Positions 1 through 64,000 of a stretch of 64,000 nucleotides of DNA are shown in pieces (the stretch's first letter is position 1; the number at the start of each line of letters is the position of its first letter). The stretch lies in the NCBI GenBank assembly GCA_015056655.1, contig SVFV01000003.1, positions 62,001 through 126,000 on the forward strand, given 5' to 3'. The notes beneath the pieces are model-generated. The model searched no databases and was not told where the DNA came from. It saw only the letters and a list, made by a program, of their open reading frames with translations. The position numbers and the translations under genes are program-made. The stretch comes from Butyrivibrio sp. (GTDB taxonomy: Bacteria > Bacillota > Clostridia > Lachnospirales > Lachnospiraceae).

Positions 1-2059
1 CTCGTTTCTTGATGAGGTCTTTAGCCTTCTTATCTGCCTTGAATTCTATCTTCTTTGCAAGAAGCTGTTCTGAAAGTTCTCCAAGCTTTTTATCAACTAC
101 AAGCTTAGCCATTTGCTCATCCATGCTGTTAAAGGCAACAATTTTGCTGAGTCTGTTCCTGAATTCAGGTTGGAATATACGCTTTACTTCTTCCATGAGT
201 GCGCTGTTATCACGCCCTTCACTTACGAAGCCGATTCCGCTTTTCCCAAGGCGATTTGCACCGGCATTTGATGTCATGATGACGACTACATTTCTGAAAT
301 CAGCTTTTCTTCCCTGATTGTCAGTAAGTGTTGCGTAGTCCATCACCTGCAAAAGTACATTAAATATATCAGGGTGAGCTTTTTCTATTTCATCAAGAAG
401 GAGCACTGATGAAGGATTTTTTCTGATTTCTTCTGTTAAAATTCCACCCTCTTCGTATCCAACATATCCAGCAGGAGATCCGATAAGCTTTGCTACTGCA
501 TGCTTTTCTCCATACTCACTCATATCAAAGCGGACAAGCTTAACTCCAAGCTCTGCCGCAAGCCTTTTGGCTATCTCTGTTTTTCCTACTCCTGTGGGGC
601 CTACAAAAAGAAGGCTTGCAAGAGGTTTATTCTCTTCTGAAAGACCAGCCTTTGAAAACTTAACAGCATTTACCACCTGGCTTACAGCCTCATCCTGTCC
701 GAAGATCTTGCTCTTAATTCTGTCCTCTAAGGTGGAAAGACCTTCTGTGTCATCAGTTTCTACCGTCTCAATTGGCACGCGGCAGATTTTTGTCAGAATC
801 TGATTTATAACTTCTTTATCAACATACTGAGTCTTTTTTCCTGATGGATGAAGCTTTCGAAGAGAACCTGCTTCATCAAGTATGTCTATCGCCTTGTCAG
901 GTAAAAATCTTTCATTTATGTACTTGGCGCTCATTTTCACAATGTAAGGAATTACGTCATCCTTATACTTAACGCCATGGTATTCCTCATACTTATCCTT
1001 TAGTCCTTCAAGGATTTTTATGCTCTCATCCTCTGTAGGCTCCTTGATTTCAACATTCTGGAATCGTCTTACAAGGGATTTATTTTTCTCAAAATACTTC
1101 TTGTACTCCTCATAGGTTGTAGCTCCTATGAATCTGATATGACCATCTGCAAGGTAGGGCTTTAGCATGTTTGAAGCATCAAAAGAGCCCTCTCCCACAG
1201 CTCCTGCACCTGAGAGGTTGTGTATCTCATCTATGTAAATGATCGGCTTATCTTCTTTTCCTATCTCAGCAAGAACCTTTTTAAAGCGCTTCTCAAAGTC
1301 GCCTCTGTACTGAGTTCCAGCAAGCATTCCTCCAAGATCAAGAGCAAACACCTTAGCACCCTTTATTGCATCAGGGACATCCCCATCTCTCAGAAGTTCC
1401 ACAAGGCCATAGGTAATTGCTGTCTTACCAACACCAGGTTCACCTATGTGAAGAGGATTATTCTTATCCTTTCTGCAAAGAATCTGAATGGTACGATCGA
1501 GCTCTTCTTTTCTTCCTATAAGAGGATTTACGTCCTTCAAGGTATCGTTTAAGCATGGAGCAAAAATCTTAAGATTCCCGGTATCCTCCTGCTCTTTTGG
1601 CTGACCTGTGGAAGCACTTCCGCCATGAGCACTCATCTCATCCTCAATGTATGAAAGCTCCTGCAAAAGCTCAGCCTCAGTCATGCCATCCTGTTCCATG
1701 TAGTAGACAGCATAGCTGTTATCAAGGTTCCAGATTGCATGAATCAGGTGACGTATATGAATCTCCGCGCAGCCACTTCCATAAGCACTCTGCCCGGCAA
1801 AGGTCATCATCTGCTGAGTTGCAAGTGAAAACTCTGCGTCCTTATCCTCAACCTTATCAACATACTCCTCCAGGAATGTCATAAGCTTCCTGTTAAGAGC
1901 ATTGATGTCTCCGCCGCAATTCTCATACGCCTCCATAAATGCAGGATCGTCTAAAATCATCAGAAGGACAATCTCTGGCGTAACGTATTCATAATGTTTT
2001 TTGGTTGCAAGCTCTATTGCCTTCTGAAGAGCCAGCATAGCATCTCTTGAAAGATTCAT
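1..2059 (-). CDS. clpA: ATP-dependent Clp protease ATP-binding subunit ClpA (3' end cut by window edge)
   Basis: About 686 codons are visible, read from the minus strand; the C-terminus lies beyond base 1. The product begins MNLSRDAMLALQKAIELA, a Clp N-domain. It has two AAA+ modules: Walker A GEPGVGKT with Walker B IIYIDEIHN, then Walker A GPTGVGKT with Walker B VLLLDEIEK. A GYVGYEEGG pore loop is present in the second module. The lack of a long ClpB-type middle coiled coil, and the clpS gene directly upstream, identify it as ClpA, the unfoldase that feeds ClpP. The start is set by a GGAGGAGG ribosome site 6 to 8 bases upstream; only one base separates it from the clpS stop, so translation is probably coupled. 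In known systems ClpS delivers N-degron substrates to ClpA. Confidence 0.95.
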   Translation of the reverse strand, partial: MNLSRDAMLALQKAIELATKKHYEYVTPEIVLLMILDDPAFMEAYENCGGDINALNRKLMTFLEEYVDKVEDKDAEFSLATQQMMTFAGQSAYGSGCAEIHIRHLIHAIWNLDNSYAVYYMEQDGMTEAELLQELSYIEDEMSAHGGSASTGQPKEQEDTGNLKIFAPCLNDTLKDVNPLIGRKEELDRTIQILCRKDKNNPLHIGEPGVGKTAITYGLVELLRDGDVPDAIKGAKVFALDLGGMLAGTQYRGDFEKRFKKVLAEIGKEDKPIIYIDEIHNLSGAGAVGEGSFDASNMLKPYLADGHIRFIGATTYEEYKKYFEKNKSLVRRFQNVEIKEPTEDESIKILEGLKDKYEEYHGVKYKDDVIPYIVKMSAKYINERFLPDKAIDILDEAGSLRKLHPSGKKTQYVDKEVINQILTKICRVPIETVETDDTEGLSTLEDRIKSKIFGQDEAVSQVVNAVKFSKAGLSEENKPLASLLFVGPTGVGKTEIAKRLAAELGVKLVRFDMSEYGEKHAVAKLIGSPAGYVGYEEGGILTEEIRKNPSSVLLLDEIEKAHPDIFNVLLQVMDYATLTDNQGRKADFRNVVVIMTSNAGANRLGKSGIGFVSEGRDNSALMEEVKRIFQPEFRNRLSKIVAFNSMDEQMAKLVVDKKLGELSEQLLAKKIEFKADKKAKDLIKKR

Positions 2060-2060
2060 A

Positions 2061-2360
2061 TCACGCCTCCTCCACGCTCATGCGGAAGGGGAATCCCTCC
2101 TGCTTGGCTCTCATCAAAGCTGCATTCACCTTGGTTGATGCTATATCAAAAGGATACCTGCCCACCACTGCCTGTCCCTTTTTATGGACGTTCATCATGA
2201 TGGACTGCGCTGTCACTTCATCCTTATGGAAAATATCCACCAGCACCTCCACCACGAACTCCATGGTAGTAAAGTCATCGTTGTACATGATGACATTGAA
2301 CTGCCTCGGCTCCTTTATCATGTTTTTTGTTTTCTCTTTTGCCTGTCCCTGTGTTGCCAT
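2061..2360 (-). CDS. clpS: ATP-dependent Clp protease adaptor ClpS
   Basis: This 99-residue protein has the full ClpS core: YNDDFTTMEFVVEVL near residues 26-40, where the NDD acidic residues bind the substrate N-terminus in known ClpS proteins, then VHKKG and a final helix. ClpS recognises N-degrons (Leu, Phe, Trp, Tyr) and hands them to ClpA. The ATG follows an AGGAG site. The gene is the first of a clpS-clpA pair, with the stop one base before the clpA start. The aat gene just upstream makes such N-degrons, which supports a complete bacterial N-end rule module. Confidence 0.96.
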   Translation of the reverse strand: MATQGQAKEKTKNMIKEPRQFNVIMYNDDFTTMEFVVEVLVDIFHKDEVTAQSIMMNVHKKGQAVVGRYPFDIASTKVNAALMRAKQEGFPFRMSVEEA

Positions 2361-2454
2361 TGTTTCTCCTGGATAGTTTAGTTACTCTATTTAGTACTAT
2401 TATATGATACTTTTTTCTTTTTAAAATTGGTATACAAAAACAAACAAATCACAT

Positions 2455-2491
2455 AAAAAAGCAAAGAACCATATTTTCGATTCTTTGCTTT
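2455..2491 (-). terminator. Rho-independent terminator of aat
   Basis: An 11-bp stem (AAAGCAAAGAA with TTCTTTGCTTT) is followed on the minus strand by a run of U. Its outer base overlaps the aat stop codon. It separates aat from clpS-clpA, so clpS may have its own promoter in 2361-2454. Confidence 0.85.
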
Positions 2492-3144
2492 CATCCACCA
2501 AGCCCTTCATCCAAGAGCTTTCTATATTCTTCAAAACTAATTGTCACACCGCCCATGCTCTTTAGGTGCTCCGTCTCAAACTGGCAATCAATCATCACAT
2601 AGTCGTTGTCATAGAGCACTCTTGAAAACAAGATAAGTGCAATCTTTGAACCGTTCTCCATATCTGAAAACATGCTCTCTCCAAAGAAGCATCTCCCAAG
2701 GCTTACACCATAAAGCCCACCTGCCAGATTCCCATCTACATAGGATTCAACGCTTAGAGCAAAGCCATTTCTCGCAAGTTCTCCGTAAGCTTTTTCCATG
2801 TCATCGGTGATCCATGTACCTTCCTTATCCTCACGCTTCGTGCGGCATCTGTGCATGGTATCTGCAAAGTCACGGTTTAGCTTTATTGCAATCTCATGCT
2901 TTTTGAAAAACTTCCTCATGGAATGAGAAATATGTACCTCGCCAGGTCTTATGATAAATCGCTCCCTCGGCGCCCACCACAGCACCGGCTCTCCCTCGTT
3001 GTACCAGGGAAAAATACCATTACTGTACGCAAGAAGCAGCCTCTCCATCCTAAGATCCCCACCAACCGCAAGAAGCCCATCCTCTTCCGCCAGCCTCGGA
3101 TCCGGAAACTCTATTCTGTTATCATCAAGCCTGAATATTGGCAT
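2491..3144 (-). CDS. aat: Leucyl/phenylalanyl-tRNA--protein transferase
   Basis: The 217-residue product matches the Aat family through its length: an N-terminal FPDPRLAEEDGLLAVGGDL, then FPWYNEGEPVLWWAPRER, and the core GRCFFGESMFSDMENGSK followed by MIDCQ. Aat transfers Leu or Phe from tRNA onto proteins with N-terminal Lys or Arg, creating primary N-degrons for ClpS. The start follows AAAGGAAG. It lies 57 bases behind a response regulator gene on the same strand and ahead of clpS-clpA. A terminator sits right at its 3' end. Aat is unusual in Gram-positive bacteria but is found in some Clostridia. Confidence 0.96.
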   Translation of the reverse strand: MPIFRLDDNRIEFPDPRLAEEDGLLAVGGDLRMERLLLAYSNGIFPWYNEGEPVLWWAPRERFIIRPGEVHISHSMRKFFKKHEIAIKLNRDFADTMHRCRTKREDKEGTWITDDMEKAYGELARNGFALSVESYVDGNLAGGLYGVSLGRCFFGESMFSDMENGSKIALILFSRVLYDNDYVMIDCQFETEHLKSMGGVTISFEEYRKLLDEGLGG

Positions 3145-3201
3145 AATAGTCTTCCTTTAATGTCCTTGTATTATAGAAACCATCCGAATCCCCTCGCTTC
3201 A

Positions 3202-3972
3202 TCAGTTAGCATAATCCTTTATCTTCCTGTGTTCGAAGAAGTCATCGATATTTGCAATGAGCTCAGCGGGTGGCATGGTTTTTAATAAATACTTCTCAGG
3301 TTTTAGTGACAGTACCTGCATAACGCTCTCCTTATCGCTCTTTACAGTAAGGAACATGACAGGTATATCGCTGGTCGACGGCTCGCTTCTAAGCATCTCC
3401 AAAACCTTGGGGCCGGTGGTTACAGGCATCTCATAATCCAAAAGAATAAGATCCACCTTGTTCTTTGCAAGGAAAGTGATGGCTGCCACACCGGAATTAA
3501 CCATGAAAACCTGATATTTGCCAGAAAGCCAGTCCTTTATCGTTCTCAGCATGGTTCCATCGTCGTCCACAACCAATATCCTTTTTCTCTGAAGGCGCAC
3601 TTCTTCCTGCTCAACAACTGACAGCATCTGTCTTGCGAGCTCTTTCACATTGATGGGCCTTTCAAACACAGCTGCAACCTTGTCCCTGGAAGTTTTTGCA
3701 AAAATCTTCTCAAGTTCCTCCGGTGAGCCAATGATGCTGACTGAGATGTCATCCTCAATAGCCTTATCTCCCAGATACACAAAGAATTCCATCATGCTAT
3801 CAACATCGTCCAGATAAATAAGATATACTGTTGGCTTGTTTTCCAATCTTTCAATCTGGGTAACATCGGGATCAACCTTTGTCACCTCAAAGCCCTCTTC
3901 TGTTAATTCCTTTGCAATTGATGTGACCATAAAGCTTTTCCCGCCACCGATTAAAAGTATTCTTTTGTCCAT
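3202..3972 (-). CDS. Response regulator with tandem receiver-like domains, no output domain
   Basis: The 256-residue protein carries two receiver-like halves. The first (about 1-120) begins KRILLIGGGKSFMV and lacks the acidic pair and a clear phospho-acceptor, so it looks degenerate. The second (about 130-250) is canonical: ILVVDDDG, phospho-acceptor Asp in LILLDYEMP near residue 177, Thr in FLTVKSD, Lys in YLLKTMPP. No DNA-binding or enzymatic output domain is present. The gene follows a hybrid kinase by 63 bases on the same strand, and the two probably form one phosphorelay. Start ATG follows a GAGGGAG site. Confidence 0.85.
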   Translation of the reverse strand: MDKRILLIGGGKSFMVTSIAKELTEEGFEVTKVDPDVTQIERLENKPTVYLIYLDDVDSMMEFFVYLGDKAIEDDISVSIIGSPEELEKIFAKTSRDKVAAVFERPINVKELARQMLSVVEQEEVRLQRKRILVVDDDGTMLRTIKDWLSGKYQVFMVNSGVAAITFLAKNKVDLILLDYEMPVTTGPKVLEMLRSEPSTSDIPVMFLTVKSDKESVMQVLSLKPEKYLLKTMPPAELIANIDDFFEHRKIKDYAN

Positions 3973-4035
3973 TGCGTCTCCCTCTCAAAAAGATATTATG
4001 TTTCATGCAAAATTGTGTCCGAATCAGATTCCTTT

Positions 4036-7000
4036 TCAACTCACAAAATCCTTCAGCAGCTCAATAAGTGCATCCCTGTCCACTGCCGCCATAAGTTCCA
4101 CAATCTTTTTGTACTTATCTTTGTAGCCATCCGGTATGGAATACTCCGATAGCATCTTCATTATTCCGTCAGCAGTATCGAAATCATATGCCTCCAGAAG
4201 TTCCTTCATATCAGAAAAAGCCCCCTTCAGTTCTTCCTCGGATATCTCAGGAAGATCAGCATTTTCCTTTTCTCCTAATACCTCAAACAACTTTTCCTTA
4301 TAGCTTCTGTAAAGCTCTAAAAGCTTCGGAGTCTTGCTCTGTATCTTATCCTCGTTGCCCTCATTTCCACACTTCTCGAGGTACGCGGCATCCTGAGAAA
4401 GCTTCGTCGCTCCAATGAGCCTTGCCGAACTTTTTAGTGCATGAACAGCTACCGTATAATTCCTGTAATCCTTTTCTGTCAAAAATCTTTCAATATCGTC
4501 AGCCTTTGGATCAATAGAAACATAGAATTCATGAGCCACATTCTCAAGCACATCCATACTTCCGCAGTTCTTAAGTGCCTCGTCAAAATCTATGCCTTCA
4601 ATCTTCTTAAACAAAGCCTTTCGCTCATCATCTTCCGTCCCTTCATCTGCCGAAACACTTTCCTTCGAATCTTCTACCGTCAGAATCTTTTCATCCGGCA
4701 AATATTCCCTCAGCATATTTTCCAAAACCAGACCATCCACCGGTTTTGAGAGGTAATCATCAAATCCTGCTGCCAGGTATTCCTCTCTGGCACTTGCTCC
4801 GGCATTGGCAGTAAGTGCAATGCAGGCAGCCCCCTCGCACAGATTGCCTTTAAGCTCTTTCATCGCCGCAAGAGTCTCTATTCCATCCATTCCGGGCATC
4901 CTGTGGTCGATGAAAATAACATCATATCGTTTCTGCGAAACCTTCTGCAGCGTCTCTTCTCCGCTCTCTGCCGTATCCACCTTGATCTGTGTATTTTTCA
5001 AAAGTCCCTTAACCACAGTCAGATTCATGGGAGTATCATCAACAACCAGTATCTCCGCATTGGGAGCCCTGAATCTTTCGCGGTACTTTTCTCTACTCTT
5101 TAAGTATTCCTTATACTTCTGCTTAAAATCACCAAGCTCCTCAAAAGATACCACCTCTTGCTTTACTTCAAAGGAAAAGTCCGAGCCCTCACCATATACG
5201 CTCTTAACTTCAAGCCTTGAATCCATAAGCGCCAAAAGTTTTTTAACGATGCTCATTCCAAGGCCCGTACCCTCAATAGACCTATTCCTTATTTCCTCAA
5301 TTCTTTCAAAGGGAGAATACAGCTTGTTTAAATCCTCTTCCTTTATGCCAATTCCCGTATCCACCACCTGGAACCGGAGTAAAATATTATTCCCCTCCTC
5401 CTTTTTGTAGGAAACATTAAGCGTAACTGAGCCTTCTTCCGTATACTTAACAGCATTTGACAAAATGTTGGTCACGCACTGCTTTATCCTAATCTCGTCT
5501 CCGATAAGCACCGAAGGCAGCGTCTTATCAATATTTAGCTTTAGCTCCAGTCCTTTATCCTCAGCCTTAACAGAAACCATATTTATCAGGTCATTTATAG
5601 TTGACCCCAGATGATATTCCACAGGCAAAATATCCATTTTCCCCGCTTCTATCTTTGAAAAATCAAGAATATCATTGATGATTCCAAGAAGAGAATTGCC
5701 CGCACTTTTAACATTATTGGCATATTCCAGAATCTGATCATTGTCAGCTTCTCTAAGTATCATCTCATTCATTCCAAGCACAGCATTTATGGGAGTCCTT
5801 ATTTCGTGAGACATATTGGACAGGAAAGAAGATTTGGCCTCACTTGCTTTCTGGGCAACCTCAAGCTCCTTTTCAAGCTCCTGCTTTGCCTTAATCCTTG
5901 CAATATAATCTTCCACGGAATGCACCGTGGTTTTTAGCGACTCATGCAACACTTTTATCTCATCGCGTGTACCGACCTTTATCCTGTCGACCTTCTTTCC
6001 GACCTCAATTCTTTTATCATCGTCAGAGTTGGCGTAGTCATACATAAAGTCTGACATGTATCCAATTGGTCCGCCTATGGTTGTCTTCGTATAGAAATTT
6101 GCCAATGCAGCAAAAGGCACACCAACACACAGCATCAAAAGAATCATCTTTATATCGTAGCTAAGCATGGCGTCATCCAGCCTGAACTCTATTTGTCTGA
6201 TTCTGCTGATTGCCTCTTCCTCCTCACTATCGGAAGCCGTATTGTCATTGGAACCTGCGCTGCTTTCATTTGTCGCAGAAACCGCGCTGTCTGCAGAACC
6301 AGCGTTATTTTCATTCGGTGCTTTATATTGTTCTGCAATCGGTGCGTTACCTACTCTGTCAAAACCTTCCACAAACATATCCCTTAAATCAGGGAAAAGC
6401 ACAACCATATAAAACGCAACAGCTATACCAAGAATCAGCTCCAGACCAATTATTATGGCAGTTATCTTTATACTGACCTTGGTTTTTCTTATAGTTCTCT
6501 GAATCTCTATATTTTCCTCAAAAGCCTTTGTATATCCAACTCCGATAGGGAAAATCATTTTTATAATATCAGGGAGCTTGTTTAAGATGAGACAAACAAC
6601 AATAGATGTCAGTATGACGGACCAAATATCTCTTCCGATGTACTGCAAAAACGCATTTAGATTTGTAAGATCATACTTATTGATCATAATGACAGAAAAG
6701 CATGCGTATTCAGCAAAGCCTGTCCCTATCAGAGTTACTATCATTGCTATAAAAGTCTTTTTTATACTCTTGAAATACTTATATTGGGCAAACAGCGCAT
6801 ATAAAAGGGTAGCAACAAGATATATCACCATGTTGTAGGAAGTACTTGCAGAAAAAAACAGAGAAAAGCCAAAGGCTACGACAAAGGAGATCATACTAAC
6901 GTAATATCCATAAAGACCTCCAATCAAAAGAAATGGCACAAGATAAAAAGTAGCATAAACCGTCTCTCCACTTGAGAGCATGAATTTATCGCCATGCAAA

Positions 7001-7092
7001 ACAGTAAAAATGCATAATGTGGTAAGAGCTATCCAAATCATAACCGATACCAGACGAATAACTACTCTTAGCTTTCCGGAATTTCTATTCAT
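4036..7092 (-). CDS. Membrane-bound hybrid sensor histidine kinase with receiver and HPt domains
   Basis: The start chosen is MNRNSGKLRVV, which has a GCGAGG site six bases upstream; an upstream ATG (7116) lacks one. The N-terminal 240 residues hold six or more hydrophobic segments. A Ser/Asn/Ala/Glu-rich stretch and another membrane segment follow. Then come HisKA with SHEIRTP (His near 430), an ATPase domain (NILSNAVKYT, DTGIGI, GTGLGMSIV), a receiver (VVDDTP, IFIDHRMPGMDG near 727, YLSKP) and a C-terminal HPt with VHALKSSARLIG (His near 884). The architecture is of the BarA/TorS kind, a self-contained four-step phosphorelay. The signal is unknown. The likely final target is the regulator encoded at 3202-3972. 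Confidence 0.92.
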   Translation of the reverse strand: MNRNSGKLRVVIRLVSVMIWIALTTLCIFTVLHGDKFMLSSGETVYATFYLVPFLLIGGLYGYYVSMISFVVAFGFSLFFSASTSYNMVIYLVATLLYALFAQYKYFKSIKKTFIAMIVTLIGTGFAEYACFSVIMINKYDLTNLNAFLQYIGRDIWSVILTSIVVCLILNKLPDIIKMIFPIGVGYTKAFEENIEIQRTIRKTKVSIKITAIIIGLELILGIAVAFYMVVLFPDLRDMFVEGFDRVGNAPIAEQYKAPNENNAGSADSAVSATNESSAGSNDNTASDSEEEEAISRIRQIEFRLDDAMLSYDIKMILLMLCVGVPFAALANFYTKTTIGGPIGYMSDFMYDYANSDDDKRIEVGKKVDRIKVGTRDEIKVLHESLKTTVHSVEDYIARIKAKQELEKELEVAQKASEAKSSFLSNMSHEIRTPINAVLGMNEMILREADNDQILEYANNVKSAGNSLLGIINDILDFSKIEAGKMDILPVEYHLGSTINDLINMVSVKAEDKGLELKLNIDKTLPSVLIGDEIRIKQCVTNILSNAVKYTEEGSVTLNVSYKKEEGNNILLRFQVVDTGIGIKEEDLNKLYSPFERIEEIRNRSIEGTGLGMSIVKKLLALMDSRLEVKSVYGEGSDFSFEVKQEVVSFEELGDFKQKYKEYLKSREKYRERFRAPNAEILVVDDTPMNLTVVKGLLKNTQIKVDTAESGEETLQKVSQKRYDVIFIDHRMPGMDGIETLAAMKELKGNLCEGAACIALTANAGASAREEYLAAGFDDYLSKPVDGLVLENMLREYLPDEKILTVEDSKESVSADEGTEDDERKALFKKIEGIDFDEALKNCGSMDVLENVAHEFYVSIDPKADDIERFLTEKDYRNYTVAVHALKSSARLIGATKLSQDAAYLEKCGNEGNEDKIQSKTPKLLELYRSYKEKLFEVLGEKENADLPEISEEELKGAFSDMKELLEAYDFDTADGIMKMLSEYSIPDGYKDKYKKIVELMAAVDRDALIELLKDFVS

Positions 7093-7225
7093 AGAAACCT
7101 CGCGTATCTTATACAAATACCGTAATTAACTTTCCTAATTACTATATATCTTATCATCTCTGGCAAATTCTTTCCATGAATATCATCCATAAAAAAGGTA
7201 TTTGGAAATAATCATGCCCTTCTAG

Positions 7226-7268
7226 AAAATTAGCATCCCTTCCAAGCCTCAGAAGAGATGCTAATTTT
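7226..7268. terminator. Terminator downstream of the GH31 gene
   Basis: A perfect 12-bp stem (AAAATTAGCATC with GATGCTAATTTT) lies in the gap between the kinase start and the GH31 stop codon. Both strands have flanking T runs, but only the GH31 transcript enters it. Confidence 0.8.
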
Positions 7269-7293
7269 TTTAATCACTGTTATATTTCCAAAT

Positions 7294-9660
7294 TCAGCAT
7301 ATATTGTGTTTTTCAGATAACAAGAACACTTCAAAGATAGCATCCTTGAGGTTCTCGGATACGTCTGCGCCTTTCAAACAGGAAAGGAAGTCTTCTGTGT
7401 TCTTGCTCATAAGAGCATTATAGATACTGTCCTTAACCACCATGGTGATCCAGGACTTCTCGAGGATGTCAAAGACAAGCTTCCTGTAGTCGTTCTGAGC
7501 AAGCTTAAGGCCTTGGATTTCAAGCCTTGCGCCTTGCGCAGAGCGAACATTCATGATGCTGACAGTGAGAATTCGGCGTGCGCTGTCATAGGAAATCTTG
7601 CTGATTTCTCCGCCTGCTGCCTTGATGCAGTTCAAAACGTCAGTATCTTCCGGCTCAACGCCATAAATACAAATCTCATAATTCCTCACAGAAGGAATCA
7701 AGCTGTCATCGCCAACGCAGGGATCTATTCCAACCGTCAGTGTTCCATCCATTCCCGACACTTCAAATCTGGTGGTCACATACTTACCATCTCTGTACGC
7801 CATACTTATACCATCGTCCTCATACATGGTGTACTCGCCGCTCTTACCGGCACCGATGAGGAGCTTGATATTCTCAGGGTTATCCGTTCCATTAGCTGTA
7901 TCATTCTCAGACATAGGAACAATAGCGCCTTCCTTCAGAAGAACCGGTATCTCACCAAGTCCCCTGTAAAGTTTCCTTCTAGTGGTGCCCTGATATATTC
8001 TGCCATTAAAGATGTCGTAGGATCTGCCCTCCGGAAGCACCATGTTCACTGAAGCAAGCCTCGTCTCCTCGTCCATCTGCCTTGCAATAGCACCAACCAC
8101 AAGTGAATCACCAAAGCCATATTCCGTAGGCACAGTATAAGCCTCCTCCACATCAGGAAGCTCATAATACATAGGTCTTACAAGAGGCTTATCCTCGGCA
8201 AAGGCTCTGTGATTCTCAGTATAAAGATAAGGAATCATGGCATGCCTCAGCCTCATGAACTTTGCGATCACGCCATGATAAGGCTCAGCCAGAACCCATG
8301 GCTCTTTATTTGCAAAATCACTGCAGCTGCTGTGAAGTCTCATTATAGGTGAGAACACACCGAACTGCACCCAGCGAAGAAGTCTTTCATCATTCTTATC
8401 ACCAAGCATGTGTCCGCCGATATCATGACTCCACCAGCCATAACCAACATTACTTGCTGTACTTGTAAAGAACGGCTGATAATCAAGACTCTTCCATGTA
8501 GTCTTAGTATCTCCTGAAAAACCTACAGGATATCTATGGCTTCCAATTCCTGCATACCTTGAGAAAATCATGGGTCTTATGTTTCTGTTTTCCTGATCCA
8601 GATAGTGATAATGATTCAGGAGAATAAGGGGATCAACATCCTTTTCTGTTTTGCCTGTGCCCTGCTGCCAGTCGATCCACCAGAAATCCACTCCGTCATT
8701 CTCGTAGGGATGAATAACCTCATCAAAATAAGCCTTCCTGAATGCCTTGTTTCCAAAGTCAAACTCTGCTGGCTCTTCTTCCTCTGTATTAAGTCCAAGC
8801 CTTCCCGCTACGCTCTTGTACATCTTCTCAAATCCGCGAATACCATCTGCAGGATGAAGATTCAAAGTTGTTGCCAGCTTTCTCTCATGGAGAGTTTTAA
8901 GGAATCTTCTGTAATCAGGGAAAAGCTTCTCATTCCAGGTAAAACCAGTCCAGCCTGTTCCATATTTAGGATCAATCTCAGTGATATGCCAGTCCATATC
9001 AATAACTGCTACTGACAATGGAATGTTCTCCTCCTTGAACTTATCAAGAAGATCAACATAACTGTCCTCTGTATATCTGTAGTATCTGCTCCACCAGTTT
9101 CCAAGAGCATATCTGGGAATCAGAGGTGTCTTTCCACAGAGCTTATAAAAATCTGACAAACCTCCATAATAATCATTGCCATAACCAAAGAAATAGGTAT
9201 CAATACATTCCTCTGTTCTGTTTTCGATCTCACCGTTGTCAAGGATAACAACTCCCTTGCTGTCGTCAAAAGCAGCATAGCCCTTTCTGCCAAAAATACC
9301 CTGCTCAAGGTCTACTGCCCCGTCTGCGTTGTCCAGGGTTCTCGCTGTACCTAAAAGGTTTCCATCCCAGTTGCCATGTCCCATTCCGAAATTCCAGGTT
9401 TCGCCTGTCTGCTTCACCGTAATCTTTAATGAGTTTGCAGAAAACTCTTTTTCATCATAAGTAAGGAGGAGCTTTCCAGTGTCGATAGTGATGCCATTCT
9501 TCTTATCCATGGTAAAGTCAACCTCTGGAAAATCTCTATTTACAACCCTGAAGGTTTTTCTGTCCTCAAACTTATCACTCTTACTGTATTCAAGCCTTAT
9601 AAGACGCTGAGTAAGAATTGTGATTCTGTAATTTTTGCCCTTTATAATGTTTTTTGACAT
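7294..9660 (-). CDS. Glycoside hydrolase family 31 (alpha-glucosidase or alpha-xylosidase)
   Basis: This 788-residue protein has the GH31 layout: an N-terminal beta domain, a catalytic barrel, and C-terminal beta domains. The likely nucleophile Asp lies in FWWIDWQQG (near 329) and the acid/base Asp in GFSGDTKTTW (near 381). VIDMDWH and GGHMLGD are further family motifs. There is no signal peptide, so it acts on imported sugar. About 90 extra residues at the C-terminus look helical and are not part of the usual core. It lies 42 bases behind a sugar-transport permease under a LacI-controlled promoter, which suggests an alpha-glucoside substrate; alpha-xylosidase cannot be excluded. Start follows AGAGGA. 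Confidence 0.92.
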   Translation of the reverse strand: MSKNIIKGKNYRITILTQRLIRLEYSKSDKFEDRKTFRVVNRDFPEVDFTMDKKNGITIDTGKLLLTYDEKEFSANSLKITVKQTGETWNFGMGHGNWDGNLLGTARTLDNADGAVDLEQGIFGRKGYAAFDDSKGVVILDNGEIENRTEECIDTYFFGYGNDYYGGLSDFYKLCGKTPLIPRYALGNWWSRYYRYTEDSYVDLLDKFKEENIPLSVAVIDMDWHITEIDPKYGTGWTGFTWNEKLFPDYRRFLKTLHERKLATTLNLHPADGIRGFEKMYKSVAGRLGLNTEEEEPAEFDFGNKAFRKAYFDEVIHPYENDGVDFWWIDWQQGTGKTEKDVDPLILLNHYHYLDQENRNIRPMIFSRYAGIGSHRYPVGFSGDTKTTWKSLDYQPFFTSTASNVGYGWWSHDIGGHMLGDKNDERLLRWVQFGVFSPIMRLHSSCSDFANKEPWVLAEPYHGVIAKFMRLRHAMIPYLYTENHRAFAEDKPLVRPMYYELPDVEEAYTVPTEYGFGDSLVVGAIARQMDEETRLASVNMVLPEGRSYDIFNGRIYQGTTRRKLYRGLGEIPVLLKEGAIVPMSENDTANGTDNPENIKLLIGAGKSGEYTMYEDDGISMAYRDGKYVTTRFEVSGMDGTLTVGIDPCVGDDSLIPSVRNYEICIYGVEPEDTDVLNCIKAAGGEISKISYDSARRILTVSIMNVRSAQGARLEIQGLKLAQNDYRKLVFDILEKSWITMVVKDSIYNALMSKNTEDFLSCLKGADVSENLKDAIFEVFLLSEKHNIC

Positions 9661-9702
9661 GAATATATATCCTCTTTGCTTTTATTCTAAATACTTCGGC
9701 AA

Positions 9703-10665
9703 TTATCCTTTTACAGAACCGGACAGACCCTCAACATAGAATCTCTGAAGCCAGATGAAAAGAATAACTATCGGCACTGCAACAACTACCGCTCCAGCAG
9801 CAAACTGTGTGTAGTAGGTATCAATTCTCTTGAAATCTGTAAGCCAGTAAAGACCTACTGCTACTGTATATGAGCTCTGCTTATCTCCAAAGAGCATACT
9901 CGGGAAAATATAATCTGACCATGCTCCAAGGAAGTTTCCAAGAACCGTATACACAATGATTGATTTTGATAAAGGCAGTGTAATATGAGTAAAAATCTGA
10001 AGTCTTGTGGCTCCATCTATGATCGCTGCTTCATCAACTGCCTTCGGTATAGTATCAAAAAAGCCCTTGCTCACATGGTATCCCATGGCCGCACCTGCTG
10101 CTCCAACAACAACAAGTGCCAGAAGTGACTGGTTAAGTCCAAAGCCCTTTAAGATGTTATACACTGCAATAAGTGACATGAATCCAGGGAACATTCCAAT
10201 GACCATCAGGATATTCATAAAGGCTTTTCTGCCTCTGAACCTCGTCCTACTAAGTACATAAGAAGTTGCAAGTATGATAAGTGTATTTATCACGCAGCTG
10301 CATGCCGCAACTATCATTGTATTTACCCACCATCTTCCAAAGGGCAAAACACTCTGATTAGAGAAAAGGCTCTTAAAGTTATCGAGTGTAAATCCATGAG
10401 GAATATAGTAGCCAACGTAATAGCCCTGTTCTGCTCTAAAGGCAGTAAGTACTATGAAGGAAATAGGGAAAAGCCATATCACGCCAAGTATTGTAAGGAC
10501 TATATATCCAACGTTTGTCTGTGTCATTCTCATGATCATCACGAGTGTGAAGTAGCTTGCAATAAGTCCAAGTACATATCCAATTCCAAAGTTCTTAATT
10601 ATAAAGCTGTTAGCTATTCCATTGCTTTCAAAAATACTCTTTCTCTGACTTTCCACAGCCAGCAA
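9703..10665 (-). CDS. CUT1-type sugar ABC transporter permease (MalG-like), apparent remnant operon
   Basis: The protein shows the EAA loop of MalG-type permeases (DEAAIIDGATRLQIFTHITLP) and ends in LSGSVKG. Six or more membrane segments are visible. No intact partner MalF-type permease or binding protein is present nearby, although CUT1 importers need both. The open frame begins at a TTG (10665) without a clear ribosome site, inside a truncated lipoprotein leader that is read in another frame. The functional start may be an internal ATG such as that of MIMRMTQTN. The first 40 residues, with an extra hydrophobic segment, may be a fusion product of a deletion. The core domain is well preserved. 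Confidence 0.75.
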   Translation of the reverse strand: MLAVESQRKSIFESNGIANSFIIKNFGIGYVLGLIASYFTLVMIMRMTQTNVGYIVLTILGVIWLFPISFIVLTAFRAEQGYYVGYYIPHGFTLDNFKSLFSNQSVLPFGRWWVNTMIVAACSCVINTLIILATSYVLSRTRFRGRKAFMNILMVIGMFPGFMSLIAVYNILKGFGLNQSLLALVVVGAAGAAMGYHVSKGFFDTIPKAVDEAAIIDGATRLQIFTHITLPLSKSIIVYTVLGNFLGAWSDYIFPSMLFGDKQSSYTVAVGLYWLTDFKRIDTYYTQFAAGAVVVAVPIVILFIWLQRFYVEGLSGSVKG

Positions 10666-10723
10666 GAACGGATGCTGCCATAATCACTGATAAGCCAAGT
10701 GCTGCGAACTTATTCTTTTTCAT
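10628..10723 (-). pseudogene. Truncated binding-protein lipoprotein leader (31 codons)
   Basis: An ATG with a perfect AGGAGG site starts MKKNKFAALGLSVIMAASVL, then AGCGKSEKEYF and a stop. The VLAGC lipobox is typical of a sugar-binding lipoprotein. The frame then stops at TGA, next to a run of five T, and the sequence goes straight into the permease in another frame. A normal operon would hold a complete binding-protein gene and a MalF-type permease gene here. I infer an internal deletion. A recent frameshift or an assembly collapse are alternatives. Confidence 0.75.
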
Positions 10724-10807
10724 AGTTATCCTCCTAAGTGTTACATTTACTCTTTTTGTTTTTTGCTTTTGATTCGTTTGTGCTTAAGTACTTTTGTCGT
10801 ATTTTTT

Positions 10808-10856
10808 GGTTAACCGTTTAACAAGAATATACTACCCGTTGGTTAATCGGTCAACC
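10808..10856 (-). promoter_or_regulatory. Promoter with two LacI-type operators for the permease/GH31 operon
   Basis: On the minus strand TTGACC (10854-10849), a 17-base spacer and TATATT (10831-10826) form a good sigma-A promoter. Two related palindromes frame it: GGTTAATCGGTCAACC at 10841-10856 covers the -35 box, and GGTTAACCGTTTAAC at 10808-10822 lies at the start of transcription. Both share the TTAA-N-CG-N-TTAA pattern with a site upstream of the nearby lacI gene. Confidence 0.8.
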
Positions 10857-10956
10857 TATTAATTTATTTTCATTTAACTTGTACAAATTAGGGGGATTTC
10901 AATTTATTGATTTTGCACAATCTTTGGTTTTGAGTTAATTTATGTTATTCGTTTTA

Positions 10957-11352
10957 CTTTTTCTTTTTCATATCAGTTTACCAACTATAATCTACATAGT
11001 TTTTGGTGTCTTTATATGCATTTATTCTGATACAACCAAGGTGTTGCCTATAAATACTCTGGTCTATATCTGTTTTATATGCTTTTTATCTTCTATGAAT
11101 TGCTCGCTTGCTATATATGTTGGTATTTTCAATACATTTATATGCCCTCTCACTTTCAATTAAAGTCTTAGAAACATATAATTTCTCTATTTTCTACCAA
11201 TTTATAAGTATTATGTACTTAAATAAAGCTTAAAAAGCATATAAATGAAGATTATTCTTGCTGTTTTATAGCAATAAGATTTCTAGACCTGAGTAAATGC
11301 ATATAAATCAGATATGCTCTTGATGTTTTATATACATAAGAAACTTAAATTC
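10957..11352. repeat. Six diverged 62-63-bp units in a 3-against-3 inverted array
   Basis: The 9-mer TTTATATGC occurs at 11011, 11074 and 11137; its reverse complement GCATATAAA occurs at 11237 and 11299, with a degenerate copy (ACATATAAT) at 11174. Spacing is 63, 63, then 63 and 62 bases. Read outward, each unit has GCATATAAA at positions 1-9 and a WTATAR block at or next to positions 30-35; the rest is diverged. The two halves face away from a 28-base centre at 11146-11173. No credible gene occupies 10724-11596; this array, a terminator and a second repeat fill most of it. Confidence 0.7.
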
Positions 11353-11400
11353 AAAAAAAGCAGTTGAAGTCTCTATCTATCAGACTCCCACTGCTTTTTT
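11353..11400 (-). terminator. Terminator downstream of lacI (11597-12616)
   Basis: Stem AAAGCAGT with ACTGCTTT and an inner GTCT/AGAC stem, followed on the minus strand by seven U. It is about 200 bases after the lacI stop, so the 38-bp repeats lie inside the lacI 3' untranslated region. Confidence 0.8.
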
Positions 11401-11405
11401 CTTTT

Positions 11406-11592
11406 CAATTATGCTCTTATGTGGTTTTATTTTTTGTAAATCTAGCCAATACTCTTAGGTGGTTATTATTATTATAAATCTAACCAATACTCTTAGGTGG
11501 TTATTATTATTATAAATCTAACCAATACCCTTAGATGGTTTTAATTTTGATTTTTTCAAATTAATGTCCTTATGTGATTATAATGTTTTGCA
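11406..11592. repeat. 38-bp tandem repeat, about five units
   Basis: CAATACTCTTAGGTGGTT recurs at 11447 and 11485, with a close variant at 11523 (CAATACCCTTAGATGGTT), giving a period of exactly 38. Degenerate flanking units start at 11406 and about 11559. The unit also contains TTATTATTATTATAAATCTAAC. The array ends immediately before the lacI stop codon. Confidence 0.85.
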
Positions 11593-11596
11593 TAAT

Positions 11597-12616
11597 TCAG
11601 ACTAATTCTGCCAGATTTCTTACAGACTGCCTCTCTACTACCCGGATAGGAAGCCTCTCGTCAACTGCAAGATCTTTTTCTCCATCTATCATTCTAAAGA
11701 GATATTCAGAAGCCTTCTTAGCCTTTTCTTCATAATCCTGAGCGACAGATGTAATCTTCGGTGTCATAAATTCACAGTCAGGGAGGTTGTCAAAGCCTAT
11801 GATAGAAATATCGTTAGGGACACTTTTGCCACACTGCTTTAATCCCTCTACAACGCCAAATGCAACAACGTCTGACATGGTAGCAACCGCAGTAATCTCA
11901 TCTCCTGAAAAAGCTATATCCTGCCCTATCTCCATTGCATTTTTGTAGGTGGTATCAGATATAAAAATACGCTTCTTTGGAAGCTCTATATTACTCTCCT
12001 TACAAGCATCAGAAAAGCCTTTAAACCTCTCCTTTATAACGCCCTCTTCATCCACTTTAGGTGTCACAAGAGCTATATTCTTATGCCCTTTTCCAATAAG
12101 ATATTTTGCAGAAAGATATCCTCCGCGATAGTCCTCGATACCAACGTTAACTATCTTTTCACCTGGAGCATAGGTATCAATGAAAACCATCGGAACATCG
12201 ATCTGTTCCTTAATCTCTTTTGCCTCTTCCTCATAAATACCAAGAAAGAACGCTCCATCAACATTCCATGAGGACAGCAATGTGATAATATCTCTCGGAT
12301 CACCAACACCTCTTAGCATGAGGTAGTAATCATTGTTTCGAACGCACTTTTCCAATGCTGCGATAATATGCGCATTGTACGGATTAGTAAAAAAGTCCTC
12401 GTCCTTGCCAAGATACGGAACCGAAAGACCTATGATCTTACTCTCCTTCTTTGCTAATGACCTTGCCACAGCGTTAGGTTTGTAGTTATTTTCTTTAATG
12501 ATATTTTCTATTCTTTTCCTGGTCTCCTCTGAAACCTTGTGGTTATTCCCATTTAGAACATTAGAAACTGTAGCAGTACTAACTCCCGCCAGTTTTGCTA
12601 TCTCCTTAAGATTCAT
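11597..12616 (-). CDS. LacI-family transcriptional regulator of the permease/GH31 operon
   Basis: The 339-residue protein starts with a LacI helix-turn-helix and hinge (MNLKEIAKLAGVSTATVSNV, then YKPNAVARSLA), followed by a periplasmic-binding-like sensor domain ending with the GFDNLPDCEFMTPKITSV motif. A GGAGGAG site precedes the ATG. An operator of the same type (TTAACCGCTTAA) lies downstream of its own promoter and twice at the promoter at 10808-10856. It therefore most likely represses both itself and the transporter/GH31 operon until an alpha-glucoside-type inducer binds. The inducer is inferred from the neighbours. Confidence 0.92.
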   Translation of the reverse strand: MNLKEIAKLAGVSTATVSNVLNGNNHKVSEETRKRIENIIKENNYKPNAVARSLAKKESKIIGLSVPYLGKDEDFFTNPYNAHIIAALEKCVRNNDYYLMLRGVGDPRDIITLLSSWNVDGAFFLGIYEEEAKEIKEQIDVPMVFIDTYAPGEKIVNVGIEDYRGGYLSAKYLIGKGHKNIALVTPKVDEEGVIKERFKGFSDACKESNIELPKKRIFISDTTYKNAMEIGQDIAFSGDEITAVATMSDVVAFGVVEGLKQCGKSVPNDISIIGFDNLPDCEFMTPKITSVAQDYEEKAKKASEYLFRMIDGEKDLAVDERLPIRVVERQSVRNLAELV

Positions 12617-12647
12617 ATCTCCTCCAAGAGTCCCCTTATTTAGCCAT

Positions 12648-12699
12648 ATTAACCGCTTAACCTAATATTAACTATATGGAATTGAAGTATCTATGTCAA
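12648..12699 (-). promoter_or_regulatory. lacI promoter with autoregulatory operator
   Basis: Minus-strand TTGACA (12699-12694), a 17-base spacer and TATAGT (12676-12671) form a near-consensus promoter. The palindrome ATTAACCGCTTAACCT at 12648-12663 sits at about +10, as expected for autorepression. Confidence 0.8.
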
Positions 12700-12730
12700 G
12701 GGATTCAGATTGAATGACTTTATTGGAGAT

Positions 12731-12762
12731 AAAAAAAAAGCTGCAGCACAATGTGCCGCAGC
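12731..12762 (-). terminator. Terminator of the HU gene
   Basis: The stem GCTGCAGCACA with TGTGCCGCAGC is followed on the minus strand by nine U, about 20 bases after the HU stop codon. Confidence 0.9.
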
Positions 12763-12785
12763 CTTTAGTCTACGCAAGCGTAAAA

Positions 12786-13064
12786 TTATTTCTTATTAAC
12801 AAGATCCTTAAGAGCCTTACCAGCCTTGAACTTAGGAGCGATAGAAGCAGGAATCTTGATGCTCTCGCCTGTCTGAGGGTTCTTACCAGTTCTAGCTGCT
12901 CTCTTTGTTGTCTCGAATGTACCGAAACCAACGAGCTGAACCTTATCCTTCTTCTTGAGCTGCTTAGAAACAACATCAACGAAAGCCTTTACAGCCTTCT
13001 CAGAATCCTTCTTAGAAAGACCTGTCTCCTTTGCAATAGCTTCTACTAATTCTGTCTTGTTCAT
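12786..13064 (-). CDS. hup: HU family DNA-binding protein
   Basis: The 92-residue product is a full-length HU: MNKTELVEAIAKETGLSKKD, then VQLVGFGTFETTKRAARTG and the DNA-binding arm NPQTGESIKIPAS. HU is a small dimeric nucleoid protein that bends DNA and compacts the chromosome. It is transcribed alone, with a strong terminator just downstream. The start follows a GGAGG-like site (AAAAATAATATG preceded by GGAGG). Confidence 0.97.
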   Translation of the reverse strand: MNKTELVEAIAKETGLSKKDSEKAVKAFVDVVSKQLKKKDKVQLVGFGTFETTKRAARTGKNPQTGESIKIPASIAPKFKAGKALKDLVNKK

Positions 13065-13390
13065 ATTATTTTTCCTCCAAAAAATAAGAAAATTTAACTA
13101 CATCAACAATGTTAGCACCACAAATGGCTAAAAACAAGCATTTTTGAGAAAAAAATCCGAATTTTTGCGTATTTTAAGCCATTTTGGTGATTAGTATCAA
13201 AAATAATGCCCTAATATTGTGAAATAGAGCTATTGAAAAACAAAAAAGTATGATGTTTTCTTATCAAATTCGAATACTCATATCTAGAATTCAGATATTT
13301 TACGTTTTTCACAGACACAATTCAAAAATATTATGCTATGATATTTACCGTATTTAGCTAATCAATCTTACACATCTAGGAGGTTTTTCC
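13065..13390. promoter_or_regulatory. Divergent intergenic region between HU and the PurF-like gene
   Basis: These 326 bases are AT-rich and hold no gene. A candidate plus-strand promoter is TTCACA near 13307 with TATGCT/TATGAT near 13332-13340. An AGGAGG site ends 7 bases before the ATG at 13391. No purine riboswitch or PurR-type box could be recognised by eye. Confidence 0.4.
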
Positions 13391-14812
13391 ATGGGAGGAT
13401 TTTTCGGTGTAGCTTCTCGTGAAAGTGCAGTTTTCGATCTTTTTTACGGAACTGACTATCATTCACATCTTGGCACTCGTCGTGCCGGACTTGCAGTATA
13501 TGACAAAAAGAAAGGCTTTGATCGCTCCATACATAATATAGAACGTTCTTATTTCAGGCCTAAATTCGAAGACGATATGCTGAGAATGGAAGGTAATCTT
13601 GGTATTGGCTGTATCTCTGATTTCGAGCCTCAGCCTCTGATCGTCAGATCTCATCATGGCACTTACGCCATCACAACAGTAGGAAAGATCAATAATATTG
13701 AAGAAATCACAAATAAGCTTTTTGCAGACAACCGTTCTCACTTCCTTGAGATGAGTGGCGGCGACATCAACCCTACTGAGCTTGTTGCTTCTATTATTAA
13801 CCAGAAGGTTACTATTGTAGAAGGAATCAGATACGCTCAGGAAGTTATCAAGGGCTCTATGTCCATTCTTCTTATGACTCAGGAAGGAATCTACGCAGCC
13901 AGAGACCGCTTTGGAAGAACCCCTATTGAAATCGGTCACAAGGACGAAGGCTACTGCGTATGCTTTGAGAGCTTTTCTTATCTAAATCTCGGCTATGATC
14001 CCTATAAGGAACTTGGCCCCGGAGAAATAGCTTATATCACTCCTGAGAGCGTCGAGATTGTTGCTCCAGCTTTTGATGAAATGAGAATTTGTACCTTCCT
14101 TTGGATTTACTACGGATTCCCGGCATCCACTTATGAAGGCTTAAATGTTGAAGATGTCCGCTACGGCTGCGGTGCAAAGCTTGCACAGCGCGATATGCAA
14201 AGAGGTCTTCATCCTGATCTTGTTGCAGGTGTCCCTGATTCAGGTGTTGCCCATGCAATCGGTTATTCCAACACATCAGGTATTCCCTATTCAAGACCTT
14301 TTGTAAAATATACTCCCACATGGCCCAGATCCTTCATGCCTACAATTCAGGCCAGACGTGATCTTATCGCCAAGATGAAGCTGATCCCGATCAACCAGCT
14401 CATTAAAAACAAGAGTCTCCTTCTCATTGACGACTCCATCGTAAGAGGAACTCAGCTTAGAGAGACCACCGAGTTCTTATATAAGAGCGGCGCAAAGGAA
14501 GTTCACATCAGACCTGCATGTCCTCCTCTTATTTATGGTTGCAAATACCTTAACTTCTCTCGTTCCAATTCCGAGATGGAGCTTATAACAAGACGAGTTA
14601 TTGAAAAACTTGAAGGATATCCTTCACCAAATGAAGAAACTGTAAGAAAATACACCGATCCTGATTCACCTCAGTATGAGGCAATGCTTGAAGAAATCAG
14701 AAAAGAGCTCAACTTCACATCTCTTCACTATCACAGACTTGATGATATGGTTGAAGCAATTCCGATTGAGCCCTGCAAGTTATGTACATACTGCTGGAGT
14801 GGTAAGGAATAA
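13391..14812 (+). CDS. PurF-like amidophosphoribosyltransferase lacking the catalytic N-terminal cysteine
   Basis: The 473-residue protein aligns over its length with glutamine PRPP amidotransferases: an N-terminal Ntn-type domain (TRRAGLAVYDKK, YAARDRFGRTPIEIG) and a phosphoribosyltransferase domain with the PRPP motif LLIDDSIVRGTQ near residue 345. Canonical PurF starts Met-Cys-Gly, and the cysteine becomes the glutaminase nucleophile. Here the start is MGGFFGVAS, so that cysteine is Gly. C-terminal CKLCTYCWSGK resembles the Fe-S ligand region of Bacillus-type PurF. It may use free ammonia or another amine donor, or have a different role. Variants with this start exist in other anaerobes; I know of no assigned function. 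It is a single gene without purine neighbours. Confidence 0.85.
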   Translation: MGGFFGVASRESAVFDLFYGTDYHSHLGTRRAGLAVYDKKKGFDRSIHNIERSYFRPKFEDDMLRMEGNLGIGCISDFEPQPLIVRSHHGTYAITTVGKINNIEEITNKLFADNRSHFLEMSGGDINPTELVASIINQKVTIVEGIRYAQEVIKGSMSILLMTQEGIYAARDRFGRTPIEIGHKDEGYCVCFESFSYLNLGYDPYKELGPGEIAYITPESVEIVAPAFDEMRICTFLWIYYGFPASTYEGLNVEDVRYGCGAKLAQRDMQRGLHPDLVAGVPDSGVAHAIGYSNTSGIPYSRPFVKYTPTWPRSFMPTIQARRDLIAKMKLIPINQLIKNKSLLLIDDSIVRGTQLRETTEFLYKSGAKEVHIRPACPPLIYGCKYLNFSRSNSEMELITRRVIEKLEGYPSPNEETVRKYTDPDSPQYEAMLEEIRKELNFTSLHYHRLDDMVEAIPIEPCKLCTYCWSGKE

Positions 14813-14816
14813 AAAA

Positions 14817-14850
14817 TACAGGCTGTCGCAGTAAAATGCGGCAGCCTTTG
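14817..14850. terminator. Bidirectional terminator between the PurF-like and GH8 genes
   Basis: Stem GGCTGTCGC with GCGGCAGCC, seven-base loop. Six U follow shortly after on the minus strand and a weaker T run on the plus strand. It can serve the convergent genes on both sides. Confidence 0.75.
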
Positions 14851-14853
14851 TTA

Positions 14854-16008
14854 TTACCAGATTCTATATTGTCCAGAAAGAGAAAGAAGTGCAAACATAT
14901 ACAGACAGTTATCATAGTATCTGCGAACACCCTTTCTCATTGGCTGATTCCAGAACCACTCTACCCATTTTCTTGCTACTTCAAAGTCACTGTTCTTGTC
15001 ATCACTGTAAGGAACTGCAAGTGCGCTCTGCGCCATTGTTGAAAGAAGTCCCAAGGGATGTAGCACCGGTCTTTCAAGAGGTGTTCCATCTACTTTATAT
15101 GCACATCTTACAGCTTCAAGGTCTGTTCCAAAGAACTTCATCATTCTAAGAGGAATAGAAAGCTGTCCCTCATCTGTTCCGTACCACTCAGCATCAAGGC
15201 CGATGTTTGCTGCTGTTCTGTAGGCATCACTAAAGAAATCTCCAAACTGTCCCCAAGGAAGAACCTTATCCATAGGGCTTCCGTCGAAGTTAGCATACTC
15301 AGCATTTAAGCCAGTTTCAGGATGACAAGCAGTTACAAGGAACTCTCGGCTTACCTTAGCTGCCTTTTTGAAGAACTCTCTGTCCTCCTCGTAAGCCCAC
15401 TCACCAAAGAGCTCATAGAAATGAGGAAGGTGGTATGAAGGATCTGTATGAGGGCTTCCGGGTACAAAAAGAATCTGTCCATTTTCCCTGTTCCACATGG
15501 GATCACCAACTCTTCCATTCTCTCCCTTGTGAAGGCACGCCTTTAAGATTTCCTTTGCCTCTTTGCTATAGTTAAATATACCTTCTCCGTCGCCCCATCT
15601 GTGAGATGCAAAAAACAGAGCCATTGCATAGAATTCCTCTCCATCTGGAGCAGGACCATAAGCATTCTTTGTTCCATCAGTCTGGCAGGACCATGCAAAA
15701 TATCCCTCGTTTTCGCCCTCGTCCATATACATATAGGTCTTTGACCACTTCCAGATTCTGTCGAACTCTTCCTTCATATCGAGCTGAACACACATCATCA
15801 TTCCATAAGACATACCCTCAGTTCTGGCATCATTATTACCAGTGTCAGTAAGGTATCCCATGTCGTCGCCAGCTGTATGATAGATTCTCTCCTCTTCATC
15901 ATAGAAGAATGTCTTAACTGCAGCTTCTAATTTTTCTTTTATCTCTGCATCAGTTTTACCGATTTCTTTGAATACGTTTCTGTATTCTCCAGTCTTATAT
16001 GCGCTCAT
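14854..16008 (-). CDS. GH8 reducing-end xylose-releasing exo-oligoxylanase (Rex)
   Basis: The 384-residue protein has GH8 landmarks: the general acid Glu in ARTEGMSYGMMM (near 63) and the base Asp in FSDAYRTAANIG (near 262), close to the positions known for Bacillus Rex enzymes. It also has YFAWSC, PDGEEFYAMALFFASHRWG and PMRKGVRRYYD. There is no signal peptide, so it works in the cytosol, removing xylose from the reducing end of xylo-oligosaccharides. It lies downstream of GH120 and GH3 genes and a CUT1 transporter on the same strand, but a terminator precedes it, so it may be partly independent. Start follows CAGGAGA. Confidence 0.92.
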   Translation of the reverse strand: MSAYKTGEYRNVFKEIGKTDAEIKEKLEAAVKTFFYDEEERIYHTAGDDMGYLTDTGNNDARTEGMSYGMMMCVQLDMKEEFDRIWKWSKTYMYMDEGENEGYFAWSCQTDGTKNAYGPAPDGEEFYAMALFFASHRWGDGEGIFNYSKEAKEILKACLHKGENGRVGDPMWNRENGQILFVPGSPHTDPSYHLPHFYELFGEWAYEEDREFFKKAAKVSREFLVTACHPETGLNAEYANFDGSPMDKVLPWGQFGDFFSDAYRTAANIGLDAEWYGTDEGQLSIPLRMMKFFGTDLEAVRCAYKVDGTPLERPVLHPLGLLSTMAQSALAVPYSDDKNSDFEVARKWVEWFWNQPMRKGVRRYYDNCLYMFALLSLSGQYRIW

Positions 16009-16060
16009 AAAATCTCCTGTCGTCTATTAAACACTCTGCACCACAATCTTTTTATGGTGC

Positions 16061-16101
16061 AAAAAATAGTTCCATACTGCCTTCACAGCATGGAACTATT
16101 T
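16061..16101 (-). terminator. Terminator downstream of the GH120 gene
   Basis: Perfect 12-bp stem AAATAGTTCCAT with ATGGAACTATTT; six U follow on the minus strand. It lies between GH120 and GH8. Confidence 0.85.
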
Positions 16102-16190
16102 TGACATAAGGTCTTATTTATTTCTTACTATTTGTTGCGCATATATATTCAAAAAATGCCTATTCGCAAAATAGCCAGAGACAAACCTGC

Positions 16191-18203
16191 TTACTCGATA
16201 TCAAGCTTTCCAAACAGTCTATCTTTTGCAAGCTCTCCTGAAACGAAAGGACCAGGGATTATGTCTGCTCCTCTGTGATTTCCACTGTAATCATAGTCAA
16301 AGGTAATAGGTGTTCCGTCGGGATTTTCAAACTTCTGCTCAGGCTCGAAGGCTTCGCCAAGAGTTTCAGTTGAAATCATGTCTACGCCGAAGCTTCCGAG
16401 CACATCATAGATGTTTGTATCAAGGAACCAGTCTCCATCCTTCTCGACAACATCAACCTTTACTTTTCCAGAGTTATCAACAAAAGCATTCTTCTCGTTC
16501 TTCCAGGGAGTAGCACCCTCGAAGTAAGCATTTCCATCAATCCATACAGGAAGATGTGAGAAGTGAGACTGCTCATGCTTTCTCATGTTAGGATACTCTT
16601 CTTCCATGTCAAACATCTTGATCCACTCATCATAGGTAGGATACTCATCCCAGCAGTATGTACCAACCTTGCGGTTCTCAATCTGCTTCTCCTCAGGATT
16701 GGAATCATTCTCCAGTACCCAGTCATCTGAAGGCCACTTCTGGATAAAGATGTTGTTGTAGAAGCGATCATCTCCATGAAGAATAGTCATGAAGCCCATA
16801 ACTTCTGTTCTGTGAGGAATGTGGTAAGGAGTATATCTCCAGCCAGTTCCTTCGCCAACCATTGTAAATGATCCAGCGCAGAGGTTGTGAACCATTGCAA
16901 CACCCTGAGTAGCCACGCGAAGTGATACATCTGATAACAAAATATTATTGTCTATAAGAGTAGGTCCATGTCCAACTTCTACGAATATATCCTGACATGT
17001 CATGCCACCCTGAAGCTGCTTTGCGAAGGATGGACGCTCATTGTCGTGAAGAAGATTCTGAGTGATACGTGTTCCCTGTGCTTCCCAGTCGCACCAGATA
17101 CCCATTGTGCAGTTGTGGATGTGATTGCGTCGCATAACTACGTCGATTGCAGCATGCATCTTAATACCAGCTATCTCAGCACCACCAAGCTCCATCATGT
17201 TGTTGATGTGGTGAATGTGGTTGTCTTCAATAACGCTGAAAACACCGCCCTGACGACCAATAATACCACCCTGTTCGCAGTGATGGATGTTGTTTCTGCG
17301 GATAATGTGACTTCCGATTTTTTCCTTAACCCATCCGTAGTACTGACCACGGCATACAGAATCTCTCTCCATCTGGGTAGGACTCTTTACGTGCTTTGTT
17401 GTGTAATAGTGATTGTTGTCAGGATCATAGTAACGACCTACGCAGATACCAGCGCACTTACTTCCCCAAATCTCACAATCCTCGATGATCCATCCCTTAC
17501 TCCAATGAGGGCTTATCATTCCATCCTGATAAGCTGCAGGCGGAGCCCAGGTTGTAGCAGCCTTGTTGATATTAAAGCCAGTTACTGTGATATAGCCAAT
17601 GCCTTCCTTAGCAGGCATGAAACACTCACGTCTTACATTTATCTCAACATTTTCCTTGTTGGGATCAGCGCCGCCAAAGTTACCATAAATAATGGTCTCA
17701 TCATTTTTGTTGTCCTGCTCGGCATACCATTTTCTCTTGGATTTCTCAGGATCCCATGAGCATTCATATACCTTGCCTTCTAAGCACTCATCCAAAGTTA
17801 CAGCTTCATAAAGAGCTTCGTCATTAAGCCATACGCAGCCTGTGTGCTTATTGGGAGTAGCAAAATACCAGTCACCATAAACAAGTGTTGTATATGGATT
17901 GTACTCGCCAAAAATTCCATTCTTTACCTTTGTAACCCAGACGTCATCCTTGAATTTCTCCCATCCGCCAATCTTCTCAGCACCTGTAATAATCGCGCCA
18001 AGCGGCTCAGAGCTTCTATAAACTATTCTGTTATCCTCTGTTCCGGCATTTACAGGATTTACATATTCTCTGTAGGTTCCTGGTGCAACGATTACTTCAT
18101 CGCCAGGCTTTGCAATAGCTGCTGCCTGATTTATTCTTCTAAAAGGAAGACTCTTTGTTCCATTTCCATCATGTTTAGCATTAGCATCTACGTAAATTAT
18201 CAT
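16191..18203 (-). CDS. GH120 beta-xylosidase
   Basis: The start MIIYVDANAKHDGNGTK is favoured by an AGAGGAC site; a longer frame reaches 18257 without one. The 670-residue protein is a right-handed beta-helix enzyme and resembles Thermoanaerobacterium XylC along its length, e.g. GDWYFATPNKH, FGGADPNKENVEINVRR and WSKGWIIEDCEIWG. Known catalytic residues of XylC are Asp382 and Glu405; here MHAAIDVVM (Asp near 351) and WCDWEAQGTR (Glu near 374) keep the same 23-residue spacing. It should release xylose from the non-reducing end of xylo-oligosaccharides. No signal peptide: intracellular. It complements the neighbouring GH8, which works from the other end. Confidence 0.93.
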   Translation of the reverse strand: MIIYVDANAKHDGNGTKSLPFRRINQAAAIAKPGDEVIVAPGTYREYVNPVNAGTEDNRIVYRSSEPLGAIITGAEKIGGWEKFKDDVWVTKVKNGIFGEYNPYTTLVYGDWYFATPNKHTGCVWLNDEALYEAVTLDECLEGKVYECSWDPEKSKRKWYAEQDNKNDETIIYGNFGGADPNKENVEINVRRECFMPAKEGIGYITVTGFNINKAATTWAPPAAYQDGMISPHWSKGWIIEDCEIWGSKCAGICVGRYYDPDNNHYYTTKHVKSPTQMERDSVCRGQYYGWVKEKIGSHIIRRNNIHHCEQGGIIGRQGGVFSVIEDNHIHHINNMMELGGAEIAGIKMHAAIDVVMRRNHIHNCTMGIWCDWEAQGTRITQNLLHDNERPSFAKQLQGGMTCQDIFVEVGHGPTLIDNNILLSDVSLRVATQGVAMVHNLCAGSFTMVGEGTGWRYTPYHIPHRTEVMGFMTILHGDDRFYNNIFIQKWPSDDWVLENDSNPEEKQIENRKVGTYCWDEYPTYDEWIKMFDMEEEYPNMRKHEQSHFSHLPVWIDGNAYFEGATPWKNEKNAFVDNSGKVKVDVVEKDGDWFLDTNIYDVLGSFGVDMISTETLGEAFEPEQKFENPDGTPITFDYDYSGNHRGADIIPGPFVSGELAKDRLFGKLDIE

Positions 18204-18220
18204 ATTAAGTCCTCTTTTCT

Positions 18221-18252
18221 GAAAAGCCGGAGAAAAGCTGGTTTTCTCCGGC
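18221..18252 (-). terminator. Hairpin between GH3 and GH120 genes
   Basis: An 11-bp stem (GCCGGAGAAAA with TTTTCTCCGGC) and a short U run on the minus strand. It is close to the GH120 ribosome site and is probably a leaky terminator or mRNA-stabilising hairpin inside the operon. Confidence 0.7.
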
Positions 18253-18272
18253 CACAAAACAATTCGTATATG

Positions 18273-20345
18273 TTACAGTTTAATCTTTGTTTCTACTAAA
18301 TCTTCCAGTGCTTCACTTGATCCCAGGTACACAGGGTACTCTATATGTTCAAGAACCCACTGCCTGTCTACAGGATTGTAGTACTTAAGCTTTTCAAGAG
18401 GTGTCTTAACAGTAACCTCTTTGGATTCACCAGTCTTTAAGAATACCTTCTCAAAGCCGCGAAGCTGTCTGACAGGACGGTCAACAGCTGAGTTTTCAAA
18501 TCCAACATAAAGCTGAACAACCTCTGCGCCATCTCTGTCTCCAGTGTTTGTAACCTTAACCTTTGTAACAAGCTCGTCACCTTCTACGCTTGCGCTTGGA
18601 GCTTCAATAGAGAAGGTTGTGTAGCTAAGTCCAAATCCGTAAGGTACAAGTGGCTTAACTCCGTTTTTATCAAGTCTTGTGTAGCCATGGTAATATTCGT
18701 AATACTGGTCAGTTGCTTCCCAGTCAACCTTCGGCAGATCCTCTTCTTTAACAGGTACAACAAAAGGCAATTTACCTGAAGGATTAACGTCCCCAAACAA
18801 AATTTCAGCAAGTGCATTGCCGCCTTCCATACCGGGATAATATGCCATCAGAACTGAATTAACCTTATCAATCCAGTCTGTCATCATGATCATGTTTCCA
18901 CCAATCAGGACAACTACAGATTTTTCATTTACACTGCCAGTCTCCTGCAAAAGTTTAACATCTTCATCATGAAGTCCGAGTCCCTTTTTCCTGTCTCCTC
19001 CAATAGCGCCTGTGTAGTTGTCTGTTGTGTCATCAGAGATGAATTCCCCTTCATCATCATGATCGTAGCCAACTACATAAATCACTGCTTCAGCTTCCTC
19101 TGCTATCTTCTTTACTTCCTCAAAGTCTGAGCCATCACTGTACAAAATCTCAGCATTTGGAACCAGATTTTTTATTCCCTGAAGAGGTGTTATTACATAG
19201 GGAGGTCTAACCCAGCTTGATCCATGGTCACCTATTACAGCTGCATCAGCAAGCTTTCCTACAACCGCAATCTTCTTAATGGATTTATCTAAAGGAAGAA
19301 CATTCTCATTCTTTACGAGAGTGATAGCTTCTTCTGCTGCTCTCTTAGCTAGAGCGATGTGTTCCTTACTTCCAACAACTGACATGTCATATTCTTTGTG
19401 TCCTTCGTCGAACGCAAGAATTGTTCTCACTATTCTGGTTGCGGCATCATCAATTCTGCTCTCTGGAACAAAGCCATCTTTAACTGCCTGGACAAGACGC
19501 TTACCAAAATACTGGGTCCAAAGCATCTCCATGTCCTGACCACCGTTAGCAGCTTCAACTGTATCAAGAACGCCCCAGCAGAAATCCGACATTACAAATC
19601 CGTCAAAGCCCCACTCTTTTTTAAGTACCTGACTAAGGAGATACTTATGATGTCCACACTGAACACCATTGTAACGGTTATAGGAACTCATAATGCTGGC
19701 AGCTCCAGCATCGATGCAGTCTTTAAAGTGAGGAAGATAAACCTCCTGCTCCGTTCTCTGGTCACAGGTAACACTTACTTTAAAGCGGGCATTTTCCATA
19801 TCGTTAAAAGCAAAATGCTTTACACATGCCATGATATCTTCACTCTGAACACCCTTAACAAGTGATGCTCCCATCCTACCTATCTGGTAGGTTTCTTCGC
19901 CATAGGTCTCCTGGCTTCTGCCCCAGCCCGGGTTGTAAGGCATATTGATGCAAACACCTGCGAAAAGATTTCCACCAAAAGCACGAACCTCTTTACCTAT
20001 AGCATGTCCAATCTCCTCTTCCAGTGCGGGATTAAAGGTTGCACCTCTCGCCATGGAAACAGGGAAACAGGTTGTCTGATCATTTCCGCAAACAACACCT
20101 CTTGGTCCATCACAGAATTTCATGGGCGGAACACCATGCTCATCAAGGCCACCTGCCTCGTAAGGAGTTACGTTGTAATGAGCTCCTTCATCTGTCCCCA
20201 TTACAAGCTCCATTATGTCGCTCTCCTTAAGCTCTGTAACATCAATATTGCCAGCCATCAGACTGACCTTTTGTTCAAGGGTCAACTGATCAACTATTTT
20301 TCTAGCTTTTTCATCAAATGTCATTCTGTATTCTTTAGTCTTCAT
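18273..20345 (-). CDS. GH3 beta-glycosidase (beta-xylosidase or beta-glucosidase)
   Basis: The 690-residue protein has the GH3 order: an N-terminal barrel with the nucleophile Asp in GFVMSDFCWGV (near 252), upstream KHFAFNDME, a second alpha/beta domain (VVGYDHDDEGEFISDDTTD) and a C-terminal fibronectin-III-like domain (VKVTNTGDRDGAEVVQLYVG). No signal peptide is present, so it is cytosolic. In this operon, with GH120 and GH8, a role on xylo-oligosaccharides is likely; cleavage of gluco- or arabino-side groups is possible because GH3 is broad. Start follows AAGGAGAAGG. Confidence 0.93.
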   Translation of the reverse strand: MKTKEYRMTFDEKARKIVDQLTLEQKVSLMAGNIDVTELKESDIMELVMGTDEGAHYNVTPYEAGGLDEHGVPPMKFCDGPRGVVCGNDQTTCFPVSMARGATFNPALEEEIGHAIGKEVRAFGGNLFAGVCINMPYNPGWGRSQETYGEETYQIGRMGASLVKGVQSEDIMACVKHFAFNDMENARFKVSVTCDQRTEQEVYLPHFKDCIDAGAASIMSSYNRYNGVQCGHHKYLLSQVLKKEWGFDGFVMSDFCWGVLDTVEAANGGQDMEMLWTQYFGKRLVQAVKDGFVPESRIDDAATRIVRTILAFDEGHKEYDMSVVGSKEHIALAKRAAEEAITLVKNENVLPLDKSIKKIAVVGKLADAAVIGDHGSSWVRPPYVITPLQGIKNLVPNAEILYSDGSDFEEVKKIAEEAEAVIYVVGYDHDDEGEFISDDTTDNYTGAIGGDRKKGLGLHDEDVKLLQETGSVNEKSVVVLIGGNMIMMTDWIDKVNSVLMAYYPGMEGGNALAEILFGDVNPSGKLPFVVPVKEEDLPKVDWEATDQYYEYYHGYTRLDKNGVKPLVPYGFGLSYTTFSIEAPSASVEGDELVTKVKVTNTGDRDGAEVVQLYVGFENSAVDRPVRQLRGFEKVFLKTGESKEVTVKTPLEKLKYYNPVDRQWVLEHIEYPVYLGSSEALEDLVETKIKL

Positions 20346-20365
20346 ACCCTTCTCCTTTTTTCATA

Positions 20366-20437
20366 AGGAAGTTCCGCTCTCGCTTCGCTCGCCAGAACAC
20401 GTTCGGACTAGGCTCGACAGAACCTCGCCAAGTCCTC
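20366..20437 (-). repeat. Intra-operonic two-hairpin element, copy 1 (after permease gene)
   Basis: Two stems follow the permease stop codon. The one next to the stop is GGACT-A-GGC with GCC-A-AGTCC (20405-20413/20427-20435). The outer one is GTTCCG with CAGAAC around CTCTCG...CTCG (20371-20376/20393-20398). Five further copies with compensating changes lie at 33049, 34857, 35880, 56618 and 58010. Confidence 0.85.
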
Positions 20438-21307
20438 TCAGCCCTTTACAGCACCGGCCATCATACCTTTTACGAGCTTATCCTGGAATACGATAAACAG
20501 AATAATCATCGGCATTACTGAAAGTGTCAGAACAGCCATGATCATCGGAATATCCAGTGAATGCTCACCCTTAAACTGTCCAAGTGCAAGAGGAAGTGTC
20601 TTGTTCTGAGGGCTGATAAGGAGTGTATTAGCAAATGCGAACTCGTTCCACATTGCAACACCATTGTAGATTGAAAGTGTCGAAAGTCCTGATTTTGACA
20701 AAGGCAAAATCATAAGGAAGAAATTCTTATAACGGTTACATCCATCGATTTCTGCTGATTCTTCGATTTCTCTCGGAATAGTCTTCATAAATGCTGTAAG
20801 AATGAATACTGACATCGGAAGTGCAAATGCTACGTAAGGTCCAATAAGTGACTTAAGTGAATCATAGAATCCGATCTTTGTTGTCATCTTAAAAATTGGA
20901 ATAAGAGTTACATGCATTGGCACAGACATCATTGCAACTATTGTTGCGTAGATGAACGGATTAAGCTTAAATTCCATTCTTGCAAGCGGATAAGCAGCAA
21001 ATGATGAAATTATCAGCATCAGAATAAGTGAAACTGCTACTACTATCACGCTTCGAAGAAAGTATCCGAAAAATCCATTTGTTACTACTGTTACATAGTT
21101 CTGAAAATACCAGGGATCTGGCAAATGAAATACACCCTGCTGCAGCATGTCGAACTGCTTTCGGAATGAATTCATTATCATAAAGAAGAACGGAGTAAGC
21201 GTAAGTACAAGCTGAACACAAGCGAATATTGTTGCTATAGTCCAGGCAACTACAGATTTTATCTTTTCCTTGCGATAATCCGTATCGTTCATGTTTTCTT
21301 TTACCAT
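20438..21307 (-). CDS. CUT1 ABC transporter permease, MalG/LacG type (xylo-oligosaccharide)
   Basis: The 289-residue integral membrane protein has about six membrane segments. Its cytoplasmic EAA loop, EESAEIDGCNRYKNFFLMILP, contacts the ATPase subunit in known importers. The end is MMAGAVKG, typical of MalG homologues. It starts 2 bases after the MalF-type permease stop (AAGGAGG site overlapping that gene). No ATPase gene is present, as is usual where a shared MsmK-like ATPase serves several transporters. Substrate is inferred from the downstream xylosidases. Confidence 0.93.
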   Translation of the reverse strand: MVKENMNDTDYRKEKIKSVVAWTIATIFACVQLVLTLTPFFFMIMNSFRKQFDMLQQGVFHLPDPWYFQNYVTVVTNGFFGYFLRSVIVVAVSLILMLIISSFAAYPLARMEFKLNPFIYATIVAMMSVPMHVTLIPIFKMTTKIGFYDSLKSLIGPYVAFALPMSVFILTAFMKTIPREIEESAEIDGCNRYKNFFLMILPLSKSGLSTLSIYNGVAMWNEFAFANTLLISPQNKTLPLALGQFKGEHSLDIPMIMAVLTLSVMPMIILFIVFQDKLVKGMMAGAVKG

Positions 21308-21309
21308 AA

Positions 21310-22221
21310 TTAGTAATCCTCCTTAACCTTGAATACTTTGTTAAAGAGCAGCGCAATAGCAGTGATAAGAAGGAACATGCCCGCTGCTACTGTAGAACCA
21401 TAACCCATGTTGAACTGCTGGAACGAAAGCTTATACATATAGGTAGCCATAAGCTCTGTAGAACCTGCAGGACCACCCTGAGTCATATTCCAGATCATAT
21501 CAAAGTACTTAAGTGAACCTATAAGTGACATTGTGCAAGCTGTCTTGAAAATAGGTCCTAAAAGAGGAATAGCTATGAGCTTTATATACTGCCATCTTGT
21601 AGCTCCGTCGATGACAGCGGCTTCATAGATTGTAGTATCGATATTGCCATAGCCGGCAATAAAGTAAACCATATAGAAGGGAGTAAACTGCCATGCCATA
21701 ACACCAATTACAGTGTAAAGCGCATTGGGAGATGTACCCAAAAGATCGATAGTTGTTCTTTTCCCTTGAATAAGTGTTGCAAGAGAAGAAATGATACCAC
21801 CATTAGTTGCAAGAGCATAGTTAAAGAGGAATGCTATTGCTACTGAACTCATCAGATAAGGCAAAAACCATATAACCTTAAATGCATTGAATTTCTTTCC
21901 ACCTGCATCCAGATAAGTTGCAAGTGCCATTCCAAGAGGTATCTGCAAAAGAATTGAGAATACCATTACTATTAAGTTGTGTGAAAATGATTTCCAGAAC
22001 ATCTCGTCATGAAGAAGTGTATTCCAGTTCTCCAATCCAATATAAATTCTGTCTACGGAAATACCATTCCATTTGTAACCACTAATTAAAAATGTATCAA
22101 TAACAGGATAAACAATAAAAATAGCTATTAGCAAAAGCGCCGGTGCCAGGAACACTGATGCTGCTCTGGCCGTACTCTTGGCCTTAGCCTGAGCAAGGCC
22201 TACTTTTTTTCCTTTTCCCAC
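21310..22221 (-). CDS. CUT1 ABC transporter permease, MalF/LacF type (xylo-oligosaccharide)
   Basis: The 303-residue protein has an N-terminal cytoplasmic stretch, about six membrane segments and the EAA loop YEAAVIDGATRWQYIKLIAIP. The start is GTG with a GAAGGAGA site. It forms the membrane channel with the MalG-type partner 2 bases downstream and receives sugar from the lipoprotein encoded upstream. Confidence 0.93.
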   Translation of the reverse strand: MGKGKKVGLAQAKAKSTARAASVFLAPALLLIAIFIVYPVIDTFLISGYKWNGISVDRIYIGLENWNTLLHDEMFWKSFSHNLIVMVFSILLQIPLGMALATYLDAGGKKFNAFKVIWFLPYLMSSVAIAFLFNYALATNGGIISSLATLIQGKRTTIDLLGTSPNALYTVIGVMAWQFTPFYMVYFIAGYGNIDTTIYEAAVIDGATRWQYIKLIAIPLLGPIFKTACTMSLIGSLKYFDMIWNMTQGGPAGSTELMATYMYKLSFQQFNMGYGSTVAAGMFLLITAIALLFNKVFKVKEDY

Positions 22222-22261
22222 GTTATCTCCTTCCCGCCGCCGATAAAGCGTTGCTTCTTTA

Positions 22262-22300
22262 GAAAAAGCCGCCCACAGGAATTTTTCCTGCGGGCAGCCT
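22262..22300 (-). terminator. Hairpin between binding-protein and permease genes
   Basis: A 13-bp stem with one mismatch (GCCGCCCACAGGA with TCCTGCGGGCAGC) followed by five U on the minus strand. Such a leaky terminator or stabiliser usually makes the binding protein more abundant than the permeases. Confidence 0.8.
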
Positions 22301-22352
22301 TTGTTTTTTAATTAGCCGCAGCGAATACGCTTGTATACTCTAAGCAATCGTA

Positions 22353-23843
22353 TTACTGTTCAGCAAGCGCCTTCTGCATTGCATCATCCTCTTCCTGTCC
22401 GATCTCCTCAGGAGTCTTCTCAAGGCCAAAGAGCTCTGTCATGCAGTTCTTATGAACTTCTGTAACAGATGCAGGCAGATACTGGTCATACCAAAGCTGT
22501 ACGTTAGAAGCACTAAAGAATACGTCTGCAACATACTTATCGTTAGGATCATCAACTGTCTCTGCACCATAACCCTTGATTGAAGGGATAGCACCTACTT
22601 CAACCTGCATGTTGTTATAGGTCTCATCATTGTAGTACTGAGTTGCAAGAACGAAGCAAGCATCAAGCTTAGCCTGATCTACAGAACCATCTGAATTGAA
22701 GCAGTTGAATGAGAATCCGTTACCGATAGCTGTTCCGATTTCTACGTTCTGAGGAACGCCATTTGCCTTAGCTTCTGCGTCTTCAGGGAAACGGAAGATA
22801 CCGATGTTCTCTGTGTACCACTCTTCGTTGTCTGCCTTCATACCAGATGACTGCCATGAGCCGTGAAGCATCATTGCTGCAGAGCCATCATACATGAGCG
22901 CTCTATCCTGGTTATCATCAGCTGTAAGAGAGTTAACACCATCCGGGAAGTAACCCTTCTTTACCCAATCCTGAATCTTCTCAGCTGCAAATTTGAATGC
23001 AGGGCTATTGAATGATCCGCCATTCTCCTGTGTGTAAGCTGCATCGAATTCAGCGTTGCCTGAGTGACGTGCTACAAGATACATGTAGTACATGGAACCT
23101 GTCCACTTTGAAGCGTTTGCAAGTGCGAAAGGAATGTAGCCAGCTTCTTTAAGCTTTGCACACACATCTTCAAGTTCATCAATTGTCTCAGGAACCTCTA
23201 AGCCAAGCTCAGCGAAGATTGTCTTGTTGTAGTAAATATCACAACCTGAAAGTCCACCATAAGGAATAGCAAGAAGCTTTCCATCATATGATGACTGAGC
23301 GATAGCTGCATCGATAAATTCAGGGTGATCATACTTTGCATACATATCTGTGATATCGTTTGCGAAACCTGACTTGTAATACTCAGCCATAGGGCCGCCA
23401 CCCCAGTGCATGTACATATCAGGAGCCTGTCCTGAACTCATTGCTACTACAAGTTGCTGCTTGTAAGTATCGTTCTGCTGGTGTACCTGCTCAACTGTGA
23501 TGTTAGGATAGTCTGCCATAAATCTCTGTACAGCAGCTTCCTGAGTACTCTTACCAGGATCCTCAGTAGCAATATCCCAAAGTGTGATTGTCAGAGGCTC
23601 AGTTGTCAGCTCAGGAACGTTCTTGCCATCCGTCTGCTTTCCTGCTGATGTTGAAGCGTCTGCGGTTTCTGTGGTTTCAGCTGCATCATTGGATGCTGTG
23701 GTGTCTGTACTTTCTGTTGTTTCAGCGGCTTTACTGTCAGAATCGTTGGATGCCGGTGTAGCTGTTGAACCACCGCCGCAGCCTGCAAGTGTCGTAACAG
23801 TGAATACTGTCGCAAAGAAAGTAGCCAATACCTTTTTGTTCAT
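22353..23843 (-). CDS. Sugar-binding lipoprotein of CUT1 transporter (xylo-oligosaccharide)
   Basis: The 496-residue protein begins with a lipoprotein signal peptide with lipobox TLAGC (Cys21). A low-complexity Thr/Ala/Ser/Asp tether of about 55 residues follows, then a family-1 extracellular binding domain (TITLWDIATEDPG, YMHWGGGPMAEYYKSG, MMLHGSWQSSGM). It would be anchored to the outer face of the membrane and deliver oligosaccharide to the two permeases. AGGAGG precedes the ATG. The gene is first in the operon, and two direct repeats matching an AraC-type site lie upstream. Confidence 0.95.
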   Translation of the reverse strand: MNKKVLATFFATVFTVTTLAGCGGGSTATPASNDSDSKAAETTESTDTTASNDAAETTETADASTSAGKQTDGKNVPELTTEPLTITLWDIATEDPGKSTQEAAVQRFMADYPNITVEQVHQQNDTYKQQLVVAMSSGQAPDMYMHWGGGPMAEYYKSGFANDITDMYAKYDHPEFIDAAIAQSSYDGKLLAIPYGGLSGCDIYYNKTIFAELGLEVPETIDELEDVCAKLKEAGYIPFALANASKWTGSMYYMYLVARHSGNAEFDAAYTQENGGSFNSPAFKFAAEKIQDWVKKGYFPDGVNSLTADDNQDRALMYDGSAAMMLHGSWQSSGMKADNEEWYTENIGIFRFPEDAEAKANGVPQNVEIGTAIGNGFSFNCFNSDGSVDQAKLDACFVLATQYYNDETYNNMQVEVGAIPSIKGYGAETVDDPNDKYVADVFFSASNVQLWYDQYLPASVTEVHKNCMTELFGLEKTPEEIGQEEDDAMQKALAEQ

Positions 23844-24218
23844 AACAATATCCTCCTTATGAATAGTTGCCAGATATTTTCAGAATTTGTACTGAAAATA
23901 TCGATGTTTGAAACAGTTATCTGTTTCTTTCTACATATAACTCTAAATTAGTCAGATAATTATTGCTTGTGAAAAGTTGCTATCTAGCATACCAAAATTG
24001 CTATTTTATATATGCAGATTTTTATATTATTTAATGTATTTTAATTTTTAATGTGCATTATGCATATTTTTATTGTATTAAATCCAAATTAGTATGGTAT
24101 AATGCCTATTAAATAAGTTGTTGGGAATCATTTGGTTATTAATTATTTTATAATTATGGCAATTTTTAACCTCTGTCTGTTCAGACAAAAATTGCTATAG
24201 CTTTTTTTGGGGGAACAA
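23844..24218. promoter_or_regulatory. Divergent control region with AraC-type direct repeats
   Basis: This 375-base AT-rich region separates the binding-protein gene from the divergent AraC gene. AAAGTTGCTAT (23973-23983) and AAAATTGCTAT (23994-24004) are direct repeats 21 bp apart, the usual AraC-family arrangement on one face of the helix. A third copy at 24188-24198 lies in the AraC leader and could serve autoregulation. No strong -35 box for the transport operon follows the pair, as expected for an activated promoter. Confidence 0.65.
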
Positions 24219-25205
24219 ATGGGGAAAACCGGTATGAAAAGCCAGCTTGTGAGCGTTCGTGAAAGCGTTCAGCATAAGATCAACACAAGTCTACGAATGT
24301 ACATAAACCAGGAACACACCAATTACCCTGCACATTGGCATACAGATATAGAGATTATCTGGCCAAAGGAAGGATATTATAAGGTAATTTGTGCTAACCA
24401 GACCTACAACCTTGACGAGGGGGACATTCTTTTGATCTGCCCCGCGGTTCTTCATGAAATATTCTCACTTAGTCTTGGTACAAGAGTGTATATTCAGGCA
24501 GATTTTTCCAGAATCACAGCGCTTAAGGAAATAGACAAAGCCTTTCGCCTGATGTCCCCTGCACTCCATATTAAGAATAAGTATTGTCCTTCGGACATTT
24601 ATAAACAACTCTGCGAATGGCTTGAAATGATAAAGGAACTTTATTTTGGTTCTGCTCCGCCGGTTCAAATGAGTGAAGGCAAAATCGGACACAGCCTTAT
24701 GTCCTTTACAGAGCTGGATCCTTACGGAGAACTTGAAATTTACTCTATTCTCATGCAGTTTATAGCTCTGTGTGGTAAAAACATTAGTCTGTTCCAGGGG
24801 ACTGATTCAAAATCAGACTCCTCCACTTTCAAGAACAGCTTGTCATTAAGCAATGTATGCGCTTATCTTTCAGAACATTTTACAGAAGATATATCTTTGG
24901 AAAGTGTTGCTGCATACGCAGGCTTTAGTAAGTATCATTTTGAAAGGTTATTCAGTGAATACACAGGAGTTACCTTCTATCAGTATTTACAGCAGATGAG
25001 AATAAATTATGCTCAGACGCTTTTATCAAACCCTGAGCTTTCAATAACAGATATCTCCTATCAGGCAGGCTTTGCAAGCTGTACAGCATTCACCAGAGCT
25101 TTCCGAAAAAGCACAGGTTATCCGCCGTCACAGTTTCGCATGCTTAATGAGGAGCATCATCCGCTTCCCGCAAATCCGCACTTTGCCGATTTGAAAAAAG
25201 CGTAA
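24219..25205 (+). CDS. AraC-family regulator of the xylo-oligosaccharide operon
   Basis: The ATG at 24219 is preceded by GGGGGAA at a suitable distance; an in-frame TTG at 24207 is less likely. The 328-residue product has an N-terminal cupin sensor domain (PAHWHTDIEIIWPKEGYY) and a C-terminal double helix-turn-helix (LESVAAYAGFSKYHFERLF, ISYQAGFASCTAFTRAFRK, TGYPPSQFR). It is divergent from the transporter/xylosidase operon and probably activates it when xylo-oligosaccharide binds. The ligand is inferred from context. Confidence 0.93.
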   Translation: MGKTGMKSQLVSVRESVQHKINTSLRMYINQEHTNYPAHWHTDIEIIWPKEGYYKVICANQTYNLDEGDILLICPAVLHEIFSLSLGTRVYIQADFSRITALKEIDKAFRLMSPALHIKNKYCPSDIYKQLCEWLEMIKELYFGSAPPVQMSEGKIGHSLMSFTELDPYGELEIYSILMQFIALCGKNISLFQGTDSKSDSSTFKNSLSLSNVCAYLSEHFTEDISLESVAAYAGFSKYHFERLFSEYTGVTFYQYLQQMRINYAQTLLSNPELSITDISYQAGFASCTAFTRAFRKSTGYPPSQFRMLNEEHHPLPANPHFADLKKA

Positions 25206-25270
25206 TATAAAAGGTACCAGTCAGGTACCGCTAACTAAGTCCTTTCATAATTGCTATTTTTTTATAAAAG

Positions 25271-25304
25271 AAAAACCTCCCCTTCGCCAGGGAGGCTTTT
25301 CTTT
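25271..25304. terminator. Bidirectional terminator between the AraC gene and glgD
   Basis: Stem CCTCCC with GGGAGG and a GC-rich loop, flanked by AAAAA on one side and CTTTTCTTT on the other. It serves the convergent AraC and glgD transcripts. Confidence 0.85.
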
Positions 25305-25312
25305 GCATATTT

Positions 25313-26431
25313 TTAAAGTATGTCGTTTCTCTTTACATAAGTAGGTGTAACACCGTTTGAAGCAATTGTCTTAAGCTTCTTAATCTCAGCCCACTTATCA
25401 ACTACTGCTCTCTCTATTCTCACGCCCTCTGCGATATCAGCGTATGAAAGGATGATAGAATCTTTGATCACAGCGCCCTGACCGATATGTACATTACGAC
25501 CAATGATAGAGTTCTCTACTCTTCCTTCGATGATACTGCCGTTACAGATCATTGAATTCTTAACACTTGATCCGCTCACGTATTTTGAAGGACAAGCATC
25601 TGTTGTTCTTGTGTAAATCTGCCAGCCGGGTCTGAAGAGTTCATTAGCTGTGCTATAGTCAAGAAGCTCAATGTTAGCTCTGTAATAATCATCAAGACTT
25701 GTGATAGCTGCGAAGTATCCCTTGTGGAGATATCCTCTGACATCCATATCGTTACATGCAATGTTCAGCATATCAGCAAAGGAATAAGCTGATGATTCAT
25801 TTCTTGCTCTCTTGATCAGATAGAGAAATAGTTCCTTTGACATAACATAGGTATCCATGGAAATGTTCTTTTCCTTGGCTGTTCCCATGTTTCTCTCGAT
25901 GGAGGAAACACCCTTCTGCTTATTAAGATTAAGGATGTTACAACCTCTGTAGTAGTCCTTAGCCTGATCAACCTTGTGGTACATGATTGTGATATCAGTT
26001 CCGGTTGATACATGGAAATCAAGGAGCTGCTGGAAGTCCTGCTTATATACCATGTAGCTGGGAGCTATAACAACATAGTCTCTGGGTGTACGCTCTATCT
26101 GCTCGATATTTTCCATGTAGGCGTTGATATCTGTATTGTAGATGGAGCTTGCGCCATTGTTCTGAGTAAACATCATCTGAAGGCTACCGCGCTTAGAATT
26201 GATGTTGTAATGACGTCCAGATCCAATATGCTCAACAATTGAACGAGGTCTTGAATTCAGGTAAACATGAATCTTATCGAGACCAGAATTACTCATGTTT
26301 GAAATAGGAAAATCGATTACACGGAATCTTCCAAGGAAGGAAAAAGCTCCGATTGGTCTGTAATCATGTAATCCCTCTACTCTTATGTAATTAGGTGCGG
26401 AATTAATAACTCCTAATGCTTTATGTGCCAT
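25313..26431 (-). CDS. glgD: Glucose-1-phosphate adenylyltransferase regulatory-type subunit GlgD
   Basis: The 372-residue protein resembles GlgC in fold (FRVIDFPISNMSNSGLDKIHVYL) and has a C-terminal left-handed beta-helix, but it lacks the intact GGxGxRL nucleotide loop, as is typical for GlgD. In Geobacillus GlgD enhances GlgC in a hetero-oligomer. Its ATG overlaps the glgC stop (TAATG), so translation is coupled. Start region [20 protein letters not shown]. Confidence 0.95.
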   Translation of the reverse strand: MAHKALGVINSAPNYIRVEGLHDYRPIGAFSFLGRFRVIDFPISNMSNSGLDKIHVYLNSRPRSIVEHIGSGRHYNINSKRGSLQMMFTQNNGASSIYNTDINAYMENIEQIERTPRDYVVIAPSYMVYKQDFQQLLDFHVSTGTDITIMYHKVDQAKDYYRGCNILNLNKQKGVSSIERNMGTAKEKNISMDTYVMSKELFLYLIKRARNESSAYSFADMLNIACNDMDVRGYLHKGYFAAITSLDDYYRANIELLDYSTANELFRPGWQIYTRTTDACPSKYVSGSSVKNSMICNGSIIEGRVENSIIGRNVHIGQGAVIKDSIILSYADIAEGVRIERAVVDKWAEIKKLKTIASNGVTPTYVKRNDIL

Positions 26432-27570
26432 TATTTATCCTCCCCCTTTACATTTTTTGCAACAAGGAGGATTTCCTCGCTCTTCTTGCTTCCAACTGTA
26501 GTGTTCTTGCCAATCTTGACATTGTCAGCTACTAAAGCTCTCGTTACAGTTGCACCCTCCTCAACTACAGCACCGGGCATAAGAACGGAGTCGATTACCT
26601 TTGCTCCCTCTGCAACCTTGGTATTAGAGAAAAGAACAGAGTTGGTAACCTGACCTTCTACGTCAACACCCTGAGACATATATGCTCTGTCAACCTTAGC
26701 CTTAGGTCCAATGTATGCAGGAAGTGTAGCAGTGTCCTCTGTGTAAATCTTCCAGGAGCTGTCATCAAGATCAAGTTCATTGTTCTCGAGAAGGTCCATG
26801 TTTGCTTCCCAGAGGGAATCGATTGTTCCTACATCCTTCCAATATCCTGAGAACTCATAAGCATAGAGTCCCTTACCTTCATTCAGCATTACAGGGATGA
26901 AGTCCTTACCAAAGTCATGGCTGGAATCAGGATTCTTCATATCCTCCATGAGCATCTTACGCATGAGCTTCCAATTGAAAATATAAATACCCATGGATGC
27001 AAGGTTGCTCTTAGGCTTAGCAGGCTTTTCCTCAAATTCTGTAATTCTCATATCCTTATCAGTATTCATGATACCGAAGCGGCTGGCTTCCCTCATAGGA
27101 ACGCCAATTACAGCAATTGTAGCATCTGCATTATGCTCTTTATGGAAAGCGAGCATCTTGGCATAATTCATTTTATAGATGTGATCGCCTGAAAGTACCA
27201 GAAGGTACTCAGGATCGTAGTTGTCAATAAAGTCGATATTCTGAGAAATCGCATCAGCAGTTCCGCGATATACATCAAGGCCACAGTCAGCCTTCTCTCT
27301 GGGTGTAAGAACAAAGACACCACTATCTCTGGTATCAAGTCCCCAGCGTCCGCCTGCTGCAACATAACTGTTCAAGAGTACAGATTCATACTGAGTCAGT
27401 ACTCCCACAATGTCAATTCCACTATTTGCACAGTTACTCAATGGGAAATCGATGATACGATACTTTCCGCCATAAGCTACAGCGGGTTTGGCCACCTTAT
27501 TGGTGAGGTCATGGAGTCTGCTACCTCGACCGCCGGCAAGAATCATAGCCAACATATTCGTCTGAGCCAT
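26431..27570 (-). CDS. glgC: Glucose-1-phosphate adenylyltransferase catalytic subunit GlgC
   Basis: The 379-residue protein has the pyrophosphorylase loop [31 protein letters not shown] and [11 protein letters not shown], and C-terminal hexapeptide repeats. It makes ADP-glucose from glucose-1-phosphate and ATP, the committed step of glycogen synthesis. It is followed at once by glgD. Glycogen synthase and branching enzyme genes are not in this window. AGAGAGG precedes the ATG. Confidence 0.97.
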
Positions 27571-27650
27571 ATAGATTACCTCTCTTAAGAAAATTTATAA
27601 ATTTATTATAAATTCATTTTAAGCGTTTTGCACAAATACCGCAACCAAAA
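27571..27650 (-). promoter_or_regulatory. Candidate glgC promoter
   Basis: A perfect TATAAT lies on the minus strand at 27610-27605, about 35 bases before the glgC ATG. A weak -35 (TTGTGC) is about 19 bases upstream. The rest of 27571-27806 is AT-rich, with a duplicated AAAATTGGCAG and a small CCTTC/GAAGG stem near 27734. Confidence 0.45.
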
Positions 27651-27806
27651 ATCCGCATATTTTGGGGAAAAATTGGCAGAAAATTGGCAGAAAATATAGG
27701 CTTTGGTTTATGCCTTCTCTGCAAAATACAGTTACCTTCTGCTGACGCTGAAGGTCAACGTAGATACAAAGGCCTTAAAAAATAAACAAGGTAAATAATC
27801 AGTGTT

Positions 27807-27839
27807 AAAAATCCGGAAGTTTTTGGCTTCCGGATTTTT
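27807..27839. terminator. Terminator of the LytTR/floA operon region
   Basis: This perfect 13-bp stem (AAAAATCCGGAAG with CTTCCGGATTTTT) has T runs on both strands. It lies just after the stop codon of the minus-strand LytTR gene. Confidence 0.9.
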
Positions 27840-27850
27840 ATTTTGTAGGC

Positions 27851-28567
27851 TTATAGTTTTTGTTTTAATTCATCATATTTCTCAGAGGTCATAAGAGCGG
27901 TTTCATTGGTATCTTTAAGAGTTACTGTGTATGTCCAGCGTCCGTAGACCTCTAGCTTTTTAATAGAATCAACTCTTATGATGTATGATTTGTGGCAACG
28001 GATAAAGCTTGAATCAAGCTTTTCCTCGAGAGATGTAAGAGACTGCGAAGTGAGGAATACTTCGTCTTTTGTGACGATCCGAGACATTCCGTCGCTACGC
28101 TCAATCATTATGATGTCCTTTATGTCTACGAGGTTTATTTCTTCCTTGCCCTTGATTATGAGCTTTTCATGCGAAGGCTCTAGTTTTGCCTGTTCATTCT
28201 TTGTTTCTGTCATACCCTTAATTCTCTCAAGAGTTTTTGAGATTCGCTTCATGTCGAAGGGCTTTACGAGGTAGTCGAAGGCATAGATTTCAAAAGCATT
28301 CGCCATGTACTCACTATGAGCTGTGGCAAAGACGATTTTTACTTTGGGATCAACTTCTGTGATTGCCTTTGCGCATTCTAGTCCGCTCTCCCCGCCAAGG
28401 TCGATGTCCATGAACACAACCTGTGGGCGGAATTTCATAAAATCACTTATAGCGGATGCGAAGTTACCACAGGAAGCTACCACGCTGCAGCCCTCATTTT
28501 TCTCTATCATTTTCCCAAGGATGATTCGGATCTGTTCCTCATCCTCAACTACCATAACTTTGATCAT
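27851..28567 (-). CDS. LytTR-family response regulator (AgrA/LytR type)
   Basis: The product has a receiver (VMVVEDEEQIR, phospho-acceptor in VVFMDIDLGG, FATAHS, VKPFD) and a C-terminal LytTR DNA-binding domain (FIRCHKSYIIRVDSIKKLEVYG). The ATG at 28567 has GGGG six bases upstream; an alternative ATG at 28579 overlaps the floA stop as TAATG. It is the last gene of an operon that starts with a Spo0B-type sensor kinase and has nfeD and floA in between. It most likely takes phosphate from that kinase. Confidence 0.92.
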   Translation of the reverse strand: MIKVMVVEDEEQIRIILGKMIEKNEGCSVVASCGNFASAISDFMKFRPQVVFMDIDLGGESGLECAKAITEVDPKVKIVFATAHSEYMANAFEIYAFDYLVKPFDMKRISKTLERIKGMTETKNEQAKLEPSHEKLIIKGKEEINLVDIKDIIMIERSDGMSRIVTKDEVFLTSQSLTSLEEKLDSSFIRCHKSYIIRVDSIKKLEVYGRWTYTVTLKDTNETALMTSEKYDELKQKL

Positions 28568-28578
28568 ACCAATCCCCA

Positions 28579-29541
28579 TTACTTATCAGTCTTTTTATCT
28601 ACGTACTCCATAACGCCATTGCCGATGTCATTCTTCATCTTGGTGTCAGCCTGTACATTCTGCAATTTGTAATAATCAAATACTCCGAGTTTTCCGGACT
28701 TAAGTGCTTCTGCCATTGCTCTTGGAACATCTGCTTCAGCCTTAACAACTTCAGCTTTCATCTCCTGCTCGAGAGCAACTGCCATTGCTCTTCTCTCTTC
28801 AGCCTTTGCCTGAGCAATCTTTGTATTCGCTTCAGCCTGGAGGCTCTGAAGGTTAGCACCGATGTTTCGGCCAATGTCGATGTCAGCTATATCAATGGAG
28901 ATGATCTCATAAGCAGTCCCGGAATCAAGTCCCTTTTCAAGAACGACCTTGGAGATGTCATCAGGGTTTTCAAGAACGCTACTGTGGGTCTGAGCAGAGC
29001 CGACAGTTGTTACTATTCCTTCACCAACTCTTGCAAGGACCGTTGCTTCTCCTGCACCACCAATGAGCTGATTGATGTTTGTTCTTACAGTTACTCTCGC
29101 TTTTACAAGGAGCTCGATACCATCCTTTGCCACTGCAGAAATCTGAGGTGTCTCGATTACCTTAGGCGTTACACTCATTGTTACAGCTTCGAACACATCA
29201 CGTCCTGCAAGATCAATCGCTGAAGCCTGTTCAAAGGTCAGGTCCATGCCTGCTCTTTCAGCAGCAATAAGAGCGTTTATTACGCTGTCTACATTACCTC
29301 CTGCAAGATAGTGAGCTTCAAGCTCATTTGTCTTTACTGCGATTCCAGCCTTTGTTGCCTTGATCATAGGGCTTACAATTCTAACAGGCTTTACTCTTCT
29401 AAGCTTCATTCCAACAAGTGAAAAGATGCTGATCTTCACTCCACTGGCGATTGCTGAAATCCACATTCCCACAGGAATAACTGTGAAAAATACAATAAGT
29501 AATACGACGATAAGTGCTGCGATAATGATAGGTGCGTTCAT
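28579..29541 (-). CDS. floA: Flotillin-like protein FloA
   Basis: The 320-residue protein has one N-terminal hydrophobic hairpin ([19 protein letters not shown]), an SPFH-type core ([20 protein letters not shown]) and the Ala/Glu-rich helical region [20 protein letters not shown]. Length and sequence fit Bacillus FloA (YqfA). FloA organises membrane microdomains and acts with NfeD-type partners. The nfeD gene is directly upstream. The gene is inside a two-component operon, which is not the standard arrangement. GGAGGGAAC precedes the ATG. Confidence 0.95.
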
Positions 29542-29642
29542 TTTGTTCCCTCCTTAAATAAAACTCTTCTCCACAATTTTCGTTTATACAAACATGTTAA
29601 GATCAGGTTTTATATACTTTCTTCATTTAAGTTTGTTATACA

Positions 29643-30116
29643 TTAACTTTCAACGAATATTCTGTTATTTTTAATTGCTGTTATTGTAAGATTTGTTCCT
29701 TTTTTGATATATCCTGAAGCCTCTATATCAAGCTTTACACCATCAAATTCACCCTTCCCCGAAGGCTTTAAGTCTGTCAGCGCAACTCCCTTTTTACCAA
29801 TCAGATATTCCATATCCTTTTCCTCGATGAAAAGGTTTTTGCCCTGCAGATCAGTATCAAGCTTTATCGGCGATTTAATGGACTTGGAATTAAATACTAC
29901 TATGCTGATCACCAGCATAACCGCGATTACCACAATGGCAATCACACCTGCAATAATTCTCTCTGGCATTGTTCGCCCTGTCAGGAAAATCCCCGCTACT
30001 GTACATACGATTCCGCATATTCCAGGGACTCCAAAGCCCGGCAGATAAACCTCTACGCCAATCAGAATTATTCCGATTACAAGGGCTACTATACCCACAA
30101 TCTGTACTGCTCCCAT
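29643..30116 (-). CDS. NfeD-family membrane protein
   Basis: The 157-residue protein has three or four membrane segments in its first 75 residues (VGIVALVIGIILIGVEVYLPG, then two more) and a soluble C-terminal OB-fold domain (GKKGVALTDLKPSGKGEFDG). It is the short NfeD form without the ClpP-like protease domain. Such proteins pair with flotillins in Bacillus. It lies between the sensor kinase and floA on the same strand, with a GGAGAAAAG site. Confidence 0.93.
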   Translation of the reverse strand: MGAVQIVGIVALVIGIILIGVEVYLPGFGVPGICGIVCTVAGIFLTGRTMPERIIAGVIAIVVIAVMLVISIVVFNSKSIKSPIKLDTDLQGKNLFIEEKDMEYLIGKKGVALTDLKPSGKGEFDGVKLDIEASGYIKKGTNLTITAIKNNRIFVES

Positions 30117-30169
30117 AGCTTTTCTCCTCTATAATATTCTTTCAATTCTTACAAGGTAAATACATTTTC

Positions 30170-30943
30170 TTACGCATTCTTTTCAAATTCCACTGCAAAA
30201 ACAGTCTTCTCATTATCAGTAGTTACTTCAATTTTTCCATGATTTTCATCAAGAATCTGCGAAACTATCGCAAGTCCCATTCCATGACCTTCTTCCTTTT
30301 TCGTGGTAAATCCCTTTTTGAAGATATCTTTTTTAATGTCATCCGGAATCTTAGGGCCATTATCTTCTACTTCAAAAATATATTTCTCAGGTGTCTCTGT
30401 GATGTTGATTCTTAGCTGTTTTTCTTTTATCTGCTGGTCTGAAACATCATTTATTTCATACTCTGATTTATCAGTTTGGTCTGCTTCCAAAAGTGCTCTT
30501 ATGGCATTATCTGTCAGGTTTGAAATAACCTTGCAAAGGTCCCAGTCCTCAATTCTGATTTCCTTCAGATCCGACTTCACCTCTATTACCATCTCGATAT
30601 TTTTTGAATCACATTCAGCAAGCTTTGCCGCAAGTAGTGCATTTAGTGCAGGCTTTGATGTCTTGATGGCTTTTCCTGTTTTTAGAAGATCCTTATAGAC
30701 CTTTTTGAGATAGGCATTCATTTCCTCATATTCTTCAAGCTCCATAAGTCCGTAGATTACCTGAAGATGATTAAGGTAGTCATGTCTGTCCATCCTCAGC
30801 TTGTCATTAAGTTTTCCAAGGTTCTCGATGCTTTCCCGGAGCGCTTCGTTTCTCTTTGTAAGTCTCAAGTAACTAATTGCAAGAATCATAAGGCACCCAA
30901 GAAGTATCACAAGCAGTATTACCAAAATCAGCAGGTAAACCAT
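30170..30943 (-). CDS. Sensor histidine kinase with Spo0B-like dimerisation domain
   Basis: The start MVYLLILVILLV is set by GGGGAGGG directly upstream. One N-terminal membrane segment is followed by a helix and the phospho-acceptor motif RHDYLNHLQVIYGL, characteristic of the Spo0B_a/citrate-sensor and AgrC type kinases. The ATPase domain follows (NLTDNAIRALLEA, VEDNGPKIP, GHGMGLAIV). There is no extracellular sensor domain, so it probably senses through the membrane or through partners. The LytTR regulator three genes downstream is the natural partner. NfeD and FloA sit between them. Confidence 0.9.
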   Translation of the reverse strand: MVYLLILVILLVILLGCLMILAISYLRLTKRNEALRESIENLGKLNDKLRMDRHDYLNHLQVIYGLMELEEYEEMNAYLKKVYKDLLKTGKAIKTSKPALNALLAAKLAECDSKNIEMVIEVKSDLKEIRIEDWDLCKVISNLTDNAIRALLEADQTDKSEYEINDVSDQQIKEKQLRINITETPEKYIFEVEDNGPKIPDDIKKDIFKKGFTTKKEEGHGMGLAIVSQILDENHGKIEVTTDNEKTVFAVEFEKNA

Positions 30944-31065
30944 TTTCCCTCCCCAAACATATTCCGTGATCACGTTCTGATATTAAGATAGCATTTCCAT
31001 ATAGTTAAACAATTACTATCCTCTCAATTATACAAATTGGACTCTGAACTGTCATTTAGATAAAG

Positions 31066-31094
31066 AAAGGGCTTTGGCAAAAACCAAAACCCAT
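31066..31094 (-). terminator. Terminator of the GH35 gene
   Basis: Stem GGGCTTTGG with CCAAAACCC (one mismatch), six-base loop, then a U-rich tail on the minus strand, a few bases after the GH35 stop. Confidence 0.8.
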
Positions 31095-31100
31095 TAATTT

Positions 31101-32903
31101 TTATCCTATGTCAGGTTCATCTCTAAGTACAATGGAATCCTTGTTCTTTCCTTCTGTCTCGAACATGATGATTTCGTTTGCGCCTTTCTTTAAAAGAGGT
31201 GCAGGAATGTAGAGTCTCTTCTGAGGTCCAATTTCCCAGTAGCGACCAAGGTTGAAGCCATTTAAGAATGCACAGCCCTTGCCCCAGCCTTCAAAATCAA
31301 GGAAGGTGTCACAGGGTTCATCCACTTCAAAGGTGAATTTAAAGAAAGCAGGAGTGCCTTCGATGTAACCCTTATTAAAGTCCACTTTATCTACGTTATC
31401 AAGAGGAAGTGTGTAGATGTCCCAGTTGTTGTGCATGTGTCCATTTATCTGAACGCACTGGCCAATGCCCTTTCTCTGATGTTCCATACGTGGTCCAAAG
31501 TTCACACGTCCCATATTCTCAACGAGAATATCCAGATCCTTACCTCTCTGGGAAAGCTTCATCTGTTCATCTAAAGGTAAAGCCATGGCTTTAGCGACTT
31601 CTTCATCGCTCAATATTTCTGCCTCTTTGTTAAGTTCAAGGTCGTATAGTGTAACCAGAGGCTTTTTATCAACAAGGATATTTGCTCTGTCAGCTGTCTC
31701 CCATAGTCTTATCTTTGCGATGGCATCCTCAGTTTCAAGTGTTGAATGATACAAAATATATCCATAGCTCTGGTCAAGCTTTTCCATGCTTACAGGGAAA
31801 ACACTGCTATGCTTTTTACTTATATCATCAAGCACAGCGAAAAGGCTTACCTTATCCTGAACCTTCAGTTCTCCGTAAGAAGCGCGCTTAATCTCATACT
31901 CCTTAAGCTCTGAAACGTCAGGTATTTCCGTATACTTTGCAATAACCTCTTTATACCTTCTGTATTTTTCAGTTATCCTGCCATCCTCTGTAAGAATTGC
32001 ATCATAGTCATAGCTTGTAACATCAGGTGTGAGCTCGTCATAATAGTTACTGCCATTCATGAAGCCAAAGTTCGTTCCGCCCTCGAACATGTAGATATTT
32101 ACGTTGCCCATTTCCAGCATGTCATCAAGATCTTTTACACTCTCTTCCAGGTTGCCTCTCATGTGGCCACCATTTCCCCAGTGATCAAACCAGCCAACCC
32201 AGAATTCAGCGCACATGAGCGGACCGCCATTTGTATAGTTTTGGAGGACAGCAAAACGTTCCTTAGTACGTGATCCAAAATTTCCAGTAGGATGTGCGCC
32301 TTCCAATACTCCACCATTTAAGCTCTCAGGGAAAGGTCCATCACTTGTAATAAGAGGAACATTTACTCCATGCTTTTTCATAATGTCCATTATGCGCTGC
32401 ATATAGCTTTTGTCATTTGCATAATAGCCATACTCATTTTCTATCTGCATAAGGATTACATTTCCGCCATTAGTTATCTGATACTTGGTAATCATTGGCA
32501 TCAGAACATCATAGTAATCCTCAACCGCCTTCATAAATGGCTCGTAATTTACTCGAAGACGCATTCCATCCTCTTTAAGGAGCCATGCGGGGAGTCCGCC
32601 AAATTCCCACTCCGCACAGATGTAGGGTGAAGGACGAAGTATCAGCTTAAGTCCAACCTCCTGTGTGAGTTTAATGAATTTCTCCAAATCAAGCATGCCC
32701 TCAAAGCAAAATTCTCCCTTCTTGGGCTCATGCATGTTCCAGGGTATATATGTCTCAACGGTGTTGCCACCCATTGCTTTCAATTTTAATAGTCTGTCTT
32801 TCCAGTATTCAGGTACGGTACGAAAATAATGAAATGCTCCGGAAATGATCTTAAATTTTTTTCCATCCAGATAAAATTTATCTTTTACTTCAAAGGTTCC
32901 CAT
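31101..32903 (-). CDS. GH35 beta-galactosidase
   Basis: The start MGTFEVKDKFYLDGK has a GAGGATC site; an extended frame to 32945 lacks one. The 600-residue enzyme has the GH35 motifs SGAFHYFRTVPEYW, NTVETYIPWNMHEP, acid/base Glu in LMQIENEYGYY (near 154) and nucleophile Glu in CAEFWVGWFDHWG (near 232), then C-terminal beta-sandwich domains. No signal peptide, so it cleaves imported galactosides. It follows the binding-protein gene but beyond a terminator and a two-hairpin element, so it may be partly uncoupled. Confidence 0.94.
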   Translation of the reverse strand: MGTFEVKDKFYLDGKKFKIISGAFHYFRTVPEYWKDRLLKLKAMGGNTVETYIPWNMHEPKKGEFCFEGMLDLEKFIKLTQEVGLKLILRPSPYICAEWEFGGLPAWLLKEDGMRLRVNYEPFMKAVEDYYDVLMPMITKYQITNGGNVILMQIENEYGYYANDKSYMQRIMDIMKKHGVNVPLITSDGPFPESLNGGVLEGAHPTGNFGSRTKERFAVLQNYTNGGPLMCAEFWVGWFDHWGNGGHMRGNLEESVKDLDDMLEMGNVNIYMFEGGTNFGFMNGSNYYDELTPDVTSYDYDAILTEDGRITEKYRRYKEVIAKYTEIPDVSELKEYEIKRASYGELKVQDKVSLFAVLDDISKKHSSVFPVSMEKLDQSYGYILYHSTLETEDAIAKIRLWETADRANILVDKKPLVTLYDLELNKEAEILSDEEVAKAMALPLDEQMKLSQRGKDLDILVENMGRVNFGPRMEHQRKGIGQCVQINGHMHNNWDIYTLPLDNVDKVDFNKGYIEGTPAFFKFTFEVDEPCDTFLDFEGWGKGCAFLNGFNLGRYWEIGPQKRLYIPAPLLKKGANEIIMFETEGKNKDSIVLRDEPDIG

Positions 32904-32974
32904 AATGATCCTCGCAAAATCGAATAATGAAATAGATCTGCGCATCCATAGCGGAGCGTTCTTTGTCTATAGGG

Positions 32975-33012
32975 TAAAAAAAGGGAATACCAGCGAATAT
33001 ACCGGTATTCCC
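32975..33012 (-). terminator. Terminator after the galactoside binding-protein gene
   Basis: Stem GGGAATACC with GGTATTCCC and a run of seven U on the minus strand, about 110 bases after the binding-protein stop and beyond repeat copy 2. Confidence 0.88.
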
Positions 33013-33048
33013 TTTTCAAAAGCTAAAATTCTGCCCTCGCATTGAAAG

Positions 33049-33120
33049 AGGAAGTTCGACTCTCGCTTTGCTCGATCGAACTAAGTAGTACGCTAAGCTC
33101 GAAAATACCTCGCTAAGCGA
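33049..33120 (-). repeat. Intra-operonic two-hairpin element, copy 2 (after binding-protein gene)
   Basis: It abuts the binding-protein stop codon. Stem next to the stop: CGCT-A-AGC with GCT-A-AGCG (33091-33098/33112-33119). Outer stem: GTTCGA with TCGAAC (33054-33059/33076-33081) around CTCTCGCTTTGCTCGA. Both stems keep pairing with bases that differ from copies 1 and 3. Confidence 0.88.
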
Positions 33121-34791
33121 TTACTTATACAGAGCATCCATCTGAGACTGAAGTGCTGCTGCAACATCAGCGATACCAGCCTGCTCAAGAGAAGCCTGCA
33201 TCTCAGCTACGATTTCCTCAGCTGTGCCTGTGTACTTACCAAAGGAGATCTGCTTCATGTAGTTTGTATAAACTTCGTTACAGTTGTCGATCTTAGCCTG
33301 GATAGCATCTACATCAGGAACAAACTGTCCATAAGGATAGTCGATCTTAACCTTGTCATACTTAGCATAGAGCTCGTCAATCTTATCCCAGTTACGTGTA
33401 GCATCTCTGATCTCGAGGTCGTCGTTACGTCCCCACCAGTAGTTTGTCATACCGTTGATGTTGTCTGTGCTTGAATCAAATCCATCAGGAGTTGTTCTAA
33501 GACCTTCATCATTGATAGCGTAGGAAACGCCCTCGATACCATAGTTGAAGAGCTTGTAGCAGTCAGGATCGTTTCTGATAAGGTCATATACCATAAGTGC
33601 TCTCTCGGGGTTCTGAGATGCAGCTGAAACTGCCATAGCACCATGTGTGATTGAAAGAGCTACAACGTTGTCTGTCTCTTCACCAAAGTAGAAGAAGCCT
33701 GACTCTGCGTTCGGATCATCAGCATAGATTGTGTTTGCTTCGTTAGCTGAGCAAAGATCTGTCCATGTCTGTGTGTGGTGCTGCTCTGCTGCAACCTGAC
33801 CTACACGATACTCATCTCTGTTCTGTGAAGATGTGTTGTTGAGAACGTCTGTAGGCCATACACCAATCTCATCCCACTCCTTCATCATCTTTGCATATTC
33901 AACAAGTGAATCTGTCTCTGTCATAACAGGAGTAACAACTGTGTAAAGGTCATCCTTTGTGCCGCCCCAAAGAGCGCCAGTTGCAAGACCATCAATTGCT
34001 ACGAAGTTTGTGTGTGAAGAAATCCAGCCGTTAGCCATCTGTGCATACTGTGTTCCGTCTGAATCCCAAACTGCCTTAAGTTCCGGATGATTTTCCTTTA
34101 CAAATGCAAAGTATGTTGTGAGGTCTTCCCAGCTGTGTACGCCGTCTGCAAGACCAGCATCCTTTGCCCAGTCAAGACGATAGATAAATCCGTGGTTTGT
34201 CCACTGTGCGTAGTTATCTTCAGGCATCAGATAGATGTCGCCATCATATTTACACATTTCCCAGTGATCTGCAGGTACGCTAGCCCATGTCTGAGGAGCG
34301 TAGGTCTGGAGCATCTCCTCTGAAAGAGGAAGGAAAGCACCATTCTTTGTATTCGGCCAAGCATCAAGCCAGTCAGATGCTGTACCAACAAGGTCTACAG
34401 AACCATCCATCTGTGCAAGTGTCAGATTGTAGTTTGCAAGATAGTCAGTCCACTCGATGTAATAAATCTCAAGCTCAGCATTAACCTTCTCTGTAAGGAT
34501 CTTATTGAGCTCTGTAAGCATCTCATCAAGACGCTCAGCAGCTTTTCCATCAGGTCTGTCACCTGTTGTCATGTAGTTGATGACTACATGCTCTGATGTG
34601 TCGATGTCTGATGCAGGAGCTGTTTCAGTTGCTGCATCGCTTTCTGAAGACTCAGCAGTCTCCCCGGACTCCTCAGTCTTTGTCTCTGTCTTGTCTGCTG
34701 TTGTACTTCCACCATTTGAAGCACCGCCACATGCAGCAAGTGAGAATGCCATTGTGGCACTCAGTAAAACCGACAATACCTTTTTCTTCAT
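33121..34791 (-). CDS. Sugar-binding lipoprotein, LplA/LipO type
   Basis: The 556-residue protein has a lipoprotein signal peptide (MKKKVLSVLLSATMAFSLAA, lipobox LAAC) and a Ser/Glu/Thr-rich tether. The large binding domain has the pattern of LplA/LipO-type proteins (VINYMTTGDRPDGKAAERL, MPEDNYAQWTNHGFIYRLDW, LMVYDLIRNDPDCYKLFNYG). It belongs with the LplB/LplC-like permeases upstream. GH35, GH2 and GH27 neighbours suggest beta- and alpha-galactosides. AGGAGGG precedes the ATG. Confidence 0.94.
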   Translation of the reverse strand: MKKKVLSVLLSATMAFSLAACGGASNGGSTTADKTETKTEESGETAESSESDAATETAPASDIDTSEHVVINYMTTGDRPDGKAAERLDEMLTELNKILTEKVNAELEIYYIEWTDYLANYNLTLAQMDGSVDLVGTASDWLDAWPNTKNGAFLPLSEEMLQTYAPQTWASVPADHWEMCKYDGDIYLMPEDNYAQWTNHGFIYRLDWAKDAGLADGVHSWEDLTTYFAFVKENHPELKAVWDSDGTQYAQMANGWISSHTNFVAIDGLATGALWGGTKDDLYTVVTPVMTETDSLVEYAKMMKEWDEIGVWPTDVLNNTSSQNRDEYRVGQVAAEQHHTQTWTDLCSANEANTIYADDPNAESGFFYFGEETDNVVALSITHGAMAVSAASQNPERALMVYDLIRNDPDCYKLFNYGIEGVSYAINDEGLRTTPDGFDSSTDNINGMTNYWWGRNDDLEIRDATRNWDKIDELYAKYDKVKIDYPYGQFVPDVDAIQAKIDNCNEVYTNYMKQISFGKYTGTAEEIVAEMQASLEQAGIADVAAALQSQMDALYK

Positions 34792-34856
34792 TTAATAACC
34801 CTCCTATGAAAGAAATGAATGTTATATCTAAACTCGCCTCCCGAGTTGAGATCACA

Positions 34857-34928
34857 AGGAAGTTCCGCTCTCGCTTCGCTCGCCGGAACACGTTCGCACT
34901 AGGCTCTAAAATACATCGCCAAGTGCTC
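34857..34928 (-). repeat. Intra-operonic two-hairpin element, copy 3 (after permease gene)
   Basis: Stem next to the permease stop: GCACT-A-GGC with GCC-A-AGTGC (34896-34904/34918-34926). Outer stem: GTTCCG with CGGAAC (34862-34867/34884-34889). Relative to copy 1, a G-C pair in the first stem has become C-G on both sides, and the outer stem is now perfect. Confidence 0.88.
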
Positions 34929-35855
34929 TCAGCCTTTTACCGCTCCAACAGTAATACCACCGATGAAGTACTTCTGAACAAAAGGATAAAGAAGTACGAT
35001 GGGGCCTGTTGCAAGCATTGCGTTTGCCATCTTTACAGTCTCTGTAGGAATATCTGTAAGTGATACGTACTGTCCTGCTACAGAGTTTTTAAGAGCCTGT
35101 GTCTTGTTTACGATTTCGTAAAGCATGTACTGCAGAGGCTTTACATCAACCTTACTTGAAAGGAAAAGTGATGACTGATACCACTCATTCCAGTAACCAA
35201 GTGCAAGGAAAAGACCAATTGTTGCAAGAGCAGGCTTAAGCATTGGAAGAACCAGTCTTACGAAGATAACCATATCTCCTGCTCCGTCAATTTTTCCTGA
35301 TTCAGTGATCTCATGAGGAATCTGCTTAACGAAGTTCTTCATAAGGATTATGAGCCAGGGTGACATCATCAAAGGAAGAAGCACTGCAAAGTAGCTATCC
35401 TTGAGATGATAGGTCTGAGTCATCAGCAGGTAGTAAGGTGCAAGTCCTGCTGAGAAAAGACTTGTAAAGTAAATATAGAAGGAAATTGCATTTCTGAAAG
35501 GGAAATCCTTTCTCTGAAGTGCGTATCCTGTCATTGCTATTATTGAAAGTCCTACACCTGTTCCAACCAATGTCATGATGATGGTTAAAAGGTATGCCTT
35601 CCAGATCAGTCCACTCTTTGTAACCATCTCATAAGCCATCAATGTGAATTCATGAGGAATGATCTGAACTCCATGAATTCTTATGTAATTTTCTGATGTA
35701 AAGCTTGATGCAAGTATTATCAAAAACGGAAAGATACAAGCCAGTGCATAAAAGGTTGTAAGAAAATATCCTACGCCTCGAACGACCATGTCGGTTGCTC
35801 CAATTTTTACCTTGGCTCCACTATCCATTAAGTCTAAATCTTTTGTCTTAGCCAT
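34929..35855 (-). CDS. ABC transporter permease, LplC type
   Basis: The ATG of MAKTKDLDLMDSG is favoured by an AGAGG site 8 bases upstream; a longer frame to 35930 runs into the repeat element. The 308-residue membrane protein has about six segments and the EAA loop HEITESGKIDGAGDMVIFVR, ending GGITVGAVKG. It pairs with the LplB-type permease directly upstream. No dedicated ATPase is present in the cluster. Confidence 0.92.
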   Translation of the reverse strand: MAKTKDLDLMDSGAKVKIGATDMVVRGVGYFLTTFYALACIFPFLIILASSFTSENYIRIHGVQIIPHEFTLMAYEMVTKSGLIWKAYLLTIIMTLVGTGVGLSIIAMTGYALQRKDFPFRNAISFYIYFTSLFSAGLAPYYLLMTQTYHLKDSYFAVLLPLMMSPWLIILMKNFVKQIPHEITESGKIDGAGDMVIFVRLVLPMLKPALATIGLFLALGYWNEWYQSSLFLSSKVDVKPLQYMLYEIVNKTQALKNSVAGQYVSLTDIPTETVKMANAMLATGPIVLLYPFVQKYFIGGITVGAVKG

Positions 35856-35879
35856 ATTATTGCCTCTTCTCATTTTTAT

Positions 35880-35956
35880 AATGAAGTTCTGCTCTCGTGC
35901 TACGCACTCGCCAGAACAAAGTTCGCTCACGAAAATCGAAGATTTTCTAGCTCACT
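35880..35956 (-). repeat. Intra-operonic two-hairpin element, copy 4 (between the two permease genes)
   Basis: Outer stem GTTCTG with CAGAAC (35886-35891/35912-35917) enclosing CTCTC, an inner stem GTGC/GCAC and CTCGC. The stop-proximal half differs: it is a GAAAATC/GATTTTC stem (35931-35947). The changed outer pairs (TG/CA instead of CG/CG or GA/TC) remain complementary. Confidence 0.8.
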
Positions 35957-36910
35957 TTAGAATAACGAATACTCGGGATCGATTTTCTTGATAACTCCGT
36001 TAACAACCATGACGATCACAAAACCAACTATTGACTGGTAAAGACCTACAGCAGATGCTGTTGAGAAGTTGAAGTCTGTCATTGTAGCTCTGTATACGAA
36101 GGTCTCAATAATATCTGTGGTGTCATACAAAAGTGAGTTTGTTCCAACAATGTTGTAGAACAATCCAAAGTTACCTTTAACGATTCCTCCAAGTGCGAAC
36201 AACAAAAGAATAATTATTGTAGGCTTAAGGCTGGGGAGAATGATGTATCTGATTCTCTGGAATGCATTAGCGCCATCTACCTTTGAAGCTTCAATTATCT
36301 CTGCATCTATTCCGCAAATTGCTGCGAAGTAAACTACTGAGTTGTAACCTGTTTGCTGCCAGAGATAAATGATTACCAGAAGTACCGGCCAAACATTCGG
36401 ATCAGCGTATGGTTGCCATTTCTCAAATCCAAGTGTTCCAAGGATTCCATTCACAAATCCTGTATCATAGTTCAAAAGGTTAAATACCAGAACTCCTACA
36501 AGAACCTGTGAAATGAAGTAAGGCAGAAACATCATTGTCTGTGCTACCTTCTTGAAAAGCTTTGCCTGCATTTCGTTAAGCAGGATCGCCATCACTATTG
36601 CAAGAAAATTACCAAGTACGATGAATGCCAGGTTATAAAGAATTGTATTCTTGGTAAGTGCAAAAAGCTTTCCAGAGGATGTAAGGAATTCGAAATTTGC
36701 AAGTCCGATGAACTTACTTCCAAATAATCCTTTTCCGTAGTTATATTTAACAAATGCTACCCATATTCCCGGCAAAGGCATGTAACTGAACATAAAGAAG
36801 AAAACAATTGCCGGTATACACATAAGTATCAGTGTTCTATATCTGATTATGTTTTCGAAAAAGCCTCGCTTTTTCGGTTTTACCACTGTTTTTGAATTCG
36901 TGTTCCCCAT
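35957..36910 (-). CDS. ABC transporter permease, LplB type
   Basis: The start MGNTNSKTVVKPKKRGFFEN is close to the promoter/operator region and has a GGGAAGTGG site; the frame is open up to 36997, but that extension overlaps the operator. The 317-residue protein has about six membrane segments and the EAA loop EIIEASKVDGANAFQRIRYI. It is the first gene of the galactoside transport operon (LplB, LplC, binding protein, probably GH35). Three of its genes are followed by the two-hairpin element. Confidence 0.92.
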   Translation of the reverse strand: MGNTNSKTVVKPKKRGFFENIIRYRTLILMCIPAIVFFFMFSYMPLPGIWVAFVKYNYGKGLFGSKFIGLANFEFLTSSGKLFALTKNTILYNLAFIVLGNFLAIVMAILLNEMQAKLFKKVAQTMMFLPYFISQVLVGVLVFNLLNYDTGFVNGILGTLGFEKWQPYADPNVWPVLLVIIYLWQQTGYNSVVYFAAICGIDAEIIEASKVDGANAFQRIRYIILPSLKPTIIILLLFALGGIVKGNFGLFYNIVGTNSLLYDTTDIIETFVYRATMTDFNFSTASAVGLYQSIVGFVIVMVVNGVIKKIDPEYSLF

Positions 36911-36965
36911 TAAATCCACTTCCCTTTTGTTATTTAGTAGTATCTTTCTTGTCATTTTAATCAAT

Positions 36966-37042
36966 TTGCAACCGGTTTCATATAAATATTCAAACATATT
37001 GCTTGCATATCGTCAACAAAAAATTTGAAACCGGATTCAAAT
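36966..37042 (-). promoter_or_regulatory. Galactoside operon promoter with two LacI-type operators
   Basis: TTGCAACCGGTTTCAT (36966-36981) and TTTGAAACCGGATTCAAAT (37024-37042) share the GAAACCGG core with the site upstream of lacI (38266-38282). A -35-like TTGACG (37016-37011 on the minus strand) lies between them; the -10 is weak. The two centres are about 60 bp apart, which would permit repression by DNA looping. Confidence 0.75.
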
Positions 37043-37056
37043 TTGTGTATTTTAAA

Positions 37057-37087
37057 CAAAAAGAGACGCTAACTATTAGTGTCTCTT
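37057..37087 (-). terminator. Terminator of the second lacI gene
   Basis: Stem AAGAGACGCTAA with TTAGTGTCTCTT (one mismatch), then five U on the minus strand. It insulates lacI from the transport operon promoter. Confidence 0.88.
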
Positions 37088-37195
37088 AACTATTGCATTT
37101 TGTTATTCACTTTTATGACTTCTCTGATTCACATTTTATTCATATTTTATGAAATGCGTTTCAAAGTTTCAGTATTCATAATATCGCTATTTTAC

Positions 37196-38239
37196 TTAGG
37201 CTCTACTAGGTCCACTGCTCTCGCGTTTTACCAAAGTGGGCTTTATTGCCTGTCTTGCAGGCACCTTTTCGCCCTTTGAAACCGCTATTGCCGTATCAAT
37301 AAGACACTGACCAAAGCTTTCATAGTTATAATCCACACTTGTAAGCTTAGGGATAGTTACCTCTGAAATATAGGTATTATCAAAGCTTGCAACGGAGAAA
37401 TCCTGAGGAATTCTGTATCCGCTGTCCTCAATAGCCCTGACAACACCAGCAGCAGCAAAGTCGTTTATAGCAATGATAGCTGTAGGGAGCTTAGGCATCT
37501 GCATGATTTTCTGCATGCACTCATAACCGCTTTCAATGGAATAGCTTCCGTCAACAATGTAGCCTGGATTCACCTCTATTCCATGCTTTTTAAGAATCTC
37601 TTTATACAACTGCTTTTTCTCAAAGGATGATCTTACATCCTCTCTTCCCCCAACGATTGCTATCCTGGTATGTCCGAGAGAAAGCAGATGTTCCATCACA
37701 ATGTCAATTCCGCTTGCAGCATCGATCTCAACACTATGACTATCTATGCCATCGTCGAGTCTGCCTGTAACTACAATAGGTGTAGTCTTAGCGATCTTCT
37801 TGACCACTTCTCCATATCGCTTGTCAGTCTGCACATCATCAACACGTCCACCTATCTGAACAATGGCATCAACCTTCTGCTGTCTCAGTATTTCAAGCTG
37901 TTCCATCTCATTTTCAGTTATACCAAAGGAATTGTATAAAGACACAGTATAACCAGCCTTCTGAGCTGCGGATTCACAGGCCACAAAAAGCTGAGCATAG
38001 AAAGGATTTCGGACATCAGCCACGATAATCCCTATGGATTTTGTTGAAGTTTCTGATAATCCCTTTGCGAGCGCATTGGGTTTAAAGTTGTACTTCTCAA
38101 TGATCTGAAGCACACGTTCTCTCTTCTCAGAGCGAACATTCGCGCTATTAGTCATAACACGGGAAACAGTCGCTGGTGAAACGCCTGCCTCCCGAGCAAT
38201 ATCATAAATTGTAATGGTTTTAGATTCTACGCTACCCAT
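37196..38239 (-). CDS. LacI-family regulator of the galactoside locus
   Basis: The 347-residue protein has a LacI helix-turn-helix (TITIYDIAREAGVSPATVSR, FKPNALAKGLSE) and a sensor domain (GIIVADVRNPFYAQL, SVASFDNTYISEVTIPKLTSV). A GAAACCGG palindrome lies at its own promoter and twice at the transport operon promoter, so it probably represses both. No clear ribosome site precedes the ATG; the bases there are instead half of a 12-bp inverted repeat. The inducer is presumably a galactoside. Confidence 0.93.
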   Translation of the reverse strand: MGSVESKTITIYDIAREAGVSPATVSRVMTNSANVRSEKRERVLQIIEKYNFKPNALAKGLSETSTKSIGIIVADVRNPFYAQLFVACESAAQKAGYTVSLYNSFGITENEMEQLEILRQQKVDAIVQIGGRVDDVQTDKRYGEVVKKIAKTTPIVVTGRLDDGIDSHSVEIDAASGIDIVMEHLLSLGHTRIAIVGGREDVRSSFEKKQLYKEILKKHGIEVNPGYIVDGSYSIESGYECMQKIMQMPKLPTAIIAINDFAAAGVVRAIEDSGYRIPQDFSVASFDNTYISEVTIPKLTSVDYNYESFGQCLIDTAIAVSKGEKVPARQAIKPTLVKRESSGPSRA

Positions 38240-38241
38240 GA

Positions 38242-38317
38242 TAAACTATCACACGCTTTCTTAGAATTTGAAACCGGTTGCATTTTTATAATATGTGATA
38301 GTTTACAGGACTGTCAA
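38242..38317 (-). promoter_or_regulatory. lacI promoter with operator and a separate 12-bp inverted repeat
   Basis: Minus-strand TTGACA (38317-38312, overlapping the GH2 stop), an 18-base spacer and TATTAT (38293-38288) form the promoter. ATTTGAAACCGGTTGCA (38266-38282) covers the start of transcription. In addition TAAACTATCACA (38242-38253) and TGTGATAGTTTA (38294-38305) are a perfect inverted repeat, one arm inside the promoter spacer and one next to the start codon. Confidence 0.75.
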
Positions 38318-40812
38318 GCAAATATTTTTTCTCCGTTTACGGTTACAGCTATTTCGCCTTCTCCGGTTCTTCTTACATAAACAACTGCCTCACCATTCCA
38401 GAGCTTTCTCCTGTTTGCATATAGAGGCGTTGTATCAGAGACATTTCCGCTATCTATTCCAACAAGCTCTCCAGCTCCTTCTACTGTTACAGCAATTTCA
38501 GGGAAGTTGTCCATGAATTTAGGATTTCCTGTTTCAAAATTTATAAACTCAGATGTATCCTTATCTCTAGGGATAAAGAACTCTTCTCCCGGAACTGCGC
38601 TTCTAAGTGGAACCTTGTTTTCATCAACAGCCATGACCTTAAACTGGTATAAATATCCTGTTTTGGCTGAAGCTTCTTCGAAGTTCTCTCCTGTAATGGC
38701 ATCAGGCTCATCCCACTTCTCTATTTCAAGATGATGGAAAGCGCCAGGTGTTCTCAGTTCTCCGCTTACATTCTCATCTAGCTCAGCCCAAAGAGTTCCT
38801 GCCTTAAAGCTCATGACAAATTCAAAGGCATTGTCCTCATTTCTCTTATCAAACTCATCTACAAGCTCGCCATTTAAGTATATTGCAAGGCTGCTGTCAT
38901 CAGTAAGAAGACTGTCTGTTACATATACTCTTACAAGAATATCCTCGCCTTCCTCGTAGTCCCAGGAATTGCTCATTGGAAGCCAGTCACTTGTACCATC
39001 TGACACTCTTCTAGTAAGAATCGAAACCGTAGGTTCATCGGACCAGAAGGTTTTCCTTCTAAGATACTCCGGCTTAGGAATACCTGCAGTAGTAAGTATT
39101 CCAGAAGTTGATCCGTGAACAGGCCATCCATGGGCTTCTCCAAGATAATCTATTCCAGTCCATAGGAACTGTCCACAAATGTAATCCCTGTCCTTATAAG
39201 CTCTATATGCCTTATAGCTATGCCCATTCTCACTTCCAAGGAAGGTCTTTGCAGGGAATCTTTCGTGATCCTGTTCGTAGAATTCCTCCTTGTAGTTATA
39301 GCCAACCACATCAAGGCCATCTATAAAGCCAATATGTGTAGAAAGCTCAGGGAAAGCTGCTGCTACTGTAACAGGTCTTGTGGGATCCTTTTTCTTTACA
39401 ATAGCTGTCAGCTTTTTAGAAAGTACAGAAAGTCTCTCCATATTTGGCTTGTTCTTGTCATATCTTCTCTCATTCTCAGGCTTATTGGCATCATTATTGC
39501 CTGTCATGGTATCAAACATGGGATGGCAATATGGATCATTAGGATAATCTACCTCGTTTCCAATGCTGTAGAGAATTACAGAAGGATGGTTTCGGTCTCG
39601 TCTTACCATTGAAATAAGATCTTCCTCATGCCACATAGGGAAATCCTCATAGTAGCCCTGGTGCTTAGGAGGATATACATTATGTCCTATAGACCATTTA
39701 TTCTTGGGATTCTCCCACTCATCAAAAGCCTCATCCATCATAAGAAATCCCATGTGGTCACAGAGATCATAAAGCTCAGGCATGTGAGGATTATGGCTAC
39801 ATCTTATGGCATTGCAGCCAGCAGCCTTGAGTGCCTCAAGGCGTCTTTGCCAGACTTCTTTTTTCATGGCAGCGCCAAGGCATCCACCATCATGATGAAC
39901 GCACACTCCCTTAAGCTTTATGCTCTCACCATTAAGGAAAAGCCCCTTATCAGGATCAAATGTAACTGTCCTTATTCCAACCATGGATACATCAACAAGG
40001 TATTTCTTTGCTTTTCCTGTATCATCATCAATCTTATATCTGCTCTCCATTCGGTAGAGATATGGATCTTCAACTGACCAGAGGTGTGGATTTTTAAGGG
40101 ATCCGCGAACCCAGTCCTTTGATGTCTTATCCGGATTATCCTCAGCATTTTTATAGCTCTTTAATGTGAGTACTTCCTTTCCTTCATGATCAATAAGCTT
40201 GGATTCCAAATAAATAGTCTGCGCTTTTCCTGTCTTATTGTAAAAGGTGTGATGAACAGCAATCTGAGCTGAGCTTCCATCCTCCGCTATGCTCTCAGTA
40301 TTAAAGAAAACACCATATTCCTTGGGATAAACCTGCTCCTGAATGGTCACATATACTTTTCTTGTAATTCCACTTCCAGTGAACCAACGGGAATCAGCGA
40401 TATCATCATGGATAACCTTTACGCTTACTTCATTCTCCTCGTCTCCAAAAACAGCCTGATCTGTTATGTCATAGGAAAAGGAGACATAACCGCTAGGCCT
40501 TTTTCCCAGATAATAGCTATTGCACCATACCATGCTGTTCTTATAGACACCATCAAAATGAATAAAGATGCGTTTTCCAGCGCATTCTGCAGGGAGCTTG
40601 AATCTGCATCTGTACCAGCCACGACCTCCTGCAAGATAGCCTGTTCCACTGGAATACTCCGGTGAAAAGGGCATAGTTACAGACCAGTCATGCGGAAGAA
40701 AAACACTCTTCCAATCATCTGTGCTGTCATCATAGCCCTTATACCAGGCTTCCTCACATTCACCATAGTGAAACTTCCAGTTATCGTTTAATTCAATGAT
40801 TCTTTTATCCAT
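38314..40812 (-). CDS. GH2 beta-galactosidase
   Basis: The start MDKRIIELNDNWKFHYG has a GGGG site; the longer frame to 40899 overlaps the GH27 gene. The 832-residue enzyme has the sugar-binding domain (LPHDWSVTMPFSPEYSSGTG), acid/base Glu in YSIGNEVDYP (near 418) and nucleophile Glu in FLGSENGHS (near 526), plus C-terminal beta domains. It lacks a signal peptide. The motif set suits beta-galactosidase-type GH2 enzymes better than beta-glucuronidase, but activity on other beta-linked hexoses is possible. It lies 58 bases behind GH27. Confidence 0.92.
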   Translation of the reverse strand: MDKRIIELNDNWKFHYGECEEAWYKGYDDSTDDWKSVFLPHDWSVTMPFSPEYSSGTGYLAGGRGWYRCRFKLPAECAGKRIFIHFDGVYKNSMVWCNSYYLGKRPSGYVSFSYDITDQAVFGDEENEVSVKVIHDDIADSRWFTGSGITRKVYVTIQEQVYPKEYGVFFNTESIAEDGSSAQIAVHHTFYNKTGKAQTIYLESKLIDHEGKEVLTLKSYKNAEDNPDKTSKDWVRGSLKNPHLWSVEDPYLYRMESRYKIDDDTGKAKKYLVDVSMVGIRTVTFDPDKGLFLNGESIKLKGVCVHHDGGCLGAAMKKEVWQRRLEALKAAGCNAIRCSHNPHMPELYDLCDHMGFLMMDEAFDEWENPKNKWSIGHNVYPPKHQGYYEDFPMWHEEDLISMVRRDRNHPSVILYSIGNEVDYPNDPYCHPMFDTMTGNNDANKPENERRYDKNKPNMERLSVLSKKLTAIVKKKDPTRPVTVAAAFPELSTHIGFIDGLDVVGYNYKEEFYEQDHERFPAKTFLGSENGHSYKAYRAYKDRDYICGQFLWTGIDYLGEAHGWPVHGSTSGILTTAGIPKPEYLRRKTFWSDEPTVSILTRRVSDGTSDWLPMSNSWDYEEGEDILVRVYVTDSLLTDDSSLAIYLNGELVDEFDKRNEDNAFEFVMSFKAGTLWAELDENVSGELRTPGAFHHLEIEKWDEPDAITGENFEEASAKTGYLYQFKVMAVDENKVPLRSAVPGEEFFIPRDKDTSEFINFETGNPKFMDNFPEIAVTVEGAGELVGIDSGNVSDTTPLYANRRKLWNGEAVVYVRRTGEGEIAVTVNGEKIFA

Positions 40813-40870
40813 GAAATACCCCAATAGATGCCATCTTGAAGCATCTTTTCCCTTAACACAAATAGCTATT

Positions 40871-42193
40871 TTAATAGAATCTGTAAACAACAGTTCCATG
40901 AGCAGGAACAGTAGCCTTTATCACTTCCGGAATGTTTCCTTCGCTTTCTGTGCCATTCCATACATCCTTGATCATCTCAGTTGCAGATGGCATATTGTAG
41001 GCTTTAACTCCTATGCTGTCCTTAGAGCATTCAATTTCTCTTTCTTCGTCAGTAAGGTTAAACAATCCAACAAAGCACTCTGTTCCCTTTTCATCAGTGT
41101 TTACCCAGATCGCTTTTTCATCATCTCTGTAAACCTGTAAACCTCTGTGATCACCGTCCATTACTGCCAGAAGGTCTTTGTTTGTAAGGAATGAAAGCTC
41201 CTTATCTGTCAGCTTTGTAAGCTCTGCTCCGATCATAAGAGGTGAACCAAAGAGACACCAGAGGCTCATCATTGTTCTAATTTCATCATCAGAGAAATTA
41301 GAAATTCTCTCATTGCCAAAGCCATGTCCAAGATGTCCCAAAGGAAGCATGTCACAATCAGGATAATTACCCTTTGATACTCTGCCATTCCAGGTCTCGC
41401 ATCTCCAGAACATTTCCTTTAAAAGTCTCCAGTCATCCCAGAAGTCATCTGTAATTCTCCACATGTTGGCATTCTCTTCATAGAAGAAATCTCTGTCCAC
41501 ATGAGCAGGCCCCGGTGAAAGTGAAAGTACGATCTCTCTTCCCGATTTTTCTATAGCCCTATGGATCATCTTTGTCTCTTCATAGCCGCTAAATACTATT
41601 CTATGTCCGTCAGGATACATAAAGCTGTCGCAGATATCATCACACTTGATAAAATCAACGCCCCACTCAGCATACATTGCAATAAGATCATCATAGTATG
41701 CCTGGCCAGCCTCGTTATTTCTTACACCGTACATATCCGGATTCCAGCCACAAATTGACCATGCATCAGCAGCCTGATCGCAGGTAAAGCTGCTTCCATG
41801 AATAGGACATCTGTTGTGGGCTGCCTGTCTGGAAATACCTCTCATGATGTGTATTCCAAATTTAAGACCAAGAGAATGCACATAATCTGCAAGGCTCTTA
41901 AAACCAGAGCCATCTGCTGATGAAGGAAATCTTTTTGGTGAAGGCTGAAGTCGTCCATATCCATCCAGTTCATCATCTCCAAAAGGAATATACTGATACT
42001 CATGTCTTCTTGATCCTGCATCATTGGAATACCACTCAATGTCTATTACAACGTAGTCGTATCCGAAATCCTTCAGATTCTCAGCCATGTACCTGGCATT
42101 AGCCTTTATCTCCTCTTCAGTGACTGTTGTATCGTAATAATCATAGCTATTCCAGCCCATAGGGGCTCTTTTTGCAAACTCGTTAATACCCAT
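40871..42193 (-). CDS. GH27-type alpha-galactosidase
   Basis: The 440-residue protein has GH27 features: RAPMGWNSYDYYDTTVTEEE at the start, FGIHIMRGI, nucleophile Asp in FIKCDDICD (near 182), acid/base Asp in WRITDDFWDDW (near 249), then LFGSPLMIGAEL and a C-terminal beta domain. There is no signal peptide. It probably removes alpha-galactose (or a close analogue such as beta-L-arabinopyranose) from imported oligosaccharides before GH2 and GH35 act. AGGAGG precedes the ATG. It is first in a two-gene unit with GH2. Confidence 0.9.
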   Translation of the reverse strand: MGINEFAKRAPMGWNSYDYYDTTVTEEEIKANARYMAENLKDFGYDYVVIDIEWYSNDAGSRRHEYQYIPFGDDELDGYGRLQPSPKRFPSSADGSGFKSLADYVHSLGLKFGIHIMRGISRQAAHNRCPIHGSSFTCDQAADAWSICGWNPDMYGVRNNEAGQAYYDDLIAMYAEWGVDFIKCDDICDSFMYPDGHRIVFSGYEETKMIHRAIEKSGREIVLSLSPGPAHVDRDFFYEENANMWRITDDFWDDWRLLKEMFWRCETWNGRVSKGNYPDCDMLPLGHLGHGFGNERISNFSDDEIRTMMSLWCLFGSPLMIGAELTKLTDKELSFLTNKDLLAVMDGDHRGLQVYRDDEKAIWVNTDEKGTECFVGLFNLTDEEREIECSKDSIGVKAYNMPSATEMIKDVWNGTESEGNIPEVIKATVPAHGTVVYRFY

Positions 42194-42331
42194 TATCTAT
42201 ATCCTCCTTATAAACTTACGCCAATCTTACTACTAAGTATTTCACATTTCTACTGTAATAATCTGCGCAAATATTGCTGTAATAATATACTTTTATGGAC
42301 TTGAATCGTACTATATTATGTGGTATTCTCT

Positions 42332-42466
42332 ATGTAGTAATCAATACTACATCACATAGTATTCAAATAAACTTACTAAAACAAGTGTCTCGGCACTTGG
42401 AAGGAGGAATTATGACAGCAAAAGAATTAAAGAAATTTTTTAAGGAGCACCTGGTTCCTTCCAAGT
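42332..42466 (+). promoter_or_regulatory. Palindrome and possible SD-sequestering structure ahead of a small gene
   Basis: ATGTAGTA-ATCAA-TACTACAT (42332-42352) is an 8-bp inverted repeat. Downstream, ACTTGGAAGGA (42395-42405, containing most of the AAGGAGG ribosome site) is perfectly complementary to TCCTTCCAAGT (42456-42466) inside the coding region. The alternative stem CAAGTG (42382-42387) with CACTTG (42394-42399) excludes that pairing and frees the ribosome site. The two forms are mutually exclusive, as in a translational switch. Confidence 0.55.
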
Positions 42467-42681
42467 TGTACAAAATAGGTAAAGAGCGTGATGGCAGAGT
42501 TTGCCTGACTAAGGAAGGAAACTTCTGGGAAGTTTATTTCATGGATCACAAAGAAAAAATAGGTCTCATGAAATTCACTGATGAGAACAGCGCATGCCTC
42601 AAGATGAAGGATGAACTCAGGAAAATCATGGAGACCATCTACGAGATTACCTGGATGCCTACTAAAGCCACGAAAGCTTAA
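42412..42681 (+). CDS. Small cytosolic protein of unknown function (89 residues)
   Basis: The start MTAKELKKFFKEHLVPSKLY is set by AAGGAGG five bases upstream; the open frame to 42295 has no site. The protein is small, soluble and basic, with GNFWEVYFMDHKEKIGLMKF in the middle. That segment recalls small immunity-like or house-keeping proteins with a WEVYYSERG-type strand, but I cannot assign a family. It stands alone on the plus strand between minus-strand operons and has its own terminator. Confidence 0.75.
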   Translation: MTAKELKKFFKEHLVPSKLYKIGKERDGRVCLTKEGNFWEVYFMDHKEKIGLMKFTDENSACLKMKDELRKIMETIYEITWMPTKATKA

Positions 42682-42701
42682 TTATATATCATTAAAATGA
42701 C

Positions 42702-42737
42702 AAAGGCTGTCTTACAAATGTAAGGCGGCCTTTATAT
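42702..42737 (+). terminator. Terminator of the small gene
   Basis: Stem AAAGGCTGTCTTAC with GTAAGGCGGCCTTT (includes G-U pairs), then TATATTT. Confidence 0.8.
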
Positions 42738-42776
42738 TTCATGTTTTGATATCAGAACTTTTAAAATCCACATAGG

Positions 42777-43250
42777 TCAGGATGTGAAATATAATATTGC
42801 ACACACAAGAGAAAGTGTCCAGAATACCACGCTGAAATATATTGTCCATCTGTTGGAGTCATATTTCTCCTGAGCAATATAGTTTTCCTTAATTGCTTCT
42901 ATTCTCTCCTCTTCGTGGCCATCATAGATTGGAGGCTCTTCTTCCTCCTCTTCTTCTACTTCACCGTCCTCACCTTCTTCGCCCTCCGCGGTTTCTTCTG
43001 TCGTTTCATCCTCCAGGGCTATGTCCTCTATCTCAGGCTCTGAGTCAGGCGCTTCTGGCATTTCCACTTCATCAGCAGATATCTCTGCTGTGTTGTCCTC
43101 AGGTTCCCCTTCCTCATCTTCCTTGCCTATTGCATCAATGTCCTTTAGCACAGGTTTTTCAACCCTGTTGAACTCTCCAACAATAAAGAATCCAAGTCCA
43201 ATCAGGAAAAGACCCAACGTATAGATTAAATAGATTTTATTATGTCCCAT
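42777..43250 (-). CDS. Acidic membrane protein with two terminal membrane segments
   Basis: The ATG of MGHNKIYLIYTLGLF follows GGGGG; 157 residues. A hydrophobic helix at about 6-24, a very acidic middle of about 90 residues (many Glu, Asp and Pro, including a run of seven Glu) and a second hydrophobic helix at the C-terminus (WTIYFSVVFWTLSLVCAILY). No family recognised. It is 36 bases upstream... of nothing conserved: the preceding gene on this strand is unrelated in sequence (a secreted lysozyme-like protein ends at 43287 and lies upstream in transcription). Confidence 0.8.
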   Translation of the reverse strand: MGHNKIYLIYTLGLFLIGLGFFIVGEFNRVEKPVLKDIDAIGKEDEEGEPEDNTAEISADEVEMPEAPDSEPEIEDIALEDETTEETAEGEEGEDGEVEEEEEEEPPIYDGHEEERIEAIKENYIAQEKYDSNRWTIYFSVVFWTLSLVCAILYFTS

Positions 43251-43286
43251 ATTTCCCCCGCACAAGAATATGTTATTTGCTCAAAT

Positions 43287-44282
43287 TTAGCTGAGCTTTT
43301 TGATTTTAATATCTGATGGAGCTGTCTCCTTCAGCATCTTCTTATACTTTTTCTTTACAGAATTACTCATATAGAACTTGCATTTTGACCCTATCTTTAA
43401 AAAGCTCCCTTCCTCGATAGAAGTAATCTTTGTGGATTTGATTTTTACTGTTTTCAGCTTCTTACAGCCATTAAATGCATCCTTGCCGATGTATTTAACA
43501 TTCTTGCCAATTGTCACTTCTGTAAGCTTCTTATTCTTCTTGCATGCCTTAGCCTCTATTCCAACAACCTTAGCCTTTATATCGCCGATCATTACTGTAT
43601 TGGGTATGGTGAGCTTTGTTGCCTTCTTATCAGCTACAGCCTTGAAGCTTACTGACTTTTTATCTATTGCCACATAGGTTCCTGACTCAGTCTTATACTC
43701 CTGCCCCGGAATCAGAGAAATGATTATATCCTTATATCTTGGCCAGTAAACCTTCTTTGCAAGGTTTCCTCGCTGATCAGCCCTGTTCTCTCTGTCAGCA
43801 GGAATCTCAAAGTAATAGCACCAGATATATGCTGCGTCATAGGCACCCTTCTTGCTGTTTTTTACTGCAAGAATTGGATTTAAAACTCTGCTTGTATAAT
43901 AAGAACTGCTTGAGGTCAACTCCTCCTTTAAGAAGTTCAGCTGTCCCTCCAGACTCTTATAATCATAGCCCTCTCTGCTGCAAAATCTTTTAAGCCCCTC
44001 ATATCTTGCTGCATGCCACTGACAGATGCCAAAGCTTGTCCCATTATCACCAAGCGCATTGGGATTAAAGCTGGACTCTCTTTCAATATTTGCCAGAACA
44101 CCTGCTGCTCCTGCATTATTAAAGCTCATGTCCTGCATGAGGTAGTAAAAGATTTTCTCCTCGTTGTTATTACCGCGCAAAGAAGCAGCCTGAGCGTCTA
44201 TTCCAAAAACAAACAGGCTGCACATTATAGCAGATGCAAGACAAAATACTAATCTCCCCCAGATTTTCTCTACTTTCTTCAT
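43287..44282 (-). CDS. Secreted lysozyme-like protein with BspA-type leucine-rich repeats
   Basis: The 331-residue protein has a signal peptide (about 1-32, ending AQA). A domain similar to phage-tail lysozymes follows (AAGVLANIERESSFNPNALG, GICQWHAARYEGL) with a likely catalytic Glu in ERESSF. The C-terminal part (about 215-315) has LRR_5/BspA-type repeats (LTEVTIGKNVKYIGKDAFNG, LKTVKIKSTKITSIEEGSF). It probably acts in the cell wall. AAAGG precedes the ATG. The gene starts about 60 bases after the cheR stop, behind that gene's terminator. Confidence 0.85.
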   Translation of the reverse strand: MKKVEKIWGRLVFCLASAIMCSLFVFGIDAQAASLRGNNNEEKIFYYLMQDMSFNNAGAAGVLANIERESSFNPNALGDNGTSFGICQWHAARYEGLKRFCSREGYDYKSLEGQLNFLKEELTSSSSYYTSRVLNPILAVKNSKKGAYDAAYIWCYYFEIPADRENRADQRGNLAKKVYWPRYKDIIISLIPGQEYKTESGTYVAIDKKSVSFKAVADKKATKLTIPNTVMIGDIKAKVVGIEAKACKKNKKLTEVTIGKNVKYIGKDAFNGCKKLKTVKIKSTKITSIEEGSFLKIGSKCKFYMSNSVKKKYKKMLKETAPSDIKIKKLS

Positions 44283-44303
44283 ACCTTTCCCCTTTCTGCT
44301 ATA

Positions 44304-44339
44304 TTAAGGGTCAGGACTATGCACTTTCCTGACCCTTAA
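44304..44339 (-). terminator. Terminator of cheR
   Basis: Perfect 12-bp stem TTAAGGGTCAGG with CCTGACCCTTAA just after the cheR stop; U run on the minus strand is weak. Confidence 0.7.
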
Positions 44340-44344
44340 ACTTT

Positions 44345-45127
44345 TTATTTTTCAGGTTTCTCATAATAGAATGAGCTTCTTCTGATAAATCCGATTTCCT
44401 TGTAGTTAATAATCTGCTCTGTACTTCCGATAAAGAGCACTCCGCCAGGAGCAAGCGAATCGTAGTACTTTCTGAAAATCTCATCCTTTGCTTCCTCTGT
44501 GAAGTAGATGAGAACGTTTCTACATACGATAAGGTGATAATCCTTCGGATAAGGCTCTCTAAGCAGGTCTGCCTGCTTGAAGTTTACACGCTTCTTTACT
44601 TCATCAGATACGCGCCACTTATCACCTTCCTGAGTCATATACTTTGCTTTAAGGTCAGCAGGTACTGCCTTAACTTCCTTTGCATCATACACTCCGGCTC
44701 TGGCCTTAGCAAGTGCTACAGTATCAATATCCCATGCAGTTATACTGATCTGATTAAGAGGCATATGCTTGGATAAAAGCATAACAATTGTATATGGCTC
44801 GTCACCTGTAGAGCAAGCTGCACTCCAAATCTTCAGGTTCTTTCCGAACTTCTTGATAAGCTCCGGAACCATATCTCTATCCATGAGATTCCACTGATCA
44901 ATATTTCTAAAGAATTCAGAAACATTGATAGTCAGATATGTAATGAATGTCTCTCTGGCAGTCTGGTCCTTTTTAATAAGGTCCATGTACTGATCATATC
45001 CCTTACATTCTGTCTTACTAATAAGCGTATCAATTCTACGCTTCATCTGTTTTTCTTTATAGGCGTTCAAATCAATCTTTGTCAGCTTATAAACTTCGCC
45101 TTTAAACCACTCATAATCAACTGCCAT
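44345..45127 (-). CDS. cheR: CheR-type chemotaxis methyltransferase
   Basis: The 260-residue protein has the CheR N-terminal helical domain (YKEKQMKRRIDTLISK, YLTINVSEFFRN) and the SAM-binding domain (IWSAACSTGDEPYTI, ITAWDIDTVALAKARAGVY, HLIVCRNVLIYF). It methylates glutamates on chemoreceptors. No other che genes adjoin it, but a chemoreceptor is encoded at 59375-61384. GAGGGGG precedes the ATG. Confidence 0.95.
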   Translation of the reverse strand: MAVDYEWFKGEVYKLTKIDLNAYKEKQMKRRIDTLISKTECKGYDQYMDLIKKDQTARETFITYLTINVSEFFRNIDQWNLMDRDMVPELIKKFGKNLKIWSAACSTGDEPYTIVMLLSKHMPLNQISITAWDIDTVALAKARAGVYDAKEVKAVPADLKAKYMTQEGDKWRVSDEVKKRVNFKQADLLREPYPKDYHLIVCRNVLIYFTEEAKDEIFRKYYDSLAPGGVLFIGSTEQIINYKEIGFIRRSSFYYEKPEK

Positions 45128-45268
45128 GTTTAGACCCCCTCGTTAAAATTTTTGCTTAAATATGCTTAATGCCTTAATCCATCAGCAAATTCTAACTACA
45201 TTTTAAGTATAACCAACGCTATAGTGTATGTAAAATTAAATAAATCTAAACAAAATAAAGTAAAATAA

Positions 45269-45306
45269 AAAACGAGCAGGAAAATTTCTCTTTTTCCCCT
45301 CGTTTT
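45269..45306. terminator. Second hairpin downstream of rpsA
   Basis: Stem AAAACGAG with CTCGTTTT and a long loop; six U follow on the minus strand. It backs up the terminator at 45318-45350. Confidence 0.65.
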
Positions 45307-45317
45307 ATGCCATTTCA

Positions 45318-45350
45318 TAAAAACTGCCGCATCAATATGATGCGGCAGTT
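45318..45350 (-). terminator. Terminator of the rpsA operon
   Basis: Perfect 13-bp stem AACTGCCGCATCA with TGATGCGGCAGTT followed by five U on the minus strand, about 18 bases after the rpsA stop. Confidence 0.92.
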
Positions 45351-45367
45351 AATAAATGCTAACTTAA

Positions 45368-46504
45368 TTACTCTGCATCCTGCTCAGCGATAACCTTGTC
45401 GATATCTACGCTAGCAACATCAGCGTTGTCATCAGCTTCGTCTTCCTTCTCAGGAGCTGTAAGAGCCTTAATGCTAAGGCTGATCTTACGATCTGCTTCG
45501 TTGAACTCAACGATCTTTGCTGTAACTTCCTGTCCGATGCTAAGTACATCTGAAGGCTTCTCGATATGCTCTCTAGCGATCTGAGATACATGAAGAAGAG
45601 CATCAATACCAGGCTCAAGCTCGATGAATGCACCAAAGTCTGTCATTCTAGCAACCTTACCTGTTACCTCGTTGCCAGCTGCGTACTTTGTCTCAGCATC
45701 CTTCCAAGGATTCTCATCATCAAACTTTCTTGAAAGAGCGATCTTGCTGCCGTCGATTCCCTTAATCTGAACCTTAACAGTATCGCCAACCTTAAATGTC
45801 TTCTTAGGATTCTCAACACGTCCCCAAGACATCTCAGAGATATGAAGGAGTCCGTCTGCACCACCGAGATCGATGAATGCACCAAAATCTGTAACGTTCT
45901 TAACAACACCTTCAACGATGTCGCCTACGCCGATTGTCTCAAACAGCTTCTTGGCCTGCTCAGCCTTCTCAGCTGTGATGAGCATCTTGCGGTTACCGAT
46001 ATATCTTCTTCTCTTAGGATTGTACTCAGTAACAACAAACTGGATTTCCTGTCCGTCGTACTTAGAAAGATCCTTCTCGTATGTATCTGATACAAGACTT
46101 GCAGGGATGAAGATACGAACTTCATCAACTACAACTGTAAGTCCACCATCAAGTACCTGTACAACCTTAGCTGTAAGTACTTCCTGATTGTTGTAAGCTT
46201 CCTCGATGCGCTTATTGCCTCTGTCAAGTGCAAGACGCTTATATGAAAGGATAACCTGACCGTCTGCATCGTTAGTCTTAAGGACTTTGACATCCATTGT
46301 GTCACCTTCCTTAACAACCTGAGTCAGATCGATGCTGTTATCATTGCTGTATTCATTCTTTGTAAGAATGCCATCTGATTTATAGCCAATGTTAAGAATA
46401 ATCTCATCAGGCTTTACAGAAATGACAGTGCCTTCAACGACCTCCCCGGTATGAATTGTTTTGAACGACTCATTGAGCATCTGTTCAAATGATTGTTCTG
46501 ACAT
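45368..46504 (-). CDS. rpsA: Ribosomal protein S1-like RNA-binding protein (four S1 domains)
   Basis: The 378-residue protein has four S1 domains (about 15-85, 100-170, 190-255 and 272-345), e.g. GVVKNVTDFGAFIDLGGADG and GKVARMTDFGAFIELEPGID. Gram-positive S1 homologues of this size bind mRNA and may assist translation; the role is less fixed than for six-domain E. coli S1. GAGGAGG nine bases before the ATG lies inside ispH, whose end overlaps this gene by 20 bases in another frame. In several Clostridia IspH and S1 are one fused protein. Confidence 0.93.
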   Translation of the reverse strand: MSEQSFEQMLNESFKTIHTGEVVEGTVISVKPDEIILNIGYKSDGILTKNEYSNDNSIDLTQVVKEGDTMDVKVLKTNDADGQVILSYKRLALDRGNKRIEEAYNNQEVLTAKVVQVLDGGLTVVVDEVRIFIPASLVSDTYEKDLSKYDGQEIQFVVTEYNPKRRRYIGNRKMLITAEKAEQAKKLFETIGVGDIVEGVVKNVTDFGAFIDLGGADGLLHISEMSWGRVENPKKTFKVGDTVKVQIKGIDGSKIALSRKFDDENPWKDAETKYAAGNEVTGKVARMTDFGAFIELEPGIDALLHVSQIAREHIEKPSDVLSIGQEVTAKIVEFNEADRKISLSIKALTAPEKEDEADDNADVASVDIDKVIAEQDAE

Positions 46505-47339
46505 ATTGTTGAACCTCCTCGATAATGTTCTTTGGGGTGGACGCCCCGGCGGTTATTCCCACCAGCCTAACCGATTTAGGAAGTTCTAAATGCAAGTCAT
46601 CCAGTGTTTGAATAAAATAAGTATTTGCACATTTCTTACTGCATATTTCATACAGTTTTCTTGAATTAGAACTGTGCGCTCCGCCAATCACTATCATAGC
46701 GTCAACCTGTCCGGCAATTCGTTCAGCTTCAGTCTGCCTTTCTTGAGTTGCACTACAAATAGTGTTCACAACATTAACATTGTAGCGCGAATTAGAAAAT
46801 TTATCAACGGTTTCTTGAAATTTATTTGTATTAAATGTAGTTTGCGACACTATGCAAATTTCAGTTCCCTCTGGAATGTTTAATTTTTCAACGTCCTCGG
46901 GCGTTTCCACCACGTATACCGGGCCCTGTGCATAGCTCACAATTCCGTCAACTTCGGGGTGTTTCGCACTACCAACTACTACTATTGTTTTTCCCGCAGC
47001 ACTTTCCTTCTCCACTATGTTATGGATTCTCTTTACGAAGGGACAAGTTGAGTCTACATACTCGATTCCTTTTTTCTCTATGAACTCATGAATTTCTTTT
47101 CTGATTCCATGAGATCTGATTATCAAAATTCCGTCCTCTATAGTCTCAAGGTCCTTCTCAGATTCAATAACCTTAACGCCCTTTTTCTCAAGGTCTGAAA
47201 CTACAGCTTCATTGTGGATAATGGGACCATAGGTGTAAATTTGTCTGCCCTCATTCTTCTCCACCTGATTATAGACTTCATCAACTGCCCTTGTTACACC
47301 AAAGCAAAAGCCTGCGTGTTCTGCGAGTATTACTTCCAT
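46485..47339 (-). CDS. ispH: 4-hydroxy-3-methylbut-2-enyl diphosphate reductase
   Basis: The 284-residue protein keeps the three cysteine ligands of the Fe-S cluster: HAGFCFGV (Cys12), DSTCPFVKR (near 96) and TICSATQERQ (near 193), plus the catalytic EGTEICIVSQTTFN region. It performs the last step of the MEP pathway for isoprenoid precursors. It lies 35 bases behind cmk; its 3' end overlaps rpsA by 20 bases. AAAGGTG precedes the ATG. Confidence 0.97.
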   Translation of the reverse strand: MEVILAEHAGFCFGVTRAVDEVYNQVEKNEGRQIYTYGPIIHNEAVVSDLEKKGVKVIESEKDLETIEDGILIIRSHGIRKEIHEFIEKKGIEYVDSTCPFVKRIHNIVEKESAAGKTIVVVGSAKHPEVDGIVSYAQGPVYVVETPEDVEKLNIPEGTEICIVSQTTFNTNKFQETVDKFSNSRYNVNVVNTICSATQERQTEAERIAGQVDAMIVIGGAHSSNSRKLYEICSKKCANTYFIQTLDDLHLELPKSVRLVGITAGASTPKNIIEEVQQYVRTII

Positions 47340-47374
47340 GTTTTGTCACCTTTTGACACTAAAAAGTGCATTAC

Positions 47375-48037
47375 TTATTTTCTGCTGTTATAAAGCTCGA
47401 TTATCTTGTCTGCAACTTCATCAATTGTCATGTATGAAGAGTCAATCTCAACTGCATCATCTGCCTTTTTAAGAGGTGAAATCTCTCTTGTCATGTCTCT
47501 GTGATCACGCTCTTTGATGTCAGCCTCGATCTCATCAAGATTACAGTTTTCGCCTCTCAGGGTAAGCTCCTTGTAACGTCTCTCAGCTCTCACTCTGCTG
47601 CTGGCTGTAAGATATACCTTAAGCTCAGCATCAGGAAGAACAACAGTACCGATATCTCTGCCATCCATAACAACATCGCAGGTCTTCGCCTGCTTCTGCT
47701 GAAGCTCTACAAGCTTAGCTCTTACCTTACCATTAGCACTTGTCTTAGAAGCCATAGCGCTAACTTCCTCTGTTCTAAGGAAAGCATTAACATTCTCGCC
47801 ATTTAAATATACAACCTGCTCTCCGTTCTCATGCCCGATTGAGATATCTGCTGTATCGACGTTTTTCTCGATATCTTCAGCATTATCAGCAGATACGCCG
47901 TTTCTGGTCATATGTACAGCCATTGCGCGGTACATAGCGCCTGTATCAATGTAGATAAATCCAAGCTTCTTGGAAACAATTTTTGCTATTGTGCTTTTTC
48001 CTGCACCTGCAGGTCCATCTATTGCTATATTACTCAT
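47375..48037 (-). CDS. cmk: Cytidylate kinase
   Basis: The 220-residue protein has the P-loop IDGPAGAGKSTIAK, then IDTGAMYRAMAVH, the DGRDIGTVVLPDA motif and RRYKEL/RDHRDMTRE lid residues. It phosphorylates CMP and dCMP. It is the middle gene of the TetR-FAD protein-cmk-ispH-rpsA operon, 13 bases after the FAD protein gene. AAGGAG precedes the ATG. Confidence 0.97.
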   Translation of the reverse strand: MSNIAIDGPAGAGKSTIAKIVSKKLGFIYIDTGAMYRAMAVHMTRNGVSADNAEDIEKNVDTADISIGHENGEQVVYLNGENVNAFLRTEEVSAMASKTSANGKVRAKLVELQQKQAKTCDVVMDGRDIGTVVLPDAELKVYLTASSRVRAERRYKELTLRGENCNLDEIEADIKERDHRDMTREISPLKKADDAVEIDSSYMTIDEVADKIIELYNSRK

Positions 48038-48050
48038 AGTTAACTCCTTA

Positions 48051-49337
48051 TTATTGAACTTCGTCTAAAGCTGCATTCTCTCCAGCCAGATGTCCAGTTG
48101 ACCAGGCAATCTGAAGATTGAAGCCACCTGTCTGAGCATCAACATCTATTATTTCGCCAGCAAAGTATAAACCCTTTACCTTTTTAGATTCCATTGTTGA
48201 AGGATTGATCTCGCTTGTGGCTACTCCGCCCCTTGTGATGATTGCTTCATTAAAGTCGCGAAGCTTTGTCACATGCATCTTCATATCCTTTATAAGTGAT
48301 ACAAAAGCAAGTCTCTCCGCCTTGGTTATAGCATTGATCTGCTTCTCCGGATCTATACCAGAAAGCTCGATCATTATAGGGACAAGCTTTGACGGGAAAA
48401 GTCCAGCCAGAGAGTTCTTAAACTGTCTGTTCCTTGCCATATCAAAATCTCTTTGGATTCGCTTATCAAGCTGCTCAGCAGTAAGAGCAGGCTTCAGATC
48501 AAGGTGAATCACATAGGAATAAGGATTTCCCTTTTTATCTGCAGCTTCGTAATAGCAGCTGCTTGTAAGTATAAGCGGGCCACTAACTCCGAAATGCGTA
48601 AAGAGCATCTCACCAAAGCCCTCATACACATACTTCTTTTTCTTAGGCTTAGCTGACTCTTCTGAGGGAAGCTGTTCAAGCTTAATCTCTACATTCTTAA
48701 GCGCAAGTCCCTGAAGCTCCTTGCACCAGCTCTCAGCTGTCTCAAAAGGAACAAGAGAAGGTGTCACCTTCGTAACCTTGTGACCAAGCTCCTTAGCAAG
48801 CTTGTGCCCCTGACCGGTTGAACCAGTACTTGGATAAGATAAACCACCTGTACATACAATAACAGCATCAACCTCTGTAATGCCTGAATCAGATGAAACA
48901 ACAGCTTTTACACTTCCATCCGGATTAGTCTGAATCCAGGTCACTTCATCCTGGTATCTGATTTCAACGCCCTTCTTTTTAAGAATCTTAACAAGGGTAC
49001 TGATTATATCTGAAGAATGGTCAGATACAGGGAATACTCTGTCTCCGCGTTCTGTCTTAAGCTTACAGCCATTACTCTCAAAAAGCTCGTAAACCTGTGT
49101 ATTATCATAGCCATAAAGAGCGCTATACAAAAACTTAGCGCCATGTGGTATCTTGTCAAAATATTCAGAGATATCACAGGCGTTAGTTACATTACATCTA
49201 CCCTTTCCGGTAATATATATCTTCTTACCGGGCTTTTCATTTTTCTCAAAAATAGTAACTGATGCGCCGCTTTCGCTGGCAGCTATCGCCGCCATCATTC
49301 CAGCTGCACCGCATCCAATCACTGCAACATGTTTCAT
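48051..49337 (-). CDS. NAD(P)/FAD-dependent oxidoreductase of the HI0933/YhiN (BaiN) family
   Basis: Start MKHVAVIGCGAAGMMAAIAA has GGAAAGG directly upstream (inside the tetR end) and gives a TAA-A-ATG junction; a longer frame to 49373 overlaps tetR. The 428-residue protein has the FAD-binding glycine motif, the KKIYITGKGRCNVTN family signature and a C-terminal RGGVATSEINPSTMESK followed by GLYFAGEIIDVDAQTGGFNL. Family members are flavoproteins of mostly unknown substrate; BaiN reduces bile-acid intermediates in some gut Clostridia, but no such role can be inferred here. Confidence 0.92.
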   Translation of the reverse strand: MKHVAVIGCGAAGMMAAIAASESGASVTIFEKNEKPGKKIYITGKGRCNVTNACDISEYFDKIPHGAKFLYSALYGYDNTQVYELFESNGCKLKTERGDRVFPVSDHSSDIISTLVKILKKKGVEIRYQDEVTWIQTNPDGSVKAVVSSDSGITEVDAVIVCTGGLSYPSTGSTGQGHKLAKELGHKVTKVTPSLVPFETAESWCKELQGLALKNVEIKLEQLPSEESAKPKKKKYVYEGFGEMLFTHFGVSGPLILTSSCYYEAADKKGNPYSYVIHLDLKPALTAEQLDKRIQRDFDMARNRQFKNSLAGLFPSKLVPIMIELSGIDPEKQINAITKAERLAFVSLIKDMKMHVTKLRDFNEAIITRGGVATSEINPSTMESKKVKGLYFAGEIIDVDAQTGGFNLQIAWSTGHLAGENAALDEVQ

Positions 49338-49338
49338 T

Positions 49339-49893
49339 TTAAGCCTTTCCAAATGCTTCAAATGCTGATTCAAGCATAGCTACAGAATCGTCCTCATCAA
49401 GGTCGTAATCACCTGTAACAGCCATGCATCCTGCACCATGGATGAAAATCCACATTTTCATGAAAAGCTGTTCTGCGTCTGCAACTCCAGCCTCTCTAGC
49501 TCTTGAAACTTCACGAACAATATTCTCGTCAGATCCGTTAACAATGTCATACATGCTCTTGTTGTCCTTAATATCTGCAGATACAAACAAAAGCTTAAAC
49601 AGATTAGTATGTTCCTGTGCAAATCTAATATAGCAAAGACCAAGATCAATAAAAGGTGTGCTGTGCTTCTGCTCTCTGCCTCTGCAATAGTCCTCAAAAT
49701 AAGCGATAGCCTGAGCAGCAACATCTCTCTTAAGCTCATCCATATTGTCATAAATACGGAAAATAGGCTGTGTTGAGCAGCCTGCAGCACCTGCAAGTTT
49801 TCTAGATGTGATCTGGTCGAACCCCTCTTTTACTGTGATTTTAAAAGCAGCATTTACTATTTCTTCCTGTGTAATCGTTGCCTTTCGTGACAT
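49339..49893 (-). CDS. TetR/AcrR-family transcriptional regulator
   Basis: The 184-residue protein has an N-terminal TetR helix-turn-helix (TQEEIVNAAFKITVKEGFDQ, LAGAAGCSTQPIFRIYDNM) and a helical ligand domain. It is the first gene of an operon with the FAD protein, cmk, ispH and rpsA; one base separates it from the next start. A perfect 20-bp palindrome lies just ahead of its ribosome site, so autorepression, and with it control of the operon, is likely. Confidence 0.93.
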   Translation of the reverse strand: MSRKATITQEEIVNAAFKITVKEGFDQITSRKLAGAAGCSTQPIFRIYDNMDELKRDVAAQAIAYFEDYCRGREQKHSTPFIDLGLCYIRFAQEHTNLFKLLFVSADIKDNKSMYDIVNGSDENIVREVSRAREAGVADAEQLFMKMWIFIHGAGCMAVTGDYDLDEDDSVAMLESAFEAFGKA

Positions 49894-49910
49894 ATAACGG
49901 TTTCCTCCTT

Positions 49911-49930
49911 AATATTACCCGGCTAATATT
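49911..49930. promoter_or_regulatory. TetR-type operator
   Basis: AATATTACCCGGCTAATATT has perfect 7-bp arms (AATATTA/TAATATT) around six bases, 17 bases before the tetR ATG. A further CCGGGTAA at 49969-49976 is the inverse of TTACCCGG at 49915-49922, and CATGC/GCATG arms lie at 49941-49957. Confidence 0.75.
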
Positions 49931-50080
49931 CAGTATTTATCATGCTTTGGGGGCATGTCTATTCCGCTCCGGGTAAATAGCATACGTTATTATCTTAGTG
50001 TTTCGAATTGTGTATGTCAACAATATTATTTAGCTTTTTGCACTAAGTTCAGCTACGATTTAACCAAAAATAATCAATGT

Positions 50081-50119
50081 AAAAGGGCAGGTCACATATT
50101 TAATGCTTCCCGCCCTTTT
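50081..50119 (-). terminator. Terminator of the 307-residue-frame gene
   Basis: Stem AAAAGGGC with GCCCTTTT, about 30 bases after the stop codon, with a short U run. Confidence 0.75.
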
Positions 50120-50149
50120 AAACTATTATATATTCCCTGCTGGACGTGT

Positions 50150-51052
50150 TTATTCTGCCAGTTCTTCCTCAGCTGCTCCTATCATAGCCATTCTCTGCTC
50201 TGCCGTAAGTGTTTGGGAGGCTTCGTCAGAATAAGCATTCTCTATAGATTCATTTACACGCTCTGTTCTATCCTCATTCTCTATGTTGCGAACAATACCC
50301 TCTCTGAAAACCTGCTCATTTTCACTAAATTTGCGATTATCCTCAGCTCTTGTGGACATCTCGCTGTCATAACTGTATCTGGATATATTTCCTTCAAGGT
50401 ACAGTTGTCTCAACTGCTGATCAGAATAGCTTTTAAATGATGTAATCTGCGGTTTAAAGGAGGATTCATTTTCCTGCTGTGCTGCTTTTATTGCAGCCTT
50501 GACCTGAGCTGCTTCCTCTGCAAGCTCTTCCTGTGTTACAGCCGATTTCTTCGGCTCACTCATTTCAATATTCTCAAGTCTTTCAGCACTTTGTTGGAAC
50601 CTTGCCTGTCTGATATCATCTATAAGACCTTCTTTCAAGGCCTCAATATATGGATTATCATCACTAGAAGCTACTCTCTGTGTTTCTACCTGTGCATCAT
50701 TAGGAAGATTATCCTTAAGCTCCTCAGTTGCTATCTGAGCATACATAAAGTCAACAGCCTTCGTTGCCTGGCTCTTTGCCCGGGTCTCAATTATATTACC
50801 CTGCTCACTCTCCCTAAGTTTGGATTTACTCTCTTTACTTGCGTGTGCTGTATCTCCATCCTTGGAAACAGATATTACATCCTTAAGTCCTTCTCTGCTT
50901 TTATTCTTTTTAGCCGGAGCATCTGATTTTTTTGATGATGCCTCAGGCTTTTTAAATATAGGAGCTTCCGCAGCTTTTACAGAAACTGATACGGATGGTT
51001 TTGGCGCGCTAACAGCACTGTTATTTGCTACTGCAATCGTGATATCTGCCAT
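50150..51052 (-). CDS. Charged, Ala/Ser/Glu-rich protein of unknown function
   Basis: The start MADITIAVANNSAVSAPKPS has AGGAGG; 300 residues. There is no signal peptide or membrane segment. The first 100 residues are Lys/Ser/Ala-rich and look disordered. The rest is Glu/Gln/Arg-rich and probably helical, with an EELAEEAAQVKAAIKAAQQE coiled-coil-like stretch. I recognise no family. It is a single gene with its own terminator, between the TetR operon and the purine permease. A structural or flagellum/motility-associated role is conceivable but has no support here. Confidence 0.75.
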   Translation of the reverse strand: MADITIAVANNSAVSAPKPSVSVSVKAAEAPIFKKPEASSKKSDAPAKKNKSREGLKDVISVSKDGDTAHASKESKSKLRESEQGNIIETRAKSQATKAVDFMYAQIATEELKDNLPNDAQVETQRVASSDDNPYIEALKEGLIDDIRQARFQQSAERLENIEMSEPKKSAVTQEELAEEAAQVKAAIKAAQQENESSFKPQITSFKSYSDQQLRQLYLEGNISRYSYDSEMSTRAEDNRKFSENEQVFREGIVRNIENEDRTERVNESIENAYSDEASQTLTAEQRMAMIGAAEEELAE

Positions 51053-51206
51053 AACAACCTCCTTGTTTTGCATGCATAAATTCCTACTATGATTATAACA
51101 TTTGTTATACTATACCTTAAATACTTTTCTGACAATTAATGCTATTGTCTGATTATTTATTTCATATTGTTTTTAAATTGTTGGAAAATAATTTTCAACA
51201 TAAAAA

Positions 51207-51233
51207 ATCCCGGAGTAAATAACACTCCGGGAT
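51207..51233 (-). terminator. Terminator of the purine permease gene
   Basis: Perfect stem ATCCCGGAGT with ACTCCGGGAT and six U on the minus strand, about 20 bases after the stop. Confidence 0.92.
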
Positions 51234-51254
51234 CTATAATAACCCATCTATATA

Positions 51255-52607
51255 TTACTGGAAGTTTGTAACAAGCACTACGATTCTGAGTGCAAAAAGT
51301 ACAAATACAAACCACATAACAGGCTTAACGTCCTTAGCCTTACCGATGAGAACCTTTGTGATAACCCATCCAAGAACTGCGAACATGATACCTGTTGCAA
51401 TTGAGTATGAAAGAGGCATCATAACGAGTGCAAGGTAAGCACCAAGTGTATCAGCTACGTCACCATCAAATGTGATGTTCTTAGCACTTGCAACCATGAG
51501 CATACCTACATAAATAAGTGCAGGAGCTGTAGCAAAGCTAGGAATTGCAAGGAAAATAGGGCTAAGGATAAGTGATACAACGAACATGATACCTGTTGTA
51601 AGAGCTGTAAGACCTGTACGTCCACCAGCTGCAACACCGGCACTTGACTCTACGAAGCTTGTTACTGTTGAAGTACCAAGGCAAGAACCAGCTACTGTAC
51701 CGATAGCATCTGACATAAATACGCTACCAACTCTGGGAAGGTTACCCTCCTCATCAAGAAGGCCAGCCTTGTCAGCAACACCTACTACTGTTCCAACTGT
51801 ATCAAACAGGTCAACATAGAGGAAGCTGAATACGATAGCGATAAATGAAACGAAGTGTGAAGCAGCCCATGCAAAATCAAACTGGAATGCTGTCTCCTTG
51901 ATGCCACCAAGCTGAAGACCAGCTGAGAAATCAGGGAATACGTTACCAGCTGTATACCAGCCTGAAGCCTGTGCGATCATACCAAGAACCCATGTAGCAA
52001 TGATTCCGATAAGAACAGAACCTGTTACATGATAGTGCTCAAGAACGATGATGATGATCATACCAACAAGGCAAAGTGCAACGTCTGCGTCTGCGAAGTT
52101 ACCAAGTGCTACTGTTGTAGATTCACTGGGAACGATTACGTTTGCGCCTCTAAGACCGATGAAGGCAATAAACAGACCAATACCTGCAGAAATACCAAAC
52201 TTAAGGTTCTGAGGGATGCTGTTGATGATCTTCTCACGGAACTTTACAAGTGAAAGAAGAAGGAAAATGATACCTTCTACAAGAACTGCTGTAAGGCAGA
52301 TTCTGAAAGCATTCTCGCCCTCGTTTACAAGCTCACCAAGACATACAGTATATGCAAAGTATGCATTAAGACCAAGTCCTGCTGAAAGAGCGATGGGGTA
52401 ATTTGCCATGAATGCCATTACAAATGTAGCAATTGCTGATGCTAATGCTGTAGCAACGAATACACCACTAGGATTCATTACTGTTCCCAGGATGCTAGGG
52501 TTGACGGCCAAGATGTAAGCCATCGAAAGGAACGTGGTAAGACCAGCGATAATTTCAGTCTTAACCGTTGTGTTGTGTTCCTTTAATTTAAATACTTTTT
52601 CCAACAT
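51255..52607 (-). CDS. AzgA-type (NCS2) purine permease
   Basis: The start MLEKVFKLKEHNTTVKTEI has an AAGGAGGAG site; a longer frame to 52652 is less likely. The 450-residue protein has about 12 to 14 membrane segments. The AzgA signatures are AGLTTFLSMAYILAVNPSIL, GLNAYFAYTV, DLFDTVGTVVGVADKAGLL and GTSTVTSFVESSAGVAAGGR. Members import adenine, guanine or hypoxanthine with protons. A small GCGGC/GCCGC hairpin lies in the leader (52625-52637). No purine riboswitch was found. Confidence 0.93.
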   Translation of the reverse strand: MLEKVFKLKEHNTTVKTEIIAGLTTFLSMAYILAVNPSILGTVMNPSGVFVATALASAIATFVMAFMANYPIALSAGLGLNAYFAYTVCLGELVNEGENAFRICLTAVLVEGIIFLLLSLVKFREKIINSIPQNLKFGISAGIGLFIAFIGLRGANVIVPSESTTVALGNFADADVALCLVGMIIIIVLEHYHVTGSVLIGIIATWVLGMIAQASGWYTAGNVFPDFSAGLQLGGIKETAFQFDFAWAASHFVSFIAIVFSFLYVDLFDTVGTVVGVADKAGLLDEEGNLPRVGSVFMSDAIGTVAGSCLGTSTVTSFVESSAGVAAGGRTGLTALTTGIMFVVSLILSPIFLAIPSFATAPALIYVGMLMVASAKNITFDGDVADTLGAYLALVMMPLSYSIATGIMFAVLGWVITKVLIGKAKDVKPVMWFVFVLFALRIVVLVTNFQ

Positions 52608-52737
52608 GTTACTCTCCTCCTTTTGCGGCTGTGCCGCTGTGCAAGAACACAATGATAACTTTAATAAAAAGCCTTTTCAAATATAGCATATTTTAATATC
52701 ACGTTAAAGCGAAAAAGAGCGAAATTATTCAGTTTCC

Positions 52738-53616
52738 TTAAGAAAGCGTATACATCAGCTTCTCGCAGAAATCCTGAGCAGTTTGTGTAGTTGCAAGTCC
52801 CTCCTGACCTGTCTCTCGAAGACATGCAGGAATGAGATGTCCAATTCTTCCCATGGCATCAATGACTTCATCCACTGGAATTCTGCTCTTTACACCTGCC
52901 ATTGCAAGGTGGGCTGATACTACAGCGTTCACTCCACCGTAGGCATTTCTCTTGATACAAGGAACCTCCACAAGTCCTGCCACAGGATCACAGGTAAGTC
53001 CGAGTATACTCTTGATGCAAAGAGCCACGGCGTTAACTATAGTTTCGTTGTCACCACCCTCGAGATATGTGAGTGCACCTGAAGCCATGGCCGCAGCACT
53101 TCCTATCTCTGCCTGACAGCCGCCTTCTGCTCCTGCAATGCTGGCGCTTTCAGCTAGTACTTCACCAATTCCTGCCGCTACATATAAAGCTTCAATAATC
53201 CTCTCTTTTCTTTCATTCTTTGACTCTTCGTATGTAAGAAGAACCGCCGGGATTACGCCACAGGCTCCCGCAGTAGGTGCTGCAACTATACGCCTCATGC
53301 AGGCGTTAGATTCGCCCATTTTCACAGCCTTTTCTATTACAGAAGAAATGAAATCTCCAACCAGCGCCGAACCCTTTTCATTGAATTCTCTGACCTTTTG
53401 TCCATCACCACCAGCCATTCCACTTTTTGAAATAAGCTCGCTTTTATAATTCCTGTCAGCATCTCTCATGGCTCCCAGGATTTCTTTCATTTTTTCAAAA
53501 GACTCTTCTGCGGATATGCTCTCTTCTGTGCAGTCTTCCTCCTGAACAACCTTCCAGAAAGGGATGCCCTTACTCTCTGATATTTCTACTATTTCTGCCA
53601 ACTTCTTAAACGCCAT
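52738..53616 (-). CDS. sdaAA: L-serine dehydratase, iron-sulfur-dependent, alpha subunit
   Basis: The 292-residue protein has the conserved APTAGACGVIPAVLLTYEE and cysteines in LTCDPVAGLVEVPCIKRNAY, which bind the catalytic 4Fe-4S cluster in known enzymes. It converts L-serine to pyruvate and ammonia with the beta subunit encoded three bases upstream. This two-subunit form is typical of Firmicutes. Confidence 0.96.
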   Translation of the reverse strand: MAFKKLAEIVEISESKGIPFWKVVQEEDCTEESISAEESFEKMKEILGAMRDADRNYKSELISKSGMAGGDGQKVREFNEKGSALVGDFISSVIEKAVKMGESNACMRRIVAAPTAGACGVIPAVLLTYEESKNERKERIIEALYVAAGIGEVLAESASIAGAEGGCQAEIGSAAAMASGALTYLEGGDNETIVNAVALCIKSILGLTCDPVAGLVEVPCIKRNAYGGVNAVVSAHLAMAGVKSRIPVDEVIDAMGRIGHLIPACLRETGQEGLATTQTAQDFCEKLMYTLS

Positions 53617-53619
53617 TAT

Positions 53620-54285
53620 TTAATCCTCCAAAAGAGAGTAGTATGTAACCTTCTCTATTCCTTCCAAATGTTCAAGCCACTGCAATGATTCTCTGGGAAT
53701 CTCCTGATCACACTCAAGAACCATTACAGCGTGTCCTCCTCGTGATTCTCTATAAAGCTGCAGTGTAGCAACATTAACAGTTTTGTGAGACAGCATACTT
53801 GTAACCTCAGCCACATGCCCTGGCTGATCCTGGTTATGCACTATGAGTGTCGGATGCTCCCCTGAGAAATTAGCTGACAATCCATCAACCTTTGAAATGT
53901 TAATAAGTGAACCTCCAAGGGATTCTCCAACTACCTGAAGTTGTTTTCCGCTTGTTCCTACAAGATTCATTAAAACAGAATTCGGATGAGCCTCTTTTAA
54001 TTTAGCTGCCCCGAAGGTCAGCTTCATTCCCTTTGCCTTAGCTATATCAAAGCTATTGGGAATATTCTCATCATCAGGCTTCATTCCAAGAAGTCCTGCA
54101 ACAAGCGCGTACTTAGTTCCATGTCCGTTACCCGTCGCAAGGAAAGAACCATATAAAAGAATCTCTGCTTCTGCTATGTCCTCTCCCATAAGCTTTCTTG
54201 AAACATATCCAATTTTCACAGCCCCGGCTGTATGTGAACTTGAAGGTCCGACCATTACAGGACCAACTATGTCAAAGATATTCAT
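53620..54285 (-). CDS. sdaAB: L-serine dehydratase, iron-sulfur-dependent, beta subunit
   Basis: The 221-residue protein begins MNIFDIVGPVMVGPSSSHTA, the signature of the beta subunit, and ends in an ACT domain (TLIVHNQDQPGHVAEVTSML) that may sense serine. GGAG precedes the ATG. It lies directly ahead of sdaAA. Confidence 0.96.
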   Translation of the reverse strand: MNIFDIVGPVMVGPSSSHTAGAVKIGYVSRKLMGEDIAEAEILLYGSFLATGNGHGTKYALVAGLLGMKPDDENIPNSFDIAKAKGMKLTFGAAKLKEAHPNSVLMNLVGTSGKQLQVVGESLGGSLINISKVDGLSANFSGEHPTLIVHNQDQPGHVAEVTSMLSHKTVNVATLQLYRESRGGHAVMVLECDQEIPRESLQWLEHLEGIEKVTYYSLLED

Positions 54286-54347
54286 TTATTTGTCTCCAAT
54301 TATCTTTAGTTGCAATTTTCAAGTAATATTCTAATTGATTTCAAAAT

Positions 54348-54386
54348 AAAAAAACAGACAAAAGCGTTTTTAGACACCTTTGTCTG
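54348..54386 (-). terminator. Terminator of the secreted repeat protein gene
   Basis: Stem CAGACAAAAG with CTTTGTCTG and seven U on the minus strand, just after the stop codon at 54400. Confidence 0.88.
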
Positions 54387-54399
54387 CTAATGGCTTTAA

Positions 54400-55578
54400 T
54401 TATTTACTTACCTTTAATTTGTACAGTGTTCCAAGAGTTCTTCCACCTGAGAAGAATCCTACATCACCATGCTCAACAACAACGTAGTATTTCTTCTTTG
54501 CTTTAGCCTTGAACTTTAATGTACCATTCTTATAAATGTTCTTCTTTGAAGAAGCAACAAGTCTTCTTGATGAATCGTAAACCTTAATTCTGTAGCCGTA
54601 GGTTACAGCCTTTGAAAGCTTAAGACTAATCTTATGTTTTCCAGAGCTGGTAGCCTTGAATCTATAATAGTCTCCAGTAGACTCACCCATTACACCAATA
54701 TAAGTCTTCTTAAGCTTGATGCTATCAGCTTTTCCATAATCGTTATTAGGCTCAGATTCAACATTTTTATCCTTATGGAATCTTGTCTGGAATGAGTAAA
54801 GCTCTCCGACACTGTTATAATCGTTAGAGACTCTCACATAAACTGTCTGATTTTTCTTAAGGACATAATGTACGCCTTCTGTATTATGAACGTCTCCACT
54901 CAGCTTAGAGTAAATAGAATAAAGCTCATTCATATTTGCATCATAAAGTGAAAACTTCCATACAGGAATCTCTGTTGAATCAACAGAATTTCTCTTAAAG
55001 TCCATGGTTATGTATCCAGAATCAGGAGCAGTAATTCTAAAGAAATCCTGATCACCACTTTCATCTATAACACCAACATAAGTAGCACCCATTGCAACAT
55101 TCTTTGCATCATTAGCGCTATTATTTGGCTCTGCAACAACACTTGGAGATGAAACAAAATTTGCTCTTATAGCAAAGCTAATATCCCTTGCGTTGTAATC
55201 ATTCTCTACCTGAATATAATACAATGTTCCAGGCTCTACCATAACTCTGCGAGTTGAAGGCATTGTGCCATATTCACTGCATATTTTTTGAGCATTGCTA
55301 TCAAATAATGATATTTTCCACTGTCTATTCTCAGTATCAAGTACTGCTTTCTTTACAGAAAAGCTTACATAGCCAGACGTATCAGCTACATACTTAAAAT
55401 ACACTTTGTCATCTGCCTCAGTTACTTTTCCATAATAGTCTGCATTATTTGTTATAGCAGTTGCACTGGCTAAATCCTGTGCCTTTGCACTGATTGTGCT
55501 TCCAGCTAAAACGAAAAGAGCTGCAAATGAAATAAGCAGGCTCTTCGCTACTCTTTTTATCCCATTATCTTTCTTCAT
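54400..55578 (-). CDS. Secreted protein with three PPC-like beta-sandwich repeats
   Basis: The start MKKDNGIKRVAKSLLISFAA follows AAGGGGA. A signal peptide (to about residue 34, ending AKA) precedes three tandem domains of about 115 residues. Each shows a pattern like EPNNxxxxAxxI...YxGVI...DYYRF...SGxxxxxLK, e.g. EPNNSANDAKNVAMGATYVG and EPNNDYGKADSIKLKKTYIG. They resemble bacterial pre-peptidase C-terminal domains, here without any peptidase. The C-terminus is Lys-rich. It is probably an extracellular binding or wall-associated protein; the ligand is unknown. Confidence 0.82.
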   Translation of the reverse strand: MKKDNGIKRVAKSLLISFAALFVLAGSTISAKAQDLASATAITNNADYYGKVTEADDKVYFKYVADTSGYVSFSVKKAVLDTENRQWKISLFDSNAQKICSEYGTMPSTRRVMVEPGTLYYIQVENDYNARDISFAIRANFVSSPSVVAEPNNSANDAKNVAMGATYVGVIDESGDQDFFRITAPDSGYITMDFKRNSVDSTEIPVWKFSLYDANMNELYSIYSKLSGDVHNTEGVHYVLKKNQTVYVRVSNDYNSVGELYSFQTRFHKDKNVESEPNNDYGKADSIKLKKTYIGVMGESTGDYYRFKATSSGKHKISLKLSKAVTYGYRIKVYDSSRRLVASSKKNIYKNGTLKFKAKAKKKYYVVVEHGDVGFFSGGRTLGTLYKLKVSK

Positions 55579-55611
55579 ACTTTTCCCCTTATAAATCAAT
55601 TAGTTCCCCTC

Positions 55612-55656
55612 AATAAAACGGATTCATTTGGATTATTTCCACAATGAATCCGTTTT
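55612..55656 (-). terminator. Terminator of tpiA and the glycolytic operon
   Basis: A 13-bp perfect stem AAAACGGATTCAT with ATGAATCCGTTTT, starting about 24 bases after the tpiA stop codon. Confidence 0.85.
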
Positions 55657-55679
55657 ATAGTTTAAGTTACAATATTCTA

Positions 55680-56426
55680 TTAAGCGTTAACGATCTTGCC
55701 AAAGTCAGGCTTAAGTGAAGCGCCACCAATAAGACCGCCATCGATGTTGGGCTTTGAAAGAAGCTCAGCAGCGTTACCAGCGTTCATTGATCCGCCATAC
55801 TGGATACGAACTTCATCAGCTGTAGCCTGATCATAAAGCTTAGCGATGAGCTCACGGATAAGTCCGCAAACTTCCTCAGCCTGATCAGCTGTAGCTGTCT
55901 CACCTGTACCGATAGCCCAGATAGGCTCGTAAGCGATAACAAGCTTCTTAACCTGGTCAGCTGTTACGCCATCGAGATCCCATGTGATCTGTCTCTCGAT
56001 CCATTCCTTGTATGTGTCAGCCTTACGAAGTGCAAGTGACTCACCGCAGCAAAGGATAGGTGTAAGACCTGAAGCAAATGCCTTCTTAACCTTCTGGTTG
56101 ATAAGGATGTCGTTCTCACCGAAAATATCTCTTCTCTCAGAGTGACCGATGATAACGTACTCAACACCAGCATCCTTAAGCATAGGAGCTGAAATCTCGC
56201 CTGTGAAAGCACCATTGTCAACGATGTAGAAGTTCTCTGCTCCTACGTGTACGTTTGTGCCCTTAACAGCCTCAACTACAGGTACAATGTCGATAGCCGG
56301 TACGCAGTAAACTACGTCTACAGCATCATTCTTTACAAGATCCTTAAGCTCTGCACAAAGAGCTACAGCCTCGCTGGGAGTCTTATTCATCTTCCAGTTG
56401 CCGGCAATTATTCTTCTACGTGCCAT
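55680..56426 (-). CDS. tpiA: Triosephosphate isomerase
   Basis: The ATG of [20 protein letters not shown] has an AGAGAGGA site; 248 residues. The catalytic residues lie in GNWKMNK (Lys), [10 protein letters not shown] (His) and [13 protein letters not shown] (Glu), with the phosphate loop IQYGGSMN and GLIGGASL. It interconverts dihydroxyacetone phosphate and glyceraldehyde-3-phosphate. It is the last gene of gap-pgk-tpiA, separated from pgk by 266 bases that hold two structured elements. Confidence 0.98.
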
Positions 56427-56447
56427 TTTATTTTCCTCTCTCACTAC

Positions 56448-56584
56448 GGCATTTCATCATTTGTGCCATTTCAGTGGACGCTTTCGCTCTATTTCAGACG
56501 CAAGGGTACTAAATCTGTAAAAAACACAGATTAAGTACCCGCGTCTTCAAAAGCCACTTCAATGGCATCAAACGCTTCAATGCC
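56448..56584 (-). other. 137-nt long imperfect hairpin between pgk and tpiA
   Basis: Nested pairings run from the outside in: GGCATT/AATGCC (56448-56453/56579-56584), TTTG/CAAA, TGCCATT/AATGGCA (56464-56470/56561-56567), AGTGG/CCACT, then AGACGC/GCGTCT (56496-56501/56541-56546) and a 15-bp arm GGGTACTAAATCTGT/ACAGATTAAGTACCC with one mismatch. It ends just upstream of the tpiA ribosome site. It could be an RNA element or a small palindromic mobile element; no terminal repeats typical of a known family were recognised. Confidence 0.75.
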
Positions 56585-56617
56585 TAATTTAGATATCAAA
56601 TACAAATTTATTATTCA

Positions 56618-56692
56618 CAAGGAAGTTCGACTCTCGCTCACGCTCGATCGAACTAAGTAGTACACCAGGCTCGAAAATACCTCGCCAGGTGA
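56618..56692 (-). repeat. Intra-operonic two-hairpin element, copy 5 (after pgk)
   Basis: Stop-proximal stem CACC-A-GGC with GCC-A-GGTG (56663-56670/56684-56691); outer stem GTTCGA with TCGAAC (56625-56630/56648-56653) around CTCTCGCTCACGCTCGA. The element touches the pgk stop codon, and the sequence GTGATTACTTA is shared with copy 6 across the stop. Confidence 0.88.
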
Positions 56693-57928
56693 TTACTTAT
56701 CGTCTGCTGCAACTACGCCAGGAAGTTCCTTGCCTTCAAGGAACTCGAGGGAAGCGCCACCACCTGTTGAGATGTGGCTCATCTTGTCAGCAAAGCCAAG
56801 CTGGTTAACAGCAGCTGCACTATCACCACCACCGATGATTGTTGTAGCATCTGTCTCAGCAAGAGCCTTAGCAACAGCCTTTGTACCTTCAGCAAGTACA
56901 GGGTTCTCGAATACACCCATAGGTCCGTTCCAAACAACTGTTTTTGCGCTCTTTACAGCATCTGCGAAAAGCTCTCTTGTCTTAACGCCGATATCAAGAC
57001 CTTCCTTGTCAGCAGGGATTGAGCTTGACTCAACGATAGCTGTCTCAATGTTAGGATTATCGATAGGATCCGGGAAACCACCAGATACAACTGTATCGAT
57101 AGGAAGAAGAAGCTTCTTGCCGTTCTTCTCAGCCTTCTCCATCATTTCCTTACAGTAGTCGATCTTCTCGTTATCAACAAGTGAAAGACCTACTTCATAT
57201 CCCTTAGCCTTAAGGAATGTGTAAGCCATACCACCACCGATGATAAGAGTATCGCACTTCTCAAGAAGAGTATTGATAACATTGAGCTTATCAGCAACCT
57301 TAGCACCACCAAGGATAGCTACGAAAGGTCTAACTGGATTCTCAACAGCGTTTCCAAGGAAGTCGATTTCCTTCTGCATAAGGTAACCAACTACATTGCT
57401 TCCACCCTTTTCTGTGATGTACTTTGTAACAACAGCTACAGAAGCGTGTGCTCTGTGAGCTGAACCAAAAGCGTCGCATACATAATCATCAGCAAGATCA
57501 GCAAGCTCTTTTGCAAAAGCCTCACCAGCCTCTTCAGGCTTAGTCTCTTCCTTGCCTCTGAAACGTGTATTCTGAAGAAGAACTACATCTCCCTCGTTCA
57601 TAGCTGCAACAGCAGCTGTAGCATCAGCACCAGTTACGTTGTAGTCAGCTACGAACTTAACCTCCTTGCCAAGCTTCTCTGAAAGTCTCTTTGCTACTGG
57701 AGCAAGTGACTCGCCCTCGTTAGGGCCATTCTTTACCTTACCAAGGTGTGAGCAAAGGATAACCTTTCCACCATCTTTGATAAGCTTATTGATTGTAGGA
57801 AGAGCTGCAACAATTCTAGTCTCGTCTGTGATCTCACCATTCTTAAGAGGTACATTGAAATCGCAGCGAACAAGAACACGACGGCCCTTTACGTTAATAT
57901 CATCTACTGATTTTTTGTTTAATGACAT
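56693..57928 (-). CDS. pgk: Phosphoglycerate kinase
   Basis: The start [20 protein letters not shown] has an AAGGAG site; a longer frame to 57967 lacks one and includes a hairpin. The 411-residue protein has [28 protein letters not shown], the GGAKVADK nucleotide region and the C-terminal [13 protein letters not shown] with [13 protein letters not shown]. It makes ATP from 1,3-bisphosphoglycerate. It lies between gap and tpiA, as in many Firmicutes. Confidence 0.98.
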
Positions 57929-57948
57929 AATTTTTCTCCTTATCTGTT

Positions 57949-57980
57949 TAAAAAAGGTCCGGCCCACTTGGACCGGACCT
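57949..57980 (-). terminator. Terminator-like hairpin between gap and pgk
   Basis: Stem AGGTCCGG with CCGGACCT (extended by further pairs) followed by a run of U on the minus strand. It lies about 20 bases before the pgk start, so it would let only part of the gap transcript continue. Confidence 0.8.
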
Positions 57981-58009
57981 CTTAAATAAGATCTCTTTAA
58001 GTTGGATTC

Positions 58010-58092
58010 ACAAGGTAGTTCTGCTCTCGTATCTTGCGATGCTCGACAGAACTAAGTTCGAATCATCGCTTCGAAAAAACCTCGCTAGGTGA
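58010..58092 (-). repeat. Intra-operonic two-hairpin element, copy 6 (after gap)
   Basis: Outer stem GTTCTG with CAGAAC (58018-58023/58047-58052), with an inner GTATC/GATGC stem in place of the short loop. The stop-proximal half is diverged (a palindromic TTCGAA and AATCA/TGATT arms) but keeps the CCTCGCTAGGTGATTAC end next to the gap stop codon. Confidence 0.82.
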
Positions 58093-59118
58093 TTACTTAA
58101 CGAACTTCTCGAAGTACTTAATTGTACGAACCATCTGTGATGTGTATGAGTTCTCGTTGTCATACCATGAAACAACCTGAACTTCGTAAAGGTCATCACC
58201 GATCTTTGTAACCATTGTCTGTGTAGCATCGAAGAGTGAACCATATGTCATTCCAACGATATCTGAAGATACGATCTCATCCTCGTTGTAACCGAATGTC
58301 TCAGGATCTGAAGCCTTCTTCATAGCTGCGTTGATAGAATCCTTTGTTACTTCTGTAGCTGACTTAACAACTGCGAAGAGAAGTGTTGTTGAACCTGTAG
58401 GTACAGGAACTCTCTGAGCAGCTCCGATGAGCTTGCCGTTAAGTTCTGGGATAACAAGACCGATAGCCTTTGCAGCACCTGTTGAGTTAGGAACGATGTT
58501 AACAGCGCCTGCACGTGCTCTTCTAAGGTCACCCTTTCTCTGTGGTCCGTCAAGGATCATCTGATCACCTGTGTAAGCATGGATTGTTGCCATGATACCA
58601 GACTGGATTGGAGCGTAGTCGTTAAGAGCCTTTGCCATAGGTGCAAGGCAGTTTGTTGTGCAAGATGCAGCTGAGATGATGTTGTCATCTGCTGTAAGTG
58701 TCTCGTGGTTAACGTTATATACGATAGTAGGAAGATCATTTCCTGCAGGAGCAGAAATAACAACCTTCTTAGCACCAGCGTTGATGTGTGCCTGAGCCTT
58801 ATCCTTAGATGTGTAGAAACCTGTGCACTCAAGAACAACGTCTACACCGATCTTGCCCCAAGGAAGGTTATTTGCATCAGCCTCCTTGTAGATCTCGATC
58901 TCTTTACCATTTACTGTGATTGAGTGATCGCTGTATGAAACCTTGTCAGCATACTTATACTTACCCTGAGAAGAATCATACTTAAGAAGGTGTGCAAGCA
59001 TCTTAGGATCTGTAAGATCGTTGATTGCTACGATCTCTGTTCCTTCGTGCTCGAACATCTGTCTGAATGCAAGACGACCGATACGGCCAAAACCATTAAT
59101 TGCTACCTTTACTGCCAT
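58093..59118 (-). CDS. gap: Glyceraldehyde-3-phosphate dehydrogenase
   Basis: The 341-residue protein has the NAD-binding start [18 protein letters not shown] and the catalytic Cys in [17 protein letters not shown]. It also has the substrate loop ([20 protein letters not shown]) and the C-terminal [16 protein letters not shown]. It makes 1,3-bisphosphoglycerate. It is the first gene of gap-pgk-tpiA. AGGAGG precedes the ATG. A 16-bp palindrome lies in its promoter region. Confidence 0.98.
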
Positions 59119-59180
59119 TTTAAGTCCTCCTAAAATGATATTAAAATTTATTTTGCTGTTACTAATTCTTTACAACTGAT

Positions 59181-59196
59181 TGTCAAAAATTTGACA
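59181..59196. promoter_or_regulatory. Palindrome upstream of gap
   Basis: TGTCAAAAATTTGACA is a perfect 7-bp inverted repeat with a two-base centre, about 65 bases before the gap ATG. On the minus strand it contains a TTGACA -35-like box. It may be an operator or simply promoter sequence; no convincing -10 was identified. Confidence 0.5.
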
Positions 59197-59330
59197 GCAC
59201 AATTATCATATCGAAAATCTTCGGATTTTTCAAGTAATCTGATGGCAAAAACACAAATTAATTACCAAAAAATCTAAATTTTTTATAAATTACCCCCGAA
59301 TTGTTGAATATGTTATATAATTTGTGCCAC

Positions 59331-59357
59331 AAAAAAGGGAGCTGCCCGCTCCCTTTT
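59331..59357 (-). terminator. Terminator of the chemoreceptor gene
   Basis: Stem AAAAGGGAGC with GCTCCCTTTT, five-base loop, then six U on the minus strand, about 18 bases after the stop codon. Confidence 0.92.
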
Positions 59358-59374
59358 CATTATAAATGTGATGT

Positions 59375-61384
59375 TTACTTAAAGAATGACATATCTTCAT
59401 TGAGTGCTTCTGCTATTCCCTTTAATGCATCAGCCGAAGTGGCAAGTGTGGTAACCGTTGCTGAAAGCTCCTGCATGGAAGCGCCTGTTTCTTCTGAAGA
59501 AGCTGCATTTTCTTCTGATATTGCAGAAAGTGCACTCATGGTATCAACAACCGCATTCTTAGATGTCTCACAGGTATCTGCACCATCTGAAATAAGCCGA
59601 ACACCTCCAACGGTATCTCTTATATCTTCAAGCATTCCATTTACAGCTTCAAGTGTATCTCCAAGAGCAACCTGCTGTTCCATGTTGCCCTGTTTTACAT
59701 CCTCAGCGGCTGTAACTGCTGCCGTTGCCTGCTCCAAAAGGACATCCATCTCTTTACGGATTTCATCTGCCATTTCCTTGGAATTATCAGCAAGCTGTCC
59801 AATCTCTTCCGCAACAACCGCGAAGCCTTTTCCTGCTTCTCCTGCTCTGGCTGCTTCTATGGAAGCATTCAGTGAAAGAAGGTTTGTCTGCGTAGCGATA
59901 GATGTAATTCCTGCAACCTTATCATTTATATTGGATACAGCTTCCTGTGTAGCCTGAATGGTCTTTGAAATCTCATCTATCTTCGCTGTCATTTCAGTTG
60001 AAGACTCCTGGAGAGATGCAAGCGAAGTGCTTGAAACCTCTGAAGCTTCTTTCATCTTTGAAGTAATGCCTGACAGGTTTCCTGTAGAATCCTGCACATT
60101 CATTACAGCATCTCCGATTCTTCCAACGTTTTCTGATGCGCTCTGGATCTCATCTGCCTGCTGTGTAGCACCTGATGCTATCTCCTGAACTGCATTAGAA
60201 ACATCTTCTGTTGTCTGGGAAATCTGGTTGGCAGTATCCGACAGTTCCTCTGATGAGGTAGCAACGCTAGCTGCAGAGGCCTTGATCCTGCCAACGATTT
60301 CCTCAAGTTTACCGAGAACGGAGTTAGTATTTCCTATCATCAGACCAAATTCGTCTTTTCTATTAGTATGCTTGTCTATCTTATCGAACCTTCCATCAGC
60401 AAGTGCAGAAAGTGAATCATTTACATCCTTGATAGGCTCTACAAAGTTATTCGCCATAACAAATGACAATACTGCTGCAAGGATCATCATTATAACTCCA
60501 AGGGCTACCACGGTGAGTGCTGATGCTCTTGACGCAGCCATTATTGAGTCCAAACTTTGTGCACAGCAGATTGTCCATCCGGTATTTGCATCCTTAGCAT
60601 AGGATACTACTGATTTCTTACCGCCATAGCTGCTTTCATAATTTCCACTTTCCAATCCCGATGTCATAAAGACTGACTGGCTAAGATCAGTGGGTTCATC
60701 ATCAGCAGCTATCTCATACTGTGAATGTGCAGCAAGCGTTCCTGTTGAGTCTGTGATAAAGGCTTCATCAGCCTCTTCTGCCAGGAATTTGTGGAACTCA
60801 TTAAGATCATAGTTTCTCTGAACTATACCTACGACATTTCCATCCTTATCAATTATGGGAGCAGCCATTGTAAACTGCCTTACTCCGGTAGATGTCGATA
60901 CGATTATATCCGATACTGCAGTTTTACCCTGCATAGCTTGCTTGAAATAATCTCTTTGGCCTACATCAACAAGCTTTCCGCTGTTTCTCAAAACCTGCAT
61001 TCCATCAGGTCCTGTAAGCACAGTAATATTTCCATCATTAAGCATGTCATCTACTGCCTGTAGATAATTCTGTGCCCTGTCAAGGTAAATAGGATTGTCC
61101 TGATCTCCCATAAAGTTAACTGTTGAAGGATCAAGTCCAACCGCCTGAATAGTCTTTAAATTGTTACTGACAATCGTATTGAACTCAGACTGAATGTACC
61201 AGCATGACCAGTCAAGAGCAACTTCAGCATCAGTTCTGGCTTTTTTGGTGGATGTGTAATAGCTGACATATACAGCTACTACAAGCGGCACGATAGTTAC
61301 TGCAAGCATAACAGCTATCAGTTTGGTTTTTATGCTGTCTTTAAAGGCAATTGCGCTTTTACGCTTTTTCTCTTTCTTCGCCAT
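59375..61384 (-). CDS. Methyl-accepting chemotaxis protein with Cache-type sensor
   Basis: The start [20 protein letters not shown] has an AGGAGG site; a longer frame to 61504 lacks one. The 669-residue receptor has a membrane segment (about 20-42) and a large extracellular dCache-like domain ([40 protein letters not shown]). A second membrane segment near 295-315, HAMP and a long helical signalling domain follow, with the tip [20 protein letters not shown]. Cache domains of this type bind small organic molecules such as amino acids. CheR (44345-45127) could methylate it. Confidence 0.95.
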
Positions 61385-61541
61385 CGTTATAGCCTCCTGT
61401 AAAAATATGAAAACAATCAAATAACTTCCCAAAATAAATGATTCGTTATAATATAGAGTAGCACTAAAAATGCGCATTTTGTGCAATTTAACGCTTTTTA
61501 ACAAACGTTATTCCGTCTTTATATTTGAGGTTTAATTAAAT

Positions 61542-62372
61542 ATGGATTTATTATTACCCGCAGATTACCATCTGCACACTCATCATTCAGGGGATTCTGA
61601 TGCTCCCATGGAAAAAACAATAGAATCTGCAATCACGCATGGTCTTAGAACAATTTGCATAACTGAGCACATGGATTTTGATTATCCTGTTTTTGAAAAT
61701 GTCCCCGAAGGACTTTTTGAAGTGGATACAGACGCATATTTTGCAGAGTACAAAGAGCTTAGTAATAAATACAAGGATAAGATCACTGTCAGATTCGGTA
61801 TAGAATTAGGCCTTCAGCCGCACCTTGCTGAGAGGAATAAGGCATACCTTGAAAAGTATCCCTTTGATTTTGTAATTGGTTCAAACCATCTTTGTCACAC
61901 AAAGGATCCCTACTACCCTTCTTTCTATGAAGGAAGAGAACTTAAGGATGCTTACATTAAATTTTTCGAGTCTACTCTTGAAAACATTCAGACCTTTGAT
62001 AATTTTGATGTACTTGGCCATCTGGACTATCTTGTGAGATATGCCCCCGGTCAGGAAAGCAATTACAACTACATGGATTACACCGATATTACAGACAAAA
62101 TCCTCACTCTCATAATCGAGAAAGGAAAAGGTCTTGATGTCAACACCAAAGCCCTTTACTCAGATCCGCCCTTTGAAAATCCTAATCCCTGCAAAGGAAT
62201 TCTTACAAGGTATAAAGAGCTTGGCGGAGAAATCATAACCTTTGGATCCGATGCACATAAGCCCGAAAATGTAGCTGGTGGCTTCGAAAAAGCAGTTCAG
62301 ATTGTCAAAGAATGCGGCTTTACAAAATACTGCACTTTTTCAGAACGCAAGGTGGAATTCCACAACCTATAA
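61542..62372 (+). CDS. hisK: PHP-domain histidinol-phosphatase
   Basis: The 276-residue protein has PHP metal motifs: ADYHLHTHHSG, ITEHMDF, FVIGSNHL, VLGHLDYLVRYA and FGSDAHKPENVAGGF. Length and order fit the HisK (HisJ-type) histidinol-phosphatases of Gram-positive bacteria; other phosphoesterase roles are possible. No other histidine genes are near. The ribosome site is a moderate GAGG. Confidence 0.88.
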   Translation: MDLLLPADYHLHTHHSGDSDAPMEKTIESAITHGLRTICITEHMDFDYPVFENVPEGLFEVDTDAYFAEYKELSNKYKDKITVRFGIELGLQPHLAERNKAYLEKYPFDFVIGSNHLCHTKDPYYPSFYEGRELKDAYIKFFESTLENIQTFDNFDVLGHLDYLVRYAPGQESNYNYMDYTDITDKILTLIIEKGKGLDVNTKALYSDPPFENPNPCKGILTRYKELGGEIITFGSDAHKPENVAGGFEKAVQIVKECGFTKYCTFSERKVEFHNL

Positions 62373-62435
62373 GGAATATAATATTTGTATCTAAATGAGC
62401 ATATACGCACTTTCAATTTAACGAAAGGAGCCATC

Positions 62436-62669
62436 ATGATACTGATTCTATTTCTCATAATAGCCATAGTAATAGCTGCAATCGTTATATTAGGTTACAA
62501 CTACATAAACTACTGCAGAAAGCTTCGCGGTCATCTCAGGGGTCTTGGTGTGCCCTATGAAAAGATTACAGGTTTTTCCAAGTCTCTTAATTCTGCTTAT
62601 CTTAAGGACCTCATTTACGAAAAGGAGACCGAGCTGTCTGAGCAGAGTTACATGACCTGCGATAACTAA
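62436..62669 (+). CDS. Small membrane protein of unknown function (77 residues)
   Basis: The start MILILFLIIAIVIAAIVILG has an AAAGGAG site; the frame is open to 62385 without one. A single N-terminal membrane helix is followed by a basic then acidic cytosolic tail (YCRKLRGHLRGLGVPYEKIT). No family recognised. It lies between hisK and a GGDEF-like gene on the same strand. Confidence 0.75.
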   Translation: MILILFLIIAIVIAAIVILGYNYINYCRKLRGHLRGLGVPYEKITGFSKSLNSAYLKDLIYEKETELSEQSYMTCDN

Positions 62670-62757
62670 TTATTATTGAAGTTTTTACCTTATGTTTATA
62701 TTTGATATACTTTTGTAGGCTATAATGGATAATAATGTATGAGGGGAGTTTTTTAGC

Positions 62758-63480
62758 ATGAAATCCAAGCCCGGTCTGGTCAAAAAGCTTCAAATTATTA
62801 AAGTCGTTACACTAATTACACTAACACTGCTTTCCGTAGTGTTATTTATTATGCTCATAACAGATGAAGAAGCTATTGAAGCCATAGGTGATCATCCAAG
62901 ATTCCTGGCTCTTATGATAGTCGTATGGATAAGCCTTCTTATTTCGTTCGCATCCTTTGCGATTGATTTTATCGTCATGAAAAGGCATTACGATCTTACG
63001 AAAAATCTGGATGAGCTGGCTTTTCTTGATAAGCTCACCGGTCTTCCCAACAGATTCAGTGTGGATCATATGTCAGAAAAATATAACACTCGCGAAAAGA
63101 TGATACATCTTGGTTGTATTCTGCTTATGATCAATAAGCTCGATGAAATCAACAGCGAAAAAGGCCGCGAAGCCGGAGACAGAGTAATCTCAGATTTCTG
63201 CACAATACTTGAATCTGTTGGTCATAAATACGGAATGGTTGGAAGAAACAGCGGAAATGAATTTCTCGTTGTCATAGAGGATTGTGATCGCAATATCATG
63301 GAATTGTTCCTTGGCGATCTCCAGCGAAGGATCCACAACCACAACACCATTTCTCCTGAATTTTCAATTGAAGTATCCTACTCAAGCGTTCTAAGCGATA
63401 CCATTATGGCAGATCGCTTCTACACGCTTGTTACTGATGTTTACAGAAGTTTTGATGAGAAAGCGCAGACACTATACTAA
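62758..63480 (+). CDS. Membrane protein with degenerate GGDEF domain
   Basis: The 240-residue protein has two membrane segments (about 13-35 and 48-70) and a C-terminal GGDEF fold (LAFLDKLTGLPNRFSVDHM, EAGDRVISDFCTIL). The signature motif is SGNEF instead of GGDEF, and the upstream metal-binding Asp region reads LLMINKLDEIN instead of the usual FDxDxFK. Diguanylate cyclase activity is therefore unlikely; binding of a nucleotide or protein is possible. The gene ends 11 bases before the sigma-like gene, so the two are probably cotranscribed. Confidence 0.85.
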   Translation: MKSKPGLVKKLQIIKVVTLITLTLLSVVLFIMLITDEEAIEAIGDHPRFLALMIVVWISLLISFASFAIDFIVMKRHYDLTKNLDELAFLDKLTGLPNRFSVDHMSEKYNTREKMIHLGCILLMINKLDEINSEKGREAGDRVISDFCTILESVGHKYGMVGRNSGNEFLVVIEDCDRNIMELFLGDLQRRIHNHNTISPEFSIEVSYSSVLSDTIMADRFYTLVTDVYRSFDEKAQTLY

Positions 63481-63491
63481 GGAGCCAGAAT

Positions 63492-63995
63492 ATGCTTAAA
63501 AAGGTTTCAAAACTTCATAAAAACAGGCAGCTTATAAGAGCGCTTGTAATGAGAGTCTGGAATGATGACAGGACTTCTTTTGCCCAGCTCTACTCTCTCA
63601 CCTGTGATGATGTTTACAATTATTGCAGGCATATTCTGAAAAATGATGAAAGAGCAAAGGAAGCTGTAATCAAGACCTATACTTATGCTCTTAGTAATAT
63701 TCTCTCACTGACTGACCCACTGCTTTTTGAAGCATGGCTTAGAAGAATTGCCTTCCAGACCTGCTTTGATATGCTTTTATATTTCAGCGATGAGAATATG
63801 TATGTTTTTTCAAATCCCGCTGAACTTGAAGCTATCCCGTTTTTTGAGAGACAGATTCTTTTTATGTACGACAACCGGGAACTAAGTGAGCTTGAAATAG
63901 CAAGACTTCTTGATATCACCCCCAGGAAAGTTTCAGCTCATCTTAATTCCGCAAGAGAGCATATGCTTCAGCTAAAAACCATTAAGGGTCTATAA
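63492..63995 (+). CDS. Sigma-70-like protein (ECF type, divergent)
   Basis: The 167-residue protein has a region-2-like helical part (SFAQLYSLTCDDVYNYCRHI, EAWLRRIAFQTCFDML) and a region-4-like C-terminus (FFERQILFMYDNRELSELEI, then LLDITPRKVSAHLNSAREHM). Region 2 is diverged from the DLVQETFLKAW consensus. No anti-sigma gene is visible up to the window end five bases later. The degenerate GGDEF membrane protein directly upstream could be a partner; that is inference. Start preceded by AAGGAG. Confidence 0.8.
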   Translation: MLKKVSKLHKNRQLIRALVMRVWNDDRTSFAQLYSLTCDDVYNYCRHILKNDERAKEAVIKTYTYALSNILSLTDPLLFEAWLRRIAFQTCFDMLLYFSDENMYVFSNPAELEAIPFFERQILFMYDNRELSELEIARLLDITPRKVSAHLNSAREHMLQLKTIKGL

Positions 63996-64000
63996 AATAT

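What the first reader, a model, noticed from the sequence alone, without database searches (positions are those of the whole stretch)
33049..35956. Family of intra-operonic two-hairpin elements with covarying stems (transporter copies)
Directly seen: copies at 20366-20437, 33049-33120, 34857-34928 and 35880-35956 each abut the stop codon of a transporter gene on the minus strand. The outer stem reads GTTC-NN...N'N'-GAAC with NN pairs CG/CG, GA/TC or TG/CA (copy 1 has one mismatch). The stop-proximal stem changes on both sides (GGACT/AGTCC, GCACT/AGTGC, CGCT/AGCG). Compensating changes point to selection on structure, probably in RNA. Known REP/BIME elements of enterobacteria behave similarly (3' protection, differential expression), but I do not recognise this family.
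Basis: partly seen in the sequence, partly recalled or inferred. Interest (0 to 1): 0.75.

Follow-up and report, generated by a model that had tools for sequence, protein, structure and literature searches.

The report
Stop-codon-anchored double hairpins in Lachnospiraceae
A family of small paired hairpins sits directly at the stop codons of highly codon-adapted genes in rumen and gut bacteria of one family; the paired bases change together, so the folded shape is kept, most likely in the messenger RNA.

Summary
The window holds six copies, all on the minus strand: four follow sugar ABC-transporter genes, two follow pgk and gap. A covariance model gives 30 matches at E<0.01 in the 4.0 Mb genome, fragments included, and matches in 69 of 79 genomes of the genus (evidently Butyrivibrio) and 115 of 396 of the family; all positives in order and phylum samples belong to that family. 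Pairing is almost purely Watson-Crick: 112 cells changed on both sides, 3 on one, in 35 genus copies. Both hairpins carry a tandem G-A/G-A step flanked by covarying pairs. The 5' stem reaches into the gene end. A sense gene stop ends within 10 nt upstream in 19 of 24 own-genome copies, antisense in none. Host genes have high codon adaptation. At the gap stop the element came or went at least five times among 30 genomes. No Rfam match; no consistent RAYT partner. Best reading: a REP-like, non-autonomous repeat acting in mRNA as a 3'-end structure of the upstream cistron. The mechanism is inferred.

The parts
20361..20435 (-). Copy 1 (class A, after an ABC permease, before a GH3 gene): hairpin 1 20405-20435, linker 20399-20404, hairpin 2 20371-20398, tail 20361-20370; stop codon TGA ends two bases upstream
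33044..33120 (-). Copy 2 (class B, after the DUF3502 gene): hairpin 1 33090-33120, linker 33082-33089, hairpin 2 33054-33081, tail 33044-33053; stop TAA directly upstream and inside the outer stem
34852..34926 (-). Copy 3 (class A, after an ABC permease): hairpin 1 34896-34926, linker 34890-34895, hairpin 2 34862-34889, tail 34852-34861; stop TGA ends two bases upstream
35876..35956 (-). Copy 4 (after an ABC permease): divergent hairpin 1 35918-35956 (outer stem AAAGT/ACTTT, then GA/GA, then GCT/AGC, by eye), hairpin 2 35886-35917, tail 35876-35885; stop TAA directly upstream
   Evidence: weaker model match 35876-35938 (E 5.8e-5)
56615..56692 (-). Copy 5 (class B, between pgk and tpi): hairpin 1 56662-56692, linker 56654-56661, hairpin 2 56625-56653, tail 56615-56624; stop TAA directly upstream
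58008..58092 (-). Copy 6 (after gap, before a terminator-like hairpin and pgk): hairpin 1 plus linker 58053-58092 (partly decayed), hairpin 2 58018-58052, tail 58008-58017; stop TAA directly upstream

Best explanation
This is a non-autonomous, REP-like repeat family of Lachnospiraceae whose working form is a double hairpin in the mRNA, flush with the stop codon of a strongly expressed gene. Hairpin 1 carries one or more tandem G.A steps, and its base takes in the last codon(s) and stop codon. Hairpin 2 is usually a GTTC...GAAC stem with a second tandem G.A step, often with a GNA/GNRA-like loop. A TTCCTT-like tail follows in most copies. Most likely it caps the upstream cistron: once a terminating ribosome has left, the structure closes and blocks 3'-to-5' decay coming from the distal part of the operon or from the terminator, raising or fixing the share of the upstream gene product. 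Copies spread by copying or conversion between sites, turn over quickly, and are kept where they serve a strongly expressed gene. Shown here by computation: structure with covariation, stop-codon anchoring, sense orientation, bias to high codon adaptation, gain or loss between species. Inferred: that codon adaptation means expression, action in RNA rather than DNA, the exonuclease-barrier role, and the mode of spread.
For: Covariation: 14 of 18 pairs change on both sides in 24 own-genome copies, and 15 of 18 in 35 genus copies with 112 two-sided, 3 one-sided and 7 unpaired cells of 630; the copies' own tree needs at least 56 changes of pair type, some of them to non-standard pairs. By sequence, only the sense strand can form the G.A steps, and copies are sense to the gene: a sense stop ends within 10 nt upstream in 19 of 24 own-genome, 29 of 35 genus, 13 of 35 distant and 33 of 83 pattern copies, against 0, 1, 3 and 1 for the antisense equivalent (frames of 80 or more codons). 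The outer stem that includes the gene end pairs better within its own copy than in any of 200 shuffles, for 19 distinct own-genome pairs and 62 distinct pairs of the pattern set. The 23 host genes have median codon adaptation 0.79 against 0.63 for 132 other genes, p 1.7e-8. Hosts include gap, pgk, HPr, two thiolases, hbd, dnaK. Several copies lie upstream of separate terminator-like hairpins (by eye), so the element itself need not terminate transcription.
Against: There are no expression, 3'-end or half-life data. G.U pairs are rarer (8 of 1,044 cells) than in terminator folds from the gap loci (18 of 466), which is unusual for selection on RNA alone and fits DNA hairpins or template-switch repair, though copies were found by good pairing. 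Presence at one site is patchy: 15 of 30 genomes at gap. Many copies outside the genus sample are not at a stop: 22 of 35 distant and 50 of 83 pattern copies. In the genus set, mostly class A, the outer-stem test is weaker (9 of 200 shuffles as low). The eight permease hosts alone are only slightly above background in codon adaptation (median 0.70, p 0.045). Ribosomal-protein genes have no listed copy on their contig, so strong expression is not sufficient.
Confidence: 0.45

Rival explanations
1. A selfish DNA repeat. The hairpins act as single-stranded DNA in an insertion or copying process that is steered to stop codons of highly transcribed genes, where the non-template strand is exposed. 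It has no useful function in RNA.
For: Nearly pure Watson-Crick pairing; at least 5-7 gains or losses at one stop codon among 30 genomes; tandem and nested copies; built-in stop codons at the 5' end independent of the gene; a GTAG like that of RAYT-REPs at the sense 5' foot in 14 of 83 pattern copies and, on the other strand, beside hairpin 1 in 13 of 59 genus copies.
Against: No consistent partner enzyme: 0 of 11 fetched loci with the longer RAYT-like Y1 proteins holds a copy; 2 of 20 IS200-type loci do, one copy about 0.7 kb and one about 0.2 kb from the Y1 gene. Genomes with no Y1 match carry 32, 57 and 28 element matches (G028, G049, G069; G049 is 84% complete). One copy searched against plasmids and one against phages gave no match. 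Does not by itself explain the kept G.A steps.
Confidence: 0.3
2. A brake on the terminating ribosome. As reported for E. coli REPs lying within 15 nt of a stop codon, the hairpin stalls the last ribosomes and lowers or tunes output of the upstream gene.
For: In most genus copies the stop ends within 10 nt, and the gene end pairs into the stem; the E. coli effect is cited in PMC12306157 (passages seen).
Against: Host genes are better codon-adapted than other genes, an odd place for a general brake; no ribosome data.
Confidence: 0.15
3. A weak intrinsic terminator or attenuator between cistrons.
For: A GC-rich hairpin followed by a T-rich TTCCTT tail; many copies lie before a same-strand frame.
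Against: No true T run. Separate terminator-like hairpins follow the copies behind gap and behind copy 2 (by eye; folds).
Confidence: 0.07
4. Chance likeness, or shared descent of the permease genes alone.
For: Many hosts are related permeases ending in GAVKG.
Against: Unrelated hosts, E-values down to 9e-23 genome-wide (ten copies built the model), zero matches for the reversed pattern.
Confidence: 0.01

Closest known systems
REP / BIME elements (GTAG- and CGTC-tagged REPs, REPINs)
   Same: Short imperfect palindromes, many extragenic copies, often within 20 bp of gene 3' ends; GTAG REPs can supply the TAG stop codon (PMC3733652, one section seen).
   Different: No consistent RAYT neighbour; no GTAG at the sense 5' foot in 59 genus copies, no CGTC found; two different hairpins in fixed order; sense orientation to the gene; tandem G.A steps; about 30 matches in this genome.
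E. coli REPs within 15 nt of a stop codon that stall ribosomes (reference 17 of PMC12306157; citing passages seen, the cited paper itself not seen)
   Same: A hairpin directly behind the stop codon.
   Different: Here the gene end and stop codon pair into the stem and host genes are highly codon-adapted; no stalling has been measured.
malE-malF type intercistronic REP (recalled, not looked up)
   Same: Structure between cistrons of sugar ABC-transporter operons, thought to protect upstream mRNA.
   Different: Different sequence and architecture as recalled; effect not measured here.

Membership tests
REP family with RAYT | A RAYT (Y1) transposase gene flanked by copies of the element | tested here: not met
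   0 of 11 fetched RAYT-like loci holds a copy, 2 of 20 IS200-type loci do; genomes with no Y1 match carry many copies. 'RAYT-like' rests on length and recalled motif, and only loci from the capped list were tested
REP family with RAYT | GTAG or CGTC tag at the foot of the palindrome | tested here: inconclusive
   GTAG at the sense 5' foot of hairpin 1: 0 of 24 and 0 of 35 genus copies, 14 of 83 pattern copies; read on the other strand, 9 of 24, 4 of 35 and 0 of 83; CGTC 0 in all three sets. A minority feature, not a family mark
REP-like repeats in the broad sense | Short palindromic, multi-copy, extragenic, near gene 3' ends | tested here: met
BIME | Units in alternating orientation | tested here: not met
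   Neighbouring copies in the own genome lie in the same orientation (C18 43663-43816, C42 32833-33070 and 39544-39697)
Any Rfam 15 family | Match above the gathering score | tested here: not met
   0 matches in the whole window; on 56550-58150 at E up to 5, four sub-threshold matches, none covering a copy (one overlaps 3 bases of the tail of copy 6)
Intrinsic terminator | GC hairpin followed by a T run | tested here: not met
   Tail is TTCCTT-like in most copies (by eye)
mRNA-stabilising 3' element | Longer half-life of the upstream mRNA segment | not testable with these tools
   Needs RNA measurements

The most novel reading that the evidence does not exclude
A mobile or copying RNA element of a whole bacterial family that is aimed at stop codons in sense orientation: it brings its own stop codon, folds the end of the host gene into its stem through tandem G.A modules, and acts as a portable 3' cap for strongly expressed metabolic genes, recognised by a still unknown Lachnospiraceae protein.
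Probability: 0.2. Interest if true: 0.85.

Novelty: new variant of a known kind. Interest (0 to 1): 0.62.

Why it matters
Lachnospiraceae are major fibre degraders and butyrate makers of gut and rumen (general knowledge). If true, a portable RNA structure tunes the ends of their glycolytic, butyrate and sugar-uptake genes, and its rapid gain and loss between species offers natural with/without pairs for testing. It would extend the REP idea to a family without a consistent RAYT partner, with a fixed orientation and a defined structural motif, and would give a handle on mRNA decay in these anaerobes.

Tried and rejected
Y1/RAYT transposase as the mobiliser: tested by presence and by flanks; no consistent link. 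Plasmid or phage origin: the pgk copy against plasmids and the 34.9 kb copy against phages, no match; the viral contig collection was not scanned. Stop-codon read-through stimulator: rejected by reading the frames, since the distance from stop to hairpin differs between copies (-1, -3, -6, -7, -8) and the class A frame behind TGA closes after nine codons in copy 1. Kink-turn: considered from the G.A steps; the unpaired bases lie as 1 x 2 rather than as a three-base bulge, and some copies have none, so not claimed. Anti-Shine-Dalgarno action of the TTCCTT tail: noticed, not tested.

Literature: seven searches listed nothing that describes this family; the sequence-string search found 11 papers, and the 10 listed hold only 11-12-base strings, none of the longer motifs. 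No bioRxiv preprints and few subscription papers are in that library, so absence from print is not shown.

Limits of counts: match numbers per genome are lower bounds, because only 150, 61, 12 or 16 candidates per genome were scored, with a model trained on this genus; distant relatives can be missed. Alignments made by the model lean towards its structure. Left out: duplicates from overlapping loci; matches with E above 1e-9 from set A5; L015 (gene 87 nt away), L031 (no gene found) and the second tandem copy behind L025. In one search my ungapped comparison did not match the pgk end in 5 of 20 genomes. The reference region contains a few spurious frames.
Full report
OBSERVATION. The four reported copies and two more are in the window, all on the minus strand. 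Pfam identifies the genes they follow as three ABC permeases, a DUF3502 protein, PGK and GAPDH. Read on the gene's strand, a copy is: stop codon, hairpin 1, a linker of 6-8 bases, hairpin 2, and a tail close to TTCCTTGTGA. A typical hairpin 1 is ACACT-T-GGC-GA-G-GTATTTT-C-GA-GCC-T-AGTGT. A typical hairpin 2 is GTTCTG-G-C-GA-GC-GAA-GC-GA-G-AG-CAGAAC. The GA/GA steps stay while pairs beside them covary (G-C, A-U, U-A next to the hairpin 1 step; G-C, A-U next to the hairpin 2 step), which argues for two tandem G.A pairs rather than open loops. In copies 4 and 6 hairpin 1 is divergent or partly decayed.

STRENGTH OF THE STRUCTURE. Ten hand-aligned copies give 98.9% paired cells and 11 of 18 pairs changed on both sides; 0 of 500 shuffles reach this, and sliding the partners by 1-3 columns drops pairing to 14-37%. 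The 24 best own-genome copies give 97.7% and 14 of 18; 35 copies in 31 loci of other genus members give 98.9% and 15 of 18, with 112 two-sided against 3 one-sided cells. The last two alignments were fitted to the model and lean towards it. The number of further pair types does not exceed the shuffles (180 and 288 of 500 as high). On a tree of the 35 copies the pair types need at least 56 changes, counted on a tree from the same columns. G.U is rare: 8 of 1,044 cells in the two larger sets, against 18 of 466 pairs in 35 terminator folds from the gap loci, some of which are the two strands of one terminator.

DISTRIBUTION. Model R1 gives 31 matches in the own genome at E<=1, of which 30 are below 0.01; some are fragments, and 150 of 1,620 candidates were scored. 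Model R2 gives matches in 69 of 79 genomes of the genus at E<=0.001 and in 115 of 396 family genomes, 91 of 280 genera, at E<=0.0001, the own genome included. An order sample gives 38 of 294 and a phylum sample 3 of 299; all these positives are in the window's family. A pattern scan of named genomes gives 107 stretches; titles of the 80 listed include Butyrivibrio hungatei, B. proteoclasticus, Mediterraneibacter, Dorea, Schaedlerella, Sporofaciens, Lachnoclostridium and many unnamed Lachnospiraceae. In at least ten of 27 loci of other genera hairpin 2 holds a second G.A module inside its outer stem (by eye).

STOP-CODON ANCHORING AND ORIENTATION. With frames of 80 or more codons, a sense stop ends within 10 nt before hairpin 1 in 19 of 24 own-genome copies, 29 of 35 genus copies, 13 of 35 distant copies and 33 of 83 pattern copies; the antisense counterpart is 0, 1, 3 and 1. 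The distances cluster at a few values (-1, -2, -3, -6 to -8, -10) because the element carries stop-bearing 5' sequence: GGCTGAGA or GCTGTGA (class A), AAGTAA (class B), TAGA or TTGA in other genera. These letters stay the same when the gene's own stop lies a few bases earlier, so I take them to belong to the element.

OUTER STEM. The bases before hairpin 1 pair with the linker behind it, often through a further GA/GA step (for example AGTCT-A-GA...GA-AGACT, or AAGGTA...TACCTT against AAAGTA...TACTTT). Own pairs are better than all 200 shuffles for 62 distinct pairs of the pattern set and 19 of the own genome; in the genus set (24 distinct, 20 of them class A) 9 of 200 shuffles are as low. In many copies the gene's last codon and stop codon are thus part of the stem.

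HOST GENES. Pfam was run on 24 distinct own-genome genes upstream of copies; one, the GHKL kinase of L015, lies 87 nt away, and two lie 18 and 24 nt away. They include sugar ABC permeases and binding proteins, gap, pgk, HPr, two thiolases, hbd, dnaK, transaldolase, a class II aldolase, MetRS, an M18 peptidase and a Complex1_30kDa protein. Codon adaptation against the ribosomal-protein region has median 0.79 in 23 host genes and 0.63 in 132 other genes (p 1.7e-8); without the eight permeases 0.82 (p 3e-9), the permeases alone 0.70 (p 0.045). The ribosomal-protein contig has no listed copy, so high expression is not sufficient.

TURNOVER. In 30 genomes with GAPDH at least 95% identical, 15 have a model match behind gap, 13 of them starting at the base after the stop codon and two 18 nt later behind a remnant; a few more carry decayed pieces by eye. 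On a gap tree this needs 7 changes, at least 5 forced by well-supported branches. At pgk, in 15 genomes whose end was matched, 8 carry a copy and 7 do not (by eye; 5 further genomes were not matched). Gap and pgk differ in which genomes carry a copy. The same stop thus gains or loses the element repeatedly, in the same orientation and nearly always at the same base.

WHAT IT IS. By broad definition this is REP-like. Of the marks of the RAYT-REP family, the flanking transposase was not met: 0 of 11 fetched loci with longer RAYT-like Y1 proteins holds a copy, 2 of 20 IS200-type loci do, and genomes with no Y1 match carry 28-57 matches. The GTAG tag is a minority feature: none at the sense foot in 59 genus copies, 14 of 83 pattern copies, and 13 of 59 genus copies when read on the other strand; CGTC was not seen. 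Published REPs also lie near gene 3' ends and GTAG REPs can supply a TAG stop (PMC3733652, one section seen), so the stop-codon link alone is not new. The strong sense orientation, G.A modules, outer stem over the stop codon and codon-adaptation bias are what sets this family apart. No Rfam match; no description among the listings of seven literature searches.

HOW IT MOST LIKELY WORKS. Only the sense strand can form the G.A steps, and that strand is the mRNA strand of the abutting gene in nearly every gene-anchored genus copy. I therefore favour action in the mRNA as a structure closing behind the last ribosome that protects or sets the level of the upstream cistron. A ribosome brake as cited for E. 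coli REPs within 15 nt of a stop (PMC12306157, passages seen) is the nearest functional rival. A purely selfish DNA repeat aimed at stop codons of transcribed genes remains possible, and the scarcity of G.U pairs is the best evidence for it.

Noticed in passing
window 36963-36985, 37022-37044, 38265-38287: Three copies of a near-palindrome close to TTTGAAACCGGNTNCA, at the start of the permease operon (the first overlaps the first codons of the mechanical ORF) and upstream of a LacI-family regulator gene (37196-38239): probable operators of that regulator.
   Followed up: partly
window 11411-11524: Three tandem 38-bp units (ATACTCTTAGGTGGTT...CTAACCA) just downstream of another LacI-family regulator gene (11597-12616, minus strand); function unknown.
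   Followed up: no
L015 1501-1575, L062 1501-1575, L064 1501-1575: Copies with nearly the same upstream flank in three genomes (own, G026, G015), not at an obvious gene stop; may mark an unannotated short gene or RNA.
   Followed up: no
L117 and L121 behind gap: A truncated class B start (TAATCACCTAGCG) followed by a second element, as if one copy had landed in another.
   Followed up: no
L038 1501-1559: Hairpin 2 apparently alone, directly behind a gene stop, without a recognisable hairpin 1.
   Followed up: no
G001, G002, G030, G044, G053: Near-complete genomes of the genus without a match at E<=0.001: possible element-free comparison strains.
   Followed up: no
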